A stretch of 64,000 nucleotides of DNA from NCBI RefSeq assembly GCF_010211765.1, contig NZ_PDWO01000007.1, positions 62,001 to 126,000 on the forward strand. The letters run 5' to 3'. Positions within the stretch are counted from its first letter, which is position 1; each line of letters begins with the position of its first letter. Shown here in pieces: positions 1 to 64,000 of the stretch. The DNA comes from Pseudoxanthomonas kaohsiungensis. GTDB lineage: Bacteria > Pseudomonadota > Gammaproteobacteria > Xanthomonadales > Xanthomonadaceae. The position numbers and the translations under genes are program-made. The notes under the pieces are model-generated. The model was not told the origin of the DNA, ran no database searches, and saw only the letters and a list, made by a program, of their open reading frames with translations.

Positions 1-364
1 CGGCGAATGCCAGCGCGCCCGTCGGCGAGGCTTCCAGCTGCGCCATTACCTGCCAGTTGCCCAGCTTGATGATCGGGTACTCCAGCTCGATCTCGTGCAT
101 GTGCACGATCCGGTCGCCGTAGGAGGCCGTGCCCCACACCCGTTCCAGCCAGTGCATCGTTCCGTGCTCGTTGCTCTCGGTCAGGGCGCGGTAGCGCTCG
201 ACCGTGTCCGACAGCACGGTGACCAGCGGCACGCCGAAGCGCTCGCCCTTGCGATTGAGCGCGTCCAGGCGCTTGCGGAAGTCCGCCATTCCCCACTCGG
301 GGACGACGACCCGCGAACGCAGCAGATTGGCTGTGGCCGGCTGCTCAGGGGCGGGGGCGGTCAT
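1..364 (-). CDS. hypothetical protein, 3' end beyond window
   Basis: Open frame of 121 codons that runs off the left edge, beginning at an ATG whose first 20 bases overlap the end of the next gene upstream. The N-terminus is Ala/Pro-rich, then a soluble, charged sequence (PEWGMADFRKRLDAL near residue 23-37) and a hydrophobic patch near the cut. I do not recognise the family. The overlap puts it last in the visible 5.99-to-1 kb operon. It is real by codon use and coupling, but product and length are unknown. Confidence 0.6.
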   Translation of the reverse strand, partial: MTAPAPEQPATANLLRSRVVVPEWGMADFRKRLDALNRKGERFGVPLVTVLSDTVERYRALTESNEHGTMHWLERVWGTASYGDRIVHMHEIELEYPIIKLGNWQVMAQLEASPTGALAFA

Positions 365-968
365 GATCATCCTCGTCGTCGCTGTTCTCCACGCAGACCC
401 GCGGTGCGACACCATCGAGCTGCGCCTGGACGCGGCCGACAACCTTGTCGGCCAGTTCGGCGTAGGTGTCGGCCACCACGAAACTGGACGTCCCGAACAG
501 GTCCACGTGGCGGCCCTTGCCGTCCGAGGTGAGCACCTGGGTCGGCACGAAGGCCCTCACCTTTCGGGTAGACAGGCGGATCTCCAGATCCAGCGCTTCC
601 GCGGCTGGCGCGCTTCCGCGCGTGGGACGCAGGTACAGCGACGCGTCCTCGTTGAGCTGCAGCTGGCCGGCGATGAACTCGCGGAAATGCCGGTCGTTGT
701 GATAGCGCGAGTCGGTCAGCTCGTAGCCGGCCGGAACTACCAGGCGCGCCTTGATCGCGTCCAAGGTCTGGATGGCCTGGGTGAGCATCCGCTGCCCGAT
801 GGGCTGCAGCACGGGCAGGTAGTCCTTGTACTCCCGCTTGGCCTTCACCAGGTCGGGGCCCTTGGCACGGGAGATGGAGCCGGGCTGCACGCGGCGCAGC
901 AGGCGCTCAAACTGCTCGAAGGCCAGCTGCCCTTCCAGGTCCGCGTTGTCGGAGGCTGCATCGGTCAT
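345..968 (-). CDS. hypothetical protein, 207 aa, acidic RPRP tail
   Basis: Soluble 207-residue protein of no recognised family. The ATG at 968 has a good AAGGAG ribosome site about 8 bases upstream. The last 20 residues are strongly acidic (SDDEDDHD) and end in RPRP, a tail type shared with many unrelated neighbours. No membrane segment or signal peptide is seen. It lies in the methyltransferase operon, downstream of the gene at 1017-1550 and overlapping the partial gene at the window edge. Confidence 0.75.
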   Translation of the reverse strand: MTDAASDNADLEGQLAFEQFERLLRRVQPGSISRAKGPDLVKAKREYKDYLPVLQPIGQRMLTQAIQTLDAIKARLVVPAGYELTDSRYHNDRHFREFIAGQLQLNEDASLYLRPTRGSAPAAEALDLEIRLSTRKVRAFVPTQVLTSDGKGRHVDLFGTSSFVVADTYAELADKVVGRVQAQLDGVAPRVCVENSDDEDDHDRPRP

Positions 969-1016
969 CGGAACTCCTTGCGGGTGCGTTATGGGTACGG
1001 AGCGGACTGGCGGCCT

Positions 1017-1550
1017 CTACGGGCGCGGCCTGCTCTCGGCGTCTTCGTCGTCGGCCTGCTCGACCGAGCCTGACGTCTGTGTCCACCGCAGGCGGATACC
1101 CTCTTCCGCGATGCGGACGATGTCCGACATGGTGTCGCTGAGCGGCCCGAAGGCCTTCAGCGCCGGGTGATCGAACTCACCGTCGATCCGCGCCTTGATC
1201 GCCGCCAGGTGGTCGTAGGAGACCCCCTTCTCCTCGACATACGGGTCGATGTTCTCGTAGCGATTGGCGGCCTGCTGGCGGCGGTTCTCGGCCGAGATCT
1301 CTTCGGCCGTGATCGGCCGCATGGCCTTTCGCGGCGCGCCATCCACGGCGGCGGCATTCTGATCGTAGGACGCCAGGGCGGCGCTGCACTCCTGCAGCGC
1401 CGCCGCGGCCTGTTGCATGGTCAGGCCGTTCTCCGACAGCGTCGCGTCATCACCTTTACCGCGCATTGCAACAACGCGATTGAGCGCCATGGGAAGCGCC
1501 ACGCGCAGCGCGTCTGCCACGCGGCGACCCGTATCAACGCCGCGGTTCAT
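1017..1550 (-). CDS. hypothetical protein, 177 aa, RPRP tail
   Basis: A 177-residue soluble protein, probably helical, with an acidic C-terminal stretch (EQADDEDAE) followed by the tail SRPRP. The start ATG overlaps the stop of the preceding gene (ATGA), indicating translational coupling. The stop is TAG, unlike the TGA of its neighbour with the same tail. No domain was recognised. It sits in the same operon as the C5 methyltransferase. Confidence 0.75.
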   Translation of the reverse strand: MNRGVDTGRRVADALRVALPMALNRVVAMRGKGDDATLSENGLTMQQAAAALQECSAALASYDQNAAAVDGAPRKAMRPITAEEISAENRRQQAANRYENIDPYVEEKGVSYDHLAAIKARIDGEFDHPALKAFGPLSDTMSDIVRIAEEGIRLRWTQTSGSVEQADDEDAESRPRP

Positions 1551-1876
1551 GCGGCCAACTTCCGGCCGTTCAGGACCAGCTCCAGCGCGTCGTACGGATC
1601 TTCGCCGTCCACCACGTTGGCGAACCAGGCGGTCAGCAGCTCGCGATCCTCCAGGTCACGGTGCTGGTCACCGGTGAGCTCCACTTCCTCGCGCCGACCG
1701 TGGCCGAGCAGGAAGGTGACGGTGGCGCATACCGTCTCTCCGTCGGGTTCGTGCGGCGACCAGGCCGTCTCGCCGTACTTGCGGAAGTTGCGACCGCTGT
1801 CGGTCGCGCAGTAGTGGGTGGTGCTGTCGCATCCGTCAGAGGTGAACGTCTGGTAGGTGATGTTGGCGCGGGACAT
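1547..1876 (-). CDS. hypothetical protein, 109 aa
   Basis: Small soluble protein beginning MSRANITYQTFTS, with a central segment rich in Cys, Thr and His and a C-terminal region of alternating charged and hydrophobic residues. The ATG at 1876 has a CGGAGC ribosome site. It lies 18 bases after the methyltransferase stop and overlaps the next gene by 4 bases. No known family was recognised. Confidence 0.75.
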   Translation of the reverse strand: MSRANITYQTFTSDGCDSTTHYCATDSGRNFRKYGETAWSPHEPDGETVCATVTFLLGHGRREEVELTGDQHRDLEDRELLTAWFANVVDGEDPYDALELVLNGRKLAA

Positions 1877-1894
1877 GGAGTGCTCCGTAGGGGA

Positions 1895-3427
1895 TCAGGG
1901 ACGGAAGGAGGATTCAGGCTCTTCGTGCTCGTCGAGCTCTGCCGGCTCGACGATCGGCTTCGCCGGCGCAACCGGCTTGAGCGGCAGCTGGCCGACGACA
2001 GGCAGATCGCGCAGGTGCGCACCGATCGCCTCGCCCAAGCCCTTGGCGTGGTTGAACAGGATCGACTGGCCCAGCGCTTCGTGCGCCACCGATACGGGGA
2101 ATCCGTTGACCAGATAGTCGGGGATGCCCTTGGCTCGCGCGTGCTCGACCGGCGTCAGCAGACGCTGCAGTCCGTCGTCGCGGCCGAGCCTGACGTCCGT
2201 TTGACGGACTCGCGCATACCCGCGTGTAAGCCCGTTCACCTCCGTTGCAGAAGCATCGACGACGTTGGGCTTGAAGTTCTTTCCGGCCGCCGCATCACGC
2301 AGCGCTTTGTCCGCCAGGTACTCGTATGCGCGCCAGCGCGGATCGTCTTCGCCGATGTCCTCCAACGCCTGGTCCAGCGAGGCGTACTGGCGGGCGTACG
2401 TGGGCACCGACTCGATGTCGAAGCCTTCGGCCAGGCCGCGCGAGATGCCGATCAGCCACCAGCGGGTGCGGTTCTCCAGACTGCCGGCTTGCTCGTTGTC
2501 CAGCAGGGCCTCGTACATGACGTAGCCCTGCGCATTGAGGTAGGACATGAAGATGCTATAGGTGGCCGAGCCGCGGGCATCGGCCACGTTCTCGCTCACG
2601 ATCACCGACGGGTTGACCGCGTCGATGATGCGCAGCGCGCCGTACACGGCCAGCGCGTCGGTCGGATGGTCTTCCGGATTGTCCAGCTTGCGCTTGGCCT
2701 TGCCGGCCTTGCTGTGCGCCGTGCACGGCAGCGACAGGCCGACGATGTCCTGAGACCCGAGCAGCTGCGGCTCCAGCTCTTCGAGCGCGGCTTCGTACAG
2801 CCGGGTGTCGGCGGTGATCGCGGGGTTGTTCACCGCGGCGATCTCCAGGTAGCGGTGATCTCGGTCGACGATCCAGTCCACACGCGATTCCAGACCCTGG
2901 GCCTTGATGCCGTCGTGCAGCGCAAGGGTGGAAACGCCGGCGCCGGCGCACAGCGTGCCCTCGGTCAGGAACCCCTGCGCCACGTGCTCGCGCGTGCGCC
3001 TCTCGCGGGCTTCGATCGCCAGCTCTACCGGATGCAGGTCGAACACGATCTCGCCGGCCGCCAGCGTGGCGCGGACGCGGGTGCCCTCGCCCAGCACCTC
3101 GGCCAGAGCGCCGCCGGTGACGTCGATGATGGGGGTGCGGCGCACCTCCCCGTCTTCGACCTGACGCTGCCGCTGGGAGACCGTGCGATCGCCGTTGGGA
3201 TCGAGCTTCAACCGCACCTGGCGATTGACCAGATCCAGTTCCACGCGGAAGCGCTCACCCGGCTTGAAGCCGCAGCGGTTCAGGCGAAGGCCTTCCAGCC
3301 ACAGCCGCGGGTTGCCTCGGTTTTGCCCCAAACGGGTGTAGCTCACCTGGGCATGCGCGCCGACGCGCCGCGGGCCCGTCGGGCGCTCGCTCGGATCAAT
3401 CAGGGTACGGATGCGACGGATCTGCAT
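1895..3427 (-). CDS. C5-cytosine DNA methyltransferase
   Basis: Predicted to transfer a methyl group from SAM to C5 of cytosine in DNA. Motifs in order: SAM-binding TLCAGAG (about residues 158-164), catalytic LSLPCTAHS with the nucleophile Cys near 235, motif VI SENV (279-281), an R-T-R segment like motif VIII, and late motifs LTPVEHARAKGIP and EALGQSI. About 150 extra residues precede motif I, unusual for small Dcm enzymes. The chosen start (MQIRRIRT) overlaps the upstream stop as TGATG; the longer frame upstream is antisense-like. No restriction endonuclease is adjacent, so it is probably an orphan used for self-protection on transfer. It ends in FRP. Confidence 0.88.
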   Translation of the reverse strand: MQIRRIRTLIDPSERPTGPRRVGAHAQVSYTRLGQNRGNPRLWLEGLRLNRCGFKPGERFRVELDLVNRQVRLKLDPNGDRTVSQRQRQVEDGEVRRTPIIDVTGGALAEVLGEGTRVRATLAAGEIVFDLHPVELAIEARERRTREHVAQGFLTEGTLCAGAGVSTLALHDGIKAQGLESRVDWIVDRDHRYLEIAAVNNPAITADTRLYEAALEELEPQLLGSQDIVGLSLPCTAHSKAGKAKRKLDNPEDHPTDALAVYGALRIIDAVNPSVIVSENVADARGSATYSIFMSYLNAQGYVMYEALLDNEQAGSLENRTRWWLIGISRGLAEGFDIESVPTYARQYASLDQALEDIGEDDPRWRAYEYLADKALRDAAAGKNFKPNVVDASATEVNGLTRGYARVRQTDVRLGRDDGLQRLLTPVEHARAKGIPDYLVNGFPVSVAHEALGQSILFNHAKGLGEAIGAHLRDLPVVGQLPLKPVAPAKPIVEPAELDEHEEPESSFRP

Positions 3428-4359
3428 CAGCCCATCCTCGGCGCTTCGGACTGCTCGTCCTCGAACTGCGGCTTGGGCTGCTTGAGTAGCCCACTGGCCT
3501 CGACGCGCTCCATGATCCTGGCATGCCGCATGGTGCACCGGTCGTGGAACATGAAGTACCGGTCCTCCACGCGCGCATAGATCGTGGTGATCAGACCGCT
3601 GTAGCGCTCTGCGAATTTGAAGGATTCGGCCTGGTTGGAACGCACCCAGCCCTCAGGCGGAAGCGCGTCACGCGCGTCGTCGAAGACGGCTTCCGAGATC
3701 TCCCGAACCGGCGTAATGCACGCCCGCTCGATACGATCGACGGCCTCGCTGAGCGTGTACAGCTTGGCCTCGGGGAACCGCTCGCGCAGCACCGATAGCG
3801 GCGTGCCGCTGATCTGCAGGATCGCACCGTCCTCGTGCGTCCATCCACCGATTACGTCGTAGATGCTGCGGTCGTCAGGCCGGGCATACACCCCGACCTG
3901 CTCGCCCGGCAGAGGCCACAGCATGCCGTCGAAGACCTCCCGTGTCTCACAGCAGGCTCCGACTGCATGCATGGCCACCTGGCCGCTGGCCAAGTCGGTC
4001 ACGGTCTGCGCAGCCGTGATCTCCCCTTCGCACCAGGTGCGAGTACGGATCCCGTCGACGGCCTCGAAGGTCTCGGTGTTGGCATGCACCACTTCGTGGT
4101 ACTGCCCGCGAATGGGCTGGCCCGAGCCTTCCTGAAGCTCCGCCTCGGTGGCCGGCAGCTTCAAGTTCAGTTCGCCGGCCCAGCTGGCCAGCTCGCTCGC
4201 GCGTCGGAAGCTCCTGTGAGCCGTCGCGCCGTCGACCAGGACGACGTACCGATTGCCATCGTTGTACTCGTCCGCGTAGGTCTGCGAATGGACCGTGAGC
4301 GAAAGGTTCCGGTGCAGTTCCACCCGCGGCTCCGGCAGCTGCTGGATCGAGGCAGACAT
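3427..4359 (-). CDS. hypothetical protein, 310 aa
   Basis: Soluble 310-residue protein of no recognised family, between the methyltransferase and another unknown gene, coupled to both by TGATG overlaps. A Cys-Cys pair (GACCETRE) and later single cysteines are visible, but no classical zinc motif. Composition is acidic overall with a charged C-terminus (EDEQSEAPRMG). The tight coupling to the methyltransferase hints at a shared role, which is inference only. Confidence 0.75.
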   Translation of the reverse strand: MSASIQQLPEPRVELHRNLSLTVHSQTYADEYNDGNRYVVLVDGATAHRSFRRASELASWAGELNLKLPATEAELQEGSGQPIRGQYHEVVHANTETFEAVDGIRTRTWCEGEITAAQTVTDLASGQVAMHAVGACCETREVFDGMLWPLPGEQVGVYARPDDRSIYDVIGGWTHEDGAILQISGTPLSVLRERFPEAKLYTLSEAVDRIERACITPVREISEAVFDDARDALPPEGWVRSNQAESFKFAERYSGLITTIYARVEDRYFMFHDRCTMRHARIMERVEASGLLKQPKPQFEDEQSEAPRMG

Positions 4360-4976
4360 CAGCGCGGCCTCGCGATCGCCAGACCGTCCACGCGCTCCAG
4401 ATAGTCCTCTTCCAGCGCTTCGGCCTGGGCTGCGTCCACCAGCTTCACGTCAGCGCTGCCGGCGCCCTTGCGCAGGGTCGCGATGGTCATCGACTGATCG
4501 TCCAGGACGGCCGACAGGCGCGAGGCGTCCTCCAAGCGGACCCAGCCGGCGGTCACGTTCCAGAAACCCGCCCCGTCGCGTCTCTCCATCTGCGTCGCGC
4601 TGTACGCCAGCCGGAAATCATCGTTGCTAGACGGGGCGGACGCCTGCGGTGCAGGCACCTTCGCCCGGTCCTCGGCGATCTGGATCGCCGGACGCATCCA
4701 CGACGGTTCCTGCTGCATTCCGCGAGCGGCCATCACATCCTTGGACGCCTGGCGCAGCGCCACCTTGGCGATGTTCCAGTCCAGGCGGTTGGTCTCGTCC
4801 TCGCTGTAGTAGGCCGCTCGGCTGATGTTGTTGAGCTTGTCGTACTGCTGCTGCAGCTCCGCCAGGGCGCGTTGCAAGCCCACCGGCATGATCTGGGAGA
4901 TGCCCTGGAGCTGGCCAGCCGCGGCCAGTGCCTGTTCCACTGCGTGCAGGAAGGGAGATTGGATCGGCGTCGTCAT
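4359..4976 (-). CDS. hypothetical protein, 205 aa, ARPR tail
   Basis: The first 100 residues look helical (many Ala, Gln and Leu; possible coiled coil), then a short Pro/Ala/Ser linker and a C-terminal half with a tryptophan-containing beta-like segment. It ends in IARPR, a variant of the recurring Arg-Pro tail. The ATG at 4976 follows the previous stop by about 35 bases. No known domain was recognised. Confidence 0.72.
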   Translation of the reverse strand: MTTPIQSPFLHAVEQALAAAGQLQGISQIMPVGLQRALAELQQQYDKLNNISRAAYYSEDETNRLDWNIAKVALRQASKDVMAARGMQQEPSWMRPAIQIAEDRAKVPAPQASAPSSNDDFRLAYSATQMERRDGAGFWNVTAGWVRLEDASRLSAVLDDQSMTIATLRKGAGSADVKLVDAAQAEALEEDYLERVDGLAIARPR

Positions 4977-5011
4977 GGGGTCGATTCCTGTTGAGGATCT
5001 GGTGCGGCCGC

Positions 5012-5992
5012 TCAGGGCCGGTTGCCGGGGGCGTACTGCTCGCCGATGAAGTCCACGAGCGACAGGTCACCGTCGCCGTGATCCAGCCAGTCACCGGCGA
5101 ACGCCTCTTCGATCGCGGCAATGGCCGCCTCGCGCTCGCTGGTGAAGTCGGAGTTGGAGATGCGGCCGTGCTCGTCGCGCCACTCCCAGCGGCCTTCATC
5201 GTTCGCGGTGATGGCCAGGCCGCGGTCCGCGCAGATCTCGGCGAGCCGGGCGTCGCTGACTTCCGGGCCGATGAACGTGATGGCCTCACGCATGCGGCCC
5301 ACGTCGATACCGAGGCGGGCTTCCAGGTCGTCCAGGCCGGCACGGGCATCGGCGCCGCCGCGCAGGCACTGCGCCGCTTCGTCCACCGTCCAGCCCGCGT
5401 AGCCGCTCTTCAGCAACTGCCAGTGGATCCCGGCGGCCGCGCCGGCAGGTTCGCGATCCCAGCCGTCGTACTCCAGCGCCACCCGCAGATCGATCGGGCG
5501 CAGCACTTCCAACTGAGTGCAGACTTTGCGACTGATCTCCTCGCGGGTCTGCGGATCGACGCCAGCCTGGGCGGCCAAGTGCTCCGCCATCTCGACGGCC
5601 ACCAGTACGCCGGCGGTGAACGCGGTGGCGACCCGCGATCCATACAGGCATGCGCGCAGGTACTCCACGGTGGTCCAGCCTTCGCGCTCAATGTGGACCA
5701 GGGCCGCAGCGGTGACCTGGGCCTTGTCACCTTCGGCAATCAGGCGCCGGTGCGTGGTCGCGAGCTCGATCGCCGCGTAACGGCCATCGTGTACACCATC
5801 CGGGGCGCCCGGACCGACCACCTCGATGCTGACCTCGCCTTGCGTGGCGGCCGATACCAGGGCGCTGGCAATGGTCAGCGCCCGATCCAGGTAGGGACCA
5901 AGCCTCAGCCGCGCTGTGACCGCGGCGATCTCTTCGGGCGAGCGCGTGTCGCCAGCGCGGCTAGTTGGCGAATTCCCAGGTGATTCGGTCAT
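5012..5992 (-). CDS. hypothetical protein, 326 aa, NRP tail
   Basis: First gene of the operon that runs down to the window's left edge. A 326-residue soluble protein with an alanine-rich middle and an acidic C-terminal region (EWRDEHGR, then DHGDGDLS) ending in NRP. No recognisable domain. It diverges from the eexN-like gene; the 150-bp intergenic region holds one copy of the plasmid's recurring promoter motif at 6026-6042, in the orientation of eexN. Confidence 0.75.
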   Translation of the reverse strand: MTESPGNSPTSRAGDTRSPEEIAAVTARLRLGPYLDRALTIASALVSAATQGEVSIEVVGPGAPDGVHDGRYAAIELATTHRRLIAEGDKAQVTAAALVHIEREGWTTVEYLRACLYGSRVATAFTAGVLVAVEMAEHLAAQAGVDPQTREEISRKVCTQLEVLRPIDLRVALEYDGWDREPAGAAAGIHWQLLKSGYAGWTVDEAAQCLRGGADARAGLDDLEARLGIDVGRMREAITFIGPEVSDARLAEICADRGLAITANDEGRWEWRDEHGRISNSDFTSEREAAIAAIEEAFAGDWLDHGDGDLSLVDFIGEQYAPGNRP

Positions 5993-6025
5993 GCGACCCG
6001 CCGTGCGGTTCTGGCTGTTGTCGCG

Positions 6026-6042
6026 ATACTACAACCAAAGTT
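6026..6042 (+). promoter_or_regulatory. recurring 17-bp promoter/operator motif
   Basis: Reads ATACTACAACCAAAGTT on the plus strand, one of about ten copies of the ATACTnnAACGAAAGTT motif in the window. It points toward the eexN-like gene 100 bases downstream. The ATACT part resembles a -10 box, but no good -35 box is seen at 17 bp. Confidence 0.45.
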
Positions 6043-6142
6043 AACCGCACGGAAGCACCCTTACATAGGGTGATAGTCAATACGCTACCATAGGCCCGCC
6101 TGCGCGGAGAATCAGCTCCGGCAGCCAACAGATGGAGCCAAC

Positions 6143-6394
6143 ATGCCGAAGAATTTGCGTCCGGTGGCCCTGCTCGCCGGCCTGACCCTGACGATGACCG
6201 CCTGCGGCGGATCACGATCGCCCGAGTGGTACGCGGAGCATCCGGACAAGGCACAAGAGAAGCTGGCCTGGTGCGAGGAACAGGCCCAGCAGGGCAAGAT
6301 CAACAAGGGTGGTACGGACTCTGCAGCCCAGGACTGCAGGAATGCCGCGCAAGCATTGATGAGGAAGGCAGCCGAGCAGGCTTCCGGCCGCTGA
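6143..6394 (+). CDS. EexN-family entry-exclusion lipoprotein
   Basis: An 83-residue precursor with a charged N-terminus, a hydrophobic core and the lipobox MTAC, so Cys21 would be lipidated. The mature part has the EexN-like pattern SPEWYAEHPDKA...LAWCEE...DCRNAAQAL. EexN-family proteins of conjugative plasmids block entry of a related plasmid, acting at the recipient envelope. A GGAG ribosome site lies 8 bases upstream. It is the only gene on the plus strand in the first 12 kb and appears monocistronic. Family call is by motif recognition. Confidence 0.75.
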   Translation: MPKNLRPVALLAGLTLTMTACGGSRSPEWYAEHPDKAQEKLAWCEEQAQQGKINKGGTDSAAQDCRNAAQALMRKAAEQASGR

Positions 6395-6416
6395 GGGCTA
6401 TCCGCGCCCCTTCTCT

Positions 6417-6440
6417 GCGCCTGGCTCCTGGACCAGGCGC
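6417..6440. terminator. possible hairpin terminator
   Basis: Perfect 8-bp stem (GCGCCTGG / CCAGGCGC) with an 8-base loop, 22 bases after the eexN-like stop. No U-run follows on either strand, so it may be a weak or factor-assisted terminator between converging genes. Confidence 0.35.
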
Positions 6441-6514
6441 TAGAGCTGGCGCGACCGCTTCGGATGAGGCGGCGTCCAACAGGTCCCACCTGATTGTCGC
6501 TGGCAGCCCCGAGA

Positions 6515-7051
6515 TCAGGGGGCGAAAGCCCCTGCTTCTTCCGGGGTGTAGCCCTCGGGAAGCACAGCCTGCAGCTCGCTGAGCCTGGCCGTGATCGGGT
6601 CGGACGGGTTGGCGCTCAGCCAGGCTTGCACCTGGTCGTCAGTCCCACTGCACAGCTGCGTGGCGATGTGCTCGCGGATCTCCGTCACCCGCTCATGGAT
6701 GGCGTAGCAGGCCTCCTCCCACTCCGCATCACCCTCTTCGTACGCCCTCAGGTTCTCCATGGCGAAGTCCAGCCCATCGAGCCAGAGCAGATCCTGCTGC
6801 CCTTCGACCCACGGCTTGGCGGTGCGGATGTAGTAGACGCGGTTCACGTGGTGCAAGCCGGGCATTGCCCAAAGCGAGTTCGACGAATCGCCGGCCTCCA
6901 CCACCGTCCACACGTGATGCTCGTCGAGCGCCTTGACCTCATCGAGCTCGCGCTGGTAGCTGCCGCTCTGCTCGTCGACCATGATCGGGTCGAACTGGTC
7001 GAACAGCGTGTCCTCGCTGGCAAGGAAATGTGGGGGCGGCGCCGTGCTCAC
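6515..7051 (-). CDS. hypothetical protein, 178 aa
   Basis: Acidic soluble protein with a GTG start that overlaps the stop of the upstream gene (GTGA coupling). It is rich in Glu, Asp and Trp (DAEWEEACYAIHERVTEI). It ends in AFAP. No known domain was recognised. It is the last gene of the 9.25-to-6.5 kb run, which converges on eexN. Confidence 0.7.
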   Translation of the reverse strand: MSTAPPPHFLASEDTLFDQFDPIMVDEQSGSYQRELDEVKALDEHHVWTVVEAGDSSNSLWAMPGLHHVNRVYYIRTAKPWVEGQQDLLWLDGLDFAMENLRAYEEGDAEWEEACYAIHERVTEIREHIATQLCSGTDDQVQAWLSANPSDPITARLSELQAVLPEGYTPEEAGAFAP

Positions 7052-7494
7052 GGCTTCTGGCTCCTGTGCTGCTCACTGGCCAGATGCTCGTTGAGCTCCC
7101 ATCGGTTCGAGAAATCCCGGACCCACACCAGCTGCTCCAAGGTCAGCGCGGTATCGAACAGGTGCTCGTCAGCGGACCCAAGGTTTAGGCCCTGCGCCAT
7201 GTTGAATGCTTCGTACTCGGCGATGAGCGCATTGCGCACCTCGTCGGTGTCGACCTCTCGATTCTCGTCGGTCAGCTCGACGGGCTCGCTGAACATGAAC
7301 GGCGGTAGGGGATGGCCGTCCGCCGAACGAAGCGGCACCGGCAGCGGGAACGCCGAATTCCTGATCGGCAGCAGTACCGGCACTTCATTCTTGAAGAAGA
7401 ACCGAACGTCGCCAGTGTCGTACGCCGCCAAATCAGCTGGCCGCGCAACGCCGAAAGACGACGGCGAGATGACGGGCTTCTTCTGGTCGGTCAC
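7048..7494 (-). CDS. hypothetical protein, 148 aa
   Basis: Soluble protein of unknown family, GTG start overlapping the upstream stop, and itself overlapping the downstream start. Features visible: a Pro/Phe-rich middle (FPLPVPLRS, LPPFMFSEP) and a helical C-terminal half ending QKP. No motif was recognised. The chain of 4-base overlaps with both neighbours supports it being real. Confidence 0.7.
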   Translation of the reverse strand: MTDQKKPVISPSSFGVARPADLAAYDTGDVRFFFKNEVPVLLPIRNSAFPLPVPLRSADGHPLPPFMFSEPVELTDENREVDTDEVRNALIAEYEAFNMAQGLNLGSADEHLFDTALTLEQLVWVRDFSNRWELNEHLASEQHRSQKP

Positions 7495-7793
7495 GGACGC
7501 GGGGCCTCCGCTTGTTCATCCGCGTCTTCCGTCTCTTCCAGATCACGCTCGAAGTCACGCATGGTGAGGATCCGGTCGCCGGGCTGGAGCAACTTCAGGT
7601 CGAGCAGGTAGGACTGCAGGCCGTCGATGTCTTCGACGTGCTTCATGAAACCGTCGTCGACCGGGGATGCTTCGTCCTCGCCCAACTCGTTTCCTGCGCG
7701 GACCTCGTAAATCGTCTTGCCCTGCGCATCGCGCACATCGGCGATGAAGCTGCCGCGCTCGTGCAGGTCGATGAAATAGCCGTAGTTCGCCAT
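7491..7793 (-). CDS. hypothetical protein, 100 aa, PRP tail
   Basis: Small acidic protein beginning MANYGYFIDLHERG, possibly a single compact beta-rich fold followed by a helix. The C-terminus is very acidic (EETEDADEQAE) before the tail APRP. Its ATG abuts the stop of the gene at 7793-8506. No family was recognised. It belongs to the overlapping run 9.25-6.5 kb. Confidence 0.7.
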   Translation of the reverse strand: MANYGYFIDLHERGSFIADVRDAQGKTIYEVRAGNELGEDEASPVDDGFMKHVEDIDGLQSYLLDLKLLQPGDRILTMRDFERDLEETEDADEQAEAPRP

Positions 7794-8506
7794 CAGCGAT
7801 ATCTCCGCGGCGCCGGTGCGCCATTCAGTTCGGCCTCGAAATCTTCGGCCCAGTCCTCGACCATGCCGTTGCGCATGACCTGCACGAATGCCTTGCCTTC
7901 GGACGGATTTGCCTCCCGGGAAACCCAGACGTCGGACGGGTCGCCGTCCTCGTCCACCACGACGCCCACCATGCGCCAGGACTCGGCGAAGGTGCCCAGG
8001 TCCAGCTCGCGGGCGAGCGCTTCGCGCCGCGCCGTCTCGACGTAGAACTCGACGCCGTCGGCCTTGGAGTAAACGTCCTTGAGCGTGAGCTTGACCACGT
8101 CGTCCGGCAGCTCGATCTCCAGCTCGATCACGTTTTCGGCGATCGAGCCGACCTTGTTGCCGTTGATGTCCACCAGGCCAGCGGGCCAGTCGCCCCGCGC
8201 GATGCGATCGGCGCTCTCGCGCAGGATCCGCACCAGCTCGTGCGTGGGATCGGGCTTGAACGCGTCGTCGCCGGTGTCGACCAGCACCAGGACCTCGCCG
8301 CGATCCGGCGTGGCCGGCGGCGTGGTCTCGCTGAAGGTGCCGATGCTGTTGCCGTTGAGGTCGAACAGCTTGAAGCCGCTATCCACGCCCTCGCGGGCGA
8401 TGCGGGCGGCAGCCTCGCGGATGACCCACGCCGACTGGCTGTCGCGTGCGCCCTCTTGGAAGGCATCGTTGCCGGTGTCGAAGCGCAGGGCGTAGGTAGT
8501 GCTCAT
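7793..8506 (-). CDS. hypothetical protein with tandem duplicated domain
   Basis: A 237-residue protein that starts with two copies of one short domain: about residues 5-60 (FDTGNDAF ... IREAAARIAREG ... LFDLNGNSIGTFSE) and 72-125 (VDTGDDAF ... LRESADRIARGD ... LVDINGNKVGSIAE). The shared signature D-x-N-G-N-x-[IV]-G with a preceding helix resembles small stand-alone phage and plasmid proteins of unknown function. The C-terminal half is unique and acidic. The ATG at 8506 is chosen over an upstream frame extension because of a GAGGAA ribosome site. Confidence 0.75.
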   Translation of the reverse strand: MSTTYALRFDTGNDAFQEGARDSQSAWVIREAAARIAREGVDSGFKLFDLNGNSIGTFSETTPPATPDRGEVLVLVDTGDDAFKPDPTHELVRILRESADRIARGDWPAGLVDINGNKVGSIAENVIELEIELPDDVVKLTLKDVYSKADGVEFYVETARREALARELDLGTFAESWRMVGVVVDEDGDPSDVWVSREANPSEGKAFVQVMRNGMVEDWAEDFEAELNGAPAPRRYR

Positions 8507-8516
8507 GGGCCGTTCC

Positions 8517-9252
8517 TCAGGGACGTGGCTTGGATTCGTCGGCCAGGGCTTCCCAGAAGCCATCGGTCGCGTCGCGCAGAGCCCTCACACGCTCGGGGTT
8601 CAGCGGCACCTTGCAGCTGCCGGAGAAGCTGTCGGTGGCACCGGACTCGAACACCACGCCGACGGTGGCGCCGCGGGGGTCGCCCAGGAACTTGGCGCCC
8701 CTCACGCGTGGCACGCCCTCCAGCAGCTCCTGCACGCGCGACTCGACCTGTTCCAGTGCCCGCTCCTCCGTCGCGTTGAGCCCGTGATCCAGACGGTTCA
8801 GCGACAGCACGAAGTGCTGCGCCGCCAGCTCGTGCAGACGCTCGTTGAGATCCAGCGCTGCGCTCCCGCTCAAGCCGGTCTCGGAGTGCACACGCTCGAT
8901 CCACGCGTTCTGCTCATCCGTCAGCGCGCCGCGGCGCGCCTGGTCGTGCTGAGCCTGTTGTTTCATCCGCGCCTGGTTCTCGCTCAGCGCCTTCGCCACC
9001 TCCGGCGGGTTACCCCAACGCGCCGGATTGGTACGCTGGAAGATGTGCAGCTGCTCGACCTCGCGGCCGGGGATCGTGATCCCGGAGCAGTACGAGCCTT
9101 CCCGGATGCCGAAATCCCATGCCGGGGTGAAGCCTTCGTACCGCAGCCAGCCGAACATGTTCTCGGCTTCCTGGCGGAAGCCGTTGGGGAAATCGTAGAC
9201 GCGCACGCGCTCTTCGCCGGACGCGGAGGGGGTGCTTTTTCCTCGCGGTCAT
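8517..9252 (-). CDS. hypothetical protein, apparent frameshift near start
   Basis: The main frame (8517-9206, 229 residues from a GTG) begins MRVYDFPNGFRQEAE and ends in SKPRP. No family was recognised. The best start signal, an ATG at 9252 with an AGGA site and an operator copy just upstream, is in another frame. The two frames meet at an A5 tract (T5 at 9236-9240 on the plus strand). Removing one base would give MTARK-STPSASGEER-VRVYDF in one frame. This could be a sequencing error, a homopolymer variant or frameshifting. If none applies, translation starts at the GTG. Confidence 0.6.
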
Positions 9253-9268
9253 GGGGCTGGTCCTAGTT

Positions 9269-9285
9269 AACTATGATTAGAGTAT
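9269..9285 (-). promoter_or_regulatory. recurring 17-bp promoter/operator motif
   Basis: On the minus strand it reads ATACTCTAATCATAGTT, preceded by T to give a TATACT box. It lies 17 bases upstream of the ATG at 9252 and so fits as promoter of the 9252-6515 gene run. Confidence 0.5.
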
Positions 9286-9349
9286 ATGCACGACCGCACG
9301 GATGGGAAGTGCGCCAGCGGTCGGCTGAAGTTCCACCTTGCAGATCCGC

Positions 9350-9913
9350 TCAACGGCCTTGCCGCGGCGCCCGATCCACGCGGACCTCAATCCACGCGTC
9401 GGCACGAGCCTGGGCCGGGTCGGCCTGCACCGTCGCCAGCAGGTCACGGACCGCGCTGGCGCTCACGATCCGTTCGTCCAGCAACGCGTCCACGAATTCG
9501 TAGTCCTTCTCGCGCCCGGCAAGCAGCTTTGACACCGCCAGGTCCTCCGGGCTGATGCACCTGGCCGTGCGCGTCTGCCCGTACGCGTCGAACTGGATGG
9601 TCGAGACACGCTGCTCCCAACCCGGTGCGAGCCGTGCGGTTTCAACCTGCACGCCGTCGACGTAATAGCCATGGAGATCACTGAAGTTCGAGCCTTCGCC
9701 GATGGCGCCGGAGAGCTGGTCAGCGATACGCTCAGCCAGTGCCGAATCTGGCGTCAGGGCCGCTACATCAGCCTCCATCGAACGCGCCAGCGCGGGATTG
9801 TCCGACTCCACCGCGCCCAGCACCGCCTGGCTGCCGAGCAGCAACAGTTCGACATCGCCGCCGGCAATCTCGCTGGCGGCGCGCAGCACGTGCAGCAGTG
9901 CGTCACGATTCAC
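9350..9913 (-). CDS. DUF6036-like nucleotidyltransferase
   Basis: A 187-residue protein with GTG start, overlapping the upstream stop as GTGA. The N-terminus has a nucleotidyltransferase-like signature: LLLLGSQAVLGA (Gly-Ser motif) followed about 20 residues later by MEADVAAL, and a central RCISPEDLAVSKLLAGREKDYEFVDAL pattern typical of AbiEii/DUF6036-type MNT-fold proteins. Such proteins often act as toxins or antitoxins that modify RNA or protein. Here the coupled partner is the 105-aa protein at 9910-10227. The family call is moderately confident; the activity is inference. Confidence 0.6.
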   Translation of the reverse strand: MNRDALLHVLRAASEIAGGDVELLLLGSQAVLGAVESDNPALARSMEADVAALTPDSALAERIADQLSGAIGEGSNFSDLHGYYVDGVQVETARLAPGWEQRVSTIQFDAYGQTRTARCISPEDLAVSKLLAGREKDYEFVDALLDERIVSASAVRDLLATVQADPAQARADAWIEVRVDRAPRQGR

Positions 9914-10227
9914 GCCGCACGCTCCGTGCGCAGGCTTTCCAGGAAGATGCGCCGCTCTTCCTGCGATATGACGTCGACGAACGGCGCTGTCGAACGCAGG
10001 GCATCCGCATGCTCGCTGTCTTCCCGCAGCATGCTGACCACCGCGGGAACGCCGCGCTGGATCCACGCCTCCCACTCACGCCAGTAGCCCGATGCGGCCG
10101 GCGAATTGCCGGCCTGCCAGCGAGTGAGGCGTTCCTGGGCCCGCACCAATGCCTGCGGGTCGCTGCGCTCTATGCGCTCGGCTACCAGCGTCCAGAACGC
10201 GAGGCGTTGGTCACGTGAAAAGGCCAT
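9910..10227 (-). CDS. small partner of the nucleotidyltransferase
   Basis: A 105-residue basic/acidic protein (MAFSRDQRLAFWTLVAER), mostly helical, translationally coupled (GTGA) to the DUF6036-like gene. The chosen ATG at 10227 is where protein-like sequence begins; the upstream frame extension is Arg/Cys-rich nonsense antisense to the neighbour. No family was recognised. Position and size fit a cognate antitoxin or regulator, but that is inference from gene arrangement only. Confidence 0.65.
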   Translation of the reverse strand: MAFSRDQRLAFWTLVAERIERSDPQALVRAQERLTRWQAGNSPAASGYWREWEAWIQRGVPAVVSMLREDSEHADALRSTAPFVDVISQEERRIFLESLRTERAA

Positions 10228-10234
10228 GGCAGCG

Positions 10235-11317
10235 TCACACAACCGGTCGCAAGGCCGGCGCAGGCTCGGCGAACTCGCGCTCGCTGGCGTCCTCGCGGCT
10301 CCATTCGATCTTCGCCGTATCGAAGCCCTGCTGCAGCAGGTTCTTCGAGAACATCTGCGCGAAGCTGCGGTCGTGGCTGCGCATCTCGCCGCGCATGGTC
10401 TGCACGGCGGTCTCGGTGAGCCACAGCCGGCCGAAGCGCACGCCGAACACCATCTCGCCGTCGGCTTGGCCGTCATCCCGATAGTGCGTCAGGTAGACCA
10501 TCTGGTCGTAGTTGTCCCAGCCGTCATGAACTTCGACGGCCAGGTCCTGGTACGGGGGGTTGATCAGCCGGCAGTGGTCCGAGCGGCCATCGCCGAGGCG
10601 AACCCAGTTCATCATACGATCCAGAACTCCGAGCCGGCCCAGCAGGCGAGCCACGTTGGTCTCCGGACCCCTGTTGTTGTACCAGGCGCCGCTGCGCAGC
10701 AGATTGGGGTACTCGGCCAGGACCTCGACGCGCGACTTGGTCGGGTCGGCCTGATCCTGCAGCTGCACGACGTGCCTGTGCACCCGGTCCCAGATGACGT
10801 CCAGCTTGGTCTTCGGCGAAAGCATGCGGGTCTGCTCGGGCACGGGCAGGGGCTGGCCGCCCAGCTCCACGTGCCAGCCATCGGCTGCGCAGTAGGCGCG
10901 CGTGCGAAGGGCGAAGGACTGGCGCGTGAGTTCGTACGCGGCGACAGGCACGGCAAACTCACTTGGCTCGGCGCCTCTGGTGTCGGACGCCGCCGTCTGG
11001 TCCGACACGCCGGCGATCAGCGGCAGCTGCGCCTGCTCCTCCGTCGTCGCCCACGCGGCCGGCGGGACGAACCGGATCTCCGAGTCGGAGAACTCGCGCA
11101 CGGCCACCGACGGGAACACCTCGCGGACCTGGTTCAGGCTTAGCCTGGTGTCCTGCCTCACCAGCAGGCCGTCAACCGCCGCGAAGCCGAGCTTGGCCGC
11201 CTGGGCCGCGTCCGGCTCGTCGCCGCCGGGGAGCGCATGGAGGACCAAGCTGCGCTGCCCCGCCTGTTCGCGAACGGCGATCGCCATCCCGACGGACGAT
11301 AGATCCAACCAGCGCAT
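10235..11317 (-). CDS. hypothetical protein sharing N-domain with methylase-helicase
   Basis: A 360-residue protein whose ATG at 11317 has a very strong GGAGGAAGG ribosome site. Residues about 25-70 (AAKLGFAAVDGLLVRQDTRL then LNQVREVFPSVAVREF) closely resemble residues 60-100 of the large fusion protein at 34814-39943 (ELARIGF ... GRLFVRKDLKIGL ... LRSVFPDAVEV). The rest, with many Trp, Arg and Asp residues, is of unknown function. The shared module suggests a common substrate or partner; no catalytic motif is visible. Confidence 0.75.
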   Translation of the reverse strand: MRWLDLSSVGMAIAVREQAGQRSLVLHALPGGDEPDAAQAAKLGFAAVDGLLVRQDTRLSLNQVREVFPSVAVREFSDSEIRFVPPAAWATTEEQAQLPLIAGVSDQTAASDTRGAEPSEFAVPVAAYELTRQSFALRTRAYCAADGWHVELGGQPLPVPEQTRMLSPKTKLDVIWDRVHRHVVQLQDQADPTKSRVEVLAEYPNLLRSGAWYNNRGPETNVARLLGRLGVLDRMMNWVRLGDGRSDHCRLINPPYQDLAVEVHDGWDNYDQMVYLTHYRDDGQADGEMVFGVRFGRLWLTETAVQTMRGEMRSHDRSFAQMFSKNLLQQGFDTAKIEWSREDASEREFAEPAPALRPVV

Positions 11318-11334
11318 GCCTTCCTCCCGTTCGG

Positions 11335-11973
11335 TTACGTGAATTCTTCGACCACCGGCGCCCGCTCCAGCCGATCGGCTTCGGCCTCGCGGCCGGCCTT
11401 CTTGGCGATCTTGCGGATGGCCGCCAGGGCCTTTTCCTTGCTGCCGTGCTTGGCCACCACCGCCTTGAACAGCTTGCCCAGCTCCGTGGCGCCCAGGTGC
11501 TTGTCGGCGTTCTTCTTCGTCGACTCCTGCTGCTGGAGCAGGATCATCTCCGGGGTAGCGCAATACACCTGGAACTCACCCATCGGGTCCTTCAGGGTGA
11601 CCAGCTCGTACTGCGTCTTATCGCTCACGTCCGGCTTGGACATGCTGTGCACGATGGTTAGCGTGGACACGCCCTCCGCGATCTGGCGCTTGTACGGGTA
11701 GTCGCCGCCGATGAACACGAATCCGTGGATCGGCTTGCGGTAGTACGCCGTGGAGTGCGTCAGCGCGGCCTGGGGGAACAGCATCGACGCCAGCCGGATC
11801 GCGAACACGTCGAGCACCTTGCCCATATCGTGCTTGGCGCCCACGTAGATGCCGTGGACCAGCCGCTTGATGGCTCCACGCTTCTTCTCGTGATAGGCCT
11901 GGATCTTGTCCAGGTCCCCGGGGACCGTGATCAGCTCCAACTTCTTTCCAATGGGGTCGGATGGGCTATTCAT
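11335..11973 (-). CDS. AbiEi-like protein, putative
   Basis: A 212-residue protein with a pattern resembling AbiEi/transcriptional-regulator proteins of type IV toxin-antitoxin systems: KRLVHGIYV, QAALTHSTAYYRKP, FVFIGGDYPYKR and a later Lys/Ala-rich helical tail. It lacks the usual N-terminal winged helix written clearly, so the match is weak. It is the first gene of the operon leading to the DUF6036 nucleotidyltransferase, as AbiEi is linked to AbiEii. Start ATG at 11973 lies 5 bases after an operator copy. Confidence 0.5.
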   Translation of the reverse strand: MNSPSDPIGKKLELITVPGDLDKIQAYHEKKRGAIKRLVHGIYVGAKHDMGKVLDVFAIRLASMLFPQAALTHSTAYYRKPIHGFVFIGGDYPYKRQIAEGVSTLTIVHSMSKPDVSDKTQYELVTLKDPMGEFQVYCATPEMILLQQQESTKKNADKHLGATELGKLFKAVVAKHGSKEKALAAIRKIAKKAGREAEADRLERAPVVEEFT

Positions 11974-11978
11974 GCTCT

Positions 11979-11995
11979 GACTTTCATCATAGTAT
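11979..11995 (-). promoter_or_regulatory. recurring 17-bp promoter/operator motif
   Basis: Minus-strand sequence ATACTATGATGAAAGTC, preceded by C (CATACT box), ends 5 bases from the ATG at 11973. If it is a promoter the leader would be only about 15 bases long. Confidence 0.5.
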
Positions 11996-12234
11996 GTGCA
12001 CAGACAGTCGCACGCAACAGCAGGATTGATGGCCGCCCTTCACGCGGGCTGCACGCTGAACAGGTCAGCGCGAACGTAGGCGTGGCGGGCGTCCACAGCG
12101 AATTAACGATGCACCTGGAGGACTTCGCTTATCATGAGTCCTATGCGGCACGGTCGCCTGGACAGGCGCTGCGACGACCCCCTTCGTCGCTGAATCTTGT
12201 TAGCTTGGTGTAATGAAAATTTAGCAGCTGTCAA
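11996..12234. other. intergenic region, no gene seen
   Basis: About 240 bases between the AbiEi-like gene and the hairpin at 12234. Only tiny frames occur (for example 19 codons from 12134). No RNA gene was recognised. It is the widest untranslated space in the first 29 kb. Confidence 0.4.
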
Positions 12235-12270
12235 TAGGGGAGGCCCCCACCGTTTTAGGGCCTTCCCCTA
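12234..12270. repeat. imperfect inverted repeat, possible DNA hairpin
   Basis: Arms TAGGGGAGGCCC and GGGCCTTCCCCTA pair over 12-13 bases with one bulge around a 12-base loop. It sits directly before the promoter of the small plus-strand unit. It lacks a U-run, so it is more likely a protein-binding or single-strand DNA structure than a terminator. Confidence 0.5.
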
Positions 12271-12291
12271 CATAAACAGTGTAACTATACT
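12263..12291 (+). promoter_or_regulatory. promoter of the small plus-strand gene
   Basis: TATACT at 12286-12291 is a near-consensus -10 box; 17 bases upstream TTCCCC is a poor -35. An initiating base near 12298 would give a leader of about 24 bases before the ATG at 12322. Confidence 0.5.
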
Positions 12292-12321
12292 GAACGTAGA
12301 CTCGATGTCAGGAAAGTCGCT

Positions 12322-12474
12322 ATGAGCGTCCAGACCATGCCCCTCCGTAGCGCATCCCACAACTTGCTGGCGGCCGCCCGCCGCGGCCAGCCCGGTGCCC
12401 CCACCCTGCACGAGTATCGCGTTCGCGGCGCTGCTGCGGCTGAGCGCCTGCAGGACCGCCCCAGGCCGCGCTGA
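12322..12474 (+). CDS. 50-aa small protein, QTMPL ... RPRPR
   Basis: A 50-codon frame starting MSVQTMPLRSAS and ending ERLQDRPRPR. An AGGA ribosome site lies 9 bases upstream; a near-consensus -10 box and a strong downstream terminator flank it, so it is a complete transcription unit of about 230 bases. A second 50-residue protein at 56313-56465 shares the QT[M/L]PL start and the RPRPR end. The middle is Ala/Arg-rich. No known function. It could alternatively be a small RNA with an incidental frame. Confidence 0.55.
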   Translation: MSVQTMPLRSASHNLLAAARRGQPGAPTLHEYRVRGAAAAERLQDRPRPR

Positions 12475-12502
12475 TCGGGCGCCTCCCAAGCACTCCTCCG
12501 AA

Positions 12503-12526
12503 AGGCGGCCACTGGCCGCCTTTTTC
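12503..12526 (+). terminator. rho-independent terminator, plus strand
   Basis: Stem AGGCGGCCA / TGGCCGCCT with a one-base loop centre, followed by TTTTCG. It closes the small plus-strand unit. Confidence 0.8.
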
Positions 12527-12565
12527 GTCCCTCGCCATTGCCCCCGGGCTCGCCGCGGCCGACCC

Positions 12566-12594
12566 ACGAAAAAGCCCGGCACGAGGCCGGGCTT
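12566..12594 (-). terminator. rho-independent terminator, minus strand
   Basis: Perfect 9-bp stem AAGCCCGGC / GCCGGGCTT with a 5-base loop; on the minus strand it is followed by a run of five T. It terminates the gene ending at 12618. Confidence 0.85.
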
Positions 12595-12617
12595 GTCGGG
12601 ACACCCCTAGTGTCGGC

Positions 12618-13643
12618 TCAGGGCCGGGGCGATGCGCCCTCTTCGGCCAGCTCCCGCTTCCAGTCCTCCTCCTCCCCATCGCGGATGTAGGCGAACTGGT
12701 AGGCCATCTCGGCCGCGCAGCGTGCGCGGGTCAGATCACGGTCCAGGTTGCGCACGACCTTGTACAGGGTCTTCAGCTCGTCGGCGGACAGCTCTTTCAG
12801 GGATTCCTCCATCTCCCCCTGCCCGGACCATTGCAGCTTGCCCAGCTCCTTGATTTCGGCCAGGACCATCCAGCCGCCGGAACGCCCCTCTACGCCCAGC
12901 GAGATCTCTCCCTGCATCTGCCCGGGGAAGATGGTGTAGTCGCCTTCCACGTAAGCCGACAGCGCGCCGGCTTGGGCGCGGTAGAAGGCCTGATCACCGT
13001 GCTCAGCCAGGTATGCCTCCCACTGCTTGTCGAACTGCGGATCGGCCTCGTAGTCGGGCACCCCCTTGCCGCTGGTGTCGAAGTCGTAGACCTTGATGTT
13101 CCACGCCAAGCGGAAGGGGTCGTACGGCCCGGCCCTGTGCACGGCGTGGGTGATCAGCTCGGCGATGATCTCCGAGCGTTTCTGCGCCGGGTAGGTGTAC
13201 GGGTCGTCCTCCGGACCCTCGCGGGTCACGTCCATCACCTGCCAGTCCTCGTCGGCCGGCATGGGGAACACGTACGCCGGCTCGGCCTCGTGGCCATCCA
13301 CCAGGTAGCCCGACCGGGCGCCGGGCTGGAGCTTGGACTTCTGCTCGATGACCAGCGCGGTGAAGGTCGTCCAGTCCGCCTTGGCGAACTCGTCGACCAG
13401 CGCACGGTGCCCGATCAGGTCGTACGGTTTGCCCGCCTTGTCGAAGATCACGGTCCGGTTGTCGACATCGAGCAGCACGGTTCCGTTGTACTCGGACCCC
13501 ACAATTCCGGCGTCGTACGCCGTCGAGGCGATGACCTTGAACGTGCGCTTGCCCTGCCCGTCCTCGGACTGGAACACCTTGGTGTAGCAGTCCTCCGGCC
13601 GCGAGTAGCGGTACGGGCCTTCTTCGTATGCGATACCGGTCAT
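12618..13643 (-). CDS. hypothetical protein, 341 aa, PRP tail
   Basis: A 341-residue acidic protein (ATG at 13643 with GAGAAAGAG ribosome site) of no recognised family. It is rich in aromatic residues and Asp/Glu, with YDFDTSGKGVPDYEADPQFD in the middle, which looks calcium-site-like but is probably chance. It ends GASPRP. It is the last gene of the 15.5-to-12.6 kb run and has its own terminator downstream. Confidence 0.75.
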   Translation of the reverse strand: MTGIAYEEGPYRYSRPEDCYTKVFQSEDGQGKRTFKVIASTAYDAGIVGSEYNGTVLLDVDNRTVIFDKAGKPYDLIGHRALVDEFAKADWTTFTALVIEQKSKLQPGARSGYLVDGHEAEPAYVFPMPADEDWQVMDVTREGPEDDPYTYPAQKRSEIIAELITHAVHRAGPYDPFRLAWNIKVYDFDTSGKGVPDYEADPQFDKQWEAYLAEHGDQAFYRAQAGALSAYVEGDYTIFPGQMQGEISLGVEGRSGGWMVLAEIKELGKLQWSGQGEMEESLKELSADELKTLYKVVRNLDRDLTRARCAAEMAYQFAYIRDGEEEDWKRELAEEGASPRP

Positions 13644-13737
13644 GGCTCTTTCTCGTCAATCGGGGATGCGGCTGCCCCAGCAGGGCAGGATACGCCGCGC
13701 AGACCGGCGGCGGGAGCCCGGCACGGCGGCCGGGCGA

Positions 13738-14097
13738 TCAGGGCGCCAGCGCCCGGAAGTCTTCGCAGTCGCACACCTGGATGCCGGCCAGCTCGGCCGG
13801 CAGCGGCATCGCCTGCTCCTTGCTCTTGCCGCGCCCGCGGCGCGGCGCCAGAAGCGCGTACTCGCCCGCGGCGGTCACGCGGACAGCCGCGGCCCGGAAC
13901 AGGCCGCGGCCCATGATGCTTGCGGCGTGCAGGCGCTCGACCATCTCGTCCAGATCCACGCCCTGCACGATCGCGTACTCCGGCCCTGCAGGGTTGGTCG
14001 AGCCCGCGCCGTCGCCATTGGGATTCTTGTTCCAGGCCACCAGCTGCTGCACAAGCTGCTCTGCAGTGGGCGGGGCCAGGACGGTGTTCTGCGCCAT
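13738..14097 (-). CDS. hypothetical protein, 119 aa
   Basis: Small protein starting MAQNTVLAPPTAEQLVQQ. The ATG at 14097 has a GAGGAA ribosome site; the longer open frame upstream is the antisense-like shadow of the next gene. It is helical with a basic patch (RRGRGKSKEQ) and a C-terminal CDCEDF. No family was recognised. A GC-rich hairpin (GCCCGGC / GCCGGGC, 13711-13730) follows its stop. Confidence 0.65.
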   Translation of the reverse strand: MAQNTVLAPPTAEQLVQQLVAWNKNPNGDGAGSTNPAGPEYAIVQGVDLDEMVERLHAASIMGRGLFRAAAVRVTAAGEYALLAPRRGRGKSKEQAMPLPAELAGIQVCDCEDFRALAP

Positions 14098-14207
14098 ACA
14101 GTTCCTCACGGCGCCAGGCGCCTCGATCGAACGCTGGGAAGTGAGCCCCGCGGCCGACGCCCCGAACAGGGGGTCGTCAGGACGCCGACCGCGGGAACTC
14201 CAGGGGA

Positions 14208-15335
14208 CTAGGGACGATTGCCGCGGCCGGGAGCCTCGGCGTTGTCCAGGCCGAGCGACCCGGCATCGAACACGACCGCATCGCCGCCCGCGTCCAGGAT
14301 CTCGTCGTACATCGCACGACGTTCCTCGGCCAGCTCGTCGGTGAGCTCCGGATCGAAGGCCAGCAGGTGCCCGACGGCCTGCTCGGCCTGGCCGGCCGCA
14401 CGCAGCGGCACGCTCTTGCCACCGGACAGCGCGGTATGGATGTCGCTCGGCGGCAGCGCCGAGCGATTGATCTCCACGCCCAAGCGCATGCTCAGCATCG
14501 CCTGGGCGATCTTCATCGTCAGCCGCTGTTCGGCCTCGACCTGGGCCATCGACTCCGGGGTGTCCGGCGCGCCGGTGGCGCGCTTGCGGCGCTCGCGGGT
14601 GCCTTCGCGCATGGCGATCGGCAACAGCACTTCTGCCAGCTGGGAGACGTCGCGAGCGGTGATGGAATCGCCCGCCATCGAACCGGCCTTGGCCTTGGGG
14701 TCCCAGGTGACCTCGAAGCCCATGTTGGTCGCGATGCGCTCCATCGACTCGCGGGCCGCGACCGCGGCGCCTTCGCCGGTCATCACGCCCTTCGGCGGCG
14801 TCGGCGGCTTGCCGTTGGTGTCCAGCTGGGCAACGTTGAAGACCTTGAAGTGCATCAGTTTCGGATAGGTCTTCAGGATCGGATCGCCCGTCTGCTCGTC
14901 GACCTCGTCGGTCTCGCGCGTCACGGGTTGGAAGAAGAAGACCTTGGTGTGCTGCTCGCCCTTGCGGACGTTCCAGCCACGGCTCTTGGCGCCCTCGAAG
15001 GTGCACCACTCGCCGCTCGGATAGCCCTTCTCCATGGCCCTGTTGGCCAAGGTCAGCACGTTCATGCCGTGGTAGGGGCGGCCGTTGGTGGCCGAGGTCG
15101 GCCACGGCGCGACTGCGCCGAACGCGTTGACCGGATCCAGGATGCCTGCCTCGATCGCATGCACGAGCTCGTGGCGGCTGAGGTCGAAGTTGGTTGCGCG
15201 CTCGGCCGACACGGCGGTCGGGCGATTGCTTGCGATTGCCGGCGACGCACCCGCGGCCAGTGCCGGCGCGATGGCGTCCGGCACGGGCTTCTTGGCAGTG
15301 TGCGCGCCGATCGAAGATCCGATCGGCTTGATCAT
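14208..15335 (-). CDS. ArdC N-domain anti-restriction protein, no peptidase domain
   Basis: A 375-residue protein whose residues about 45-180 match the ArdC/DUF1738 single-strand-DNA-binding domain: PWPTSATNGRPYHGMNVL, GYPSGEWCTF, KGEQHTKVFFF and LMHFKVFNVAQLD. ArdC of IncW plasmids binds ssDNA and protects incoming DNA from restriction; it normally carries a C-terminal zinc-peptidase domain. Here the C-terminal half is helical and lacks a HEXXH site there. HELVH near residue 55 lies in the helix preceding the ssDNA domain and is probably coincidental. It ends GNRP. Downstream of the 38-aa gene in one operon. Confidence 0.75.
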   Translation of the reverse strand: MIKPIGSSIGAHTAKKPVPDAIAPALAAGASPAIASNRPTAVSAERATNFDLSRHELVHAIEAGILDPVNAFGAVAPWPTSATNGRPYHGMNVLTLANRAMEKGYPSGEWCTFEGAKSRGWNVRKGEQHTKVFFFQPVTRETDEVDEQTGDPILKTYPKLMHFKVFNVAQLDTNGKPPTPPKGVMTGEGAAVAARESMERIATNMGFEVTWDPKAKAGSMAGDSITARDVSQLAEVLLPIAMREGTRERRKRATGAPDTPESMAQVEAEQRLTMKIAQAMLSMRLGVEINRSALPPSDIHTALSGGKSVPLRAAGQAEQAVGHLLAFDPELTDELAEERRAMYDEILDAGGDAVVFDAGSLGLDNAEAPGRGNRP

Positions 15336-15342
15336 GGCGACG

Positions 15343-15459
15343 TTACTCGACGTCGCCGGCGTCGGCCGGGGCCGGCTGCAGACCGGAGTCCGCCACGTCT
15401 TCCCAGCTCATCAGGTCCGCGTCGTCCGACGCGTGGGTCGCTTCGTTGGCAGCGTTCAT
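15343..15459 (-). CDS. 38-aa acidic small protein
   Basis: Starts MNAANEATHASDD and ends PADAGDVE, very acidic. The ATG has a clear AAGGAGA ribosome site, and a near-consensus promoter lies 45-70 bases upstream, so this is probably the leader gene of the ArdC operon. The longer frame from 15531 has no ribosome site. Function unknown; the charge could mimic DNA, which is speculation. Confidence 0.6.
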   Translation of the reverse strand: MNAANEATHASDDADLMSWEDVADSGLQPAPADAGDVE

Positions 15460-15502
15460 GGAAGTCTCCTTGGGGAGGGCAGCGGATGCCGCCTTCACTC
15501 GC

Positions 15503-15531
15503 ATTAGACTACCCATGCACGGACCTGTCAA
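15503..15531 (-). promoter_or_regulatory. sigma-70 promoter of the ArdC operon
   Basis: On the minus strand: TTGACA (15526-15531, perfect -35), 17-bp spacer, TCTAAT (15503-15508). This is the best sigma-70 promoter seen in the window. An operator copy abuts the -35 box. Confidence 0.75.
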
Positions 15532-15532
15532 T

Positions 15533-15549
15533 AACTTTCGTTAGAGTAT
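15533..15549 (-). promoter_or_regulatory. recurring 17-bp promoter/operator motif
   Basis: Minus-strand ATACTCTAACGAAAGTT, an exact copy of the consensus, ends 1 base before the TTGACA box of the ArdC operon promoter. Here it sits upstream of, not over, the promoter. Confidence 0.6.
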
Positions 15550-15553
15550 CGAT

Positions 15554-16039
15554 CTATGCCGTCGCGACGTTCGGCAGATCTTCGCCTTCGTGGAACGGAC
15601 CCTGGTCGCCCAGGACGCGCAGGCCAAAGCGCAGATTGGCGATGGCTTCCTTGCGCCTGCCCGCGTCTTCCAGGTCGTCGAGCGCCGCATCGGCCATATT
15701 GCGTGCCATGACCGAACGCAAGGTCGCGCTGATGTCGTCGACCGGCATGAAGGAGATCTGCCGCTCGGCGTGCATCACCATGTCGCGGTAAACCACGTGG
15801 GAGCTGGCTTCCAGCGCACCGGTCATCAGTACGACAACGTCGGAAACGTCCTTATGCAGCACCGCGGCGTGGTCTTCGTCTTCCAGCCGATCCGCGATTT
15901 CATCGCGGTCGCCCTTCAGCCGCTGCGAATCACAGGCTTCGTCGATCGCCGCCGTGATCAGCTCCACAGGTATCCGCCGCGAAGACACACTCTCGTAGAG
16001 CGCTTGCGCTGCCGTGGTATTTCCGGAATTGCTGTCCAT
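15554..16039 (-). CDS. hypothetical protein, 161 aa
   Basis: Helical acidic protein starting MDSNSGNTTAAQALYES. No family was recognised. It lies just downstream of the DsbC-like gene and may be the last gene of the coupling-complex operon. The start is the first ATG in the protein-like region; the longer upstream frame overlaps the DsbC-like gene. Confidence 0.65.
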   Translation of the reverse strand: MDSNSGNTTAAQALYESVSSRRIPVELITAAIDEACDSQRLKGDRDEIADRLEDEDHAAVLHKDVSDVVVLMTGALEASSHVVYRDMVMHAERQISFMPVDDISATLRSVMARNMADAALDDLEDAGRRKEAIANLRFGLRVLGDQGPFHEGEDLPNVATA

Positions 16040-16095
16040 ACTGGTCCGCCCCTGTTCCCGGGTGAGCCCTCGCCCTGCGAAGTCCCAACCCGCCG

Positions 16096-16968
16096 TTACC
16101 TGAAAATCCGATTGAACTGCTCTTCGCCCGGCACCGACATGATACCCCTCGGCCGGCCATCGTCCATGTAGAGGATGGTCGGGACGCCAGTGTACCCGGA
16201 CGCCTGGAGCAACTGCAGATTGCGTTCCAGTTCGGCCGCGGTTTTTTCCGTTACCTTGACGCCGGTCAAGGTTCCACCGCCCATTTCCGTGAGCGCCCTG
16301 CTTGCGTCCTTGGCTTGATATATGGCAGCAGCAAGGTTCTTTGAAGACTCCGACAGGATAGCGACCGGGATCCAACGAACTTGAATCCGCCCAGCAGCAG
16401 CCACCGGCCGGATCATCCCCCAAAGCTGGTGGCAATACGGGCACTGCGGGTCGAAGATCACATAGACGATCTTCTCCGGATCCTCGGCGGCACCCTCAGC
16501 GACGTAGTCCAGGCCGCCTGCCTGTTCCCAGATCGCCGCCATCTCTGCGTCGATCACGTGGCGGCCGCTGTCTGCCGGAATCGCCGCGCGTGCCAGGTCG
16601 TTATTGGTGACGTTGCCGCCCTTGGCATCGTAGACCGTGCCGCTGATCAGGTAACCCCCATCCGCGGTCACGTAGAAGAGGCGCTGTTCGGTCCCCCGCT
16701 CGGCCACGATGGCCTTCAGTCCCGACTCGGATGTGAAGGCGGTGGTGATCGTGGAGCCCTGCTCCAGCAGAAACCTCTCTGCGGCCGTCGGCGCAACCGC
16801 GCCCTCGGGCTGATCCGTCGAATCGGGTGGGGCCGGCGCCGTCACGACGGTAGTGCCGGTCGCCTCAGCGCCCGGCCCTGCACTGTCACGGCCGCAGCCG
16901 GCCAAGCCGACCACGGCAGCGGTGGACAGCAGCAGCACAACTAATTTGGTGGCCTTCAGTGATCTCAT
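16096..16968 (-). CDS. DsbC/TrbB-like thiol-disulfide lipoprotein
   Basis: A 290-residue precursor with a signal peptide ending in a lipobox (VGLAGC, Cys near residue 21), then a Pro/Ala linker and a thioredoxin-fold domain with the active-site CPYC within FDPQCPYCHQLWG. DsbC-type proteins isomerise disulfides in the periplasm; IncI plasmids carry one (TrbB) between trbA and trbC, the DotM and DotL homologues, and here it also lies in the DotM-DotL operon. The ATG at 16968 overlaps the M15-like stop (ATGA); the longer frame upstream has no signal. Confidence 0.85.
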   Translation of the reverse strand: MRSLKATKLVVLLLSTAAVVGLAGCGRDSAGPGAEATGTTVVTAPAPPDSTDQPEGAVAPTAAERFLLEQGSTITTAFTSESGLKAIVAERGTEQRLFYVTADGGYLISGTVYDAKGGNVTNNDLARAAIPADSGRHVIDAEMAAIWEQAGGLDYVAEGAAEDPEKIVYVIFDPQCPYCHQLWGMIRPVAAAGRIQVRWIPVAILSESSKNLAAAIYQAKDASRALTEMGGGTLTGVKVTEKTAAELERNLQLLQASGYTGVPTILYMDDGRPRGIMSVPGEEQFNRIFR

Positions 16969-17603
16969 TTCGTACTCCAGAAGCGGACCTTGCCCACGTC
17001 GGTGTGGATGAAATTGCGTCGATCGAGGTAGAAGCCAACTCCGCCGGCGCGGTAGCTTGCAAGAAACTTGCCAACGAACTCCGCCGGAAGATTGGCATAG
17101 CGCCCATCCACGGCCATGCCCTTGACGTGTAGGGAATTTTTCGCCGCACCCTCGGTGTTGGCATTGGTATGCTCGCTGCGATAGCCGCTCGTCACCAGGT
17201 ACGGCTCGTCGAATCCATGAACGGCGTAGAGCCATGACTGCATGCCGAAGAGCATGTTGAGCAGGCGCAGATCCATTGCTGTGGCCTGCTGGCCGCGCAC
17301 GTCGCGCAACACGTGACAGACTTCTCGATAGCCACCCGGAACGACGGCACCGTCGCGCCAGAAGCACACGCGGCGGTGCTCCCCCGTGGCCGCCCGCGTC
17401 AGGTTTACCACCCGCGGCTGCGCCCAGAACGCCTCGGCCTGAGCCGCATCAGCATAGTGGGTCGGCAGCGCCAAGCCCGTGCGCTTGGAGAGCGGATTGG
17501 CCTGGGTTCCGCCGGCGGCCAGCGCCGTCAGGCCGGCGCCAATGCCGGCGACCAGGAACTGCCGGCGCTTGAGCAACAGGGCGTGGCCGGGCGTATCGGC
17601 CAT
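16965..17603 (-). CDS. DUF882/M15-type murein peptidase, exported
   Basis: A 212-residue protein with a signal resembling a Tat leader (KRRQFLVAG then an Ala/Gly-rich core). The mature part is of the YcbK/DUF882 type: TSGYRSEHTNANT, SLHVKGMAVDGR and NFIHTDVG supply the conserved His and Asp zinc ligands. It probably cleaves peptidoglycan cross-links in the periplasm to let the conjugation channel through. The start overlaps the DotL stop region. The unusual place, between DotL and DsbC genes, supports a role in the T4SS. Confidence 0.82.
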   Translation of the reverse strand: MADTPGHALLLKRRQFLVAGIGAGLTALAAGGTQANPLSKRTGLALPTHYADAAQAEAFWAQPRVVNLTRAATGEHRRVCFWRDGAVVPGGYREVCHVLRDVRGQQATAMDLRLLNMLFGMQSWLYAVHGFDEPYLVTSGYRSEHTNANTEGAAKNSLHVKGMAVDGRYANLPAEFVGKFLASYRAGGVGFYLDRRNFIHTDVGKVRFWSTK

Positions 17604-20086
17604 TACTGGCTCCCCGTCGCTTCTTCGATGTTGCGCGCCAGGTCGGCCAGCGCCTCGTCCATGGCATCCACCGCCTCCTGCGAGCGCACCGGCTTGGGCG
17701 GCGATGGGTAGCGGGTGGCCGAAGTGGCCTGCTCCACGATCTCCTTGGCAACCGCTCGCGCCTCGCTCGCCGACGCGCCCAGAGCCTCGGCCACGCCGGC
17801 CAGCGCGCTGGCGGTCTCCGCCTTGTTCAGGAACTGCAGGGCGGGAGCCGTGTCGGCCGCGCCGGCCGCGTTGAACACCAGCGCCTCGGCCGCCTGAGCG
17901 AACAGCGCATCCTCCGCGGAGACCACCGTTGCTGCTGCAGCGGCTGCTTCAGGGCCGAACACCGAATAGCTCTCCAAGGCGGCACCGTCGAAGATGGTGT
18001 CCGCGTTGTCGGGCTGTCCGGGGGCCGCCAGCTCCGCCGAAGCAGACGCGCTGTGCTCGACGTTGGCCTCGGGGGTGTGCGCATAGCCGCCGCCCGATCC
18101 GCCATCGCCACCGGCATCCACCGGCTCGGTCAGACCGCGCTGCCCTGCCAGGAACATGCACACGCCGGCCTCCGCGCCCTGGAACGCCTCGGTGTACTTC
18201 CGCGTCTGCGCCGCGCCGGCGGCGATTTCCAAGGCCCGCAGCGCGGCGTCGGGCGGCACGATCTGCCCATCAAGCGGGTACTTCAACAGCCCCTCTTGGA
18301 TGCGGACGGTGTCCACCAGCAGCTTGCGGATCTCCGACTCCGGCTGCGGCAACACCTTGATGAAGTGGTTGAGCCGAAAATTCTTCGCCTTTTCCGGCAC
18401 CGCATAGAACATGCGGGCGCGGATGATGTCGGACTTGACGAGGATGTGCACCTCGCCTTCGATCTGATTGACCATGTCCTGCAGGTCCACGCGGCTGACC
18501 CGCGTGTGCTTGGCGTTGGTGTCAGGGCGGTAGTTGCCCATGTAGCCATCGCTCATCTCGTACCCGCCGACTTCCGACACCCAGGCTTCGCCGGCGCGCT
18601 TGACGAACAGATCGAACGTCTCGTTGGGATCTTCCAGCTTGCCGAAGATCTTGATGTTGGAGTTGGAGACGATCGCCAGCGTCTCCTCTTTCGAGGTGCG
18701 ATAGAACGCCTGGAGATCCTGGCCTGCGGCCACCAGGCAGAACCCCAGCGAACGTGCCTGGGCCCACATCAGCGCAGCATCTTCGGGCATGTAATAGCCC
18801 ATCTCGTCGAAGATCGCGATGTAGGGTGTGGGCGAGTTGGTGGCACGCGAGTCAAGCAGCTCGCGGCGCGAGCCTTCGAGCTTGCTGCCCAGCTCGCCAC
18901 CCATCATGCCCTTCATCGCCGCCACGATGATCTTGCCCAGGTTGGACAGTTCCGGCCGCGACTTCTCCAGCGCCGGTAGCAGCACCAGCAGGATGCGGTT
19001 ATTTGTCACCACGTCCCGGAAGTTCACCTCGCCCTGCGGGGTGTAGTAGATATGCCCGTAGGTGTCCGCCAGCGACGACAGGATGCGGGTGAACTGCATC
19101 TGCTGGTAGCCGAACTGCTCCAGGAACGTGCCCGCCTGCTGGTCGCCCTTCTCCTTCTTGTAGCCGGGCACGTCGTACAGGAACGCCTGCATCATCGTGC
19201 GCGACTTCTCACTGATGTACGGGTCCTGCATCAGCTCGTTGAACTTCGGGAATGGCAGGAACTCGCGGATCGCACCGATGTGCAGCATCAGGCGATCCTG
19301 GTCGCGCAGATCCACCAGTGCAGGCAGTACGGACGAGATGAAGCTGATCGCACGGCCCTTCCACATGTCGCCCTTGCCATCCGAAGCATCCATCAGGCTC
19401 ACGAGCAGCTGGATGAGGCTTTCGGCGTTGCCGACCGCAAAGGGGTTGTAGGTGTTGGAGAGCTTGTCGGCGCGCTTCTTCTTGGTGTCCGCATTGCCGG
19501 TCATGTAGTTGATGACCAGCAGGTCATCCTCGCGACCGTACTGCCGCACCATCGCGAAGATCTTCCCCCACAGCGACACGTCGCCCTTGCCGTCGGTGTA
19601 GGTGAAGCCGGAGCACCAGGTGATGGCATTGAAGGCCATCGACGTCAGGCCTTCAGTCTTACCTGCGCCGGTCGAGCCGAGCACGAAGATATGCGTGCGC
19701 ATGTCCTCGTTGGCCGCCCAGATCTCCGCGTTGTCCTCCGCTCGGTTGCCGATGAAGCCGATGCCACGGGCCATCTGCGGCTTGCCCGTGCCCGGGTGCA
19801 AGTCGCGCGAATCGAGCTCGCCCAGGCCCTTGCGCTTGCGGAACGGAATGTCCTCCTTGCGGGAGAACACGATGTACGCGTATGCGACAGCCAGCAGCGG
19901 CATGATGTCGAACAAGGCGGGCATGGCGACCACGCCGCCGCACATCAGCAAGCCCACCACCGGAATCGCAAGCTCCGCACTGAGCAGGTCCACCGCCTGC
20001 TCGGACAGGCGGCGCGTATCGCGCAGCAGCCGCGTGCGGCGGATCTCCTGATGCTGACGAACGCCTTGGATGGGCCCTTTGGACAT
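17603..20086 (-). CDS. dotL: DotL/IcmO (TrbC)-type coupling ATPase
   Basis: An 827-residue type IV coupling protein. Two hydrophobic segments lie near residues 40-75, then the Walker A GSTGAGKT (about 137-144) and Walker B IAIFDEMGYYMP near 415. The central part (RKRKGLGELDSRDL, QLLVSLMDASDGKGDMW) is typical of DotL/IcmO and IncI TrbC. It links substrates to the T4SS at the inner membrane. The last 200 residues are Ala/Glu-rich and variable, as in the DotL tail that binds adaptors. ATG at 20086, 5 bases from the upstream gene's stop. Confidence 0.92.
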   Translation of the reverse strand: MSKGPIQGVRQHQEIRRTRLLRDTRRLSEQAVDLLSAELAIPVVGLLMCGGVVAMPALFDIMPLLAVAYAYIVFSRKEDIPFRKRKGLGELDSRDLHPGTGKPQMARGIGFIGNRAEDNAEIWAANEDMRTHIFVLGSTGAGKTEGLTSMAFNAITWCSGFTYTDGKGDVSLWGKIFAMVRQYGREDDLLVINYMTGNADTKKKRADKLSNTYNPFAVGNAESLIQLLVSLMDASDGKGDMWKGRAISFISSVLPALVDLRDQDRLMLHIGAIREFLPFPKFNELMQDPYISEKSRTMMQAFLYDVPGYKKEKGDQQAGTFLEQFGYQQMQFTRILSSLADTYGHIYYTPQGEVNFRDVVTNNRILLVLLPALEKSRPELSNLGKIIVAAMKGMMGGELGSKLEGSRRELLDSRATNSPTPYIAIFDEMGYYMPEDAALMWAQARSLGFCLVAAGQDLQAFYRTSKEETLAIVSNSNIKIFGKLEDPNETFDLFVKRAGEAWVSEVGGYEMSDGYMGNYRPDTNAKHTRVSRVDLQDMVNQIEGEVHILVKSDIIRARMFYAVPEKAKNFRLNHFIKVLPQPESEIRKLLVDTVRIQEGLLKYPLDGQIVPPDAALRALEIAAGAAQTRKYTEAFQGAEAGVCMFLAGQRGLTEPVDAGGDGGSGGGYAHTPEANVEHSASASAELAAPGQPDNADTIFDGAALESYSVFGPEAAAAAATVVSAEDALFAQAAEALVFNAAGAADTAPALQFLNKAETASALAGVAEALGASASEARAVAKEIVEQATSATRYPSPPKPVRSQEAVDAMDEALADLARNIEEATGSQ

Positions 20087-20090
20087 GGTG

Positions 20091-21536
20091 TTACTCGGCG
20101 ACCTTGAAGCGTAGGGCCGGATCGCAGCCGGCCGGAGCCATGCCCAGGCCGAAGTCCTTCATCGCCGGATCTTCCAGCGGCACGCCTGGGACACCGGCCT
20201 GCGCACGGGTCTCCTGCGAGGCCTGGGCTGCGCTGGCCAGCACCTGAGCCATCCACGGGTCGGCCTGGCCATCCGACGGCGCCTCAACGCCGGCGCCGGC
20301 CAGGATCTGCGCCATCACCTGCGGATCCACGCCCCCTCCTACGGCGTCCTTACTGAACAGCGCAGCCAGCGCCGCGTCCGCCGTCGAGCTCGCCGGCGCA
20401 GCCGCCACGGGGCCTTCCTCGCGGGAAGGCCGCGGTCCCGGTCCGGCGACCAGCACGCCCATGACGATGAGGCCGGCCACGCCGGCACCCACCAGGACAG
20501 GCCATGGACTGCGACCACCGCCGACCGAACGGATCATCGCGTCCTCGATCCGCTTGGCCACGTGGCGAGCGGTTTCGGCATCCTGCAAGCCGCCCATCTC
20601 CCAGAGCACCCAACGCTGGCCTTCAGCCGTCCGTCCGTTGGGAAGGAGCGAACCATCCGTATGGATCCGCACCCCGTACCCGCCGGGAACGCTCCCGGTC
20701 ACCGATGTGCCGAGCGTTTGATTGCCGCTGGAGTTGCGGATCGGCACCAAGGTCACGTCGCCGCCATACCGACTGGCACGCCGCAGCGAAACGCCGAAAT
20801 CCTTCAGGACCTCGATCCGCACCGGCGGGCGAAGTGACCGCGACAGTTCCGAGCGGATGCCGGCAATCTGCGCGCGAGCGACCGAACAGGCGCCGCCGCC
20901 CAGGCGCACAGCCGCGGCACGCAGCGCTGGCGGCCGCAACCCCTCGCCGACCACCGCCACCAGGCCGCGAAACCTCGCAGCCAGCAGACGCACGCGTTCA
21001 CGCGGCGTCTTGCGAACACGCCCCACCAGTTCGTCGAGCTCCAGCATCGCACGCTCGATCGCACCCTCGTCGGCCGGCGCGGCCGGAGCGCTGAGCAGCT
21101 CCGTGTCCAGCTGGGCCGCCAGCGGCGCAAGCAGCGTGGACACCGCGGCAAACTGCTTCTCCATCACCGCACGCGCCTCCGGGTTGAACGCCGGGTCGAT
21201 GTCGCCCGCCAACTGCATCAGCACGTCATCCGCCACCCGACCGCAGTAGGGTGAGCATCGGTTGGACGCGGTCGTGTCTTCGCGGTGCCACCGGGCCAGC
21301 ACCTCGAAACGTGCCGGCGCGAACCACTCGGCGAAACTGCTGCATCCCGTGAATCCGGGAGCGCGTTCCAACACCAGCTGGCCGACCGCACGCAAGACCA
21401 TCGCCGCATTGCGACTCCACGGGCCCGCAGCCAGGCGCAGCCTCGCTTCTTCGGTACCAATGAGCTCGACAGCTCGATCGCGCGCCTGCGCGCTCAGCGC
21501 CGGGCCCTCGAACACGGACTGCTCGTTGTTCGCCAT
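20091..21536 (-). CDS. unknown protein between DotM and DotL
   Basis: A 481-residue protein with one clear membrane segment (VLVGAGVAGLIVMGVLVAG, around residue 355). The larger N-terminal part is predicted cytoplasmic and rich in Arg/Ala; the C-terminal part is Ala/Gly/Pro-rich. A Cys motif (RCSPYCG) is visible near residue 85. The ATG at 21536 has an AGGAG site 7 bases upstream. No family was recognised. Its place between the two coupling-complex genes suggests it is a plasmid-specific coupling-complex subunit. Confidence 0.75.
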   Translation of the reverse strand: MANNEQSVFEGPALSAQARDRAVELIGTEEARLRLAAGPWSRNAAMVLRAVGQLVLERAPGFTGCSSFAEWFAPARFEVLARWHREDTTASNRCSPYCGRVADDVLMQLAGDIDPAFNPEARAVMEKQFAAVSTLLAPLAAQLDTELLSAPAAPADEGAIERAMLELDELVGRVRKTPRERVRLLAARFRGLVAVVGEGLRPPALRAAAVRLGGGACSVARAQIAGIRSELSRSLRPPVRIEVLKDFGVSLRRASRYGGDVTLVPIRNSSGNQTLGTSVTGSVPGGYGVRIHTDGSLLPNGRTAEGQRWVLWEMGGLQDAETARHVAKRIEDAMIRSVGGGRSPWPVLVGAGVAGLIVMGVLVAGPGPRPSREEGPVAAAPASSTADAALAALFSKDAVGGGVDPQVMAQILAGAGVEAPSDGQADPWMAQVLASAAQASQETRAQAGVPGVPLEDPAMKDFGLGMAPAGCDPALRFKVAE

Positions 21537-21537
21537 A

Positions 21538-22674
21538 TCAAAGCTCCTGATCGTCTTCAAGGGTGTTCAGCGCTTCCACGGTTCCGTCGATTGCCGGCTG
21601 CACCATGGGCGTGGGGATTGCGGTCTTGGCCATGCACTCGGCCAGGTAGTGGGCGTGCACGCCGGCAGCTTCGACACTGGCCACGTTCAGGCCAAGATCG
21701 TTGAGCACGTACCAGGTCGTGCGGTCCGCCATCTTCAGCCAGCGAAACCATGCCGGCGGCAGCTTTCCGTTCTCGCGAGCGGCAGAGAGAAGCCGGCGCA
21801 GCACGCAGCGCACATGGTAGTGCTGGCGCACCAGCGCCACGACAGCTGGGCTATCGGCGTACTTCTCGATCGTGCTCTCCACACGCGGGGTGGTCAGCAA
21901 CGAAGGGTCGCGCTTCGCCATGGCGTCGTTCCACGCCACGGCCACCCCATTGATGATCTCCTGCGCGAGCTTGTCGTCGTGGTTGATCTGGGCGATGAAT
22001 GCCGCGAACAGGGTTCGCTCGAACGGCTTCAGCTCCGCTGGCCCCTGCCAGGGCCTGCCCAGCTGGCTGCCGAAAATCGACTTGGCGCGGTCCGACAGGA
22101 AGAACCGGCCATCCGCCAGAACCATTGCCGTGTTCGGGACGTCTGCCGGTGCCGTCCAGCGCGGCAGCACCAGCCCGTGGCGTCGCGCGTAGAAGCGCGG
22201 CTCCTGGCGCATGCCGTTGACCGGATCATCGAGCGGCACATTCTCCAGCCCCAGACCGAGGACCGGTTGCAGGGTCGGGTATGTTTGGCCTTCCTGCATG
22301 GCCAGCGACTTCATGGTGTACTTCCGGCTCATTCGCGTGTTGCGCGAGGGCGCCTTCAGATAGATCCACCCGAACAGCGCGGCAAGAAACGCCAAACTGA
22401 ACCAGCGCAGGGAGTACCCCGCCACCGCACCTGATTCGATCAGCTGCATCAGGGTGGCATCGGGAGGCGATACAGTCCCGAGCCACTGCGCCAGCATCGC
22501 CTTGCCCTCCGGATCAAGGATGAGCAGATGCGCCTCTGCCCAGCGGATCCACATGACCCCGCGAGCGATCGGCTCATGGAAGATGAACCACATCATCACC
22601 ACCAGCAGCACGCCAGCAATCGCTCCCCACGGCAGCGCGTCGGTGTCCTTCGTGGGCGTGTCCCGACCTTTCAT
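21538..22674 (-). CDS. dotM: DotM/IcmP (TrbA)-type coupling-complex protein
   Basis: A 378-residue protein with two N-terminal membrane segments (about residues 17-33 and 90-105) and a cytoplasmic domain with motifs of the DotM/IcmP family: SRKYTMKSLAMQEGQTYPTLQPV, LPAFMLADG-like AMVLADGRFFLSDRAKS and a long helical C-terminus. DotM pairs with DotL in the Dot/Icm coupling complex and is TrbA in IncI plasmids. The ATG overlaps the upstream stop (ATGA). Family identification by motif and context. Confidence 0.88.
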   Translation of the reverse strand: MKGRDTPTKDTDALPWGAIAGVLLVVMMWFIFHEPIARGVMWIRWAEAHLLILDPEGKAMLAQWLGTVSPPDATLMQLIESGAVAGYSLRWFSLAFLAALFGWIYLKAPSRNTRMSRKYTMKSLAMQEGQTYPTLQPVLGLGLENVPLDDPVNGMRQEPRFYARRHGLVLPRWTAPADVPNTAMVLADGRFFLSDRAKSIFGSQLGRPWQGPAELKPFERTLFAAFIAQINHDDKLAQEIINGVAVAWNDAMAKRDPSLLTTPRVESTIEKYADSPAVVALVRQHYHVRCVLRRLLSAARENGKLPPAWFRWLKMADRTTWYVLNDLGLNVASVEAAGVHAHYLAECMAKTAIPTPMVQPAIDGTVEALNTLEDDQEL

Positions 22675-23411
22675 CGACCGACATCCTTGGCGACTGCGCG
22701 CATGTGTGTAAGGAATCGCGACATGTAACGCTCGCGCTTGGCCGGCGTCGCTGAGTGGTAGTTGCCCACGCCAGTCCAGAAATCAGGGGCCCGTGCGATC
22801 TGGTAGGCCGCCACGTAGGTTCCGACGTGGATGTTCAGGCACTCGTCGTTGATCAGGCGCTCGCGGGTGATGCCGTATCGCTCGAACCGGAAGGGCGCGC
22901 CGGTCAGGTGGACGCTGTTCACCTGCATCGGCCCCATGTCGATGGTGCCGTTCTTGTTGGTGCGGTACTGCCCCACGGTGCCGCCTTCCGTCCGCAGGTA
23001 CGCCCAGATGACCTGCTCGGGCACCTGGTAGCGCGCGGACGCGGCACGAACGCAGTCGCTGCGCGGCGTCGTTTTGCCGCGTCGGGCAGCCATTGTCACG
23101 ACACTAGCCCGCGCCTGGTCCAGCTCGCGAAGGCGCAGCATGTAGGTGCCGACTTGAATGTTGAGGCATTCGTTCTCGACCAGCTGCTCGGCAGTGATGC
23201 CGTACTGCGCCAGGGCCGGCATGGCGATGCTGGGGATCCTCATCGCGCCGACTTCGTAGTTGCCGTCCTGCGCCCGCACGATCTGCCTGCGGGCGCCTGT
23301 GCGCAGCTGAAGCTCGTGCACGACGTGATTCTGGTCGACGCCGTAGGCCTGTGCCGCTTGCTGGATGCAGGCGGCTTGCTCCTGGACGACGTCGGCCGCG
23401 GTCAGATCCAT
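22671..23411 (-). CDS. tandem lytic-transglycosylase-like protein
   Basis: A 246-residue protein with two related SLT-like halves. The second (about residues 130-240) has IWAYLRTEGGTVGQYR, MGPMQVNSVHL and GNYHSATP, the usual catalytic Glu, GxMQ and NYH elements. The first half (QLRTGARRQIVR, VGAMRIPSIAM) keeps the fold signature but lacks the Glu. It would open peptidoglycan for the T4SS. No signal peptide is evident from the chosen ATG at 23411, which overlaps the upstream stop. Export may be by another route. Confidence 0.82.
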   Translation of the reverse strand: MDLTAADVVQEQAACIQQAAQAYGVDQNHVVHELQLRTGARRQIVRAQDGNYEVGAMRIPSIAMPALAQYGITAEQLVENECLNIQVGTYMLRLRELDQARASVVTMAARRGKTTPRSDCVRAASARYQVPEQVIWAYLRTEGGTVGQYRTNKNGTIDMGPMQVNSVHLTGAPFRFERYGITRERLINDECLNIHVGTYVAAYQIARAPDFWTGVGNYHSATPAKRERYMSRFLTHMRAVAKDVGR

Positions 23412-23887
23412 CAGGCCCTCCCGAGGAGCCAGTCGCCGAACGCCACGAATTTCCGCTCGCGCATCTGGTAAATCCGGAAGCGACACACGACAGCCTTGGC
23501 ACCGCATACACCGATCACGCCGGCGGACATGAAGAACTGCGACAGCGCGTTGTTGACGAACGGGGACAGCAGAAGCGACGCGAGCCCGGCGACCCCAACG
23601 ATCGCGTAGACGTAGAACATGCGCTCCACCTGCGCAATGCGCTGCTGCAGCTCGGCAGCGCTGACACCCAGCCGCTTCATCGCCTGCTCGAACGACTCTA
23701 CCCGCCCACGATTACCGCGGGCGATCAGACGCTTCAGCCACGCAAACGTGCGCTTTCGGTGTTCGATCTCTGCAGGAACATCGCCGACGGTGGAGTACAT
23801 CCACCACTTGGCAGCACCCTTGCCTGCCTTCGCCGTCCTGCGCGTGACGCGCGACACCAGCCCAGGCGCTTTCTGTTCTTCGTTCAT
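23411..23887 (-). CDS. IcmV-like inner-membrane protein
   Basis: A 158-residue protein with a basic N-terminus, the segment ESFEQAMKRLGVSAAELQQR, two membrane segments (about 93-110 and 120-135) and a C-terminal FRIYQMRERKFVAFGDWL. The order and residues resemble Legionella IcmV (SF-x-A-x-R-L-x-L-S before two membrane spans, then F-x-x-x-Q-x-x-R-K-x-x-x-x-x-W). IcmV is a small Dot/Icm inner-membrane protein. ATG at 23887 couples with the preceding gene. Confidence 0.65.
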   Translation of the reverse strand: MNEEQKAPGLVSRVTRRTAKAGKGAAKWWMYSTVGDVPAEIEHRKRTFAWLKRLIARGNRGRVESFEQAMKRLGVSAAELQQRIAQVERMFYVYAIVGVAGLASLLLSPFVNNALSQFFMSAGVIGVCGAKAVVCRFRIYQMRERKFVAFGDWLLGRA

Positions 23888-25062
23888 GCATTGCCACCGG
23901 AGATGGATTGGCAGGCGTAGACGCTCATGCCGACGAGGCGCCGCATCATCGTGCGCACCTTCTCGCAGGTGGCGGCTACAGGGAGGCCGCCCTGCAGCTG
24001 GATGGCGACGATTCGCTCATAGGCCGCCATGTCGTGCTCGACGGCCTTGAGCTCGGAATAGAACTCGCCACGCGCTTCGGCCAGCGCGGACTGCACCAGC
24101 TGTGCGCTCCTGGCCATGAGCTCGCTCGACAGCTGTACCGCAGACGAGCCCACGGGCATGAATGGCAAAAGGCGCTCCACGCCGGTTGCAACTTCCTCGC
24201 AGACCGTGGTGGCGAGGGCCAGCGCCGCGGAATCCACGTCCACGACGACATCCGGCTGATTGGCCGCCAGATGCCATGCCATGCGCTGCAGATCTACCAG
24301 CACGGGTGCGAGAGCCAACGCAGCGGCGTATATGTCGACCTCGCCGCCGGACACGGCGGGCATCTCACGCGCGGTCTCTACAGATGCCAGGAATGCAGCG
24401 GTCAGGCGGCCGATCCCTTCGGATGGCCACATATCCTCGGAAGCCACGCCTTGATTCTTGATGACGGTGCTGATCCAGTGATCGGCGACGATCTCTGCGG
24501 TCAGCACGCCAGCGCGGCGGCGGCGCCAGCCCAAGTCGATCTCCTTGGGATCAGACTCCCGGGCAAGCTGATCCGCTATCCGGACGGAATCCTGCGACAG
24601 CATCCGGATGCACTTGATCGACTGATCGATCGAGGCGCCTGGCCCCGGGAACACCTGCACCGCTCGCAGCACCGGCACCAGGCTGGCTACAATGTCCAGC
24701 ACCTCGGCGCGCTCGGCATCCAGGCGCACCGGGGCGGGCACTGGCGTCGAGTCCTCAGCCGCGTCGGAGCCGTCGGCTTCGTGTGACGCTTCGTCGACCC
24801 CATGCGAGGGGGCGCCGTCATAGCCAGCATCCCCATCGATCGCGGGCGCGGCGTCATCCAAGGCCGCATCTTCGGTCGATTCGTTGTCCTGGGTCGTCGG
24901 CGCCTCCGTCTCGGTGGACCCGTCATCGTCGTCGCCCAGTCCCAGCAGGGACAGCGGGTCGTCTGAGGACAGGAACTCCGCAGTGCTCATGGCCACTTCG
25001 TCGACCTGCCCAGCGCCGTGCTGTGCTGCGTCATTGGCGACGAGCCTGCGGACACGAGACAT
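23884..25062 (-). CDS. hypothetical protein, 392 aa
   Basis: N-terminal 110 residues are highly acidic and probably disordered (GLGDDDDGSTETEAPTTQDNESTED), followed by a helical Ala/Val-rich domain to the C-terminus. No membrane segment or known motif. It heads the IcmV-SLT-DotM-DotL operon and is coupled to the gene upstream, so it is probably a cytoplasmic accessory of the T4SS. The ATG at 25062 is preferred to the TTG one codon earlier. Confidence 0.72.
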   Translation of the reverse strand: MSRVRRLVANDAAQHGAGQVDEVAMSTAEFLSSDDPLSLLGLGDDDDGSTETEAPTTQDNESTEDAALDDAAPAIDGDAGYDGAPSHGVDEASHEADGSDAAEDSTPVPAPVRLDAERAEVLDIVASLVPVLRAVQVFPGPGASIDQSIKCIRMLSQDSVRIADQLARESDPKEIDLGWRRRRAGVLTAEIVADHWISTVIKNQGVASEDMWPSEGIGRLTAAFLASVETAREMPAVSGGEVDIYAAALALAPVLVDLQRMAWHLAANQPDVVVDVDSAALALATTVCEEVATGVERLLPFMPVGSSAVQLSSELMARSAQLVQSALAEARGEFYSELKAVEHDMAAYERIVAIQLQGGLPVAATCEKVRTMMRRLVGMSVYACQSISGGNA

Positions 25063-25502
25063 CAAACGTTCTCCAGGCGCGGCGTCTGATTGAATGCCGC
25101 GTACAGCACGCTGAGGTCGTAGCCACGGCCCAAGCGGGGAAGCGAGCGGATCACATGCGTGGACAGCGCCAGGCGCCAGATCATCGCTTTGATGCTCGCC
25201 TGCTTCTGCGGCTCGTCGTCGAATTCGACCGACATGCCCATCAACGACTCCTCGTTGGGTATGAACGACAAGCCGAGTTGCGCGTCGATCCCACGGTCGG
25301 CGATATCCAGTTCGGCAATTTTCAGGACTGCCGCGCCGTACGTCGCCTGGTTGAACACCAGTTCCGGAGCCACCTGCTCCTGGCCATCGAAGAACTCCCA
25401 GCCCTCCTCTCCGGCCATGGCAATCATGGTGGCTTCGTAGCGGTCGTAGTTGCCCTTCATGGCGCTTGCAGTAACCGTGGTGTAGTCGGATCCTATAACC
25501 AT
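25062..25502 (-). CDS. hypothetical protein, 146 aa
   Basis: Soluble protein of unknown family; the region from MKGNYDRYEATMIAMAGEEGWEFF onward is clearly protein-like. Two starts are possible: ATG at 25502 (chosen) or ATG at 25460; neither has a strong ribosome site. The longer frame to 25706 is the antisense shadow of the plus-strand gene. First gene of the 25.5-to-15.5 kb run. Confidence 0.65.
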   Translation of the reverse strand: MVIGSDYTTVTASAMKGNYDRYEATMIAMAGEEGWEFFDGQEQVAPELVFNQATYGAAVLKIAELDIADRGIDAQLGLSFIPNEESLMGMSVEFDDEPQKQASIKAMIWRLALSTHVIRSLPRLGRGYDLSVLYAAFNQTPRLENV

Positions 25503-25564
25503 AGTAGCAGATAGCGGCGCCGATTCAATACGCCGGAACACACTCCAGCCACGAGGCTTGCTCC

Positions 25565-25936
25565 ATGGAAGATCGGGTATTCGTCTTCGGGTCGAATCGA
25601 CTTGGGATTCACGGTGCGGGGGCGGCGCTCTTCGCCCAACGGCACCGAGGAGCGCTCCGCGGCCGAGGGGAAGGCCACCACGGTCAGTCCTACGCCCTGC
25701 CGACAAAGGACACCCCCTGGGCTTCCCTCCAGCTCGAAGAGGTTGCCAGGCACGTTGCGACCTTCATTGCCTATGCCAGGGCCCACCCGGAGCTGCGCTT
25801 CCAGGTCACCCCCGTCGGCTGCGGACTGGCCGGCTTCAGCCCAGAGCAAGTCGCCCCGCTCTTCGTGGAGGCGCCAGAAAACTGCGACTTGCCCGACGAG
25901 TTTCTTCGCGTCCTCGCGCCCTGCCCCGGACCCTGA
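25565..25936 (+). CDS. A1S_2505-like conserved protein
   Basis: A 123-residue protein matching a small conserved family found in phages and plasmids: VFVFGSNRLGIHGAGAA, GHHGQSYALPTKD, FIAYARAHPELRFQVTPVGCGLAGF and VAPLF. The Gly-rich nucleotide-binding-like pattern recalls macro-type folds. Function is not established. A GAGG ribosome site precedes the ATG. It is an isolated plus-strand gene inserted between minus-strand operons, suggesting separate acquisition. Confidence 0.75.
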   Translation: MEDRVFVFGSNRLGIHGAGAALFAQRHRGALRGRGEGHHGQSYALPTKDTPWASLQLEEVARHVATFIAYARAHPELRFQVTPVGCGLAGFSPEQVAPLFVEAPENCDLPDEFLRVLAPCPGP

Positions 25937-26302
25937 TCAGTCCAGATCGACCGGCTCGTACAAGCCCGGCGGGATAGCAGCGGCCTTGGCGACTTCGGCC
26001 AGGTGCTGGCTCTCGCGCACCGTAATCCGGCCATCGGCCAGCAGTTGCTCGAACATGGCCAGCACCTCCGGCGACTGTGTCGCCGTGGACCAGCTCTTCA
26101 GACCCTCCACCTCCCGGGGACTAAGCACCCGGGAGCGGTCCAGCGCGAACCACGCCGCGACCGCGGCCATCAGGACCGCTGCGGCGCCCGCCAGCAACCA
26201 CGGGTGCCGCCAATGCGCGCTCACGCGCTCACATGCGTAGGCGAAGCGAGGGGGCATTTTCTTCATCGAGAAGGTCGTCATCGGGTCGAATGCTCGGAAC
26301 AT
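25937..26302 (-). CDS. small membrane protein, 121 aa
   Basis: One membrane segment (LLAGAAAVLMAAVAAWFAL, around residue 38-58 from the chosen start) preceded by a basic stretch, then a soluble C-terminus (QSPEVLAMFEQLLADGRITVRESQHLAE). Overlaps the end of the topoisomerase gene in another frame. The ATG at 26302 has an AGGATC site; ATGs at 26281, 26266 and 26257 are alternatives. Unknown function; orientation suggests a periplasmic C-terminal domain. Confidence 0.55.
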   Translation of the reverse strand: MFRAFDPMTTFSMKKMPPRFAYACERVSAHWRHPWLLAGAAAVLMAAVAAWFALDRSRVLSPREVEGLKSWSTATQSPEVLAMFEQLLADGRITVRESQHLAEVAKAAAIPPGLYEPVDLD

Positions 26303-27923
26303 CGTCGGATCCTGGATCGCCGGCGCCGCCGACCGCAGCCGAAGCCATCGCCGGTCCCGGTACCGCTGCGGTGGCCACCGGTGGGCGGCCACCAAGCAGT
26401 TTCATCATCCCGCTGGCAACGGGCCTTCCTCGCACCGGGCCTGGGCCCAGCAGCTCACCCGCGCCCAGCGCCATCAGCGCAGCGGATACAGCATCACGCA
26501 CGCCCGTCTGCTCGATGACCGCCGCCTCGAAGGCAGCACATCCTCCCGGATCCTGCAGCGACGGGGGCGCCACCGCCAGCGCCCGCGCGCCAGCACCGGT
26601 GAGCTGCATCTGCTCGTCAACCAGGCCCCGTCGCACCAAGCGGCAAGCGTGGCCGGCAATAGTGCTGGGCCGGCCGATGCCACGGCTGCTCATGGCGGCT
26701 ACCAAGGCCGCCTCCGGCGACAAGGTCTGTATTCGGAACTCTGCCACCCGGCTCGGCGTCCAAGGCAGCGCCTGGCCGCCCACCACGCGCCGCAGAGAGC
26801 CGCGGCGCGCCCACGCTGGCAGCTGGCCGAGCTGGCCGTACTCGGCCACCACCGGCACACCGGAAGCCACCGCGCGGCGCCCGATCAGCGCCAGAGCCGC
26901 CTCCGCGACGGTCGCCCGCAAGCCCAGCGGCTTGATGAGGTTCACGTCTGTGCCGGTAGGCCTGATGGCCTCGTGCGCGCCGCGCAGCTGACCTGCCATC
27001 GGCAGGTGTTCCCGTCGGAACGCCAGCAGCCCACGTGCGCTGGCCAGCCGCGCCACGACCTGACCACCATAGTCGGTGAACGCCCTGGATTCGGTTCGCG
27101 GATAGCTGATTTCCCCTGCCTCGTACAGCTGCTGCAGGAGATCCGCGGCGCCCTCGATCGTCAGGCCCAGTTCCGCCTCCATGGCCAGCAGTGCATCGGG
27201 CCCGTTCAGGGGCAGCGCCGCGCACGTCTGCACGCTCCCGGCAGACTCGATGCCGCCCACTTGCTCAGGAAGCTCCCGGAGCTCGTCGTCCGAGATCCGC
27301 GTGGGCACGTCGACGCTCAGCACGAAGGGCGTGCTGCCGTCGGCGGCGGGAAGCGGAATGGTAGCCACGCGCCTGGACACCGCGCCTTGGGCCACCAGCG
27401 ACAAGACTGCGGTCTGCACGCGACCGACGTAGATCCCTCGGTCGAAATCGCTGTACGCGTGGGCCAGCATGCGATCTGCGATGCGGCGCGCTGTGCCCGC
27501 GGTTGCGGCATGCGGATCGAGTTCGCCAGCTTGCGGCAGGGCCGCGGCCAGCGAAGCAGGATCGATGCCGGCCGACTGCAGCCGTACAACGCCCGCAGCG
27601 GGGTTCGTCGAGCGCACCAGATCCGCCACGTCCTGCGCGATGACGTCGCCCTCCTGGTCGGTGTCGGTCGCCACTACAACGCGTGTGGCACGGCTGATGG
27701 CGCCCTGCAGGCGTCGCATCACGTTCTTGCGAAGCGGGTGTCTTGCCAGCTCCCGCACGTTGCCATCAGGCAACACCTCGACCTGTAGTGGACGTAGCGT
27801 CTTGGGGTTGTCCAGCACGTGGCCCATCGTTGCGATGACCTCGCCGGCATGCCCCAGCGCCCTGAGGGCGTTGTTGAACGCCCTCAGTTTTCCCGGCGCT
27901 TCGATGACGAACAGGTCCGCCAT
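26229..27923 (-). CDS. type IA DNA topoisomerase, plasmid type
   Basis: A 564-residue type IA topoisomerase. TOPRIM domain: VIEAPGK (about 6-12) and ATDTDQEGD (85-93). Catalytic tyrosine in ISYPRTES (Tyr near 274). GHAEAIRPT-like AHEAIRPTG follows. It would relax DNA or unlink single strands using a 5'-phosphotyrosine. It lacks C-terminal zinc fingers and is shorter than chromosomal TopA. The chosen ATG at 27923 begins the TOPRIM; the frame upstream is noise. A second, different type IA enzyme is encoded at 31920-33944. Confidence 0.88.
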   Translation of the reverse strand: MADLFVIEAPGKLRAFNNALRALGHAGEVIATMGHVLDNPKTLRPLQVEVLPDGNVRELARHPLRKNVMRRLQGAISRATRVVVATDTDQEGDVIAQDVADLVRSTNPAAGVVRLQSAGIDPASLAAALPQAGELDPHAATAGTARRIADRMLAHAYSDFDRGIYVGRVQTAVLSLVAQGAVSRRVATIPLPAADGSTPFVLSVDVPTRISDDELRELPEQVGGIESAGSVQTCAALPLNGPDALLAMEAELGLTIEGAADLLQQLYEAGEISYPRTESRAFTDYGGQVVARLASARGLLAFRREHLPMAGQLRGAHEAIRPTGTDVNLIKPLGLRATVAEAALALIGRRAVASGVPVVAEYGQLGQLPAWARRGSLRRVVGGQALPWTPSRVAEFRIQTLSPEAALVAAMSSRGIGRPSTIAGHACRLVRRGLVDEQMQLTGAGARALAVAPPSLQDPGGCAAFEAAVIEQTGVRDAVSAALMALGAGELLGPGPVRGRPVASGMMKLLGGRPPVATAAVPGPAMASAAVGGAGDPGSDDVPSIRPDDDLLDEENAPSLRLRM

Positions 27924-27927
27924 GCCG

Positions 27928-28299
27928 CTACGGACGAGGGGTGGCGGGGGCCAAGATCTCTCGCAGCGATCGCAGCAGGCCTTCGTTGCCGTAGATCGCC
28001 GCCAGTGCACGCACCTGGGACTCGCGACCCTCGTTGTTGAGCGTGGCAGCGGCCCGTTCGCGGCTATCGAGCTCGTCTTGCTGCGCGCCTGCATCCTGCA
28101 GAAGGTTCAGGGCTTCCATGCCCTCTTCCATCACTGCCTCGTGGACGAGCTCGTCCAGAGCATCCTCATCCACACCAAGGTCTGCCATGGCTGCCAACAC
28201 TTTGGACACCAGCAGCGGGTCGGGTGCTTCGAGTTCTTCGCTCGTCAGTTGCTGCTGCCGCGCTCCCACGTACTGCTCAAGCTCGTCCAAGGCCGTCAT
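27928..28299 (-). CDS. hypothetical protein, 123 aa, PRP tail
   Basis: Acidic, helical protein (MTALDELEQYVGARQQQ ... DLGVDEDALDELVHEAV), 4 bases upstream of the topoisomerase start and 2 bases from the next gene. It ends APATPRP with a TAG stop. No family was recognised. Probably an accessory of the topoisomerase operon. Confidence 0.7.
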   Translation of the reverse strand: MTALDELEQYVGARQQQLTSEELEAPDPLLVSKVLAAMADLGVDEDALDELVHEAVMEEGMEALNLLQDAGAQQDELDSRERAAATLNNEGRESQVRALAAIYGNEGLLRSLREILAPATPRP

Positions 28300-28301
28300 C
28301 T

Positions 28302-29516
28302 TCAGCGCCCCGGCATGATCTTGTTGACCATCCGCTCGACCAGCTCGCGGATCTTCTCGGCCACATCACTGAGCTTCTTGGACATCAGGCTGAAGTTGCC
28401 CTCGGCGTCGACCGCCGGCAGGCCCTCCAGGGCACCTTCGAGCTTTTCCAGCTGCGGCCCGAGCAGCTCGTTGCTGTCGCGATCCGCGGCCGGGCCCGCC
28501 TTGGCATAGCGCTCGGCCTTGACGCCGAACTTGCTCACGTTCGAGGACAGACGCTCCATGCGCTCGATGACGTCCGGCTCTGCCATCAGCCCCTTGAGCT
28601 CCAGGCCCAGGCGCTCCAGTTTGCCGCCACGATGCATTTGGCCCACCGCCTCACTGGGCGCCAGGCCACTGGCCTTCATCTCGGTGACGACCTGCTCCAG
28701 ACCGTGGGCACGCAGCCACTGCGCGTCCGATTCGATATCGGCGGCCACGCTTTTCACTTGGCCGCCGAGAACGTCGAATGCAGTCTTGCGCCGGCGGTCC
28801 ATGGCACCGCCAGCCGCCTGCATTCCCGCCTTGAACATGGCGCCGCCCGCGCTGAGCAGCGTGAGCGGCGAGCGCACCACTGCGTCGATGGCACTGCCGA
28901 TCGCGCTTCCATTGCCGCCGTGTCCGGCCAGCTGCCGCGGGTCGCGGTCCAGCTGTCCGGCCAGGGATTCCTTGTGCTGCTTCTGGCGATGGTCAGCAGC
29001 CATCGAGAGCCCGGCGGCCAGTTCCGCGGCCAGCTTCGGGGTCAGATGCTTCGCTGCCAGTGCCTCGACTCCATCAGCGACGCGATCCACGCTGGCGGCA
29101 TCCGTCCTCACCTGGTCCCAGTGGTCCAACGCCTCGGGATCGCGCCGCGCGATACCAGCGATGTCAATCCGCAGCAGCTGGCTTTCCAACAGCGCCAGCA
29201 TCGCTGCGGTCTGCTGCTCGATCTGCGACAGCTCAGGCTTCGCCGGGACGGGTTCGACCGCAGCGACTTCCGGTGCATGCCCCTCCGCGTCGGGACTGCC
29301 CACGTCCGGCGGGCCGAAGCCTTCCTCCGGATCCTCCAGGTCATCACTACCGGAGGTGGCGGACGCCTGCAGCGCGGCCAGGAAACCCGGCACCTGAGGC
29401 TGGGCCGGCCCGGCGGCAACAGCATCAACGACCGATTCGGACGGCGAGGTTTCGTTGGCCGCCTCGGTCGAGGCTTGGCCCGACGACACGGGGTGCATGC
29501 GGGTAACTTTGCTCAT
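28302..29516 (-). CDS. hypothetical helical protein, 404 aa
   Basis: The first 100 residues are Pro/Ala/Glu-rich and likely disordered; residues 105-400 are helical with possible coiled coils (LGPQLEKLEGALEGL, KLSDVAEKIRELVERMVNKI). A Gly/Ala-rich stretch (LTLLSAGGAMFKAGMQAAGGAM) near residue 215-240 is not hydrophobic enough for a firm membrane call. ATG at 29516 with an AGAGGG site. First gene of the topoisomerase operon; the operator copy at 29551 lies upstream. Confidence 0.72.
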   Translation of the reverse strand: MSKVTRMHPVSSGQASTEAANETSPSESVVDAVAAGPAQPQVPGFLAALQASATSGSDDLEDPEEGFGPPDVGSPDAEGHAPEVAAVEPVPAKPELSQIEQQTAAMLALLESQLLRIDIAGIARRDPEALDHWDQVRTDAASVDRVADGVEALAAKHLTPKLAAELAAGLSMAADHRQKQHKESLAGQLDRDPRQLAGHGGNGSAIGSAIDAVVRSPLTLLSAGGAMFKAGMQAAGGAMDRRRKTAFDVLGGQVKSVAADIESDAQWLRAHGLEQVVTEMKASGLAPSEAVGQMHRGGKLERLGLELKGLMAEPDVIERMERLSSNVSKFGVKAERYAKAGPAADRDSNELLGPQLEKLEGALEGLPAVDAEGNFSLMSKKLSDVAEKIRELVERMVNKIMPGR

Positions 29517-29550
29517 CGGCGTGGCCCTCTTGGACTACGCGATCATACTT

Positions 29551-29567
29551 CACTTTCGTTAGAGTAT
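29551..29567 (-). promoter_or_regulatory. recurring 17-bp promoter/operator motif
   Basis: Minus-strand ATACTCTAACGAAAGTG, with a CATACT box, 34 bases upstream of the ATG at 29516. Predicted to drive the 28302-29516 gene and the type IA topoisomerase operon. Confidence 0.55.
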
Positions 29568-29574
29568 GTAGACG

Positions 29575-29976
29575 CTACCCGGCGGAACCCGCCTTGGACC
29601 GGCGGGTCCTGATCGAGGCCAGGTACGGCCCTCGCCGGGTGGCGCATCCGCAGTTTGGGTCGCCGCACCCCTCGGAGCCGTCGTCGAGCGGATCCACGCC
29701 GCGCGACCCCCTGGCTTCCGTGGCCACCCTCCTCGCCTGCTCCGCCGCTTCGCGGCGGCTCGCCAGCACATACACCCAGACCATGCGGCCAACCGGCCCA
29801 TCCAGACAGCAGACCTCCTCGCTTTCGGCGACACGCTCACCGATCGCGGCCGGAACCCCCACGTTTGAGGGCGCCAGGTGCCATCGCGCACCAAGTTTGG
29901 ATGACGTCACCCGCACCAGGCTTGAATCTGCCGACAGAGCCGCCATTACCGTCGCCGCACTCACCGAACTGGTCAT
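29575..29976 (-). CDS. hypothetical protein with Cys motif, 133 aa
   Basis: Protein-like 133-residue frame starting MTSSVSAATVMAAL. The middle (HLAPSNVGVPAAIGERVAE, GRMVWVYVLASRREAA) is followed by the compact Cys motif GCGDPNCGCATR and a basic tail. The motif could bind a metal. The start is either 29982 or 29976. The competing frame 29559-29894 is Arg-rich and looks like a shadow. No family was recognised. Confidence 0.5.
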   Translation of the reverse strand: MTSSVSAATVMAALSADSSLVRVTSSKLGARWHLAPSNVGVPAAIGERVAESEEVCCLDGPVGRMVWVYVLASRREAAEQARRVATEARGSRGVDPLDDGSEGCGDPNCGCATRRGPYLASIRTRRSKAGSAG

Positions 29977-30476
29977 CCACATCCCTCACGCATTTGGACC
30001 TGCAGCGTGCAACAGCAGCACGCTCTGGACCGCCAACAACCCAGGCTGCCAACCAACCTGGTCCCACCGCCCCCAAAATTAGGGGCGCTTCCGGCGGCCA
30101 ACCTGCCCCGGCTGATATCGCACACCCAGCCATGCCACCGTCTAGCCCATTCGCCGCCGATACGAGGGTCGGACCTAGAGAACGCAACTCCACCGGTTGG
30201 ACGACGCATCTCTGCCCTCGCTATCGGGTCTGGACATGTTCGAGCACGACCGCCTCGCTCGCCTGACCTCCCGCCCACGTGCCCCGACTCCTTGGGCGTC
30301 CAACGACCGCGCTTTCAGCCACCTACATCCCGATCTGCCAACTCACCACCCCAAATCCGGTGGCCAAACACTGCCGTTCGTGGTTCTCGACTCTCGGACC
30401 AACACACAGCACAGCGGCACTGGATCCGACGCCCACCTACATTCTGACCTGCCCTCCAAACTCCCCACTTACGACG
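29977..30476. other. about 500 bp without a convincing gene
   Basis: Several frames are open but Pro/Arg-rich and not protein-like. It holds one outlying copy of the GCCCCnnAATTnGGGGC palindrome (30069-30087) and short degenerate direct repeats: CCACCTACAT at about 30319 and 30433, and ACCAACACACAGCACAGC-like sequence near 30405, similar to bases inside the start of the gene at 30477-31160. This suggests a decayed duplicate of that gene. Confidence 0.4.
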
Positions 30477-31160
30477 TCAGAACTCAAATTGCCGCAATCG
30501 AGCGACCCGATCCGACGCCTGCGGCGGCAGGCAGATCTGCTCACGAACCACCGCTACTCCGTCCTCGGTCGAGACGCACACCGTCCGTGCCTCGCCATAG
30601 CTCGACCGCAAGTGCCGAAGATGCGTTCTTGGCCCAAGCTCCAGTGGAGTCACCTTGACGGACATGTCTGAACTTGGCAGCCGAGACCAAAACGAAGCCT
30701 GCGTCGTGTACCAGGAGGTACCGTCGCCGCCTTGCCCCAGCACGACATCAAGTTGATGCTCGATCTTCCGCATGCCACCCCACTCCGGCAACGCCCACCG
30801 ATAGACCACAGATACGTGATCCATTCCGATGGGCAGCGATAGCGCGACTCCATGCTTTCGATCACCAATTCCAGCTACCAGATAGCCACGATTGGGATAG
30901 AGTCGACGGATGCGGATCTCTCCGCGATCGGTCGACCACGTGCGCCCGCCGACTGAGATCTGCAGCCCCGCCTGCGCAGCGCGGATGGCGCCAACGTCCA
31001 TCAGACTGGTGCGGAACAAAGTCAGTTCTGGGACCATATGGAGGAAACGGCCGGCGCCGGATTCGCTGCCGACGGGAAGCGCGACGAACGCGCTCGTGCT
31101 CTCCTCGCTTATCGACCCAACACACAACACAGCACGCTGCACCCCACCCAAACTAGGCAT
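30477..31160 (-). CDS. hypothetical protein, 227 aa
   Basis: A 227-residue protein, beta-rich by appearance (HGVALSLPIGMDHVSVVYRWALPEW), of no recognised family. The ATG at 31160 lies inside the end of the EAL gene and has a GAGG ribosome site. The base composition is less GC-biased than the neighbouring T4SS genes. It is the last gene of the topoisomerase III operon. Confidence 0.65.
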   Translation of the reverse strand: MPSLGGVQRAVLCVGSISEESTSAFVALPVGSESGAGRFLHMVPELTLFRTSLMDVGAIRAAQAGLQISVGGRTWSTDRGEIRIRRLYPNRGYLVAGIGDRKHGVALSLPIGMDHVSVVYRWALPEWGGMRKIEHQLDVVLGQGGDGTSWYTTQASFWSRLPSSDMSVKVTPLELGPRTHLRHLRSSYGEARTVCVSTEDGVAVVREQICLPPQASDRVARLRQFEF

Positions 31161-31923
31161 TTGCCATCCTCAGTCCAGGCCTCCGCCAACCGAAGGAAGA
31201 AAGCACGTCATCCACATCGCAATGCGGCGCCATGTACGTCCCCTGCAGGTGGCGGACACCATACGCTTCGGCAAGCGTCTTGCGAGCCTCGGAGTCGATC
31301 CACTCCACTACGACATCGTTCACGCCCAGATTCGCGATCCGATCGAGAGAACTGCGTAGTCGATTTCCGATCGCACTCACATCGCCCGCCTCCCATGCGT
31401 CACCCACCTTGATGTAGTCCGGAGCCACTTGGTAGACCAGATCGTCGTCGAAGGTGTTGGCGTCGTAGTCGTCAACTGCGATTGCAGCGCCGATGTCGCG
31501 ACACGCATCGACGAAAGCGAGGGTTCTTTTCGGGTTCCGATGGACAGCAGTCTCGGTCAACTCCACGACCAGGCGCTGTCCGCCGCTATCACCAAGCCCC
31601 TTCAGGTGTGCCAGCCAGGGCTTGGGGTTGTCCTGCACCGTCACGGCGCTCACGTTGAGCCCGAATTTTAGCCCGGTGTCTGTCATGCCCATGAGCTCGC
31701 GCACGCATGAGAGCATCGCGACGTCCAGTTCCCACATGCTGCCGTCTGCCTCAGCCGAATGGATCAGCAGCGGATGGCCGAGCGGATGGTTCGTTCGCAT
31801 CAGCGCCTCCAAGTAGCCGCCGCGTGCTGCGCCCAGAGGCACCACCGGCAGGAACACTGGCCAGATCGACGCCCCGTCCTTGCCGGCGGGGCGGTTCACG
31901 CTGCTCATGCAGCGGGCGATCAC
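31153..31923 (-). CDS. degenerate EAL-domain protein
   Basis: A 256-residue stand-alone EAL fold. Recognisable elements in order: YLEALMRTNHPLG (the EAL motif is shifted but present), LNVSAVTV, VVELTET, AVDDYDANTFDDDLVYQVAPDYIKV, VVVEWIDSEAR and LQGTYMAPH. EAL proteins hydrolyse cyclic di-GMP; here the E-x-V-E of the metal site reads VEWID, and several loop residues differ, so it may be a sensor or inactive. GTG start overlaps the topoisomerase III stop; ATG at 31908 is an alternative. Finding it in a topoisomerase operon is unusual. Confidence 0.75.
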   Translation of the reverse strand: MIARCMSSVNRPAGKDGASIWPVFLPVVPLGAARGGYLEALMRTNHPLGHPLLIHSAEADGSMWELDVAMLSCVRELMGMTDTGLKFGLNVSAVTVQDNPKPWLAHLKGLGDSGGQRLVVELTETAVHRNPKRTLAFVDACRDIGAAIAVDDYDANTFDDDLVYQVAPDYIKVGDAWEAGDVSAIGNRLRSSLDRIANLGVNDVVVEWIDSEARKTLAEAYGVRHLQGTYMAPHCDVDDVLSSFGWRRPGLRMANA

Positions 31924-33944
31924 GAGGCCCGTCGCCCGTAATTGCCCGGGCGGCCACCGGAAGCGCTGCGGCCGCGTCCACGGCTACCGCCGCCGCCACC
32001 AGCCGGCTTCACGATGTTCAGGTTCGCCAAGTTGGCCGCGTCGATGTTATCAAGCGTCTTCTTGATCCAGTTTTCCTGGACGACCAGGAACGCCCCCACC
32101 GTAGTCTTCCCGGCCTCGATGCTCTCGAACACGCTCTCCCACACCGCGGTGGTGTCGGGCTTTCCGAGATCGCTCGGCAGCTGCTTCATCAGCGTCATTG
32201 CGCCGGGTTCCGGGAAGTAGGTGGCTTCCTTCGCCTTGCCTTTAGGCGCCTCCGCTCGGATGAGCCCGTAGCCTTCCAGCTTTTTCACGAAGGTCTGGCG
32301 AGTCGCCGGGGTGCCCAGGCCACCGACATCTTCATCGCTCGCCGAGTTGGCGCGCATCTTCTTGAACGTGGCGACGATCTTGGGATCGCTCACGAACTCA
32401 TGGATGTTCAGCATGGCGGCCAGGAGCGTCGAATCGGTGAAGCGCTTCGGCGGTTCGGTCCGCTTCTTCTCCAGGTCGAGTCCCTTGCACAGCGCCGCCG
32501 TGTCCTTGCCCATGGCAGGCAGCATGCGCTCGTCGTCTTCCTCGCCCTCTTCGTCACCGTAGAGGACCTTCCAGCCGGGCTTGAGCGTCGTATTGCCGGT
32601 GGCCTTGAAACGCTCGTCATGCACTTGCACCACCGCGGAAACAGCCCGGTACTCGCGCGGCGGCATGAACTGGGCCACGTACCGCTTGCAGATCTCCAGA
32701 TAGAGGTTCCGCTGCTGCGGCGACAGCTTGGAGAGATCGGCCTTCGTGGTCAGCGGAATGATGCCGTGGTGGGCCTTGGCCTTTTCGTCATTCCAAGCGG
32801 GCGACTTCCGGCTCGGGTCGATCAGATCCGCCGCCGGTTTCGGCAGGCCCAGTGCCTCGGCGGCATTGGCGAGCGTCTGCGGGGCGAGGGAATGCAGCGC
32901 CATGGGCAGGTTCTGGGAGCCAGTACGCGGATAGGACACGAGCTTAGCGTCGTACAAGGCCTGCACACCCTCCAACGTAGCATCAGGCGTGTAGCCGTAG
33001 CGCTTGGAAGCCAGCATCTGGAGCCGTGCCAGGGAGAACGGCAGCGGTGCGCCCTGCAGCTTCTTGACATCGGTGTACTCGACCACAGAGCCCTGCTGCC
33101 CAGCGACCTTTCGTTGCAGCGCTGCACCGACGGCGGGGTCGATCAAACGGCGCTCAGCGTCCAGTCCGGCCTGCGCAGCACCAGGCAGCCACTGCGCCTT
33201 GAAGAGACCACCGGCGACCTGGAAGGTCGCGCTCGGCTTCAGGTAGTCGGTCGGGACGAAGCCCTGGATGTCCAGCTCGCGCTGGACGATCAGCCCAAGG
33301 ACGGCGGTCTGAACCCGGCCGTACGGGACCAGGCCCTGGGAACCACATGCCTTGGCACGCAGAGTCAGCGCACGACTCATGTTCATGCCAGCCAGCCAGT
33401 CCGCGAAGGAACGGGCCTTCGCGGCATTGGACATTCCCTCGAACTCCCGGTTATCCCGCAGATCCTTCAGCGCCATGCGGACGCTGAGCTCGTCCTGGCC
33501 ACTGCAAAGGAAGCGCTTGACCGGCTTGCGCACTTTCAGCTGGTGCAGGATCTCGTCGACCACCAGCTGACCTTCGCGATCGGGGTCGCCGGCGTGGACC
33601 ACCACCTCGCACTCACTGACCAGCTTGCGGATCGTCGGCAGGTATTCCCGGTTCGTGCACTTCAGCTCGAACTCGTTTTCTTTGGGAATCAGCGGGAGGT
33701 GCGCCCGATCCCAAGCGAGCTTGCCGTTGTTCCCACGCCGTGCATTCGGATGGCGTTTCTCCAGGTAATGCTCAGGCTCGTGAAGCTCGAAGATGTGCCC
33801 CTGGGCCCAGCAGACGGCCCAATCGGCACCCCTTATGTAGGTCTTGTCCTGCTCCGTGATGGGGGAAAGCCGCGCCAGCTCAGCGGCGATCGCGCGGCCA
33901 GCCTTGGGCTTCTCAGCGACGTAGGTGTACTTCAGCCCAGCCAT
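31920..33944 (-). CDS. topB: DNA topoisomerase III
   Basis: A 674-residue type IA topoisomerase of the TopB/TraE type. TOPRIM: YVAEKPKAGRAIA at the N-terminus and AGDPDREGQ (about 118-126). Catalytic Tyr in VSYPRTGSQNLP (near 338). AHHGIIPLT follows as in Topo III. The C-terminus is Gly/Arg/Ser-rich (GGGGGSRGRGRSASGG), a common nucleic-acid-binding tail. It decatenates DNA and unlinks replication or transfer intermediates. Divergent from the gene at 34040; its promoter would lie in the 95-bp gap. Confidence 0.92.
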   Translation of the reverse strand: MAGLKYTYVAEKPKAGRAIAAELARLSPITEQDKTYIRGADWAVCWAQGHIFELHEPEHYLEKRHPNARRGNNGKLAWDRAHLPLIPKENEFELKCTNREYLPTIRKLVSECEVVVHAGDPDREGQLVVDEILHQLKVRKPVKRFLCSGQDELSVRMALKDLRDNREFEGMSNAAKARSFADWLAGMNMSRALTLRAKACGSQGLVPYGRVQTAVLGLIVQRELDIQGFVPTDYLKPSATFQVAGGLFKAQWLPGAAQAGLDAERRLIDPAVGAALQRKVAGQQGSVVEYTDVKKLQGAPLPFSLARLQMLASKRYGYTPDATLEGVQALYDAKLVSYPRTGSQNLPMALHSLAPQTLANAAEALGLPKPAADLIDPSRKSPAWNDEKAKAHHGIIPLTTKADLSKLSPQQRNLYLEICKRYVAQFMPPREYRAVSAVVQVHDERFKATGNTTLKPGWKVLYGDEEGEEDDERMLPAMGKDTAALCKGLDLEKKRTEPPKRFTDSTLLAAMLNIHEFVSDPKIVATFKKMRANSASDEDVGGLGTPATRQTFVKKLEGYGLIRAEAPKGKAKEATYFPEPGAMTLMKQLPSDLGKPDTTAVWESVFESIEAGKTTVGAFLVVQENWIKKTLDNIDAANLANLNIVKPAGGGGGSRGRGRSASGGRPGNYGRRAS

Positions 33945-34039
33945 GGCATGGTCCCGTTTTGGTTGACTTTTTTGATATGATCAGAACGTCGATTCGTCAC
34001 AGAATTGACACGAACACCTACCATCGACAGCGAGCGAAC

Positions 34040-34390
34040 ATGACCCAGTCCAGTAGCGCGAAGAAGTCCAAGGCCGGTCTGAAGCCGAACGAACAGGCCA
34101 TCCTCGATTCGCTCCTGAAGGAACGCACCGGAACTCCGGAACGCGTGACGGCTGAGCTGGATCGCGTTCGCCCGGCGCTGGCCCAGATGGTCGAGGCCAA
34201 GGTACCGATCCGCGACATCCTCAATCGCTTCATTCGCAACCTGGACTACCGCGTTACCGCGGCCCAGGGGCGCGCATACATGAAGCGCGAATTCAACTAC
34301 CCGCAGGCACGCCAGGGCGGCGGCAGCGAAGATGCCGCGAACACGCCGCGGGTGCGCAAGGCTGCAAAAAAGGCGAAAGTGAAGCGCTGA
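34040..34390 (+). CDS. small basic protein, putative DNA-binding
   Basis: A 116-residue protein starting MTQSSSAKKSKAGLKPNEQ, with a central helical domain (GTPERVTAELDRVRPALAQM, PIRDILNRFIRNLDYRVTAA) and a very basic C-terminus (RKAAKKAKVKR). Composition suggests nucleic-acid binding. It is divergent from topB, so it may regulate it. The ATG at 34040 is preferred to an earlier in-frame ATG at 33959 that overlaps the topB promoter region. Confidence 0.6.
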   Translation: MTQSSSAKKSKAGLKPNEQAILDSLLKERTGTPERVTAELDRVRPALAQMVEAKVPIRDILNRFIRNLDYRVTAAQGRAYMKREFNYPQARQGGGSEDAANTPRVRKAAKKAKVKR

Positions 34391-34445
34391 CCTGCGGCGT
34401 CTGCTGCAGAGACGTCCGCCCTGGTATGAGGCGATAGCGCCCACG

Positions 34446-34817
34446 TCACCGTTCCGTGGGGCTCGGGTGCGCCTGCAGCCCTTCCATGCTGGCCAGCAGC
34501 TCGGATAGGGCGCCTGCCGGATCCTCCGGCGCCACTGCCAGCGAAACCGTTTGACCGCTACGCAGAAGCTGCCCGCTTGCCAGACAGAACACCCCAGCCA
34601 CCACGGCCCGCGGGCTACCCTCGGGGGCGCCGGAGCGATCCACCACGGCGATCTGCAGCACCGCCCCCCATCCATCTTCCTGCGGTCGATACTCCAGGTC
34701 AGCGACAACAGCACCTTCCGCCGCCTGCAGCCGCAGGTACGGCGCTTCGGGCCCTGCCCCCCTTGCAGCAGGCAGGACCTGAAACAACTGCTGGATTGCG
34801 CTGATGGCGGGCCTCAT
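34446..34817 (-). CDS. hypothetical protein, 123 aa
   Basis: Soluble protein (MRPAISAIQQLFQVLPAARG) of unknown family, with beta-rich middle and a helical C-terminus ending SPTER. Its start overlaps the end of the big methylase-helicase gene, and an operator copy lies inside that gene's last codons, so it may have its own promoter. Confidence 0.65.
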   Translation of the reverse strand: MRPAISAIQQLFQVLPAARGAGPEAPYLRLQAAEGAVVADLEYRPQEDGWGAVLQIAVVDRSGAPEGSPRAVVAGVFCLASGQLLRSGQTVSLAVAPEDPAGALSELLASMEGLQAHPSPTER

Positions 34818-37800
34818 GCGGTCAGCCTCTTCCTCTCGGGTTCGCCCGATTGTTGCACATAACTTTCGTTATTGTAAACGCCCGTCTCGCTGCGCATCTG
34901 GTTTACCACCGACCGCAAGCGCGCCGGCGCGTATAGGTGCACGCCGGCCCGGTTCAGCAGGTCAGCAGCCTCGATCAGTCGGTCCGTTGGAAACTTGGCC
35001 GACATACTCGTGCGACTGCCGGCGAACTCGCCCACGACACGCTTCAGATCCTCATTGGCAAAAATGTGCCCCCCTCGTGCGATGGTCCCCGGGCACTGGA
35101 TAACCACCATGTTCCCGGTCAGGTACATCATCACGTCTTCTTGAGACCGCGCATCCTCGCCCGTGGCCGTGGTCAGGCGGACCTGCGGGTCATGTTCGAG
35201 AACCGCCGCGAGCATCTGCGGCGTTTCCATGCGCAGCGGGAGCTCAGCCAGGTCGGCCGGCTTGAAGGTCTTCGATAGCAGGACACCTCGATGCCGCTTC
35301 CCGTCCTCGTCGGTGTAGACCACCGAGGAGCCAAAGCGGCGCTGTGCCGCGAGCTGCGCGGCAGCGAAGAGGTTTCCGTCCAGGACGTGGCGGCGCACCA
35401 CCATCTTGCCTTCCGGCGCTGCATCGAATTGCTTCATGAAGTCCGGGTCGGCGCTCCACCTAGAAGCGAACTCGAATCGAGCATCCTCGCGCAACGCGTA
35501 CAGCGACCGCTCCACCAGGTGTTCGCGTCCGGGAACTGCAATCCGCAGCGCGTAGGCGCTCAGCTGCTCCAGCTGTCGCTCGGTCTGCGGCAGGACGATG
35601 GCCGCGACCACGCCGTGCACGGACTCTTCGTCATTCCCCGTGAAGATAATCTGCTTGCCGATGTCCACTTCAAGCAGGGTCTTCCGCAGAAAGTCGTATC
35701 GATCGCGGGTCTTCGTGCAGGCGTTGGGATCCTTGTGGGCAAGCGCATCGTCGACGGTCTTGAACTTCGCCGGCTTGGCGCGCAGGACGGCAGCTTCCTG
35801 CTGATCCGCCAGGATCGCCTCTATCCTCCTGAGCATGTCGGCCACAGGGTCCTTGGCGCCAACGGGAGCGGTTTCGGCGATGACACTGCGCGACGCGTCC
35901 ATGATGGCCTGGACGGTGTCCGCACGCATCGGCTCCAACACCACGTCCATCTCCAGTGTGCGGATGAAGATGGGCTGGCTGAAGCAGCTTCGCGAGATCG
36001 GGTCGCCTGCCTCGAACACTTCGTAGCCAACCTCACGAGCTCGTAGGTCGACTTCCTTCGACTTCAGGGGATTGATCCCCTTCTCGTCCATCTCCGCGAT
36101 CAGCCGGTTGTACTCTGTCGTCAGCGCGGCGTAGATCTCCTCCTGCTCGCTGACCCTCAACATGACCAGGCGGGAAGTCAGCTTGTTGACGAAGTAGGAC
36201 GCCTCACGCTCGCGGCCCTCCTCCTCGTCCAGCTCGATGTCCAGGCGTCGCGCGATGTCCGGGTGCGACTCCAGGTAGCGGAAAGCGACCGAATCGCCGA
36301 CCGAATTCAGGAAGTCCGGAACCGTCGCATCCAGCGACGCGTTCTCCTGGTTCGAGGTGGTGTTGGCCGACAGCTTGCGCAGCTTCGCGTTCGCCATCGC
36401 AATCGGGCGGGCCTGACCCGGCAGACCCGTGCTGAACGTCTGGATCTCCGGATCGGATATCTGCCCGCGGCGATTCACGCGGCCATGGAACTGAACCCGC
36501 TTGTTGACGTCCAGCGCGAGCTGCACTTCCAGCATCACGCGTTGACGCTTGTCCGGGAACTGCGGGGCGGCGTGTAGGCTCACGCCCGTGCTACCGGCCC
36601 GCGAAAGCACGACCGCGTCGACGTCGCCGGCATTGAATCCTTGGACGACCTGCGCCTTGGCGATTTGGGGTAGTGCATACGGAGCCCACTGGCCATCCTG
36701 CATCCGCAGCCCGGTCTTGCGGCCGGTCAGCTCCGAGCACTTGAACCCGGCCGTCTCGATCCGATTCCTCAGCACGTCGATGGGGGAGACCGCCAACGCA
36801 GGCATGCGATCGATTAGCGCCCGGATGTGGGCAATGGATTCGACCGCGCCGTCCGAGTGCAATGGCTTGCGCGTGCGCTCGCCGTAGCGGTCGCTCTCCT
36901 CGAAGTAGCTCAGCTTGTCCAACGTCCGATAGAGCACGTCGCGGAACGTAAGGCCCTCGCCAAGCCCATCCACGTCGCCGTTGGCGATGCGTTCTGCCAG
37001 GGCTTCCACGTCCATTTCTTCGCCGTCGTCGGCGCCGGCGATCACCTCGTTCAGCAACGTTTCCATAGTGTTTTCGAGCACGAACACCGGCTTCTTTCCC
37101 GCCTGCAGCGCTGCGACCGCCTGGTCCCCGGCAAGGTCGGTCTGCGCTGCCAGCAGGAACTGGCGGTAGATGTTGAACAGGCGGGAGAAGTAGTTGATGG
37201 AGACCGCGCCCATGCGGTTCCCCTTACGTTCCTCGTCGCTCATCTTCTCGATGGCTTCGCGGATCTCTGCATTGCGCTCGCTGACCATCTTGTTGATGTC
37301 GCCGGCGAGATAGTTCATGGCCTCCAAGACCTCCGCCAGGTGGTCCGACATCTCGCGGTTGCGCTCCAACCGCTCGGGCGTGTCCAGGACCACCCTGAAG
37401 TCCAGATTGCTCAGATCGTGCTCGCGACGGATGAAAACGCCGTCGCGGGCGAGCATGCTCGAAAGCACTTCCTGCAGTGCCTCGCCGCCTACCGCAAGCG
37501 TCTCGGGCAACGTGCTGATGGCCACGCTTCGCGGGAACAGGCGGCTGTAGATGGACAGGTTCTTGGGCTCTTTGATCGAGGTAGCCGAGCTGTACACAAC
37601 GGCATAGCACGAATCGACGGCCAGCGAAGCGTTCGTGTTGGTGTTCGACTCGCCGGCTGCGTTGTGGCTCTCGTCGAGAATGAGCCCGCAACCCTTTGTG
37701 GCCAGGGTGATCCAGTTCGACTTGTTGCGTCCGGAAGCGTTGCGATCGCGGCTGAACTGCGAATAGGTGCCCAGCACCAGGTTGTACTGCTCGGGGATGG

Positions 37801-39943
37801 TCCCGGCCACGACGGCGTTGTTGACGATGGAGGCCGGGGTGGCCTTGACAAGCTCCTTGCCCGTCACGTCGTCGTAGATGCCCACACCAGCGTTGACGAT
37901 CATGGGATGGAACAGATCGTCGGAGCCGATCGCGCGAATATCGCGCCAGAAATCCGTAAACAGCGTCGGGGTCTCGGTGAGGAACACGACCGGGCGGCTG
38001 TGGAGCACGTGGTAGCGGGCCATGGCCGCCAAGAACCTACCCTTGCCCTGGCCGGTCTGGTCACCCATCAGGAAGCCTTGCGCACCGCCGCTGCGCTGTT
38101 CGGCGTGCATGGCCAGCGCCAAGGCATCGACTTGCTCGGGCGACAGGTACGACCCCATCTGCTCGACCGACCAGTCGAGCTGCGAAGAAACGTACTCGTC
38201 GATGTCACCGTGCTGCTCCACCACATCAGCCAAGGCCAGCTGCGTGGGCACCAGCATGTTCCGCGGGATCATCGCGGTTGGCTCTCCGACGCGACTCATG
38301 GCCGGATATGGGCTCTGATAGCTGTTCTCGTCAGCCTTGGTGGTGTTCTGATCCAGTTCCACAGCGCCGTTGACCGCGAGCTCACTCGCCTCCTCGGCAG
38401 CGGCCAGCGGCTCGCCCGCGCTGGGGCTCACCGCCTCCAGGATCTCAGCAGCTTCAGGCAGCGGCAGCTGAGCGGCATACTTGCCGCGCATCTGCTTTGC
38501 CCAGGCCAGAAGCTCCTCGTCCGACTGCAGGACAGGGATCTCGTCCGGCACCTGGGTTCCCTCGCCACGACGGCCGACGACGACCATGCGAACGGGGAAG
38601 GTCGCGCCCTGCTTCGCGTACAGACGGCCAGGGATCTCGACCACGTCGACTTGGTAGTTGTCCGCCAGCCAGTTGAAGAGGTAGCGGGAGGTGCCGCTGA
38701 TCTTGCCGGCACGGGTATCGATGTAGCTGTCCGCCCCGATGATGTAAACCGCGAGCCCATCGTCCTTGCGAGCAGCCAAGGACTTCATGAGGATCAGCTG
38801 ATCCAGGCGATTGACCTTGAGCCCTTGGATGCTCATCGCAGAACTGAGCTTGCCAAACGGCGGATTGCAGATCACCGCATCGAAATGCTCTCCCCCGTTC
38901 AGGCGAACGAAATCGACCGAAGTGGCGTCGCCCTCGTGCCGCAGGATGTCGGGACGGCCGACCGCCAGCTGCGCCAGGCGGGCGGCGTCCATGTCCACGC
39001 CGACGACATGCGCGCCATGCGACGCGCTGACCAGGGAGCCGTTGCCGATCGTGGGTTCCAGGATTGAACGGCCTTGGGTCGCACCCAGAATGACCTGTGC
39101 CGCGATGCCCATCGGCAGCGGGCTCGAATACTGCTGGAGCATGACCGAAGTAGACGTGCGCGCCGCCATTGCGGGCTGACGCTCCATCAGGTTCTTGGCC
39201 GTATTGAAAGCCTCCTGCGCATCGTCCGGTCCGCCGATCACATGCCGCCGCAGCGCCCGCACAAGAGCCGCTTCGACCGCCTCCTGGACCTGCCGCATCT
39301 TTGGCGACTGCTCGATCTCGTCCAGGGCGATTCCGGTCACGGTGGACGCAAACTTGCGCAGGTCCTCGCCCTTCATGAACCGGCCTGCCTCGATGTCGCG
39401 CACGAAACCATCGGCGCATCGCGCCAGATCTTCCGGCGACTCGGCACGCAGGAACGTCGGATCTGCGTCGTCGCCCTCAATGAGCGGCCGCCCCCCGTCA
39501 CGGAGAACGTAGCGTCCCTCGTCGCTCTCGAAGACCGTCTCACCATGGCTGTTGTGCCCGACGGGGATGACGGTGACCTCTGCCAGCTTCTCGGCGATCG
39601 CAACCCCATCCATCTCACCGGACAGCGAGCGCGCCGGCGCAACGTGCGTGGCGTCAGCCCGTGGCATCATCACCTCGACCGCATCCGGGAAGACCGACCG
39701 GAGCTCGGCCAGGCCGATCTTCAGGTCCTTTCGCACGAACAACCTGCCTGCCGCGCGTGCTGGCTGGTAGAAGCCGATCCTCGCCAGCTCGGTGCACTGC
39801 TTGTCGGTCAGGTAGCGACTGCCGGCAATCTCCAGCCGCACCACGCCCCAGGCCTTCTTGCATGCCACCAGGCGAATCGCCGGTGTCTGCGCGTTGAGGG
39901 AGACCCACTTGACGAGGGCGTTTGCGGGGGCGGCGGCATTCAT
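34814..39943 (-). CDS. adenine methylase - Strawberry-notch helicase fusion
   Basis: About 1709 residues. An N-terminal module (about 50-95) is shared with the protein at 10235-11317. Next comes a Class I methyltransferase with EPTIGNG (near 297) and the N6-adenine motif NPPF (near 360). The second half is an SF2 helicase of the Strawberry-notch type: GDQTGQGKGR Walker A near 630, DESHN near 758, and late AGSTGVSLHA and FHGRVNRRGQ. Architecture resembles phage P1 DarB, which protects injected DNA from type I restriction. ATG at 39943 is chosen over a TTG at 39970. Role here as anti-restriction is inference. Confidence 0.88.
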   Translation of the reverse strand: MNAAAPANALVKWVSLNAQTPAIRLVACKKAWGVVRLEIAGSRYLTDKQCTELARIGFYQPARAAGRLFVRKDLKIGLAELRSVFPDAVEVMMPRADATHVAPARSLSGEMDGVAIAEKLAEVTVIPVGHNSHGETVFESDEGRYVLRDGGRPLIEGDDADPTFLRAESPEDLARCADGFVRDIEAGRFMKGEDLRKFASTVTGIALDEIEQSPKMRQVQEAVEAALVRALRRHVIGGPDDAQEAFNTAKNLMERQPAMAARTSTSVMLQQYSSPLPMGIAAQVILGATQGRSILEPTIGNGSLVSASHGAHVVGVDMDAARLAQLAVGRPDILRHEGDATSVDFVRLNGGEHFDAVICNPPFGKLSSAMSIQGLKVNRLDQLILMKSLAARKDDGLAVYIIGADSYIDTRAGKISGTSRYLFNWLADNYQVDVVEIPGRLYAKQGATFPVRMVVVGRRGEGTQVPDEIPVLQSDEELLAWAKQMRGKYAAQLPLPEAAEILEAVSPSAGEPLAAAEEASELAVNGAVELDQNTTKADENSYQSPYPAMSRVGEPTAMIPRNMLVPTQLALADVVEQHGDIDEYVSSQLDWSVEQMGSYLSPEQVDALALAMHAEQRSGGAQGFLMGDQTGQGKGRFLAAMARYHVLHSRPVVFLTETPTLFTDFWRDIRAIGSDDLFHPMIVNAGVGIYDDVTGKELVKATPASIVNNAVVAGTIPEQYNLVLGTYSQFSRDRNASGRNKSNWITLATKGCGLILDESHNAAGESNTNTNASLAVDSCYAVVYSSATSIKEPKNLSIYSRLFPRSVAISTLPETLAVGGEALQEVLSSMLARDGVFIRREHDLSNLDFRVVLDTPERLERNREMSDHLAEVLEAMNYLAGDINKMVSERNAEIREAIEKMSDEERKGNRMGAVSINYFSRLFNIYRQFLLAAQTDLAGDQAVAALQAGKKPVFVLENTMETLLNEVIAGADDGEEMDVEALAERIANGDVDGLGEGLTFRDVLYRTLDKLSYFEESDRYGERTRKPLHSDGAVESIAHIRALIDRMPALAVSPIDVLRNRIETAGFKCSELTGRKTGLRMQDGQWAPYALPQIAKAQVVQGFNAGDVDAVVLSRAGSTGVSLHAAPQFPDKRQRVMLEVQLALDVNKRVQFHGRVNRRGQISDPEIQTFSTGLPGQARPIAMANAKLRKLSANTTSNQENASLDATVPDFLNSVGDSVAFRYLESHPDIARRLDIELDEEEGREREASYFVNKLTSRLVMLRVSEQEEIYAALTTEYNRLIAEMDEKGINPLKSKEVDLRAREVGYEVFEAGDPISRSCFSQPIFIRTLEMDVVLEPMRADTVQAIMDASRSVIAETAPVGAKDPVADMLRRIEAILADQQEAAVLRAKPAKFKTVDDALAHKDPNACTKTRDRYDFLRKTLLEVDIGKQIIFTGNDEESVHGVVAAIVLPQTERQLEQLSAYALRIAVPGREHLVERSLYALREDARFEFASRWSADPDFMKQFDAAPEGKMVVRRHVLDGNLFAAAQLAAQRRFGSSVVYTDEDGKRHRGVLLSKTFKPADLAELPLRMETPQMLAAVLEHDPQVRLTTATGEDARSQEDVMMYLTGNMVVIQCPGTIARGGHIFANEDLKRVVGEFAGSRTSMSAKFPTDRLIEAADLLNRAGVHLYAPARLRSVVNQMRSETGVYNNESYVQQSGEPERKRLTA
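34861..34877 (-). promoter_or_regulatory. recurring 17-bp motif inside a gene end
   Basis: Minus-strand TTACAATAACGAAAGTT, with TACAAT as -10-like box, lies within the coding end of the methylase-helicase gene, 44 bases upstream of the ATG at 34817. Confidence 0.45.
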
Positions 39944-40029
39944 GCGCGAGGCGTCCTTGGTTCCAGTCAATAGATGATGGCGGCGCCGTCACCGGCCACC
40001 GCCATCGGGGTCTTACGTGCGCGCCACGC

Positions 40030-41325
40030 TTACGGGCGCGGGCCGTTCTCGGCGTGGTCCTCGATCCCCGCATCCGGCTCCGGATCGACATCGTCCAGGC
40101 TGGCCTCGCTCGCGGCGGCCGGTGCCGCCGGCTTGCCGATGAACTTGGTTGCCAGCTGGGTCGGGGCGAACGTACCCGGCTCGTCGCTGATGACGTTGGT
40201 CGGGCTGAAGCTGTCCACGCCATCCTTGCGGGCGATGCCCGGCAGCAGGACCTTCGCGAAGGACGCCGGGTCGGCGCCGAACATCAGGTCGTAGCGCGCG
40301 GTGTTGCCCTTCTTGAAGTCGTTGACCAGCTTGAAGGCGGCGTTGTCATCCTTGTGGGGGTTGCCCGCGTAGGTCAGGCGGTAGCCGGGAATGGCCTCCA
40401 AGGTCAGGCCGCCGCTCTCCACTGCGGCCCACAGCTGCGCATTGGGGACGTTGCGGAAGATGTTCTTCTCGCCCAGCTCGGTGAGCGCCTTGGCGACGTC
40501 CGGCACGTAGTCCTCGCCCACCTTCTTGAACGGCACGTAGACCGCACGGGTGATCACCTCCGCCCCGTCGGTGACGCGCAGCAGGGTCAGGGCGCGGGTG
40601 CCTACGCCCAGCTGCTTGGTCATCGCCTCGGCGAACGCGGTCGGGCCGTCGATCTTGACCGCCTCGCCGGGCGAGACCTGATCGATGGTGACCTTCAGGT
40701 TGTCCGTTCCCTTCAGCTGCGCGAGCTTGCCGGCAGCCCATTCGCGGGAGAACTCCTGCTTGCCGCGCACACCTTCGTTCTCGACCACCAGCTCGATGGA
40801 CTTCGCATTGACCGGGAAGGTCACCTTCTTCGGCTCGGCGCCGATCGGGTTCGGAACGTCGAAACTGATCCGGGGAGCGGTGGCGTAGGCGTCGGTAATG
40901 AACGAACGGTTCGCGTGCTCGGCGACGTCCTTCACGGTCAGCGTGTTCACCCAGCGCGAGTTGACGACCGGCAGGCCATCTTCCGGCTCCTTGGCCAGGT
41001 AGCAGGCTTCCAGCGTCACGGTCGAGCCCTCGGCGTTGGACTTGTTGACCAGGGCGGTGCGGCCCTGGCCCTTCTTGAAGTTGCTGATGGCCGATTCCAG
41101 GTTGTCACGGAAGTGCACGACGATCCGCGAGCCCTCGGGCAGCTGCGAGTTACCGTTGAGCGTGGTGCCGGTCAGCTTCAACGAATCGACCTCCTTCTTC
41201 TCCTTGTCCAAGACCTTCACGATCTCAGCGGTCAGGACCTGCAGCACCAGGCCGAAGGTGCTGTTCTTGATGGTGCCGGCGCCGGCCGGCTTGTTTTCCA
41301 GCTTGATGGTCTGCAGGAGCGACAT
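40030..41325 (-). CDS. hypothetical protein, 431 aa, PRP tail
   Basis: A 431-residue lysine-rich, beta-containing protein (MSLLQTIKLENKPAGAGTIKNST) with a GAGGAAGAA ribosome site. No family was recognised. The C-terminus is acidic (DDVDPEPDAGIEDHAEN) and ends GPRP with a TAA stop. It lies between the helicase at 41371 and the methylase-helicase, so it may act in the same DNA-processing step. It could be a structural or anti-restriction partner, by analogy with P1 DarA; this is a guess from context. Confidence 0.75.
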   Translation of the reverse strand: MSLLQTIKLENKPAGAGTIKNSTFGLVLQVLTAEIVKVLDKEKKEVDSLKLTGTTLNGNSQLPEGSRIVVHFRDNLESAISNFKKGQGRTALVNKSNAEGSTVTLEACYLAKEPEDGLPVVNSRWVNTLTVKDVAEHANRSFITDAYATAPRISFDVPNPIGAEPKKVTFPVNAKSIELVVENEGVRGKQEFSREWAAGKLAQLKGTDNLKVTIDQVSPGEAVKIDGPTAFAEAMTKQLGVGTRALTLLRVTDGAEVITRAVYVPFKKVGEDYVPDVAKALTELGEKNIFRNVPNAQLWAAVESGGLTLEAIPGYRLTYAGNPHKDDNAAFKLVNDFKKGNTARYDLMFGADPASFAKVLLPGIARKDGVDSFSPTNVISDEPGTFAPTQLATKFIGKPAAPAAASEASLDDVDPEPDAGIEDHAENGPRP

Positions 41326-41370
41326 GATTTCTTCCTCTGTTCTGTGTTGGATCGGGATAACGGGTTCGGA

Positions 41371-42891
41371 TCAGCCAGCCAGGCGCACACGACTGGTTTC
41401 GTCCATCTGCTGCTTGAGCTCCAGGTAGTCGCGCAGTCCGGAGCTCAGCTGGATTGCGTGTTGGGCCCGGGTAACTGCCACGTACTGCAGATTCACTTCT
41501 TCAATGTCCGACGCGGTCGCCGCGCCGTAGTCCCACAGCTCCCCTTCGTCATCGATAAGCTCCATGTAGTCGTCGGAGAGAACGACATTCGGGAACTCCA
41601 GTCCCTTGGACTTGTGCGCGGTGGTCAGCGTGACCGCGTTCGCGGGCAGGCGGGCTTGGATGCCATCCGTCCAAGGAATCGACTTGGTTGCGATCGCCTC
41701 CACGAGTTCAGGGATCCGGTCGCCGTACTCCACCGCCAGCTTCACGCGGCTCTTGACCTCGCGGTCGTTCATGCTTTCGCCGTACTCGGCCAGTTCGTTG
41801 AACGTGCTGAAGGAGCGCAGGAAGGCATCCCTGACGGTATCGCCCACCATCAGGTTGTAGGTGTCCACGACCAGGTCATGGCGGTAGTTCGACAGCGGTC
41901 CCACGAAGGCGAACGGTCGTTCTGCGTCCAGTGCCTTGACCGCGGCGCGGAAAAGTGCGCCGTTACCACGCGACACCAGCGCGTGCCCTTCGCGATCGAC
42001 ATCGATTTCGCGCTCGATGGTGCTTGCACCGAGTCCACGCAGCGCAAGGCTCTCTCCCTTCAGCGCCAGGATGCTGTTCGCGATCTCCGCGAGCTTGGGC
42101 CCGAACCGGAAGCTGCCCGTCAGGCCGAACGACTCGTCGCACTTCATCAGCTCCATGGCGTTGTGCGCGCCCCGGAAGCTGTATATCGCCTGGTGGGTGT
42201 CGCCGATCAGGAAGATCCGCGTACGCTGGGCTTCGACGATGGCTTGCAGCACCGGATTGGTGTCCTGCGCTTCGTCTACCAGGACAGCGTCGTACCTCAA
42301 GGTCGGCTCCGAGAGCTGGTAGAGCTTCAGGTACCCGTCGTGGAGCATCGGCGTCGCGCCAGCCAGATCGCACATGTCGGCCCACACGCGCTTGGCGTCA
42401 GCCAAGATGCCGACGGCGCTCATGTACTTGCGCTCGGCCGGCGAGTCGCCCAGCGACACGTGCCCCAGGCTCGGTTCGGCAGCGGAAGAAACCAGGTATG
42501 CCTTGACGGTCTCCACCACGCGTCCGCCGTACAGGTTGACGACTTCCGTCGGAAGCGATCGCAGGGATCCCGCGCTGTGCAGGATGGGCAGGATGTGGAA
42601 GGGCTTCAGGTCACCCTGCAGCTTGTTCGGCACATCACCGTACAGCCTGCCCTTACTGGCGTATGCCAGGCCATGCCCGGTCATTGCCTTGACGTTGGAC
42701 GGAAACGTCGCGACGGCCTCTTCCTTGATGGCCTTGTTGAAGGCGATGTACAGGAATCGCTGGCCCGGGAACGTCCGGGCCAAGTGTTTCAGCGTCGAGG
42801 ACTTGCCCGTGCCAGCGAACGCATTGGCTTTGACGATGCGGCCGCTGGCACCGCAGATGGCTTCCTGTTCGGGGGTCGGGGCAAAGGCCAT
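41371..42891 (-). CDS. SF1 (UvrD/FBH1-like) DNA helicase
   Basis: A 506-residue superfamily 1 helicase: AFAGTGKSST (about 24-33), FLYIAFNKAIKEEA, VLVDEAQDTNP (about 205), GDTHQAIYSFRGA, LTTAHKSKGLEFPNVVL and YVAVTRAQHAI. Short for UvrD and closest in pattern to FBH1-like or plasmid/phage helicases. It would unwind DNA 3' to 5' during replication or processing of transferred DNA. The ATG lies 9 bases after an operator copy. Confidence 0.9.
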   Translation of the reverse strand: MAFAPTPEQEAICGASGRIVKANAFAGTGKSSTLKHLARTFPGQRFLYIAFNKAIKEEAVATFPSNVKAMTGHGLAYASKGRLYGDVPNKLQGDLKPFHILPILHSAGSLRSLPTEVVNLYGGRVVETVKAYLVSSAAEPSLGHVSLGDSPAERKYMSAVGILADAKRVWADMCDLAGATPMLHDGYLKLYQLSEPTLRYDAVLVDEAQDTNPVLQAIVEAQRTRIFLIGDTHQAIYSFRGAHNAMELMKCDESFGLTGSFRFGPKLAEIANSILALKGESLALRGLGASTIEREIDVDREGHALVSRGNGALFRAAVKALDAERPFAFVGPLSNYRHDLVVDTYNLMVGDTVRDAFLRSFSTFNELAEYGESMNDREVKSRVKLAVEYGDRIPELVEAIATKSIPWTDGIQARLPANAVTLTTAHKSKGLEFPNVVLSDDYMELIDDEGELWDYGAATASDIEEVNLQYVAVTRAQHAIQLSSGLRDYLELKQQMDETSRVRLAG

Positions 42892-42899
42892 GTCGTCTT

Positions 42900-42916
42900 A
42901 ACTTTCGTTAGAGTAT
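42900..42916 (-). promoter_or_regulatory. recurring 17-bp promoter/operator motif
   Basis: Minus-strand ATACTCTAACGAAAGTT, exact consensus, 9 bases before the SF1 helicase ATG. With the inverted copy at 42932-42948 it forms a 49-bp inverted arrangement. Confidence 0.6.
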
Positions 42917-42931
42917 CTGTGGACGATACTT

Positions 42932-42948
42932 ATACTACAACGAAAGTT
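42932..42948 (+). promoter_or_regulatory. inverted partner copy of the 17-bp motif
   Basis: Plus-strand ATACTACAACGAAAGTT, preceded by T (TATACT box), facing away from the copy at 42900. It points toward the 3' end of the regulator gene at 43039, where no plus-strand gene is seen, so it may serve as a regulator-binding half rather than a promoter. Confidence 0.5.
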
Positions 42949-43038
42949 CAGGCGGACAGATCGCGCTCGTTTTTAGACATGCGTCACTGTTTTACCCGCA
43001 TCCGTGCGCGCTTGGTTAACACGTTTGCGTAGTCCGCA

Positions 43039-43854
43039 TCAGGCAGCGGCGGAGCGCCTGCGTGCCTCGTGCGACAGAAGGATGACCGAGGGGTGGACGT
43101 CCAGCGGTTCGCCACGCTGCTCGTCCTTAGAGCGCGACGGCGCCTCGGCCTGAGCCTGGGTGGACAGGATGTGCTCGTGAATCATGTCCGGCGTGATCGA
43201 ATACTCTCGCGCCAGCATGGCCACCCCCTGCCACCGCAGTTTCGGTTCTTCCTGGTTGAAGATTTGATCGAACTCGAACGGCGCCAGATCCCGGTTCACC
43301 AGCAGCGACCACTTCTCCGGTGTGGTCTCGATGGTGTGCGGCAGCGCCTTGGAGTGCGGGTCCACCGGGTCGCGCCACAACGCGCCGGGAACATGCTCTG
43401 GGGTTACGCGGGCTGACTTGAAGATGCTCTTACTGACCTCGACTACCACTCGCACACCGGGACCGGAGATCAGATAGACCTGGTGCCGCTTCTTGGCCAG
43501 CCATCCGCGCTTGGGCGGCTCGATCCGCGTGATGGCGCTGTCCGCCATCAACCGCGAGAGGATCCGCAGGGGTTCGTAGGCGTTCCGCGAGTTTCGCAGC
43601 AGGCCATCCTTGATCTTCCAGACATGCACGCGACTGGGATCCAGATAGACGCCTTCCCGCACGTTCAGGCCTACCAGATCGAGGAGGCGGATGACCGATT
43701 CGTGGCGGAGATTCTCCTTCTTTCCGCTCAGCCACGCGGCCACGTTGGCGCGAGGCATGTTTCCGACGACATTCGCAATCGTGGTGAGATCGATCCACAG
43801 AAGCTGAACGAACAGCGCCACGATCTCGTGCGCCTTCATCTGGCGGTTGCTCAT
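43039..43854 (-). CDS. helix-turn-helix regulator 2, putative
   Basis: A 271-residue protein with an N-terminal helix-turn-helix-like stretch (LTTIANVVGNMPRANVAAWLS, about 22-42) followed by a longer domain without known motifs. The ATG at 43854 has a GAGGAA site; the frame upstream to 43887 lacks one. It follows the regulator at 43856 in one operon behind an operator copy, so one or both may bind the 17-bp motif. Transcription-factor role is inferred from the HTH. Confidence 0.6.
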   Translation of the reverse strand: MSNRQMKAHEIVALFVQLLWIDLTTIANVVGNMPRANVAAWLSGKKENLRHESVIRLLDLVGLNVREGVYLDPSRVHVWKIKDGLLRNSRNAYEPLRILSRLMADSAITRIEPPKRGWLAKKRHQVYLISGPGVRVVVEVSKSIFKSARVTPEHVPGALWRDPVDPHSKALPHTIETTPEKWSLLVNRDLAPFEFDQIFNQEEPKLRWQGVAMLAREYSITPDMIHEHILSTQAQAEAPSRSKDEQRGEPLDVHPSVILLSHEARRRSAAA

Positions 43855-43855
43855 C

Positions 43856-44500
43856 TCAGTGTTCCTCGGCTTGGTTGTTGACCCCACGGATGGGGGCGAT
43901 CAGGAAAGGTTCGATGCTCCGGGCGACGATCCATTCGTGCTCGGAGACATGCCAACTCGATTGCAGCTCCACGGCATCCATCGCTTCGAGCGTAGTGACC
44001 GAGGCCTGCTCGCCCAGGCTGGCCGCGATATGCAGCAGGTCCACGGCATGCACCTTGGCAAGCACGGTGGTGACAGGGCACGGCCGCAACAGGATGAACC
44101 CCATCTCCGCCGGGCTCCCGGGAACCAGGAGAAAGCGCGGCCCCCCATGACCGGACGCAGGACGATTGGCCCTCAACACGTCGGCCAGGGTGTCGACATA
44201 GCGTCGCGCACCAGGCTCCATCAAATCCCACCGGTGGAGGCCATGGGTCAGGGAGTCGTCCGGATGCGCGCCCAGGTCATGCAGAATCCGCTCCAATGCA
44301 TTGACGCTGACATTGCGGACCGCGCCCAGGCTCGTAACGAACGCAGAGAGATTGCTGCCGTGGACGTCGTGCTTGGAGGCCACCTGCTGCTTTGTCACGC
44401 CGCGATGCTTCTGCGCGGCCAGGAGCAGCGCCATGAGCTCGGCGACCCGAACTAGCTGGGGGTGCACCGTCTTCTTATCTGGGAGGGAGACCGCCGACAT
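43856..44500 (-). CDS. helix-turn-helix regulator 1, putative
   Basis: A 214-residue protein whose first 70 residues contain an HTH-like segment (VTKQQVASKHDVHGSNLSAF) after a helix; the rest (LLVPGSPAEMGFILLRP, VHAVDLLHIAASL) has no recognised domain. It lacks a ligand-domain signature. Its ATG is 11 bases after an operator copy (44512-44528), consistent with autoregulation. Divergent from the HNH gene. Confidence 0.6.
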   Translation of the reverse strand: MSAVSLPDKKTVHPQLVRVAELMALLLAAQKHRGVTKQQVASKHDVHGSNLSAFVTSLGAVRNVSVNALERILHDLGAHPDDSLTHGLHRWDLMEPGARRYVDTLADVLRANRPASGHGGPRFLLVPGSPAEMGFILLRPCPVTTVLAKVHAVDLLHIAASLGEQASVTTLEAMDAVELQSSWHVSEHEWIVARSIEPFLIAPIRGVNNQAEEH

Positions 44501-44511
44501 TGTCTATGTGC

Positions 44512-44528
44512 GACTTTCGTTAGTGTAT
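44512..44528 (-). promoter_or_regulatory. recurring 17-bp promoter/operator motif
   Basis: Minus-strand ATACACTAACGAAAGTC, 11 bases upstream of the regulator-1 ATG. It may be the autoregulatory site. Confidence 0.55.
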
Positions 44529-44579
44529 CCGGACCCAGTTTGGCCTAATATGCGGTAATACACAAGTACGGAGTGCGGT

Positions 44580-45041
44580 GTGCTCTGCGTCGAGCTGGTC
44601 CCCACGAGCGCCTGGAAGAGCAACGTCCGCTCAGTCGTCCGACCCGGAACCTGGGACCGCATCAAGCGGGACGTGTCGACCGCGGCCAGCTACCGCTGCG
44701 TGACCTGCGGCCGCGCCGGCTCAGGCCACCCCGTGGAGTGCCACGAGATCTGGGCGTACGACGATGACCGGGGGGTGCAGGCGCTCGCTGGTCTCGCGGC
44801 CCTGTGCCCGGACTGCCACATGGTCAAGCACTTCGGGCTGGCCGTGGCACGCGGGCAAAGCGAGTACGCCCTTCGCTGGCTGGCCCAGGTGAACACGTGG
44901 ACGCCGGCGCAGGCCTTCGCTCACGTCAAAGAGGCCTTTCGCATCCACGCCGAGCGTTCCAGGCGCAGCTGGCGCCTGGACGTGGGCCTGCTCGAACGTC
45001 GGTACGGAGTCAGGCTGGGTACTGACGGCACCGAGGCTTAG
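44580..45041 (+). CDS. HNH-type zinc protein
   Basis: A 153-residue protein from a GTG with a GGAG ribosome site. It has an HNH-like core: YRCVTCG, then ECHEIWAYDDD and LCPDCHMVKHFG (two CxxC-type pairs and His residues). HNH proteins usually cut DNA; many in phages and plasmids are annotated only as HNH endonucleases. The C-terminal 70 residues are helical and of unknown role. Divergent from the two HTH regulators and convergent with the T4SS cluster. Confidence 0.78.
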   Translation: MLCVELVPTSAWKSNVRSVVRPGTWDRIKRDVSTAASYRCVTCGRAGSGHPVECHEIWAYDDDRGVQALAGLAALCPDCHMVKHFGLAVARGQSEYALRWLAQVNTWTPAQAFAHVKEAFRIHAERSRRSWRLDVGLLERRYGVRLGTDGTEA

Positions 45042-45514
45042 CGCTCGGCGCCCTGCCCTGCACGCGTACCGCCCGCTCGACGGGCGCGGATCGCCTGGTG
45101 CTCAACCTGCTCCTGCTGTACCGACTGCTGCCAGGCTGCCGTGGCGGCATCATCTTCCGCAGTCCGTTGCCGCCCGCCCGATATCTGCGCGATCCGCTGC
45201 ATCGCCGCCGCATGCTCGCTCAGCAGGACCGCTTGCTGCTTCGTTGCAGCGTCCTGCTTGACCTTCATGCGAGCCACGAACTGGGCATCGGGCTCGTTTA
45301 GCCCTCGCTCGAAGCCGGCGGGCACGTACAGCGTCCCGGGGACGGATGCCGCGGGCGGCTCGGCCGGGGCATAGGCGTCCATGATAGGCAGGCGCCGAGC
45401 GGCGGCCTCCCGCGGCTCGTCCAGATTAATCAGCGGCTGGGCAGCGCCGGCCAGGCCTGCAGCCGCACCCGTGAAGACCAGGATCAGGCTACGCGTGGTG
45501 AGCTTGATGTTCAT
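45038..45514 (-). CDS. secreted T4SS-associated protein
   Basis: A 158-residue precursor with a clear signal peptide (MNIKLTTRSLILVFTGAAAG, cleavage likely near GAA-QP). The mature part is Ala/Gln-rich with a helical, coiled-coil-like second half (KQQAVLLSEHAAAMQRI). It overlaps the DotO stop (ATGA) and has AAGGAGG. Periplasmic, last gene of the core T4SS operon. No family was recognised; position suggests a TraV/TraW-like accessory. Confidence 0.7.
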   Translation of the reverse strand: MNIKLTTRSLILVFTGAAAGLAGAAQPLINLDEPREAAARRLPIMDAYAPAEPPAASVPGTLYVPAGFERGLNEPDAQFVARMKVKQDAATKQQAVLLSEHAAAMQRIAQISGGRQRTAEDDAATAAWQQSVQQEQVEHQAIRARRAGGTRAGQGAER

Positions 45515-48500
45515 GCTGCCTCCTTGATGACATAGCGATGGGCGTCTTCATGCTTGCGGACCAGATCATCGATCAGCGCATGGATGACGCCGTCGGAATC
45601 CACTTCGCCGTCATCGATCGTTCGCTTGCGGCGCTCGATCTCGTCCAGGACAGATCCCTTGGGGTACATATGCGCCAGCAGCCGGCGCGTCTGCTGCGGT
45701 CCGATTCGGGCGTAAAGAGTATCGCGCACGTACGCATCCTCATTGGTGGTAGAGAACGCCCAAAGTCGAATGCCACCCATGGAGTTGTTCAACGCCTGTG
45801 CGCACTGCCCTTCCTTGACGTCAAAGATGCCAACGAACGTCGAGCCCTTAGGACCGGGCGGCCGTATCGTGTTGCGCACGTTGTAGCGAACCGTTCGGCT
45901 GAGGCCGAAGATCTCATCCATTTCCTTTGTGGTGGCCTCGTTGGCCCTCGACAGGATGAACTTGTTGGTTGCGAATCCCAGCATGTCCTTCGTGAAGTCG
46001 CCGATTGCCTGGCTCAGCAGCGAGATCGCCACTCCGTACTTTCCACCTTCGCGCATGTCCGCGATGGTCTGTTCTTGGACTGACTGGACCTTCTTTGTCC
46101 TATGGAATTCGTCGTACTGGATATGCTTCTTGTCCTGACGAATCTCGCGGATCCGCTTGTCGTGATAGTTGCGGTACAGCGGAGGGAAGTGCTGGACGTC
46201 GTCTTCGTGGAGGTAGAAGTTCCGCGCGGCAGCCTGTCGGGCGAGCATGTAACACACCGCGGTCTGGTGATCCGCCGCAGCACTGCCAGACTTGGCAACT
46301 TCGGCCAGATCGATCGATACCACCCTAGCCTCGCCAAGGTCGAACCGCGTTGGCCGCGACAGGATTGGGTAGGCGCGCACCGCCTCACTGATCAAGCGGC
46401 TGAAGGCGGCGAGCAGTGGCTCGTCACCCTCGCCTGACTTCTTCTCGCCATACAGATCCTTGAACTGGCTCTCGCGCGTCACAGCAGCGATATCCTGCAC
46501 CAGCGGAACTGCAAATCGCTGCGCCAGATGCGCCTGGTGAACGGCGCCCACCGCGAACAGCTGATCGACGACCTCCCACCAGGTCGTCTTGTCATCCACG
46601 CGAAGTGCGTACTGGGCGATGGCCTGGTCGACCTCCTCCGCACCTTCGAGGTTGCTGGAGTAATACTTCGGAGTGCCCTGTGCGCCGTCACCGTAGCGGC
46701 GATACGCCGTTTCGATCGCCATTCGGCACAGCGCCGACATGGCCGAGTCAGCACCGGACTTGCCGTGAGGGGTCACCAGCGTCAGTAGAAAGTTCAGGAG
46801 GAACGCCATCTCCGTTTCCAGCGGCGCCCGCATGCCAAGCTGGGTGTCGAATGGGTTGATTGCGAACTCCTGACTCATGCGCATGCGGATCGAGGCAACG
46901 AGATGCTTCTTCGACGATGGCAGCGCATGCTCCAAAAGCGAGATCAGGCCGGACGAAGACCGGCCGACGTCGATGATCGCAATGAGCGGAAGCCGGGTGA
47001 TACCCGGCGACAGGCACAGCGCGAGGTTCACCGCATTTGCCAGGACCGACTTGCCGCTGCGCGGTTCCGCATAGGCCACGGTGATGCTGCTTGTCTGCAG
47101 CGGAGAGTGCGGCTGGTACGGCCAAGGTTTGCCGTCCGGGCTCCGCAGCAGCAGAGCGCCCTGCTTCCAGGGGGAACACGGCCGGTACAGCGGAAGGAAG
47201 TGGGTTACGTCGTCCAGAAGCGCGAGCGAGGGCGTTGCGGTGCTGCTGAGGCTTGCCCCGATGCCGCCGGCGATGAAGCTCTGCGTGGCGTCACCGCTTG
47301 CCTGTTGGATCTCCGCACCACCCCAGGACTCAACTGCCCGCGCCAGCATCGCTGCCCGCCGTTCCAGCAGCTTATCCTCGCCTGCAGGCGCCCACGTTGC
47401 CAGGTCGATACGCACGCGGACGGGCGTACGGTTCTCCTCGACCTTAGCTGCACGAACGGATTCGATACTCCTGCGAATGAGGCCGTTGGTGCTGTTTGTC
47501 CATCCGAAGATCATCGTCGCCAGCTTCTTGAAATCCCACACACCCCAGGACGCCGACTCGATCACGATGGAGAAACGCCAGGGCAACTTCGCGTCGACCG
47601 TCTTTGCAAACAGCTTTTGGAAGACCTGAATGTCCTGCGGTGCCAGCCGAATCGACATTGGCGCGAAGACGCGGTTGCCGACCTGAACATGCTTCAGCCC
47701 TATCTCGTGCGCATCGCGCGGCGCAAGCTGAGGCGCGAGCGGCGGCCATAGCGCACCGGAAATGTCCTTCGGATCCCTACGAATGTCACGGAAGGGGATC
47801 TTGTCCCCGAACAGACAGGGCTTCCAGTCCTCCGCCGTGAAGTCCGGATCGATGGCGCGGCGGATTTCCCGGCAGGCATCGTGCACCTCCATGATCTCGC
47901 ATGCCATGTGCTGTTGGCGAAGGTCCGCCACAACCGCCGAGACGAAAGCGGCATGGCGTGGGCGAAGCACACGCAGGGCGCGGAACAGATTCGGCGCGTC
48001 CGAGGCAGTAGGAAGCGGGTTGGCTTTCAGCAGTTCCTGGCGAAACTTGGCCTCCTGCTTTCGCTCGGTTGGGTTCATTGATCCTGGGCGGGTGTAAAGC
48101 GCCAGAAAGCAGGTTTCACTGCTGGCGATCTCCTTCATGCGCTGGACGTCTTCCTCGAACATGTCTTCGAGGTCAAGTTCCAGGCGCTTTGCGGTCTCCC
48201 GTGACGGAGCCTGCGATTCACGCACCAGACGCTCGGTGATGTCGGGGTCCGCGGTGAAAACCACTTGTACCGCATGTCCGCCACTGGTGAGGTACGCACC
48301 CAGTGAGGTGTTGAGCGCAGCGTCCGCCTGGGTGAACTCCTCCTGCCCGACGATGGTCATGCAGCCGTCGTGCCGGATCATCGTCATCAGCGAACCGTCC
48401 TTCATCACGAAGGTCTGGCTGTCGCCGAGGTCGACGTTCTCGATCTCGATGTAGTCGCCCAGGGACTGTTTGGCGGCCTTGCCGATATAGGCCAGAAGCC

Positions 48501-48594
48501 CTTCGACACCGTCGATGATCCTGTTCGGCCCCAGATAGGCTAGCGCTGCGATCGCGAAGAGGATGACGGCCGTAATGATGAGAACCGGCGACAT
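45511..48594 (-). CDS. dotO: DotO/IcmB (TraU)-type T4SS ATPase
   Basis: A 1027-residue VirB4-class ATPase. A hydrophobic N-terminus (about 3-21) precedes a long N-terminal domain; the Walker A segment AEPRSGKSVLANAVN lies near 509-523, with a partner region LPLIAIIDVGRSSSG. DotO/IcmB and IncI TraU are the corresponding proteins. It powers assembly and substrate transfer at the inner membrane. The ATG at 48594 lies close after a small gene of the same operon. Confidence 0.93.
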   Translation of the reverse strand: MSPVLIITAVILFAIAALAYLGPNRIIDGVEGLLAYIGKAAKQSLGDYIEIENVDLGDSQTFVMKDGSLMTMIRHDGCMTIVGQEEFTQADAALNTSLGAYLTSGGHAVQVVFTADPDITERLVRESQAPSRETAKRLELDLEDMFEEDVQRMKEIASSETCFLALYTRPGSMNPTERKQEAKFRQELLKANPLPTASDAPNLFRALRVLRPRHAAFVSAVVADLRQQHMACEIMEVHDACREIRRAIDPDFTAEDWKPCLFGDKIPFRDIRRDPKDISGALWPPLAPQLAPRDAHEIGLKHVQVGNRVFAPMSIRLAPQDIQVFQKLFAKTVDAKLPWRFSIVIESASWGVWDFKKLATMIFGWTNSTNGLIRRSIESVRAAKVEENRTPVRVRIDLATWAPAGEDKLLERRAAMLARAVESWGGAEIQQASGDATQSFIAGGIGASLSSTATPSLALLDDVTHFLPLYRPCSPWKQGALLLRSPDGKPWPYQPHSPLQTSSITVAYAEPRSGKSVLANAVNLALCLSPGITRLPLIAIIDVGRSSSGLISLLEHALPSSKKHLVASIRMRMSQEFAINPFDTQLGMRAPLETEMAFLLNFLLTLVTPHGKSGADSAMSALCRMAIETAYRRYGDGAQGTPKYYSSNLEGAEEVDQAIAQYALRVDDKTTWWEVVDQLFAVGAVHQAHLAQRFAVPLVQDIAAVTRESQFKDLYGEKKSGEGDEPLLAAFSRLISEAVRAYPILSRPTRFDLGEARVVSIDLAEVAKSGSAAADHQTAVCYMLARQAAARNFYLHEDDVQHFPPLYRNYHDKRIREIRQDKKHIQYDEFHRTKKVQSVQEQTIADMREGGKYGVAISLLSQAIGDFTKDMLGFATNKFILSRANEATTKEMDEIFGLSRTVRYNVRNTIRPPGPKGSTFVGIFDVKEGQCAQALNNSMGGIRLWAFSTTNEDAYVRDTLYARIGPQQTRRLLAHMYPKGSVLDEIERRKRTIDDGEVDSDGVIHALIDDLVRKHEDAHRYVIKEAA

Positions 48595-48595
48595 G

Positions 48596-48853
48596 TCAGG
48601 ATTCCTTGTTCTGGGTCAGGTGGGTCTTCAACTCGGAGGCGTGCTCCAGAAACACTTCCTTGCCGACTTCGCGCAGACCTTGCGGCACCCGCAGAGCTGC
48701 GAAGTCCTTCACAACCTTCATGTCTTCCATGGCCGCGGTCATACCTTCAAGGTTCGCGGGCAGGAAGACGAGGCGGTCCATCGCCATGATCACGTCGATG
48801 TTTCGGCAGTCGCGCAACGCGACCTCAACCATGTGCAGCTGAGGGTTAGCCAT
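48596..48853 (-). CDS. hypothetical protein, 85 aa
   Basis: Small protein (MANPQLHMVEVALRDCRNIDVIM) directly before dotO and overlapping the end of the gene upstream. It has no signal or membrane segment. The longer frame to 49060 is a shadow. Location between two T4SS genes suggests a cytoplasmic adaptor or chaperone, unproven. Confidence 0.65.
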   Translation of the reverse strand: MANPQLHMVEVALRDCRNIDVIMAMDRLVFLPANLEGMTAAMEDMKVVKDFAALRVPQGLREVGKEVFLEHASELKTHLTQNKES

Positions 48854-50096
48854 AGCGTTGGATCTCGTCCTGGATGCCCACGTCGGTTGAAACGGTCGGG
48901 GGTGCCAGCAGCCCGACCGACGACGCGATCTCGTAGCAGTGCCGATAGTTGTACTTCGGCACAACTGCGGTGATGCGACCGGCGCCGTATCGGCGGACCG
49001 AGATTCCGGCCCGGTAGAGCTGGATCGCGTAGGTGTACATCTGGAACCTGTCGACGGCATTGAGCCATGCGGCGCGGGGTGACAATGCGCGCTGCGACAC
49101 GTCTCGCACCTTCTCCAGGTTGTACGGGTTCTCGCGGGAAAGTCCGATCCAGTGGTTGCTGGCGACGAGCTCGGCGGTCGGCGTCATCGCCTGCAGAGCC
49201 GTAAAGCGCGGAACCATCAGTGAATCCGGTAGGTATTCGTAGCCGCCGAAAAGGAAGATTGAATCGATATCTACTTCTGCATAGCGGGACAGCAGTAGAA
49301 GCTCAGGATGAGTTACCCAGCGGCGATTTGAGCCACCACGGGCGCCATTCCCGAATGCGATGACACTGGCGTAGTCCGGATTGACGTTGGCCACGCGAAC
49401 GCTCGCCAGCACTGGCCGGTCCTGCGCCAGCGTCCAGTCCCGACGCTGCGACGGCGGCGGCAGCTGGCCCGCGGCAAGAAAGTCGAACTGTTCGGCAGGC
49501 ACTACGGTATCAAGGAGGTCCCGCGCGTAGGCCACTGCAGGTGCAACGAACTGCACTGTGACGTGGTCGTCCTCCTGGTACCGCTGCGTCCAGCAGTAGG
49601 CATAGCTCTGGTGCGACGCGCCAAGCGCCGCATCGACCTCTGGCGTGATGTGCGCATCCATATCGGGCAACAGGCGCGATCGGATCTCATCGGCCAGGTT
49701 GTCGTACTGGGGAACGCCGGCACCGATGTCCAAGCCATACCGCTGTCGGCAGACCTCCATCACCCGCGAGAAGATCTGCGCGAGCGCTTCGGTGATCAGC
49801 TGCTCCGGGAAGCTGCGGGTAAGCAGGCCCCATGCCAGGCAGACCTCATCCTGCCCGACGAACTCGCCGGTGGTGTTCCAGGAAGTGAGGTAGGTGGTTC
49901 GCTTGATGTAGCTGGTACGGTGCAGGTTGGTTTCGTAGAGCGCCTGAAAGCCGAGATTCGTCCACCAGAGGGTTTCGTTGTCCAGCGCACCGACACCATT
50001 GATGCGCCGCGCTGGAGCTCCTTCGAGCGACATCCAGCCACCCTGATGCGGATCCTGGCTGTCGAACCGAACCACACCCGTTCGCTTCAGCGACAT
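48846..50096 (-). CDS. T4SS-cluster protein of unknown family, 416 aa
   Basis: A 416-residue soluble protein between DotN and DotO genes. It is rich in Trp, Tyr and Arg (ETLWWTNLGFQALYETNLHRTSYIKRTTYLTSWN), with an apparent RNA- or protein-interaction surface but no known motif. The ATG at 50096 overlaps the DotN stop (TGATG). No IncI protein is expected at this exact place in R64, so it may be a lineage-specific T4SS subunit. Confidence 0.78.
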   Translation of the reverse strand: MSLKRTGVVRFDSQDPHQGGWMSLEGAPARRINGVGALDNETLWWTNLGFQALYETNLHRTSYIKRTTYLTSWNTTGEFVGQDEVCLAWGLLTRSFPEQLITEALAQIFSRVMEVCRQRYGLDIGAGVPQYDNLADEIRSRLLPDMDAHITPEVDAALGASHQSYAYCWTQRYQEDDHVTVQFVAPAVAYARDLLDTVVPAEQFDFLAAGQLPPPSQRRDWTLAQDRPVLASVRVANVNPDYASVIAFGNGARGGSNRRWVTHPELLLLSRYAEVDIDSIFLFGGYEYLPDSLMVPRFTALQAMTPTAELVASNHWIGLSRENPYNLEKVRDVSQRALSPRAAWLNAVDRFQMYTYAIQLYRAGISVRRYGAGRITAVVPKYNYRHCYEIASSVGLLAPPTVSTDVGIQDEIQRYG

Positions 50097-50791
50097 CAGG
50101 CCACCACGGCAATGGAAGGCCACGATGCAACAGGCAGGCCAGCGTAAGCGGCGCCATCCTGTACCCATTCTTCGGCCCGACGCACAAGCTCGACGAACGG
50201 GGGGAGGTACCGGCATCCGGCAAGCCAGTTGTCGCGTTCCGCATATCTGGCGTCGTTGCACTCCTGCAGGACCCGCACCATGCCGTGGATCTGGGACAGG
50301 CCAGGCCGGAGCGTCTTCCCATCCACTTGTTCGACCAGCGACGATCGCGCCTTGATCCGCTCGTACAGGGCCCAAGCTGTGCGGTCGCGACTCGTCTCGT
50401 CGGCCTTGTTGGCCTGCATCTGGTGGACTGCGGTAGCACAGAGGAGCTGATTCATCTCCACCTGGGACACTTCCGGTAGGTAAACGATCAGCCCAGGATC
50501 GGAGGGAAGCTCGCGCAGCACCAGGTCCAGATGCATCGGCCAATGGCACAGCGTGCAGATCGGAACGACGTTATCGGCCGAGAGGTTGGTGTGGTCGCCA
50601 TCCAGGTGGTGAAGCTCGAAGCCGTTCCACTGGCCGAACTGGAACGAACACACCGCGCAGCGGCGCTTGAAGCGCCCCTGCCGGATTACCTGCTCGCGCA
50701 ACTCATCAACGCCCTCCCCGGCTCGGGTATGTCCGAGCCGGGGAGCGCGCCTGACGTCGCGGGTCACCGATAGGTAGATCGAGACTGACAC
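50096..50791 (-). CDS. dotN: DotN/IcmJ-type protein with HNH-like zinc fold
   Basis: A 231-residue protein with the zinc motif CAVCSFQFGQWNGFELHHLDGD then PICTLCHWPMH, the HNH-like fold of IcmJ/DotN. In Legionella, DotN binds the DotL tail in the coupling complex. Its order between DotP and DotO matches TraT-TraU of IncI plasmids. The start is a GTG without a good ribosome site, so the true start may be internal. Confidence 0.82.
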   Translation of the reverse strand: MSVSIYLSVTRDVRRAPRLGHTRAGEGVDELREQVIRQGRFKRRCAVCSFQFGQWNGFELHHLDGDHTNLSADNVVPICTLCHWPMHLDLVLRELPSDPGLIVYLPEVSQVEMNQLLCATAVHQMQANKADETSRDRTAWALYERIKARSSLVEQVDGKTLRPGLSQIHGMVRVLQECNDARYAERDNWLAGCRYLPPFVELVRRAEEWVQDGAAYAGLPVASWPSIAVVA

Positions 50792-50804
50792 CGATCGCAG
50801 TCGC

Positions 50805-51200
50805 TTACTGCGGGATGGTGATGCGGCCGCGATCAGCCGCGCCGTCGCCCCAGACCGTATCCGAGCCGGTGGTGATCACCGAGCCCAGGGCACCCAGGCA
50901 GCATCCGACCAGGATCATGATCGTCGCGGTCTTCTTGGTGATCGGACCGTTGCCGTCCTTCTTGGAATCGGCGATGAAGCCGATCATGCCGCCCACGACG
51001 AAGACCAGACCGGCCACGAAGGCGAGGGTCTGCACCAGCTGAGCACCATCCTGACCGATGCCGGTGATGCGCCTCATTACCTCTCCCAGGCCTTCTGCGC
51101 TCGCCGAGCCCGACGCAACCATCAGGGCTGCATTGATCAAGAGGATGGACTTCCACTTCTTCTTCATGGCCAGGCGAACCTTGCCGGTATTGCTCTTCAT
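50805..51200 (-). CDS. dotP: DotP/IcmD (TraR)-type inner-membrane protein
   Basis: A 131-residue protein with an N-terminal signal or anchor (ILLINAALMVASGSASA) and two further hydrophobic segments (LVQTLAFVAGLVFVVGGMIGFIA and TIMILVGCCLGALGSVIT) as in IcmD. Same length class as Legionella IcmD (132). The ATG at 51200 has GGGAGAA. Adjacent to the related DotE gene, as in R64 traQ-traR. Confidence 0.82.
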   Translation of the reverse strand: MKSNTGKVRLAMKKKWKSILLINAALMVASGSASAEGLGEVMRRITGIGQDGAQLVQTLAFVAGLVFVVGGMIGFIADSKKDGNGPITKKTATIMILVGCCLGALGSVITTGSDTVWGDGAADRGRITIPQ

Positions 51201-51236
51201 CACTGCGTTCTCCCTAAGGGTTGAGTTGTTGTTGCC

Positions 51237-51773
51237 TTACAGCACATTGCCGAAGCCGATGAAGCTGGAGACCAGATTCACCGTCTCGACGATGTTGATT
51301 GCGCACGCACCGGCGCCGATCTTGTAGATGCCGCTGCGGAATGCGTCGTTTCCCCCGCCCTGCCCGACTGCTCCGACATTGCGCATCGAGAACCATCCGG
51401 ACACGAAGAAGAAGTAGCCGACCAACCGGACGACCATGACCAGTGCATCGAGCATCTCTGCACCTTCCTGAGTCATGCTCGCCGAAGGCGTGTAGCCAAG
51501 CAGGTTCTGCGTGGTGGTTGCATCGCCGAAAACAGTTTGGAGTGCGGTGGTCGCAGCAGCGCCCAGGTTCCAAAGCATGATGCCGCTGAGCAGCCACATC
51601 ACGGGCGTGGCAATGCGGACCTGCTGATCTCCGTACTTGGCGTGAGTGACGAACTTCATCAGGCCGCCAACCACCAGGATCAGGCCGGCGAGCGAGGCGC
51701 CTACATTGACCAGCTCCAAGGCGATCGGAGCCAGCTCCTTCAGGTTTGCCACCATGGTTCCCGCGGCAGACAT
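51237..51773 (-). CDS. dotE: DotE/IcmC (TraQ)-type inner-membrane protein
   Basis: A 178-residue protein with four hydrophobic segments (LAGLILVVGGLMKF, TPVMWLLSGIMLWNLGAA, ALVMVVRLVGYFFFVSGWFS, GAGACAINIVETVNL), matching IcmC/DotE in size and pattern. Probable pilus-like or assembly-platform component. GGAGAG ribosome site. Clear Dot/Icm order with the neighbours. Confidence 0.85.
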   Translation of the reverse strand: MSAAGTMVANLKELAPIALELVNVGASLAGLILVVGGLMKFVTHAKYGDQQVRIATPVMWLLSGIMLWNLGAAATTALQTVFGDATTTQNLLGYTPSASMTQEGAEMLDALVMVVRLVGYFFFVSGWFSMRNVGAVGQGGGNDAFRSGIYKIGAGACAINIVETVNLVSSFIGFGNVL

Positions 51774-51788
51774 CGCTACTCTCCGTCC

Positions 51789-52760
51789 TTAGTTCAGGCT
51801 CCGCCCGTCTTCCAGGCGGACCTCCGAGGTCTCAGCGCTGATCGTCTTGACCGTGCCGATGCCCGGGATGACATCGCCGGGACGCACCTGCACGCTCTCG
51901 CCAGCCGTCGTCTGCACCCACGCCACGTCGCCCACTACGGCGCGCAGCGAGACTCCCGTGACGGGCGGCAGGGACTGTTTCGCCGCCGCTGCCGGCGCCG
52001 GCTTGCTACGCCCGGCGGTCGAGCGACCCGTAGTCGTCGGAGCTGACCGCGACGCCGTCTCCGATCGAGCGTTCTGGGCGCGAGGCGCTGCACGCTGGTT
52101 GGCCTTCAGTCGCGCGACCTCCGCCTGCAGCGCGGTCAGCTGGCCTTTCAAGGAGTCGACTTCCTGCTGCGTTGCAACCGCCGGCACGCTCTGCTGCACG
52201 GCAGCCGCGGTGGCGGGAACACTGACTTGCGCCGCGACAGCAGGCTCCGACTGGGTCGGGAGCGTGGGAACAGCGGACGTTTCCGCCGGCGGCACCACGG
52301 CCACGGCCGGAGCCGGCGTCTCCTGAGGGACCGCAGGCGTTGCAGTTGCCGGCGCCACGGCGGGCGCCGCCAAGTCAGCCGCGTGAGCGGCAGGATCCAT
52401 GGCCGGAAGCTGGGGCGGCGCTGCTACAGCGGCTGATTCGATGGACTGTTCGGCCTGCTCGATACTGGCCGACTGGGCCTCGGGCTCCAGAGTCATGGCC
52501 GAATCGGCGACCGCCTCTAGCATGCCCGGGTCAGCTCGGTCGCCACCCGCAAGCAGGCGCCAGCCGATGAAGCCGACGAAGCAGAGCCCGAAGCCAATCA
52601 CCAGCCAGGTACCCAACGGCAGGCCCGCGATGGCCCGGCCGCCGCTGGACTTTGGCGGCATCGCGGCAGCCGGCGTGTCGAACATCGACGCGCCGTTATC
52701 GACCGGATCCGATGCTCCGCCGAGGTTGAAAACGTCGTCCTGGTTCAGCTCGTTGGACAT
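51789..52760 (-). CDS. dotF: DotF/IcmG (TraP)-type bitopic protein
   Basis: A 323-residue protein with a short cytoplasmic N-terminus, one membrane segment (TWLVIGFGLCFVGFIGW, about 51-67), a long Ala/Pro linker, a coiled coil (VDSLKGQLTALQAEVARLKA) and a C-terminal PilP-like domain (GDVAWVQTTAGESVQVRPGDVIPGIGTVK). This is the DotF/IcmG and TraP architecture. It lies between DotG and DotE. Confidence 0.85.
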   Translation of the reverse strand: MSNELNQDDVFNLGGASDPVDNGASMFDTPAAAMPPKSSGGRAIAGLPLGTWLVIGFGLCFVGFIGWRLLAGGDRADPGMLEAVADSAMTLEPEAQSASIEQAEQSIESAAVAAPPQLPAMDPAAHAADLAAPAVAPATATPAVPQETPAPAVAVVPPAETSAVPTLPTQSEPAVAAQVSVPATAAAVQQSVPAVATQQEVDSLKGQLTALQAEVARLKANQRAAPRAQNARSETASRSAPTTTGRSTAGRSKPAPAAAAKQSLPPVTGVSLRAVVGDVAWVQTTAGESVQVRPGDVIPGIGTVKTISAETSEVRLEDGRSLN

Positions 52761-52775
52761 GATTGCTCCTGGGCC

Positions 52776-53984
52776 TCAGCGCTGCGGGGCCGCGTCTTTA
52801 AGGAAGAGGATTCCGATGTCGATGCCAGCCGCGACCTTGATGGTCCTCTTGCGATTGGCACCTTGCGAAAGTTGCTGGCTGGCCGTGCGTCCGACGTTGC
52901 CCACGCCGATCTCTACCAACTGACGATCCGTGTACGCGTCCTTCTGGACGACGACGGTCTCGCCTGTGGTGATCACGTTCTCCTGCTGACCACCGCGCAG
53001 CAGGCCATCGGCATAGCCTGAGAGGAATGAGCCGATGAAGACGCTCAGTCCCCGAGAGACATAGTGGTTGTTGACGTCGGTGGCCAACGCGGCACGGTAG
53101 TCCTTGCTCGGATCCACCGCCCACGCCTCGACCGTACGTGCTGATGCTTCGCCGGGCACGGTCATGGAGCTGAACTGCACACCGACGGCCTTTGCCTCGG
53201 CGCCGGCTGAAATCTGGCCGATCAGCTTTGCGCCTTGGAACGGGCCTGGTTGACGAATGGTAGCCACCACCGGCCCCGGCTCATCGGTATTGATGGCCGT
53301 GTCCAGCGTGCCGTAGACCATGTCGCCTGCTCGGATGTCCGCTTCGCCTTGCCTGTTTGCAGGCGCAGGCGCGTGGTCGCTCGTGGCTGCACCATCCAGG
53401 CCTGCTGCAGGCGCGTGCTGTTCCTGCTTGGCCATCGTGAACGAGGCATGCGACTGGTTGGCCCAATAGCCCTGGATCCGTCCCAGTTGCTTTCGCATGT
53501 CCTCCTGACGATCCGCGATGGCTTCCTGGTGGGCCGCCAGCTGCGCCTGGTAGGACGGGTCCGCTGCCGGTGTGGGTGCAGGCATCGGCACCGGGGCGAC
53601 GGACTGCTGCTCCGGAGCGCTCGGCACTGCGGTCTGCAGCGGGTCAGCGATGGAGGAGTCCACCTGGCCGCGAGGTACCGGGATCGAGCTCTCGCCACTG
53701 GATAGGGCCTGCTTGGCCTGATCCTGGTTGCTCTGCGCGATCAGCGCGTCGTACTCGGCGGTGGACGCGGTGGCCTTGGAGTAGTCGCGCTCCACGGTCG
53801 GCGGAGGTGCGCCTACATCGCTTGGACCCGTCAGCTCGGAAGAGCTCGTCTTGCGCGACAGGATGAAGCCCAGCACCACGATGATCACGACCGTGAGGCC
53901 GACGGTGCCGAGAAACAGCGTTCGCGTCTTCGGGTTGGACAGCGCCTTCTTGACGTTCGATGCCTTGGAGTTGGTCTGGGCCAT
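52776..53984 (-). CDS. dotG: DotG/IcmE (TraO)-type channel protein
   Basis: A 402-residue protein with one membrane segment (TLFLGTVGLTVVIIVVLGFIL), a Pro/Ala-rich spacer and a VirB10-like C-terminal domain (GDMVYGTLDTAINTDEPGPV, LSVFIGSFLSGYADGLL, AAGIDIGILFL). It is the core-complex VirB10 analogue spanning both membranes. Much shorter than Legionella DotG (1048), like IncI TraO, because the repeat region is small. Confidence 0.9.
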   Translation of the reverse strand: MAQTNSKASNVKKALSNPKTRTLFLGTVGLTVVIIVVLGFILSRKTSSSELTGPSDVGAPPPTVERDYSKATASTAEYDALIAQSNQDQAKQALSSGESSIPVPRGQVDSSIADPLQTAVPSAPEQQSVAPVPMPAPTPAADPSYQAQLAAHQEAIADRQEDMRKQLGRIQGYWANQSHASFTMAKQEQHAPAAGLDGAATSDHAPAPANRQGEADIRAGDMVYGTLDTAINTDEPGPVVATIRQPGPFQGAKLIGQISAGAEAKAVGVQFSSMTVPGEASARTVEAWAVDPSKDYRAALATDVNNHYVSRGLSVFIGSFLSGYADGLLRGGQQENVITTGETVVVQKDAYTDRQLVEIGVGNVGRTASQQLSQGANRKRTIKVAAGIDIGILFLKDAAPQR

Positions 53985-53986
53985 TC

Positions 53987-54955
53987 TCAGTATCCGGACA
54001 GAGTCACGTTGGCGGTCTCGTTGCTCGGACCTGCCATAACCACGACAACGGGAGTCGGTGGGATCACATAGACGGCCGACCCATCGGGCGCCTTGACCAT
54101 GTCGATGAACGCCGGCGACAGCAGGGGCGTTTCAGCCGGCGTCCGGACGTAAAAGCGATCGTTCATCGCCCAGGCCTGCACCGCCCCACTGCTGGTAGTG
54201 AGCGGGCGCGACCCATCGGGCGTCATGCCGGCGAGCATCGTGAGTGTTTCGCTGCCGGCCGCCGCGGGCAACCCCACGGCTTGGACAACACCCTTCGCCG
54301 TCACGCCTTTCACGCGCACGTCCACGCGCGAATCCACTTCGCGCTGGCCAGAGATCAGGGTGAGCACCACCGGAACGGACACCCCATCCAGGCTTACGAC
54401 GATGTTGCCGCTGGCGTAGATCGTCTTGGGCGAGAGCGAGAAGAAGTTGGTGGTGCCATCCGCGTTGGCGGCGTGCGTCAGGGTGAAGCTATCCGGAGCG
54501 CCGAGATCTACGTTGCGGATGCTCAGTGGATTCCCGAGCTGGTCCATGAAAACCACTGGCGTGACATGGTTCACGAACAGCCGCACGACCGGAGGGGTAG
54601 CGCCCGGTGCCAGGTTCGCCACCACGGAGGATGAAACGACTTTGGGCGTGTAGCGCGGTTGCGCAGCAGCGGCTCTTTCGGCCTGCTCCATTGCCTGACC
54701 CATCTCACGAATCTGTTGCGGCGACAGAGGCGCTACATCCTCCCGCAGTCTTCGGAATGACTCTTGACCGACGTCCGGCAGCGGAGGCAGAGCGGGAATC
54801 TCCGCCGCTACCGCCGGGACCTGTGACGAAGGCTGGGCTGGCGCCGGCGCTGCGCTCGTAGGCGCAGAACCGGGGGTGGGGATCTGCTGGCCGTTGGCGT
54901 GGCCGATCACCAGCAGAAGCATCAAGGCGCATGAGCTGCAGGTCAGACGCAACAT
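53987..54955 (-). CDS. dotH: DotH/IcmK (TraN)-type outer-membrane-core protein
   Basis: A 322-residue precursor with a signal peptide (CALMLLLVIGHANG) and a beta-rich C-terminal domain (VVRLFVNHVTPVVFMDQLGNPL, FSLSPKTIYASGNIVVSLDGVSVPVVLTL) of the DotH/IcmK type. It is the VirB9-like core protein. The ATG at 54955 has AGGAG; a GTG two codons earlier overlaps the DotI stop. Confidence 0.9.
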   Translation of the reverse strand: MLRLTCSSCALMLLLVIGHANGQQIPTPGSAPTSAAPAPAQPSSQVPAVAAEIPALPPLPDVGQESFRRLREDVAPLSPQQIREMGQAMEQAERAAAAQPRYTPKVVSSSVVANLAPGATPPVVRLFVNHVTPVVFMDQLGNPLSIRNVDLGAPDSFTLTHAANADGTTNFFSLSPKTIYASGNIVVSLDGVSVPVVLTLISGQREVDSRVDVRVKGVTAKGVVQAVGLPAAAGSETLTMLAGMTPDGSRPLTTSSGAVQAWAMNDRFYVRTPAETPLLSPAFIDMVKAPDGSAVYVIPPTPVVVVMAGPSNETANVTLSGY

Positions 54956-54957
54956 GG

Positions 54958-55638
54958 TCACTGCTCCTGCACCACGTACTGGGCGATGCCGACGGACGAC
55001 TTGTTCTCGTTGGTTCGCTCAAGCATGGCGGTGACGATTTGGCGCTGGGTCGCCATGCTCTTGCCGTCCGCGCCACCCTGATAGGTGAGCTGGATCGGCA
55101 TCTGCACTTCCCAGGTGAACACGCCCTTGCGCACGCCGCGGCGCACGACGACAGCAGGGCCGGTCGCCACCGAGGAGACGATCAGTCGCTGCTCGCGGAC
55201 CTGGGTCAGTGCACCCGATCGGGTCAGGGCTGCTGCGAACTGCTCCCAGCCGTTCTCCGTGAAGCATTCCTGCGCCTCACCAAGGCGCTTCTGGTAGTCC
55301 ACGAAGTTGTAGTCATTAGCCTGGCTAACGCAGACCTTGAAGCGCTCCAGCAGCTGGCCCTGGCTGACCACCGGGTCGGAGACAGCCTGGATGGGTGCAA
55401 TCCGACCGTTGTTGTCGACGGTGAAGTATTCGCGCTTGCCTTGGGCGAGCAGGTAGCCCTGATAGGCGACGACACCACCCAAGCCGCCGAGGAGCAGGAT
55501 CATCAGCACGATGGCCATGATCAGCTTGCCGAACCAGTGCTTATAGAAGGCCGCCTTCTCCAGCCCGGCTGCCTGCATGAGCAGGCTGGCAGCTTTCAGC
55601 GAATCCGACTCGGCCGCTCGTGGACTCTCAACCGCCAT
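54958..55638 (-). CDS. dotI: DotI/IcmL (TraM)-type inner-membrane protein
   Basis: A 226-residue protein with one membrane segment (GKLIMAIVLMILLLGGLGGVVAY, about 40-62) and a periplasmic C-terminal domain of the DotI/IcmL/TraM fold (REYFTVDNNGRIAPIQ, EVQMPIQLTYQGG). The ATG at 55638 has AGGGAAAG and follows an operator copy. First gene of the core T4SS operon. Confidence 0.88.
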   Translation of the reverse strand: MAVESPRAAESDSLKAASLLMQAAGLEKAAFYKHWFGKLIMAIVLMILLLGGLGGVVAYQGYLLAQGKREYFTVDNNGRIAPIQAVSDPVVSQGQLLERFKVCVSQANDYNFVDYQKRLGEAQECFTENGWEQFAAALTRSGALTQVREQRLIVSSVATGPAVVVRRGVRKGVFTWEVQMPIQLTYQGGADGKSMATQRQIVTAMLERTNENKSSVGIAQYVVQEQ

Positions 55639-55653
55639 TATTCTTTCCCTGTT

Positions 55654-55670
55654 AACTTTCGTTGCAGTAT
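55654..55670 (-). promoter_or_regulatory. recurring 17-bp promoter/operator motif, T4SS operon
   Basis: Minus-strand ATACTGCAACGAAAGTT, preceded by T (TATACT -10 box), 15 bases upstream of the dotI ATG. It is the predicted promoter of the core T4SS operon (dotI to 45038). Confidence 0.6.
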
Positions 55671-55695
55671 AGGAAAAGACAATAGCCATTAATAG

Positions 55696-55715
55696 GGGGC
55701 CGTGTCAACGGCCCC
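55696..55715. terminator. hairpin upstream of the T4SS operon
   Basis: Perfect 8-bp stem GGGGCCGT / ACGGCCCC with a 4-base loop, 74 bases after the stop of the gene at 55789 on the minus strand. The following bases are AT-rich but not a U-run. It may separate the small-gene operon from the T4SS promoter. Confidence 0.5.
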
Positions 55716-55788
55716 GGGAAGTCCCTGATGGGTTGTGCCTCCCGGCAGGCGACCCCTGCCGAGGTTTATGGCCAGCGGGAAAGCCGGC

Positions 55789-56298
55789 TCAATGCACGGA
55801 TGCGTGCTCTTCCAGGTCGACCAGCCCCTCATCACCCGGTTCGAGGCCGTCCATCTCGGCCAGCACGGCCGCTGCTTGCTGGAGCGACAGGTGCGCCTGG
55901 ACCTCGAAGCCCAGGTTGAGCAGAGCCGCCACCAGCTCATCTTCGTGGGCCGCGACGACATAGCCGCCGAGCACGCTGGACTGCCCTACCCCGCGGCCAC
56001 TGATGGCGAAAACTTCGTCTGGACGATACGGGCCTTCGCGACCGGTCAGCAGATTGATGAAGTCGCTGGCGGGCACCTCATCGCTCCGGGCGGCAATGAG
56101 CTCCATGACCTCGATCGACTCCCGCAGCTCAGCCGCACCCGACACCGCCTGGACGGCAAAGCCCCAACCGGCCATCGTTTCGATGACCTGCTGATGGCTG
56201 GCAGCACGCGCGAAGCCGCGGCGCTTGGCGCCGCTCCCCTGCCCTTGGATCGAGCCGCTGAAGGTATAGATCTCGAAGCGGTTAGCACGAGCGTCCAT
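55789..56298 (-). CDS. hypothetical protein with duplicated domain, 169 aa
   Basis: Two related halves: about 15-62 (SGSIQGQG, RAASHQQVIETMAGWGFAVQAVSGA) and 95-145 (SGRGVGQS, VVAAHEDELVAALLNLGFEVQAHLS). Each has a short loop, a helix and a [GN]-x-GF-x-VQA strand, suggesting a duplicated alpha/beta unit. The C-terminus is acidic. No family was recognised. Expressed with the 50-aa small protein just upstream, GGAG ribosome site. Confidence 0.68.
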   Translation of the reverse strand: MDARANRFEIYTFSGSIQGQGSGAKRRGFARAASHQQVIETMAGWGFAVQAVSGAAELRESIEVMELIAARSDEVPASDFINLLTGREGPYRPDEVFAISGRGVGQSSVLGGYVVAAHEDELVAALLNLGFEVQAHLSLQQAAAVLAEMDGLEPGDEGLVDLEEHASVH

Positions 56299-56312
56299 GA
56301 GCGTCTCCAGGA

Positions 56313-56465
56313 TCAGCGCGGCCGGGGGCGGGCCGGGGGCGGCGACGGGAGCTCGGAAAGATCTAGCTTCGGCACGGTTGGATTGGCCGCAGCGGGCGCC
56401 GCGAGCGCGCCCACCAAGGCACCGACCTTAGTCTGGGACACCGGGTAAAGCGGTAGGGTCTGCAT
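56313..56465 (-). CDS. 50-aa small protein, QTLPL ... RPRPR
   Basis: A 50-codon frame: MQTLPLYPVSQTKVGAL at the start, an Ala/Pro middle, and SPPPARPRPR at the end. It lies 14 bases before the gene at 55789-56298 and downstream of a double operator. It shares length, start and end with the plus-strand small protein at 12322-12474, which is 44 kb away. No known function. Codons of the shared ends differ, so this is not a simple DNA duplication. Confidence 0.55.
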   Translation of the reverse strand: MQTLPLYPVSQTKVGALVGALAAPAAANPTVPKLDLSELPSPPPARPRPR

Positions 56466-56482
56466 GGCAATGGCCTGCGTCG

Positions 56483-56532
56483 TGACTTGCTGCCAGTATG
56501 GCGGGCGACGGGCCTATACGCAAACCAAAGTC
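56483..56532. promoter_or_regulatory. inverted pair of diverged operator motifs
   Basis: Plus-strand ATACGCAAACCAAAGTC at 56516-56532 and a weaker copy facing the other way at 56483-56498 (GACTTGCTGCCAGTAT on plus). Total span 50 bases, like the 49-base pair at 42900-42948. It precedes the small-protein operon on the minus strand and follows the rep stop. Confidence 0.4.
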
Positions 56533-56565
56533 AAACGCCTTGCAGCGCAGTATGGTTGGCGGGGG

Positions 56566-58044
56566 TTAAACGGCGAGAGCAGCGACGGGCTCGGCCCGCT
56601 CGGAAGCAAGGGTTTCGACCTGAGCCATGAATTCTGCCGAATCGCCGTTCAAGGAGATCCACAGTTCTTGCAGCTGCTTCTTCGGGGGCAGCAACCGCTC
56701 CGCGAGGAAGTTACGGAACAACGCCTGGCAGACGGTATCGCCTGGCGCCTGCTGCCACTTGGCCAGCATTGGGCTGTTGTCAGCGCTCAGGCGCATTTCA
56801 AAGTCGCTTTCGAGCTGACGGCGCTCGTCAGCCGGCAACTGCTGGAACACCTGCATGGACACCCCTCGATACATGGGGGCGAACGCGTCTGTGAGCTCCT
56901 GGAGGCGGTGGGCCTCCTGCGCACTCTTGCGCTTTGCCTCTTCATGCTCACGCCGTTTGACCACCAGGCTCGACTCTTGCCGGGTGTCCTGCTTCCACCC
57001 CTGCAGGCACGTCAGGAAGTACGGTGCCAGCTTGCTCGATTCGACCTTACCTAGCGCAAAGCGCTGGGCAACGTAGTCCGCCACGATGGTGACCTTCTCG
57101 TCGCCGTGCCGCTTGACCGACTCAGCAGCCTGGTCCGCGGTAAGCATGAAGTCGTTAACCAGCCGCACCAGCAAGACCGGGGCATCCGCCGGAAGCGCAG
57201 CAGCCTCGTTGCCCTGCTCGCCGTCTTCCATCTGAGCTTCGGAACCATCGGGGCCGCCGAGCGCAAAGCGCATCGCAACCACTTTTCGGCGATCGTGCAT
57301 GATCTCGGGTGACGGGCTGATGCTCGTGTGCTCCGACACCTGTTCCACCGCGGGAACGATCACCTTTTCCCTGAAGCGGCGCCAGTCGTCGTAAGTCTCG
57401 GCGGTTGCACCCAGCAATGTGCGCCAGGTCGCGATCGGGTACCACGGTGTGAACCCGAGCTTCTTGAAGCGCACCGCGTTCTCGTAGAGCGCAACTGCAG
57501 GCGAAGACGTCAGCGGCCGCATCTCCGCCAGGTCAAGGTACGCATACCGGTGTGGATGATGCAGCTTCTCGCGCAGCAACTGGGAGAACTCGTAGAAGCA
57601 GATACCGTCGCGGAAGGCGACGGCCGCAAGGGCCGTACACGCCTCCCATACCTCGGCGCCGCGTTCCGGAATGATGCTCCACTCGATCGTAGTGGTCATC
57701 AACTCGCGCATTGAGCCTTTGAGCGCCGCGGTGTTCTTCGAGTTGAAGCCCACGATCGTCATCAGGTCCTGCATGGGGATGCGATGGACCTTTACCTCAG
57801 CTCTTGGCAGATCGTCGTAGGCGCGCAACACCAGGGCATTGAAGACCTTGCGCTGCAGAGCGGTGAGGCTGTTGCCGCTGTGGACCGCAGGCGTGGCCTT
57901 CTTCAGCGGGATCGTTGGGACCTGCGGCATCTCCGAGAAACCGAGCCCGATCAGTTCGCCCTGGTTGACGCCGACTGTCTCGCGGCGCTGATAGCGATCG
58001 ACATCCCTTAGCCGTGAAATTCCGCGCTGGAGTGGGTCTGTCAT
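56566..58044 (-). CDS. replication initiator, Rep_3-type
   Basis: A 492-residue initiator. The N-terminal two thirds show the winged-helix Rep_3/RepB pattern (NSLTALQRKVFNALVLRAYDDLP, MQDLMTIVGFNSKNTAALKGSMREL, YAYLDLAEMRPLTSSPAVALYENAVRF, WRTLLGA). The C-terminal 200 residues are helical and unique. Rep binds iterons and opens the origin; its iteron-like sites lie directly upstream at 58119-58326. The chosen ATG at 58044 (MTDPLQRG) begins protein-like sequence, though it lacks a clear ribosome site. Confidence 0.85.
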   Translation of the reverse strand: MTDPLQRGISRLRDVDRYQRRETVGVNQGELIGLGFSEMPQVPTIPLKKATPAVHSGNSLTALQRKVFNALVLRAYDDLPRAEVKVHRIPMQDLMTIVGFNSKNTAALKGSMRELMTTTIEWSIIPERGAEVWEACTALAAVAFRDGICFYEFSQLLREKLHHPHRYAYLDLAEMRPLTSSPAVALYENAVRFKKLGFTPWYPIATWRTLLGATAETYDDWRRFREKVIVPAVEQVSEHTSISPSPEIMHDRRKVVAMRFALGGPDGSEAQMEDGEQGNEAAALPADAPVLLVRLVNDFMLTADQAAESVKRHGDEKVTIVADYVAQRFALGKVESSKLAPYFLTCLQGWKQDTRQESSLVVKRREHEEAKRKSAQEAHRLQELTDAFAPMYRGVSMQVFQQLPADERRQLESDFEMRLSADNSPMLAKWQQAPGDTVCQALFRNFLAERLLPPKKQLQELWISLNGDSAEFMAQVETLASERAEPVAALAV

Positions 58045-58118
58045 GGCTGGGCCGGGTTGGGTTTGCACCAACGAAAGTGAAACGAATGAAAACAGACAGA
58101 CAGACCGCTTTGCAACTT

Positions 58119-58326
58119 GCCCCAATACCTGGGGCGTTGCCTGTTGTTGTCTTCTTGTTTAGAGAAAGAGCGTTTGCTTCTGTTTAGGCCACGCTAAGCG
58201 CTTGATTTGCAAAAAGAAAAATGGAGTTGTGCCCCTGGAATTGGGGCGAACCGCCCCCGACATTGGGGCGCAAGCGGCGGTCGTTGCCCCCGAAATTGGG
58301 GGGGTATTGCCACCAAAATTGGGGCG
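58119..58326. repeat. phased iteron-like palindromes, GCCCCnnAATTnGGGGCG
   Basis: Copies begin at 58119, 58231, 58253, 58286 and 58309. The last four are spaced 22, 33 and 23 bp, close to whole helical turns, as for initiator-binding iterons. They share the core of family B repeats found across the next 5.5 kb. Confidence 0.7.
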
Positions 58327-58423
58327 AGGAATGCGCAGATCAGGCCGATCGCCACCAGATATGGGGTCTTTGCCCCTGGACTGCCCTACATGATGCCGAA
58401 CTTCGGGCCTATGGGCTCGTTGC

Positions 58424-58510
58424 GCCCCAACCAGTGGGGCGATGTGATTTAACATGAAATCACATGATGTGATTTGACATCACGTGCAATGATGTGATTT
58501 CATTGCACCT
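58424..58510. repeat. origin-proximal palindromes of both families
   Basis: A family B copy at 58424-58441 is followed directly by a cluster of family A heptamers GTGATTT/AAATCAC (58441-58510), including ATCACATGATGTGAT. It abuts the parA ribosome site and may be its operator. Confidence 0.65.
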
Positions 58511-58546
58511 ACGAGGTCGGTGACCGACATTTAAAAGGAGGGGCGC

Positions 58547-59269
58547 GTGGAACAGGACCAGCAGCAGCAGGACCAGGTGCAGGGGCGCGACGAGCAGCAC
58601 GCAAAGGCAGCTCCCAAGATCGTACTCGTCGGCGGCGAAAAGGGTGGCACCGGCAAGACCACGATCGCGGCCAACATCGCCGTGTGCCTGGCCAAGCAAG
58701 GCAAGGACGTCCTGCTGGTGGACACGGACCCGCAGGGCACGGCCACGATGTGGGCGTACTACAGGGATGAAGCCCAGATCGAGCCCCGGGTGACGTCGAT
58801 CCAGAAGCAAGGCAAGAGTGTGGCCAAGGATCTGACCGACCTAGCCACCCGCTACGAATACCTGGTGGTCGACGCCGGCGGCCGCGACTCGGTCGAGCTC
58901 CGGTCGGCGATGGTCGTGGCGAACGTGATGATCGTGCCGATCCAGGCCTCCTCGTTCGACGTGTGGACGTTGAGGCAGATCGACAATCTGGTCGAGCAGG
59001 TGCAGGCCGTCCGTGCCACGTTCCACGCTCCATTGGACGTGAGGATCCTGATCAACCGCGGCTCCACCAACGTCCACAGCAAGGACAGCGAGATGGCATC
59101 GGAGGTCGTCAAGGACTTCCAGAACTTCACGCTGATGCAGACCGAGCTGCACGACCGGCGCTCGTACCGCACGACCGCCACGGCCGGCAAAAGCGTCATC
59201 GAGGGTGATGACGGAAAGGCCATGGATGAGTTCAACAAGTTGTTCTCGGAGATCTACGACAATGGCTAA
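58547..59269 (+). CDS. parA: ParA-type partition ATPase
   Basis: A 240-residue ParA/MinD-type ATPase from a GTG with an AAAGGAGG ribosome site. The deviant Walker A GGEKGGTGKTT is at about 29-39, LLVDTDPQGT at 55-64, and VVDAGGRDS later. The first 22 residues are Gln/Asp-rich and probably unstructured. ParA moves plasmid copies apart together with a centromere-binding protein. Followed by an overlapping partner gene. Confidence 0.92.
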   Translation: MEQDQQQQDQVQGRDEQHAKAAPKIVLVGGEKGGTGKTTIAANIAVCLAKQGKDVLLVDTDPQGTATMWAYYRDEAQIEPRVTSIQKQGKSVAKDLTDLATRYEYLVVDAGGRDSVELRSAMVVANVMIVPIQASSFDVWTLRQIDNLVEQVQAVRATFHAPLDVRILINRGSTNVHSKDSEMASEVVKDFQNFTLMQTELHDRRSYRTTATAGKSVIEGDDGKAMDEFNKLFSEIYDNG

Positions 59270-59651
59270 GCCCTCCCCCGCTGTGCGTATGCCGCCCCAG
59301 ATGGGCGGCGCCCCCCAGATGACCGCTGAGGCTGCCGTTGCCGCCGCGAATTTCGCCGCGGGGGCTGATCGCCGCGCCGACGGGTCGGCAGGCTCCTCCA
59401 CTCCCTCTGCCCGTGCCGCGGCTGCTCCTGCAGATCAGCTTCCGTGGGAAGGCCTGGATGACAAGCGCCGCAGCCCGGCACACCAGATGCGGATGACCGA
59501 GAAGGAGCTGGCGACCCTGAACTGGCTCGTGCTGAACAAGCCGGGCACCAAGTCCCGTCACCTCTACATGTTGGAGCTCATCCAGAAAGGCATGGCTGCC
59601 GACGTCAAGCTCCTTACTGGCGAGGACGTGGTGTTCACCGGCAGGGATTGA
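59262..59651 (+). CDS. putative ParA partner, 129 aa
   Basis: Overlaps the parA end by 8 bases; the ATG at 59262 begins MAKPSPAVRMPPQMGG. A long Ala/Pro-rich N-terminus precedes a compact C-terminal domain (QMRMTEKELATLNWLVLNKPG, SRHLYMLELIQKGM). Size, overlap and basic C-domain fit a small ParB-type centromere-binding partner, but no HTH or ribbon-helix-helix is certain. Terminator just downstream. Confidence 0.7.
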   Translation: MAKPSPAVRMPPQMGGAPQMTAEAAVAAANFAAGADRRADGSAGSSTPSARAAAAPADQLPWEGLDDKRRSPAHQMRMTEKELATLNWLVLNKPGTKSRHLYMLELIQKGMAADVKLLTGEDVVFTGRD

Positions 59652-59676
59652 GCGGGTTGCATGCGGGTCCGAAACA

Positions 59677-59700
59677 AGGGCGCCTCCGGGCGCCCTTTCT
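59677..59700 (+). terminator. rho-independent terminator after par operon
   Basis: 8-bp stem AGGGCGCC / GGCGCCCT with loop TCCG and a TTTCT tail, 25 bases after the stop. Confidence 0.8.
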
Positions 59701-59717
59701 CGTTTGCGACGCAGAGG

Positions 59718-60324
59718 TGATGTCAAATCACATCATGTGATTTGACATTACGGGCGTGGTGGCCTCCCCACTCGCCTGGTTCGGCGTCGACCCCTGCCCT
59801 CGGATTGGGCGGCGCCATATAATGTGATTTGAAATCATGTGATTTCAAATCAGAATGCTCCGCCCCCGGAATTGGGGCCTCAGCGGCCACCGTCCCCTCC
59901 CGTTGCGACATGATGTGATTTGAAATCACTTTACTCCGCCCCAGAAATTGGGGGCGCCTCGCCCGGGGTTCGCACGGTGTGATGTGGGGATCCTGCGCCC
60001 CTGGAGTTAGTGATGTGATTTCAAACGATGTGATTTCACATCAGTGCCTAGCGCCCCCTTGATTGGGGTGCTGTCTGCATGCGGGGGTGATTTGAAATCA
60101 CATCAAATCACCTCTCGGCGCGCGAGCGCCCCTGAATTTGGGGCAGCCTGAGAGGCCAAGCCGCCTGGAGGGTAGATCGGCTCGGCACCGCGTCCCCTGA
60201 AGGCGGTCGAAGATCCATGTTCGGTCCGAGATTCGGGGTGATGCCACGCCGTATGCAAAGGGGTGCCCCAATTTGTGGGGCATTCCCTTACACATCAAAT
60301 CACATCAAATCACGTGATTTCACT
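59718..60324. repeat. dense field of interleaved palindrome repeats
   Basis: No gene in these 600 bases. Family A clusters: 59718-59749, 59821-59852, 59911-59931, 60011-60043, 60088-60112, 60292-60324. Family B copies: 59862, 59938, 60053, 60128 and 60265, each about 18 bp. The two families alternate, roughly one unit every 75-160 bp. Candidate centromere or incompatibility region. Confidence 0.75.
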
Positions 60325-60389
60325 TTTTGGTGAAGCACGTCCGCGGTACAATCGCACCCTCCACTCCCACAGTGCACCTGGCCGTATCA

Positions 60390-60728
60390 ATGCTCAGCGA
60401 GACGATCCCGTTCAGGGGGTTCATCACTTTGGCCTTTGCCGACCAGGTTGGCCGGACAGAGCTGGCGTTGGGCGTTGCTGGCTTTCTGGACCTGACCCTG
60501 ATGGATCAGCAGTTCGAGGAGCTCAGCGCGGTGATCGGCGCGAGTGCCTTCACCGCCAGGAAGGTAGTTGGCGGGCAGGTGATCGCACACAAGCCCGTTT
60601 CTGTCGAGCTCGTCGAAGGCCTGCTGCAGGCGCCCGTTGCAGAGCTGATCCAGCGGGCCCGCAAGAGCCAGGAGCAGGAAGAGCTCGAACTGGAGAGGGC
60701 GATCGGCATGGGGTGCCCGGCTTTCTGA
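60390..60728 (+). CDS. hypothetical protein, 112 aa
   Basis: Starts MLSETIPFRGFITLAFADQ and has a beta-then-helix appearance with a long charged helix at the C-terminus (ELIQRARKSQEQEELELERA). A TACAAT -10 box with TTTTTG 17 bp upstream lies near 60330-60355, which supports transcription from here. An earlier start at 60327 overlaps that promoter. Unknown function; it is flanked on both sides by family A repeats. Confidence 0.6.
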   Translation: MLSETIPFRGFITLAFADQVGRTELALGVAGFLDLTLMDQQFEELSAVIGASAFTARKVVGGQVIAHKPVSVELVEGLLQAPVAELIQRARKSQEQEELELERAIGMGCPAF

Positions 60729-60752
60729 TGTGAAATCACATGATGTGATTTC
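60727..60752. repeat. family A palindrome cluster
   Basis: GATGTGAAATCACATGATG followed by TGATTTC; a near-perfect inverted repeat between the converging ends of the 60390 and 60757 genes. Confidence 0.65.
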
Positions 60753-60756
60753 AATG

Positions 60757-61566
60757 CTATTCGCTGGGTACAAGGTGTCCCGTAAGGGCGTATAGCTGGT
60801 CGTAGTCCGGTGCGGGCACGCTCAACCACATCGCGGCGGAGGCGGGCAGGCATTGGACCTCCGGACCCTGGGCAAGCCGCTCCATCAAGCCCTTGGCCTC
60901 TTCGGCGCTGTAGCACGCGAGTCGCAGGTGGCCTCCGGTCAGCTCCGCTCGTGTCCCCAGCGCCTCGCCCAGCCGATCGAGGAACCGGCTCGTGTCCGGA
61001 GCTGCCTGCCGCGTGAGCCCAGACTTCGCGTCCGCCAGTGCAGCCTCCAGGCTCCGCACCGACCATCGGTGCCCGAGCGCCTGGCGCGTCCAGTGCTCCT
61101 GTTGTTCCCGGGGGAGCGCCGCCAAGATTCGCCCATGTCCCGGCGTGAGGTGGCCACGCCGGATGCATTGACGGATCAGGTCGCACGAATCGCTGAGACG
61201 GGTCAAGCGGCTGACGTTTGCCGGGGTGGTGCACAGCAATCCGGCGACCACGAGGTTAGGCAGGCCAGCGGCGCGGAGCAGGGCACAGACCTCCGCGGCG
61301 GTCACCCAGTCCACCGTAGGGCCCGTGTCCGCCCCTTGGAGCGCCTTGGCGTCCGTGTCGGAGCATTCCACCACCCAAGCCTCCAGAAGCGCCGCAGAGC
61401 CCGCCTGCAGGGCTCCGCGGCCCCACAGCAGCTCCCAGGTGGCCGAACCACAGCGGCGGGCGACGACACGCCGCTGTGCGGGCACGAAGCCGCCTTCGGC
61501 CGCGTCAGGGTCGGGGAGCCAGATCGAGGAAGCGGGGATGGAGAGGGGGGTTGGGATCTTTGCCAC
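60757..61566 (-). CDS. ParB/KorB-like DNA-binding protein
   Basis: A 269-residue protein from a GTG. The middle has the ParB/KorB helix-turn-helix and following helices (NVSRLTRLSDSCDLIRQCIRRGHLTPGHGRILAAL, then WSVRSLEAAL). The N-terminus keeps IPASSIWLPD, like the ParB start, but the GERRYRA box is not evident. Two perfect CACGTG-centred palindromes lie upstream at 61577 and 61630 and are the likely binding sites. It is separate from parA and on the opposite strand. Confidence 0.78.
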   Translation of the reverse strand: MAKIPTPLSIPASSIWLPDPDAAEGGFVPAQRRVVARRCGSATWELLWGRGALQAGSAALLEAWVVECSDTDAKALQGADTGPTVDWVTAAEVCALLRAAGLPNLVVAGLLCTTPANVSRLTRLSDSCDLIRQCIRRGHLTPGHGRILAALPREQQEHWTRQALGHRWSVRSLEAALADAKSGLTRQAAPDTSRFLDRLGEALGTRAELTGGHLRLACYSAEEAKGLMERLAQGPEVQCLPASAAMWLSVPAPDYDQLYALTGHLVPSE

Positions 61567-61576
61567 TGGCTCTATT

Positions 61577-61594
61577 CCTTGCCACGTGGCAAGG
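61577..61594. promoter_or_regulatory. parS-like palindrome 1
   Basis: Perfect 18-bp palindrome CCTTGCCACGTGGCAAGG, 11 bases upstream of the ParB-like start. The CACGTG centre and flanking TT/AA resemble chromosomal parS. Likely ParB-like binding site, with autoregulation. Confidence 0.7.
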
Positions 61595-61629
61595 ATGCTA
61601 AGCGAAATGGCGCTTCAGAGTCCAGTATC

Positions 61630-61645
61630 CTTGCCACGTGGCAAG
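61630..61645. promoter_or_regulatory. parS-like palindrome 2
   Basis: Perfect 16-bp palindrome CTTGCCACGTGGCAAG, 53 bp from the start of palindrome 1 (five helical turns). Same core. Confidence 0.7.
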
Positions 61646-62359
61646 AAATCGGGCGCAGTGTGGCGTTTCGCAGGACGAATGCAGTGCGATTGATCGTCCT
61701 CGCGCTCCGACTTGCCGAGGGTGCCAGGAGCCCGCAGTGGCCTCGAATGCACTCACAATGCGAAGTGCATTCCCGGCTTACGCCTGCCCAACGAGCCGCC
61801 GGGCGGCCATACACTGCACTTAGCCCCCAATTTTGGGGGCGGCATTGAGTGAATTGAAATCACATCAAATCACTATCGAGTCCTGCGCATTCGCGCCCTG
61901 GTGATCCGGCGCAGCCGCGGCTCTGCAGCGCGAACCGCGGGGCCCCCCGGTGGGGCTCTAGGCGAGGGCACGCGGATGCGCTTCGTTCCGACTCGCTCGA
62001 TGACGTGCGATCGCTGTGGCCGTCGTTCGCAGCATCCAAAGCACTGCGCCGTTCGGCGGGCGTCGCACTTAGCCCCCAATTTTGGGGGCGCAGGTTAGGG
62101 CGTGGTAAGTGAAATCACGTGATTTCACTTTTGGGGCGCCGGCGCTTGCGGCCACTCTTGGGCGACCAGGCTTTCGCGCCTCAGCGGCAGCCTTGGGGCA
62201 TCGCCGGCCGGGTGCTTGCTTCGCACCCGGCCGTGACTCAGTGGTGCGGCTGCGACTTCTCGGTCAGCTCGGGCGAGCGTGAGCTGTGCTGGGACACACG
62301 CACTGCGACCCCAAAATTGGGGGCGCACATGCAGTGCAATCAAATCACGTGATTTGAAA
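61646..62359. repeat. intergenic region with repeats, no gene seen
   Basis: About 700 bases without a convincing gene. Family B copies at 61823, 62072 and 62307; family A clusters at 61851-61873, 62108-62130 and 62339-62363. The first two B copies lie in a longer shared block (GCACTTAGCCCCCAATTTTG then GGGGCG) at 61817 and 62066. Confidence 0.6.
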
Positions 62360-63352
62360 TCATTTTGGACGACTGAAGGGCTTGGGCTTGGCCTTCAGGC
62401 GAACCGTGGCGACCTCTTCCGGGAGGGGCTGGACCAGGACGCGGCCGCGACCGACCCGGGCAGGGGCGTAGTTCCGGATGGCCGTCTCGTCAGAAGCCTG
62501 GCCCAGAAGGGCGGCCACCGTCGCCGTTCCGTCGCCCGCGCTCTTGGCGTCGGCGGCGAACTGGTGGCGGAAGCTGTAGAGCGCCGGGTAGGACCGGCGC
62601 TTGCCAAGGACGCGCTGGGCGATCCGGCGTAGCGTCTTGCGCAGCGTCTCGGTGAGCCGGGCAAAGCTCTCGGCATCCCGGTGCCCGTCGACCAGCTCCA
62701 GCATTTGCTCTATCGATTCCAGTTGCTCGGGGCTCAGCGCCCCGAGCTTCAGGGTCCGGGTCTTCCCGTTGCCCCGCCCGTGCGTGTTCTTGGCGTTCTG
62801 CACCAGCAGGGCGGGCTCCCCTCCGGGGAGGGTGATGCGATCGGCGTGCAGCCACTCCCCTGGTCGTACCCCGACCAGGGAGGTGGCCTGGCACCAGGTC
62901 AGCAGGGCGCGGGCCGACGCAGACCGCGGCCCACGCATCTCCAGCTCGTTGGCGGACAGCTTCTGCAGGTGGTCGTAGATAGCCTGCAGGTCCGCGTCCT
63001 GGATCTGCTTGGCCTTGCGGGCGGATGTCCGGTTTGTCCGCCGCAGAGCTCCGGCCTGGCCTTCGCTGTCCAGGATCTGGATGGCGTACTGGATCTCTTG
63101 GGCGTCTTGCAGGCTGGGTGCTTGGCCCGCGGCGTGCTCAAGCTGGGCGCGAACGGCCGACTTGTATGTTTGCCATGTGCGCTTTGCGAGGTCGGGCTTT
63201 CGCTTGATCAGGTGCTCGACCAGGGTAATCGGGGCAACGTGTTCGGGTGCTTGGGCGCCTGTTGCATGGGCCGCTTGGGCGCGCAGCGACGCGAATGTGA
63301 TGGCGTAGAAGTGTTCGGTTCTCGCAGATCGGCTTCGTTGGGTGGCGGACAT
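62360..63352 (-). CDS. tyrosine recombinase
   Basis: A 330-residue tyrosine recombinase. An N-terminal SAM-like core-binding region (about 45-95) precedes the catalytic domain: Arg in GVRPGEW (near 163), YSFRHQFA (Arg near 262), GQASDETAIRNYAPA with the nucleophile Tyr near 295. The usual His of the H-x-x-R box is Tyr, and the second His is Gln, so it is an atypical member. Probably resolves plasmid multimers at the inverted repeat 23 bases upstream (63375-63409). Confidence 0.85.
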   Translation of the reverse strand: MSATQRSRSARTEHFYAITFASLRAQAAHATGAQAPEHVAPITLVEHLIKRKPDLAKRTWQTYKSAVRAQLEHAAGQAPSLQDAQEIQYAIQILDSEGQAGALRRTNRTSARKAKQIQDADLQAIYDHLQKLSANELEMRGPRSASARALLTWCQATSLVGVRPGEWLHADRITLPGGEPALLVQNAKNTHGRGNGKTRTLKLGALSPEQLESIEQMLELVDGHRDAESFARLTETLRKTLRRIAQRVLGKRRSYPALYSFRHQFAADAKSAGDGTATVAALLGQASDETAIRNYAPARVGRGRVLVQPLPEEVATVRLKAKPKPFSRPK

Positions 63353-63374
63353 GCGGGGTGTTTGGCCATCTGTA

Positions 63375-63409
63375 CATTAGTGGGACAGATAATAACTGTC
63401 CCACTAATG
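63375..63409. promoter_or_regulatory. putative recombination core site
   Basis: Perfect 14-bp inverted arms CATTAGTGGGACAG and CTGTCCCACTAATG around the 7-bp spacer ATAATAA. This is the layout of a tyrosine-recombinase core site (two arm-binding sites and a 6-8 bp crossover region). It lies 23 bp upstream of the recombinase start, so it may also be the operator. Confidence 0.75.
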
Positions 63410-63948
63410 CTTTGGGTGTGTGGATATCGCCTGCGCCTGCGCTCGGATGGCTCGAACACCATAGTTTGGCCACCTGGGGCGGAGTGGTTGGAGAACGGTG
63501 CTGTCCGTTGTGTGCTGTGAAATCACCTGAAACGAAATCACATGATGTGATTTGAAATCGTTTGTTGCGCCCCAGAAATTGGGGCCTCAGCGTGATATCC
63601 GGGGGTTTGCGTCCGCTTCCAGGTGGGCCGGGGAGGGTGGTCGGCCTGATGCGCCCCCAAATTTGGGGCGTAAGGGCGTTGGTGATAGGGCGGTCGGGCC
63701 ATTCCCGTCTGCTCTGCTTACTCATACTTATAGATCGTGAAACGGTGGGGCTGCTGGCGAGGTGGTCAAGCGTGTTCAGGCTCGTGGGCAAGGGGTGGGC
63801 ATCGGCACGTGTCCACGGCTTGTCCATCACCCTGTACACCGGTCGCCGCGAGCGGCGATGTCCACGTCGGGGCGCCGTTGGGATCTGTGGCCGACCTGGC
63901 GCAGGGGAGCCCACGATCGCGAACAATAGGCAGCAATAGACCAGCCGT
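63410..63948. other. intergenic region with repeats, no gene seen
   Basis: Open frames occur but are not protein-like. It contains a family A cluster (63516-63560) and family B copies at 63569 and 63653. From about 63720 to 63948 I see nothing specific. Confidence 0.5.
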
Positions 63949-63965
63949 CACTTTCGTTATAGGAT
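63949..63965 (-). promoter_or_regulatory. recurring 17-bp motif, weaker copy
   Basis: Minus-strand ATCCTATAACGAAAGTG. The AACGAAAGTG half is exact, the ATACT half is not. It faces a stretch without a clear gene; a 61-codon frame (GTG or TTG start near 63950) might be its target. Confidence 0.35.
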
Positions 63966-63974
63966 AGGGACAAC

Positions 63975-63990
63975 TGCGATACACGTATCG
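63975..63990. repeat. short palindrome near window end
   Basis: GCGATAC-AC-GTATCGC, 7-bp perfect arms with a 2-base centre, 10 bases beyond the operator copy. Possible regulator site for a gene to the right of the window. Confidence 0.4.
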
Positions 63991-64000
63991 CGCATTGCCA

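Follow-up and report, generated by a model that had tools for sequence, protein, structure and literature searches.

A predicted type Ib-like partition locus in Pseudoxanthomonas kaohsiungensis, with an unusual putative centromere built as a 5-bp lattice and with scattered candidate Rep/centromere modules

Introduction

Two families of short repeats, A and B, crowd the non-coding DNA between replication, partition and recombinase genes of Pseudoxanthomonas kaohsiungensis, which raises the question of which proteins would bind them and whether the two families belong together. We address this in a window of 64,000 nucleotides (the whole stretch of DNA analysed, whose positions are used throughout) on a contig of 184.6 kb. 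As part of the overall explanation that we favour, positions 58119–63670 are rather likely to hold the maintenance functions of a plasmid that is large and of MPF_I type. A preliminary description of the sequence had suggested that the families alternate through this region and are bound by two proteins side by side, for example Rep with a partition or silencing protein.

Gene order of the region

The region and its left border carry the following genes.

56566–58044, minus strand: rep, a Rep_3-family initiator gene (Pfam Rep3_N E 3.4e-12, Rep3_C E 2.1e-7)
58547–59269, plus strand: parA, 240 aa, with a KGGTGKTT Walker motif (AAA_31 E 1.5e-21)
59262–59651, plus strand: small partner gene, 129 aa, 5' end overlapping the end of parA; product predicted as a likely ribbon-helix-helix (RHH) centromere-binding protein
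60327–60728, plus strand: open reading frame, 133 aa, start uncertain (60387 taken for the pairing test)
60757–61566, minus strand: ParB-HTH protein gene, 269 aa (HTH_ParB E 1.5e-10)
62360–63352, minus strand: tyrosine-recombinase-like gene (Phage_integrase E 0.0095, below the family cut-off)

Family profile searches returned no match at E 0.01 or better for the 60327–60728 frame, and promoter and terminator scans stayed within about one standard deviation of shuffles. ParA is a small ATPase with a deviant Walker A box that matches AAA_31 and CbiA, as well as NF041546 ParA_partition (E 1.6e-45; 155 of 180 bits, below the model cut-off). No N-terminal HTH family appeared in its Pfam search or among the best 25 of 54 matches in the further profile search.

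Family A is a 5-bp lattice

The repeats had been described as nearly absent elsewhere, and genome-wide and contig counts agree: they are enriched in the region and their densities are not equal. For family A, GTGATTT or AAATCAC occurs 29 times in the region, twice in the other roughly 179 kb of the contig and six times in a 471-kb sample of other contigs, while ATGTGATTT/AAATCACAT occurs 18 times in the region and in neither of the other two sets. All 12 genome-wide matches to GTGATTTGAAATCA at up to one mismatch fall within this stretch, and so do the four places at which AAATCACNTSANGTGATTT is found in this genome, the single carrier among 398 genomes of the order.

The estimate of about 12 family-A clusters was accurate, as 12 contain at least two TGATTT hexamers, with zero hexamers inside genes as drawn. 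Their description as heptamers is not, since spacing and period counts point instead to a rigid lattice with T[G/C]A (TSA) at every fifth base. With cell definitions that were set after the data were seen, GATNT boxes in the same orientation are spaced by a multiple of 5 in 42 of 43 pairs, and boxes in opposite orientation keep one residue modulo 5 in 19/19 and 25/25 spacings. Scanning for TSA arrays of 5-bp period with a score of at least 5 gives ten in the region and none in the rest of the contig or in 471 kb of other contigs; at 12 other periods (3 to 15), the region yields a single array, of period 10. The twelve family-A arrays span 5.1 kb, and the one at 58455–58502, made of direct and inverted repeats, lies upstream of the par operon and ends 44 bp before parA.

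The ParA partner and its relatives

The 59262–59651 product is likely an RHH partner of the adjacent ParA. It probably belongs with a partner family that we assembled from 21 loci in genome contigs, in 19 of which ParA lies just upstream: against this family it ranks first of 2001 sequences (itself and 2000 shuffles), with an E value of 0.078 that is not significant for a database search and amounts to about 4e-5 when scaled to a single target. The relatives are distant, at 13–26% identity with some aligned positions in common. The family profile matches the Mnt repressor weakly (E 0.027), and 4 of 20 members have a weak match to the Arc family (best E 0.034). The window protein itself has no Pfam family match, its AlphaFold model is weak (mean pLDDT 67, without the first strand) with nothing significant in Foldseek, and single-sequence structure prediction was poor. 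Searches of plasmids, genome contigs and viral contigs found no close relatives, and the partner alignment as query found no match in viral contigs. A family-wide genome search matched 2 of 198 genomes, its own and G041 (E 9e-5, one stop inside); we rejected the latter as a partner relative, as its tblastn E value is 1.1 and its locus is without ParA or lattice.

When an ATSAT cell is used for scoring, 21 of 25 partner loci carry a 5-bp lattice, and in 18 of 23 it lies upstream of parA. A further locus, a ParA–partner fusion (E 1.7e-38), lacks it, which brings the total to 21 of 26. By the same score the lattice is absent from all 29 other ParA loci, all 13 Rep relatives and all six distant ParA systems. 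The cells differ, being GTGAT/ATCAC in the window versus ATGAT/ATCAT in the relatives, and the relatives' cell places 1 of the 12 window arrays above threshold. Conversely, the stricter T[G/C]A score of the window is passed by 13 of the 25 partner loci at a threshold of 4 and by 8 at 5; one distant ParA locus, L137, also passes at 4. Because the product is likely the RHH partner of ParA and the lattice stands beside the partner's relatives, family A most plausibly serves as the centromere and operator of this product.

A ParB-like protein had also been considered as a binder of the arrays, against which the ParB-HTH gene has a palindrome of its own.

61579–61644: TTGCCACGTGGCAA, two copies (61579 and 61631), beside the ParB-HTH gene

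These are the two copies in the contig, and there are none in 471 kb of other contigs; the ParB-HTH protein probably uses the palindrome as an operator or as a parS-like site. The consensus parS of ParB–parS systems of the Spo0J type, GTTTCACGTGAAAC, has no exact match in the contig.

Family B and the Rep initiator

About 16 copies of family B had been described and 16 are listed here. They fill the non-coding gaps as stated; the motif is looser than first written, one side often being AATTGGGGC and the inner length variable, and it begins at 58119, left of the edge originally drawn. Overlapping matches to CCCC.{0,4}A[AT]T.{0,4}GGGG number 21 in the region, nine in the rest of the contig and two in 471 kb of other contigs. 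Allowing up to one mismatch, CCCCNNAATTNGGGG has 28 hits across the genome when overlaps and both strands are included, of which 21 are in the region, and one good copy of the family lies far off, at 30069. We abandoned an iterated weight matrix for scoring B, which had drifted towards a symmetric form.

Density is highest just before rep, where five copies adjoin the gene within 207 bp.

58119–58325: five family-B palindromes clustered next to rep (58119, 58231, 58253, 58286, 58309), with no A array

The rep-proximal repeats also form five copies of a 27-nt direct-repeat family, at spacings of 22, 33, 23 and 115 and with 63–74% identity to the reference copy. Rep has the WH1 and WH2 domains of Rep3, and its best plasmid matches are 30–34% identical over 77–89% of the query. 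In plasmids of Xanthomonas and Stenotrophomonas, palindromes of the form CCCC-N6-GGGG, which B resembles, precede related rep genes; upstream of rep in loci L122, L133 and L060, CCCC-N5-8-GGGG occurs 6, 6 and 5 times against 0.10–0.16 expected. On the strength of this likeness, the Rep_3 initiator is the probable binder of family B, and where the array had been called unlike ordinary iterons, B probably serves as a Rep site of the iteron type. Of the 13 Rep relatives tested, just three have such palindromes, and the three are themselves close to one another; two more carry CCCCATAA iterons. Relatives L129, L131 and L132, whose Rep is 36–37% identical over about half its length, have no B-like palindromes. 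An excerpt of PMC10488154 describes other iterons, in a Pseudomonas plasmid group.

The absence of B palindromes from ten of 13 Rep relatives, together with a spread over 5.5 kb that goes far past an origin, would suit a different arrangement, in which A is still the centromere of the ParA partner but B marks regulatory spots to which the ParB-HTH protein, the 60327–60728 product or some protein of the host binds. We consider this unlikely, if worth taking seriously, given that B is densest just before rep, that similar palindromes precede rep in three related plasmids or contigs and, for the ParB-HTH protein, that a different palindrome lies by its own gene.

Pairing of A and B

Beyond the rep-proximal cluster, B is mostly paired with A.

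58424–58502: module 1, B 58424–58440 and A lattice 58455–58502 (A hexamers from 58445), before parA
59825–59878: module 2, A 59825–59852 and B 59862–59878
59911–59955: module 3, A 59911–59928 and B 59938–59955
60011–60069: module 4, A 60011–60043 and B 60053–60069
60088–60144: module 5, A 60088–60110 and B 60128–60144
60265–60322: module 6, B 60265–60281 and A 60295–60322
61823–61872: module 7, B 61823–61840 and A 61850–61872
62072–62127: module 8, B 62072–62089 and A 62110–62127
62307–62362: module 9, B 62307–62324 and A 62340–62362
63518–63585: module 10, A 63518–63555 and B 63569–63585
59718–59745: A lattice without clear B
60726–60753: A lattice without clear B, between the 60327–60728 frame and the ParB-like gene
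63653–63669: B copy, nearest A 99 bp away

The simple alternation first described thus gives way to a separate B cluster before rep, A–B pairs elsewhere and two A arrays, at 59718 and 60726, without B. Ten of the 11 B copies outside the cluster lie 4–22 bp from an A cluster. By statistics devised after the data were seen, random placement in non-coding DNA brings ten of 11 within 40 bp with P 0.00145 and matches the summed A–B gaps with P 0.00055.

By eye, the AATTGGGGC arm of most B copies points away from A: among the eight of ten paired copies that could be labelled, seven do so and that at 62307 points towards A. As only eight of the ten are labelled, orientation is not relied on. We also looked for a constant helical phase in the A–B distances and found none.

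The lack of a fixed phase, the two unpaired A arrays and the B copy 99 bp away would be expected if A and B were independent and near each other only through confinement to the same short gaps. This we hold to be improbable, though a shade less so than outright doubt would imply, as random placement in those gaps reproduces such closeness in 0.06–0.15% of trials.

Comparison with known systems

Several plasmid systems resemble parts of this arrangement. As in the delta/omega system of pSM19035, which in the excerpted account has a ParA, an RHH ParB and six parS, a small ParA stands with a partner, here a likely RHH protein, and several arrays of short direct and inverted boxes cover maintenance-gene promoters (PMC9499535). 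The omega box WATCACW overlaps in letters with AATCACA of the window; in that account omega boxes are 7 bp and consecutive, unlike the exact 5-bp period here, and no Rep-type site is mentioned beside each parS (PMC9499535). Omega-type heptads were rejected for family A on this difference in step, and TSA arrays at period 7, as consecutive WATCACW boxes would give, are absent from the region. TP228 ParF/ParG and other type Ib systems combine ParA with a small RHH protein, as is likely for the window, and have repeats in direct and inverted order ahead of the operon, but the excerpt places parH and the neighbouring operator region there, unlike the window's twelve arrays over 5.1 kb on a 5-bp lattice (PMC5016525). 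In R388, short repeats precede the stb operon and occur in other maintenance-region promoters; stbDR consists of 9-bp direct repeats with 2-nt spacing, unlike the window, and StbA is without homology to ParB-like proteins, according to the excerpt (PMC3098194).

Rep_3 replicons of MPF_I plasmids (pND6-2, Xanthomonas campestris, Stenotrophomonas) share the Rep family, DotI/DotH genes beside rep and CCCC- or GGGG-armed repeats upstream of rep. Unlike in the window, these repeats stay by rep rather than being spread and paired with A, and in the sequence retrieved for each, a ParB/Spo0J-type pair is present in pND6-2 and the Xanthomonas plasmid and none in Stenotrophomonas. In Vibrio cholerae, ParB2 and RctB are of protein families different from those of the window. 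On chromosome II, ParB2 acts at RctB 39-mers, linking replication and segregation as we propose here, but the excerpted text has the two compete for the same site rather than occupy neighbouring sites (PMC3688505). Among the matches listed from open-licence PMC papers, none concerned a 5-bp lattice centromere.

A and B could be transcription operators of a plasmid-wide regulon without a centromere role, comparable to omega of pSM19035 or to the operators of KorA/KorB, the plasmid-wide regulon of RK2. The arrays lie in non-coding DNA, one in front of parA, and excerpts describe such sites in several maintenance promoters of R388 and pSM19035 (PMC3098194, PMC9499535). Yet six A arrays are packed together with five B copies into the 0.68-kb gap 59652–60326, where there are few genes for them to control, and the lattice is tied to the ParA partner in other loci, which makes a pure regulon quite improbable. 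That the modules are functionless copies of one dispersed repeat is very hard to believe: those at 61823 and 62072 have 26 identical bases in common around B, but the other common words among the 14 best pairs fall in the A motif, the longest common word has a median of 13 bases over 66 pairs, and a genome-wide search that allowed one mismatch finds the A motif in this stretch only.

Discussion

We favour, with confidence a little better than even, the explanation that A is the centromere and operator of the ParA partner, that B is a Rep site and that the modules most likely couple copying and segregation. Dimers of the partner would bind next to one another along T[G/C]A steps exactly five bases apart, a spacing that would put them on alternating helix faces; on A they would repress parA and offer their N-terminal tails to nucleoid-bound ParA-ATP. 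The rep-proximal B cluster would serve the origin and rep control, the remaining copies being extra Rep sites, and, with A array and B site 4–22 bp apart in ten places, Rep and the partition complex would there adjoin each other. The most likely outcome would be a coupling of copy-number control, by Rep titration or plasmid pairing, to segregation.

The first idea of two proteins side by side, with Rep beside a partition protein, is partly supported by the comparisons: a 5-bp lattice accompanies relatives of the partner and their ParA, B-like palindromes stand before rep in three Rep relatives, and A and B are closer than random placement gives, while ten of 13 Rep relatives tested lack the palindromes and the binding itself is predicted. 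A silencing protein is not needed. The locus is accordingly described as a predicted partition system resembling type Ib, with an unusual putative centromere built as a 5-bp lattice and with Rep/centromere modules scattered through the region.

More broadly, and more tentatively, at somewhat under even confidence, the plasmid of the window may share with methylotroph-related and other bacteria a family of partition systems whose centromere is a 5-bp T[G/C]A lattice with dimers on both DNA faces at half-turn spacing, ten of the 12 lattices of the window being joined to a Rep iteron as copy-number/segregation modules. Related centromeres have 7-bp or 9-bp boxes in the excerpted accounts (PMC9499535, PMC3098194), and a strict 5-bp lattice asks how neighbouring dimers fit at half a turn. 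The lattice also offers a sequence rule for finding such centromeres in other plasmids, and paired Rep and centromere sites, if true, would connect the control of initiation to segregation in a way open to direct testing, an old question for low-copy plasmids.

A 5-bp register in family A

The preliminary description of the maintenance region (58424-63670 there, 58119-63670 here) took family A to be GTGATTT/AAATCAC heptamers in about 12 clusters, almost absent elsewhere. Clustering and confinement are both borne out: TGATTT/AAATCA hexamers form 12 clusters of at least two, none inside genes as drawn, the heptamer occurs 29 times in the region, twice in the rest of the contig and six times in 471 kb of other contigs, and all 12 genome-wide matches to GTGATTTGAAATCA with at most one mismatch lie in the region. 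The unit itself had to be redrawn, as GATNT spacings and a period scan reduce it to T[G/C]A repeated at a 5-bp step. Same-orientation GATNT pairs in the non-coding gaps (up to 32 bp apart) are spaced by a multiple of 5 in 42 of 43 cases, and the two kinds of opposite-orientation pairs each fall on a single residue modulo 5 (19/19 and 25/25). Cut at a fixed place of T[G/C]A, the array before parA reads TGAAA TCACA TGATG TGATT TGACA TCACG TGCAA TGATG TGATT TCATT. A search for T[G/C]A recurring at 5-bp intervals yields 12 arrays in the region at a score of at least 4 and 10 at a score of at least 5, and no array in either the remainder of the contig or the 471 kb from other contigs; the 12 other periods tested between 3 and 15 gave one array in total in the region, at period 10.

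A partner family encoded next to ParA

The candidate binder of family A is a 129-aa partner protein, which matched no Pfam family and whose gene (59262-59651, plus strand) lies 3' of parA and overlaps it. A small gene occupies the same place in five other plasmids with a ParA 44-50% identical, and an alignment of those five small proteins retrieved 21 loci from genome contigs of Methylococcales, Competibacteraceae, Myxococcota and others, 19 of them with ParA directly upstream. The window partner aligns with this family over most of its length at 13-26% identity; F31, A35, P61-W62 and the R77-E80-L83-L86 stretch are among the positions common to all or nearly all members. The window partner ranks top of 2,001 sequences (itself and 2,000 of its own shuffles) against the profile of the 21 (E value of 0.078 for 2,001 sequences). 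From these alignments, we judge it to be a distant but real homologue.

The family is likely of the ribbon-helix-helix type, as suggested by weak matches of its profile to Mnt (E value of 0.027) and of 4 of 20 members, the window protein not among them, to Arc (best E value of 0.034). The partner of a more remote ParA (locus L137, 3177-3428), which has an FxxGA motif, is annotated as a CopG-family regulator, consistent with this fold for the wider family. The predicted structure of the window partner is of low confidence, and a Foldseek search with that model returned no significant match. In a further locus (L141, AP023241.1, 3365-4216), ParA and the partner domain are fused in a single annotated protein (BCG66097.1) whose Walker A box appears degraded; no lattice was found near the fusion gene. 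Tyrosine recombinase genes also lie near the ParA-partner pair in the Nitrosococcus and Rahnella plasmids (L094 and L136), as in the window.

The lattice in relatives and controls

Upstream of parA in partner loci (for example, GTATGATATGATTTCATATCATAT), 106 of 112 ATGA/TCAT pairs, taken over 17 loci, are spaced by a multiple of 5. An ATSAT cell every 5 bp forms at least one array in 21 of 25 partner loci (none in L097, L101, L117 and L119), or 21 of 26 when the array-less L141 is added, loci that are not all independent, as L104/L108, L107/L109 and L115/L116 share a genome or belong to close relatives. The array is directly upstream of parA in 18 of the 23 partner loci with a located ParA. 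The mean number of arrays in shuffles was 0.0, and none formed at periods 4, 6, 7, 9 and 11; among controls, the score was reached in 0/29 ParA loci in genomes of the family (L065-L093, 3.5-3.7 kb in length), 0/13 Rep relatives and 0/6 more distant ParA loci (L099, L136-L140).

The T[G/C]A score is stricter: 13 of 25 partner loci reach a threshold of 4 and eight a threshold of 5; of the six distant ParA loci, L137 passes at 4, with an array (2475-2492) directly before its parA, and none at 5, while L141 and the remaining controls have none. Applied to the window, the relatives' ATSAT cell passes in 1 of 12 arrays because the window cells are GTGAT/ATCAC. At the sequence level, the 5-bp step and T[G/C]A core are common to window and relatives, and the outer letters differ. 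This plasmid is not alone in dispersing its arrays: at least three are present in 8 of the 25 partner loci, with a maximum of five over roughly 2.7 kb in L105 and L108.

Family B and its pairing with family A

Family B, estimated at about 16 copies, was listed at exactly 16, five of which precede rep (58119-58325) with no A nearby. A lone good palindrome lies far from the region, at 30069-30086, upstream of a minus-strand ORF (29575-29982). We tested 13 loci with Rep relatives (roughly 25-37% identity over the aligned part) for CCCC-N5-8-GGGG upstream of rep, which occurs six times in L122, six in L133 and five in L060 (0.10-0.16 expected) and is absent in the other ten. In L060, from a genome of the same family (G243), rep and its upstream palindromes are very similar to those of Xanthomonas plasmids, which suggests that the host probably belongs to the family of Xanthomonas. 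Of the loci without palindromes, L121 and L135 carry repeated CCCCATAA iterons, L123, L124, L129, L130, L131, L132 and L134 have neither (less than 200 bp testable in L124 and L130), and L061 had the palindrome test only. The plasmid of L121, pND6-2, has a 28-nt repeat family starting CCCCAT, with seventeen copies before rep. The Rep of L129, L131 and L132, which lack palindromes, is 36-37% identical across roughly half its length, so the motif does not follow from Rep similarity alone. B is a probable, not proven, candidate Rep site.

Apart from the cluster next to rep there are 11 B copies, which lie 4, 9, 9, 15, 15, 16, 16, 17, 17, 22 and, in one case, 99 bp from an A cluster. Random placement in free non-coding DNA (20,000 trials) put ten within 40 bp in 0.145% of trials and reached an equally small distance sum in 0.055%, in a test designed after the sequence had been seen. 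B centres are 19-30.5 bp from the nearest lattice step, with no common phase found. The modules at 61823-61840 and 62072-62089 share 26 identical bases around B, flanks included, and are likely a recent duplication; in the rest of the 14 best module pairs listed, the shared words lie in A.

The replicon and other motifs

The parent contig, in which the window takes up bases 62001-126000, spans 184,614 bp with a G+C content of 0.644, compared to about 0.70 in 471 kb sampled from other contigs. No overlap was found between its ends, which thus lend circularity no support. Close to rep are type IVB secretion (T4BSS) genes:

52776-53984, TrbI-like protein
53987-54961, DotH
54958-55689, DotI

Their grouping with Rep_3, ParA and ParB-HTH genes in one neighbourhood is most naturally read as that of a conjugative-type plasmid. 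DotI/DotH also adjoin rep in L121, L122, L124 and L133. Two further motifs were found in the region:

61579-61592 and 61631-61644, a palindrome in two identical copies (TTGCCACGTGGCAA), 5' of the ParB-HTH gene
63375-63409, inverted repeat with 14-bp arms (containing ATTAGTGGGACAG / CTGTCCCACTAAT) and a 7-bp spacer, directly before the tyrosine-recombinase-like gene

The palindrome pair, with no further copy in the contig and none in 471 kb of other contigs, is probably an operator or parS-like site of the ParB-HTH protein, and the inverted repeat resembles a crossover core site at which plasmid dimers would be resolved.

A proposed link between segregation and replication

In gene order and ParA features the system matches type Ib partition and would work in the same way, and its box length sets it apart from omega systems. 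Among the matches listed from the open-licence literature there is neither a 5-bp lattice centromere nor a Rep-centromere twin array, although subscription or unlisted work could hold either. With somewhat better than even confidence, we favour as the best overall explanation that A is a type Ib-like centromere/operator, B a Rep site and the paired modules a coupling of both, a confidence lowered very slightly by the thirteenth Rep relative and some locally closer Reps without palindromes.

The partner would coat the A arrays as a half-turn lattice, repress parA and activate ParA-ATP on the nucleoid, as in type Ib systems, for which an excerpt of PMC5016525 offers precedent, as does one of PMC9499535 for the same partner behaviour in omega. 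On the B copies next to these arrays, Rep would undergo titration or hold plasmids in pairs, and segregation and initiator complexes would thereby meet. Dispersed iterons can exert incompatibility, as in P1 incA or F incC. ParB2 and RctB offer a precedent for a partition protein being linked to the sites of an initiator (PMC3688505).
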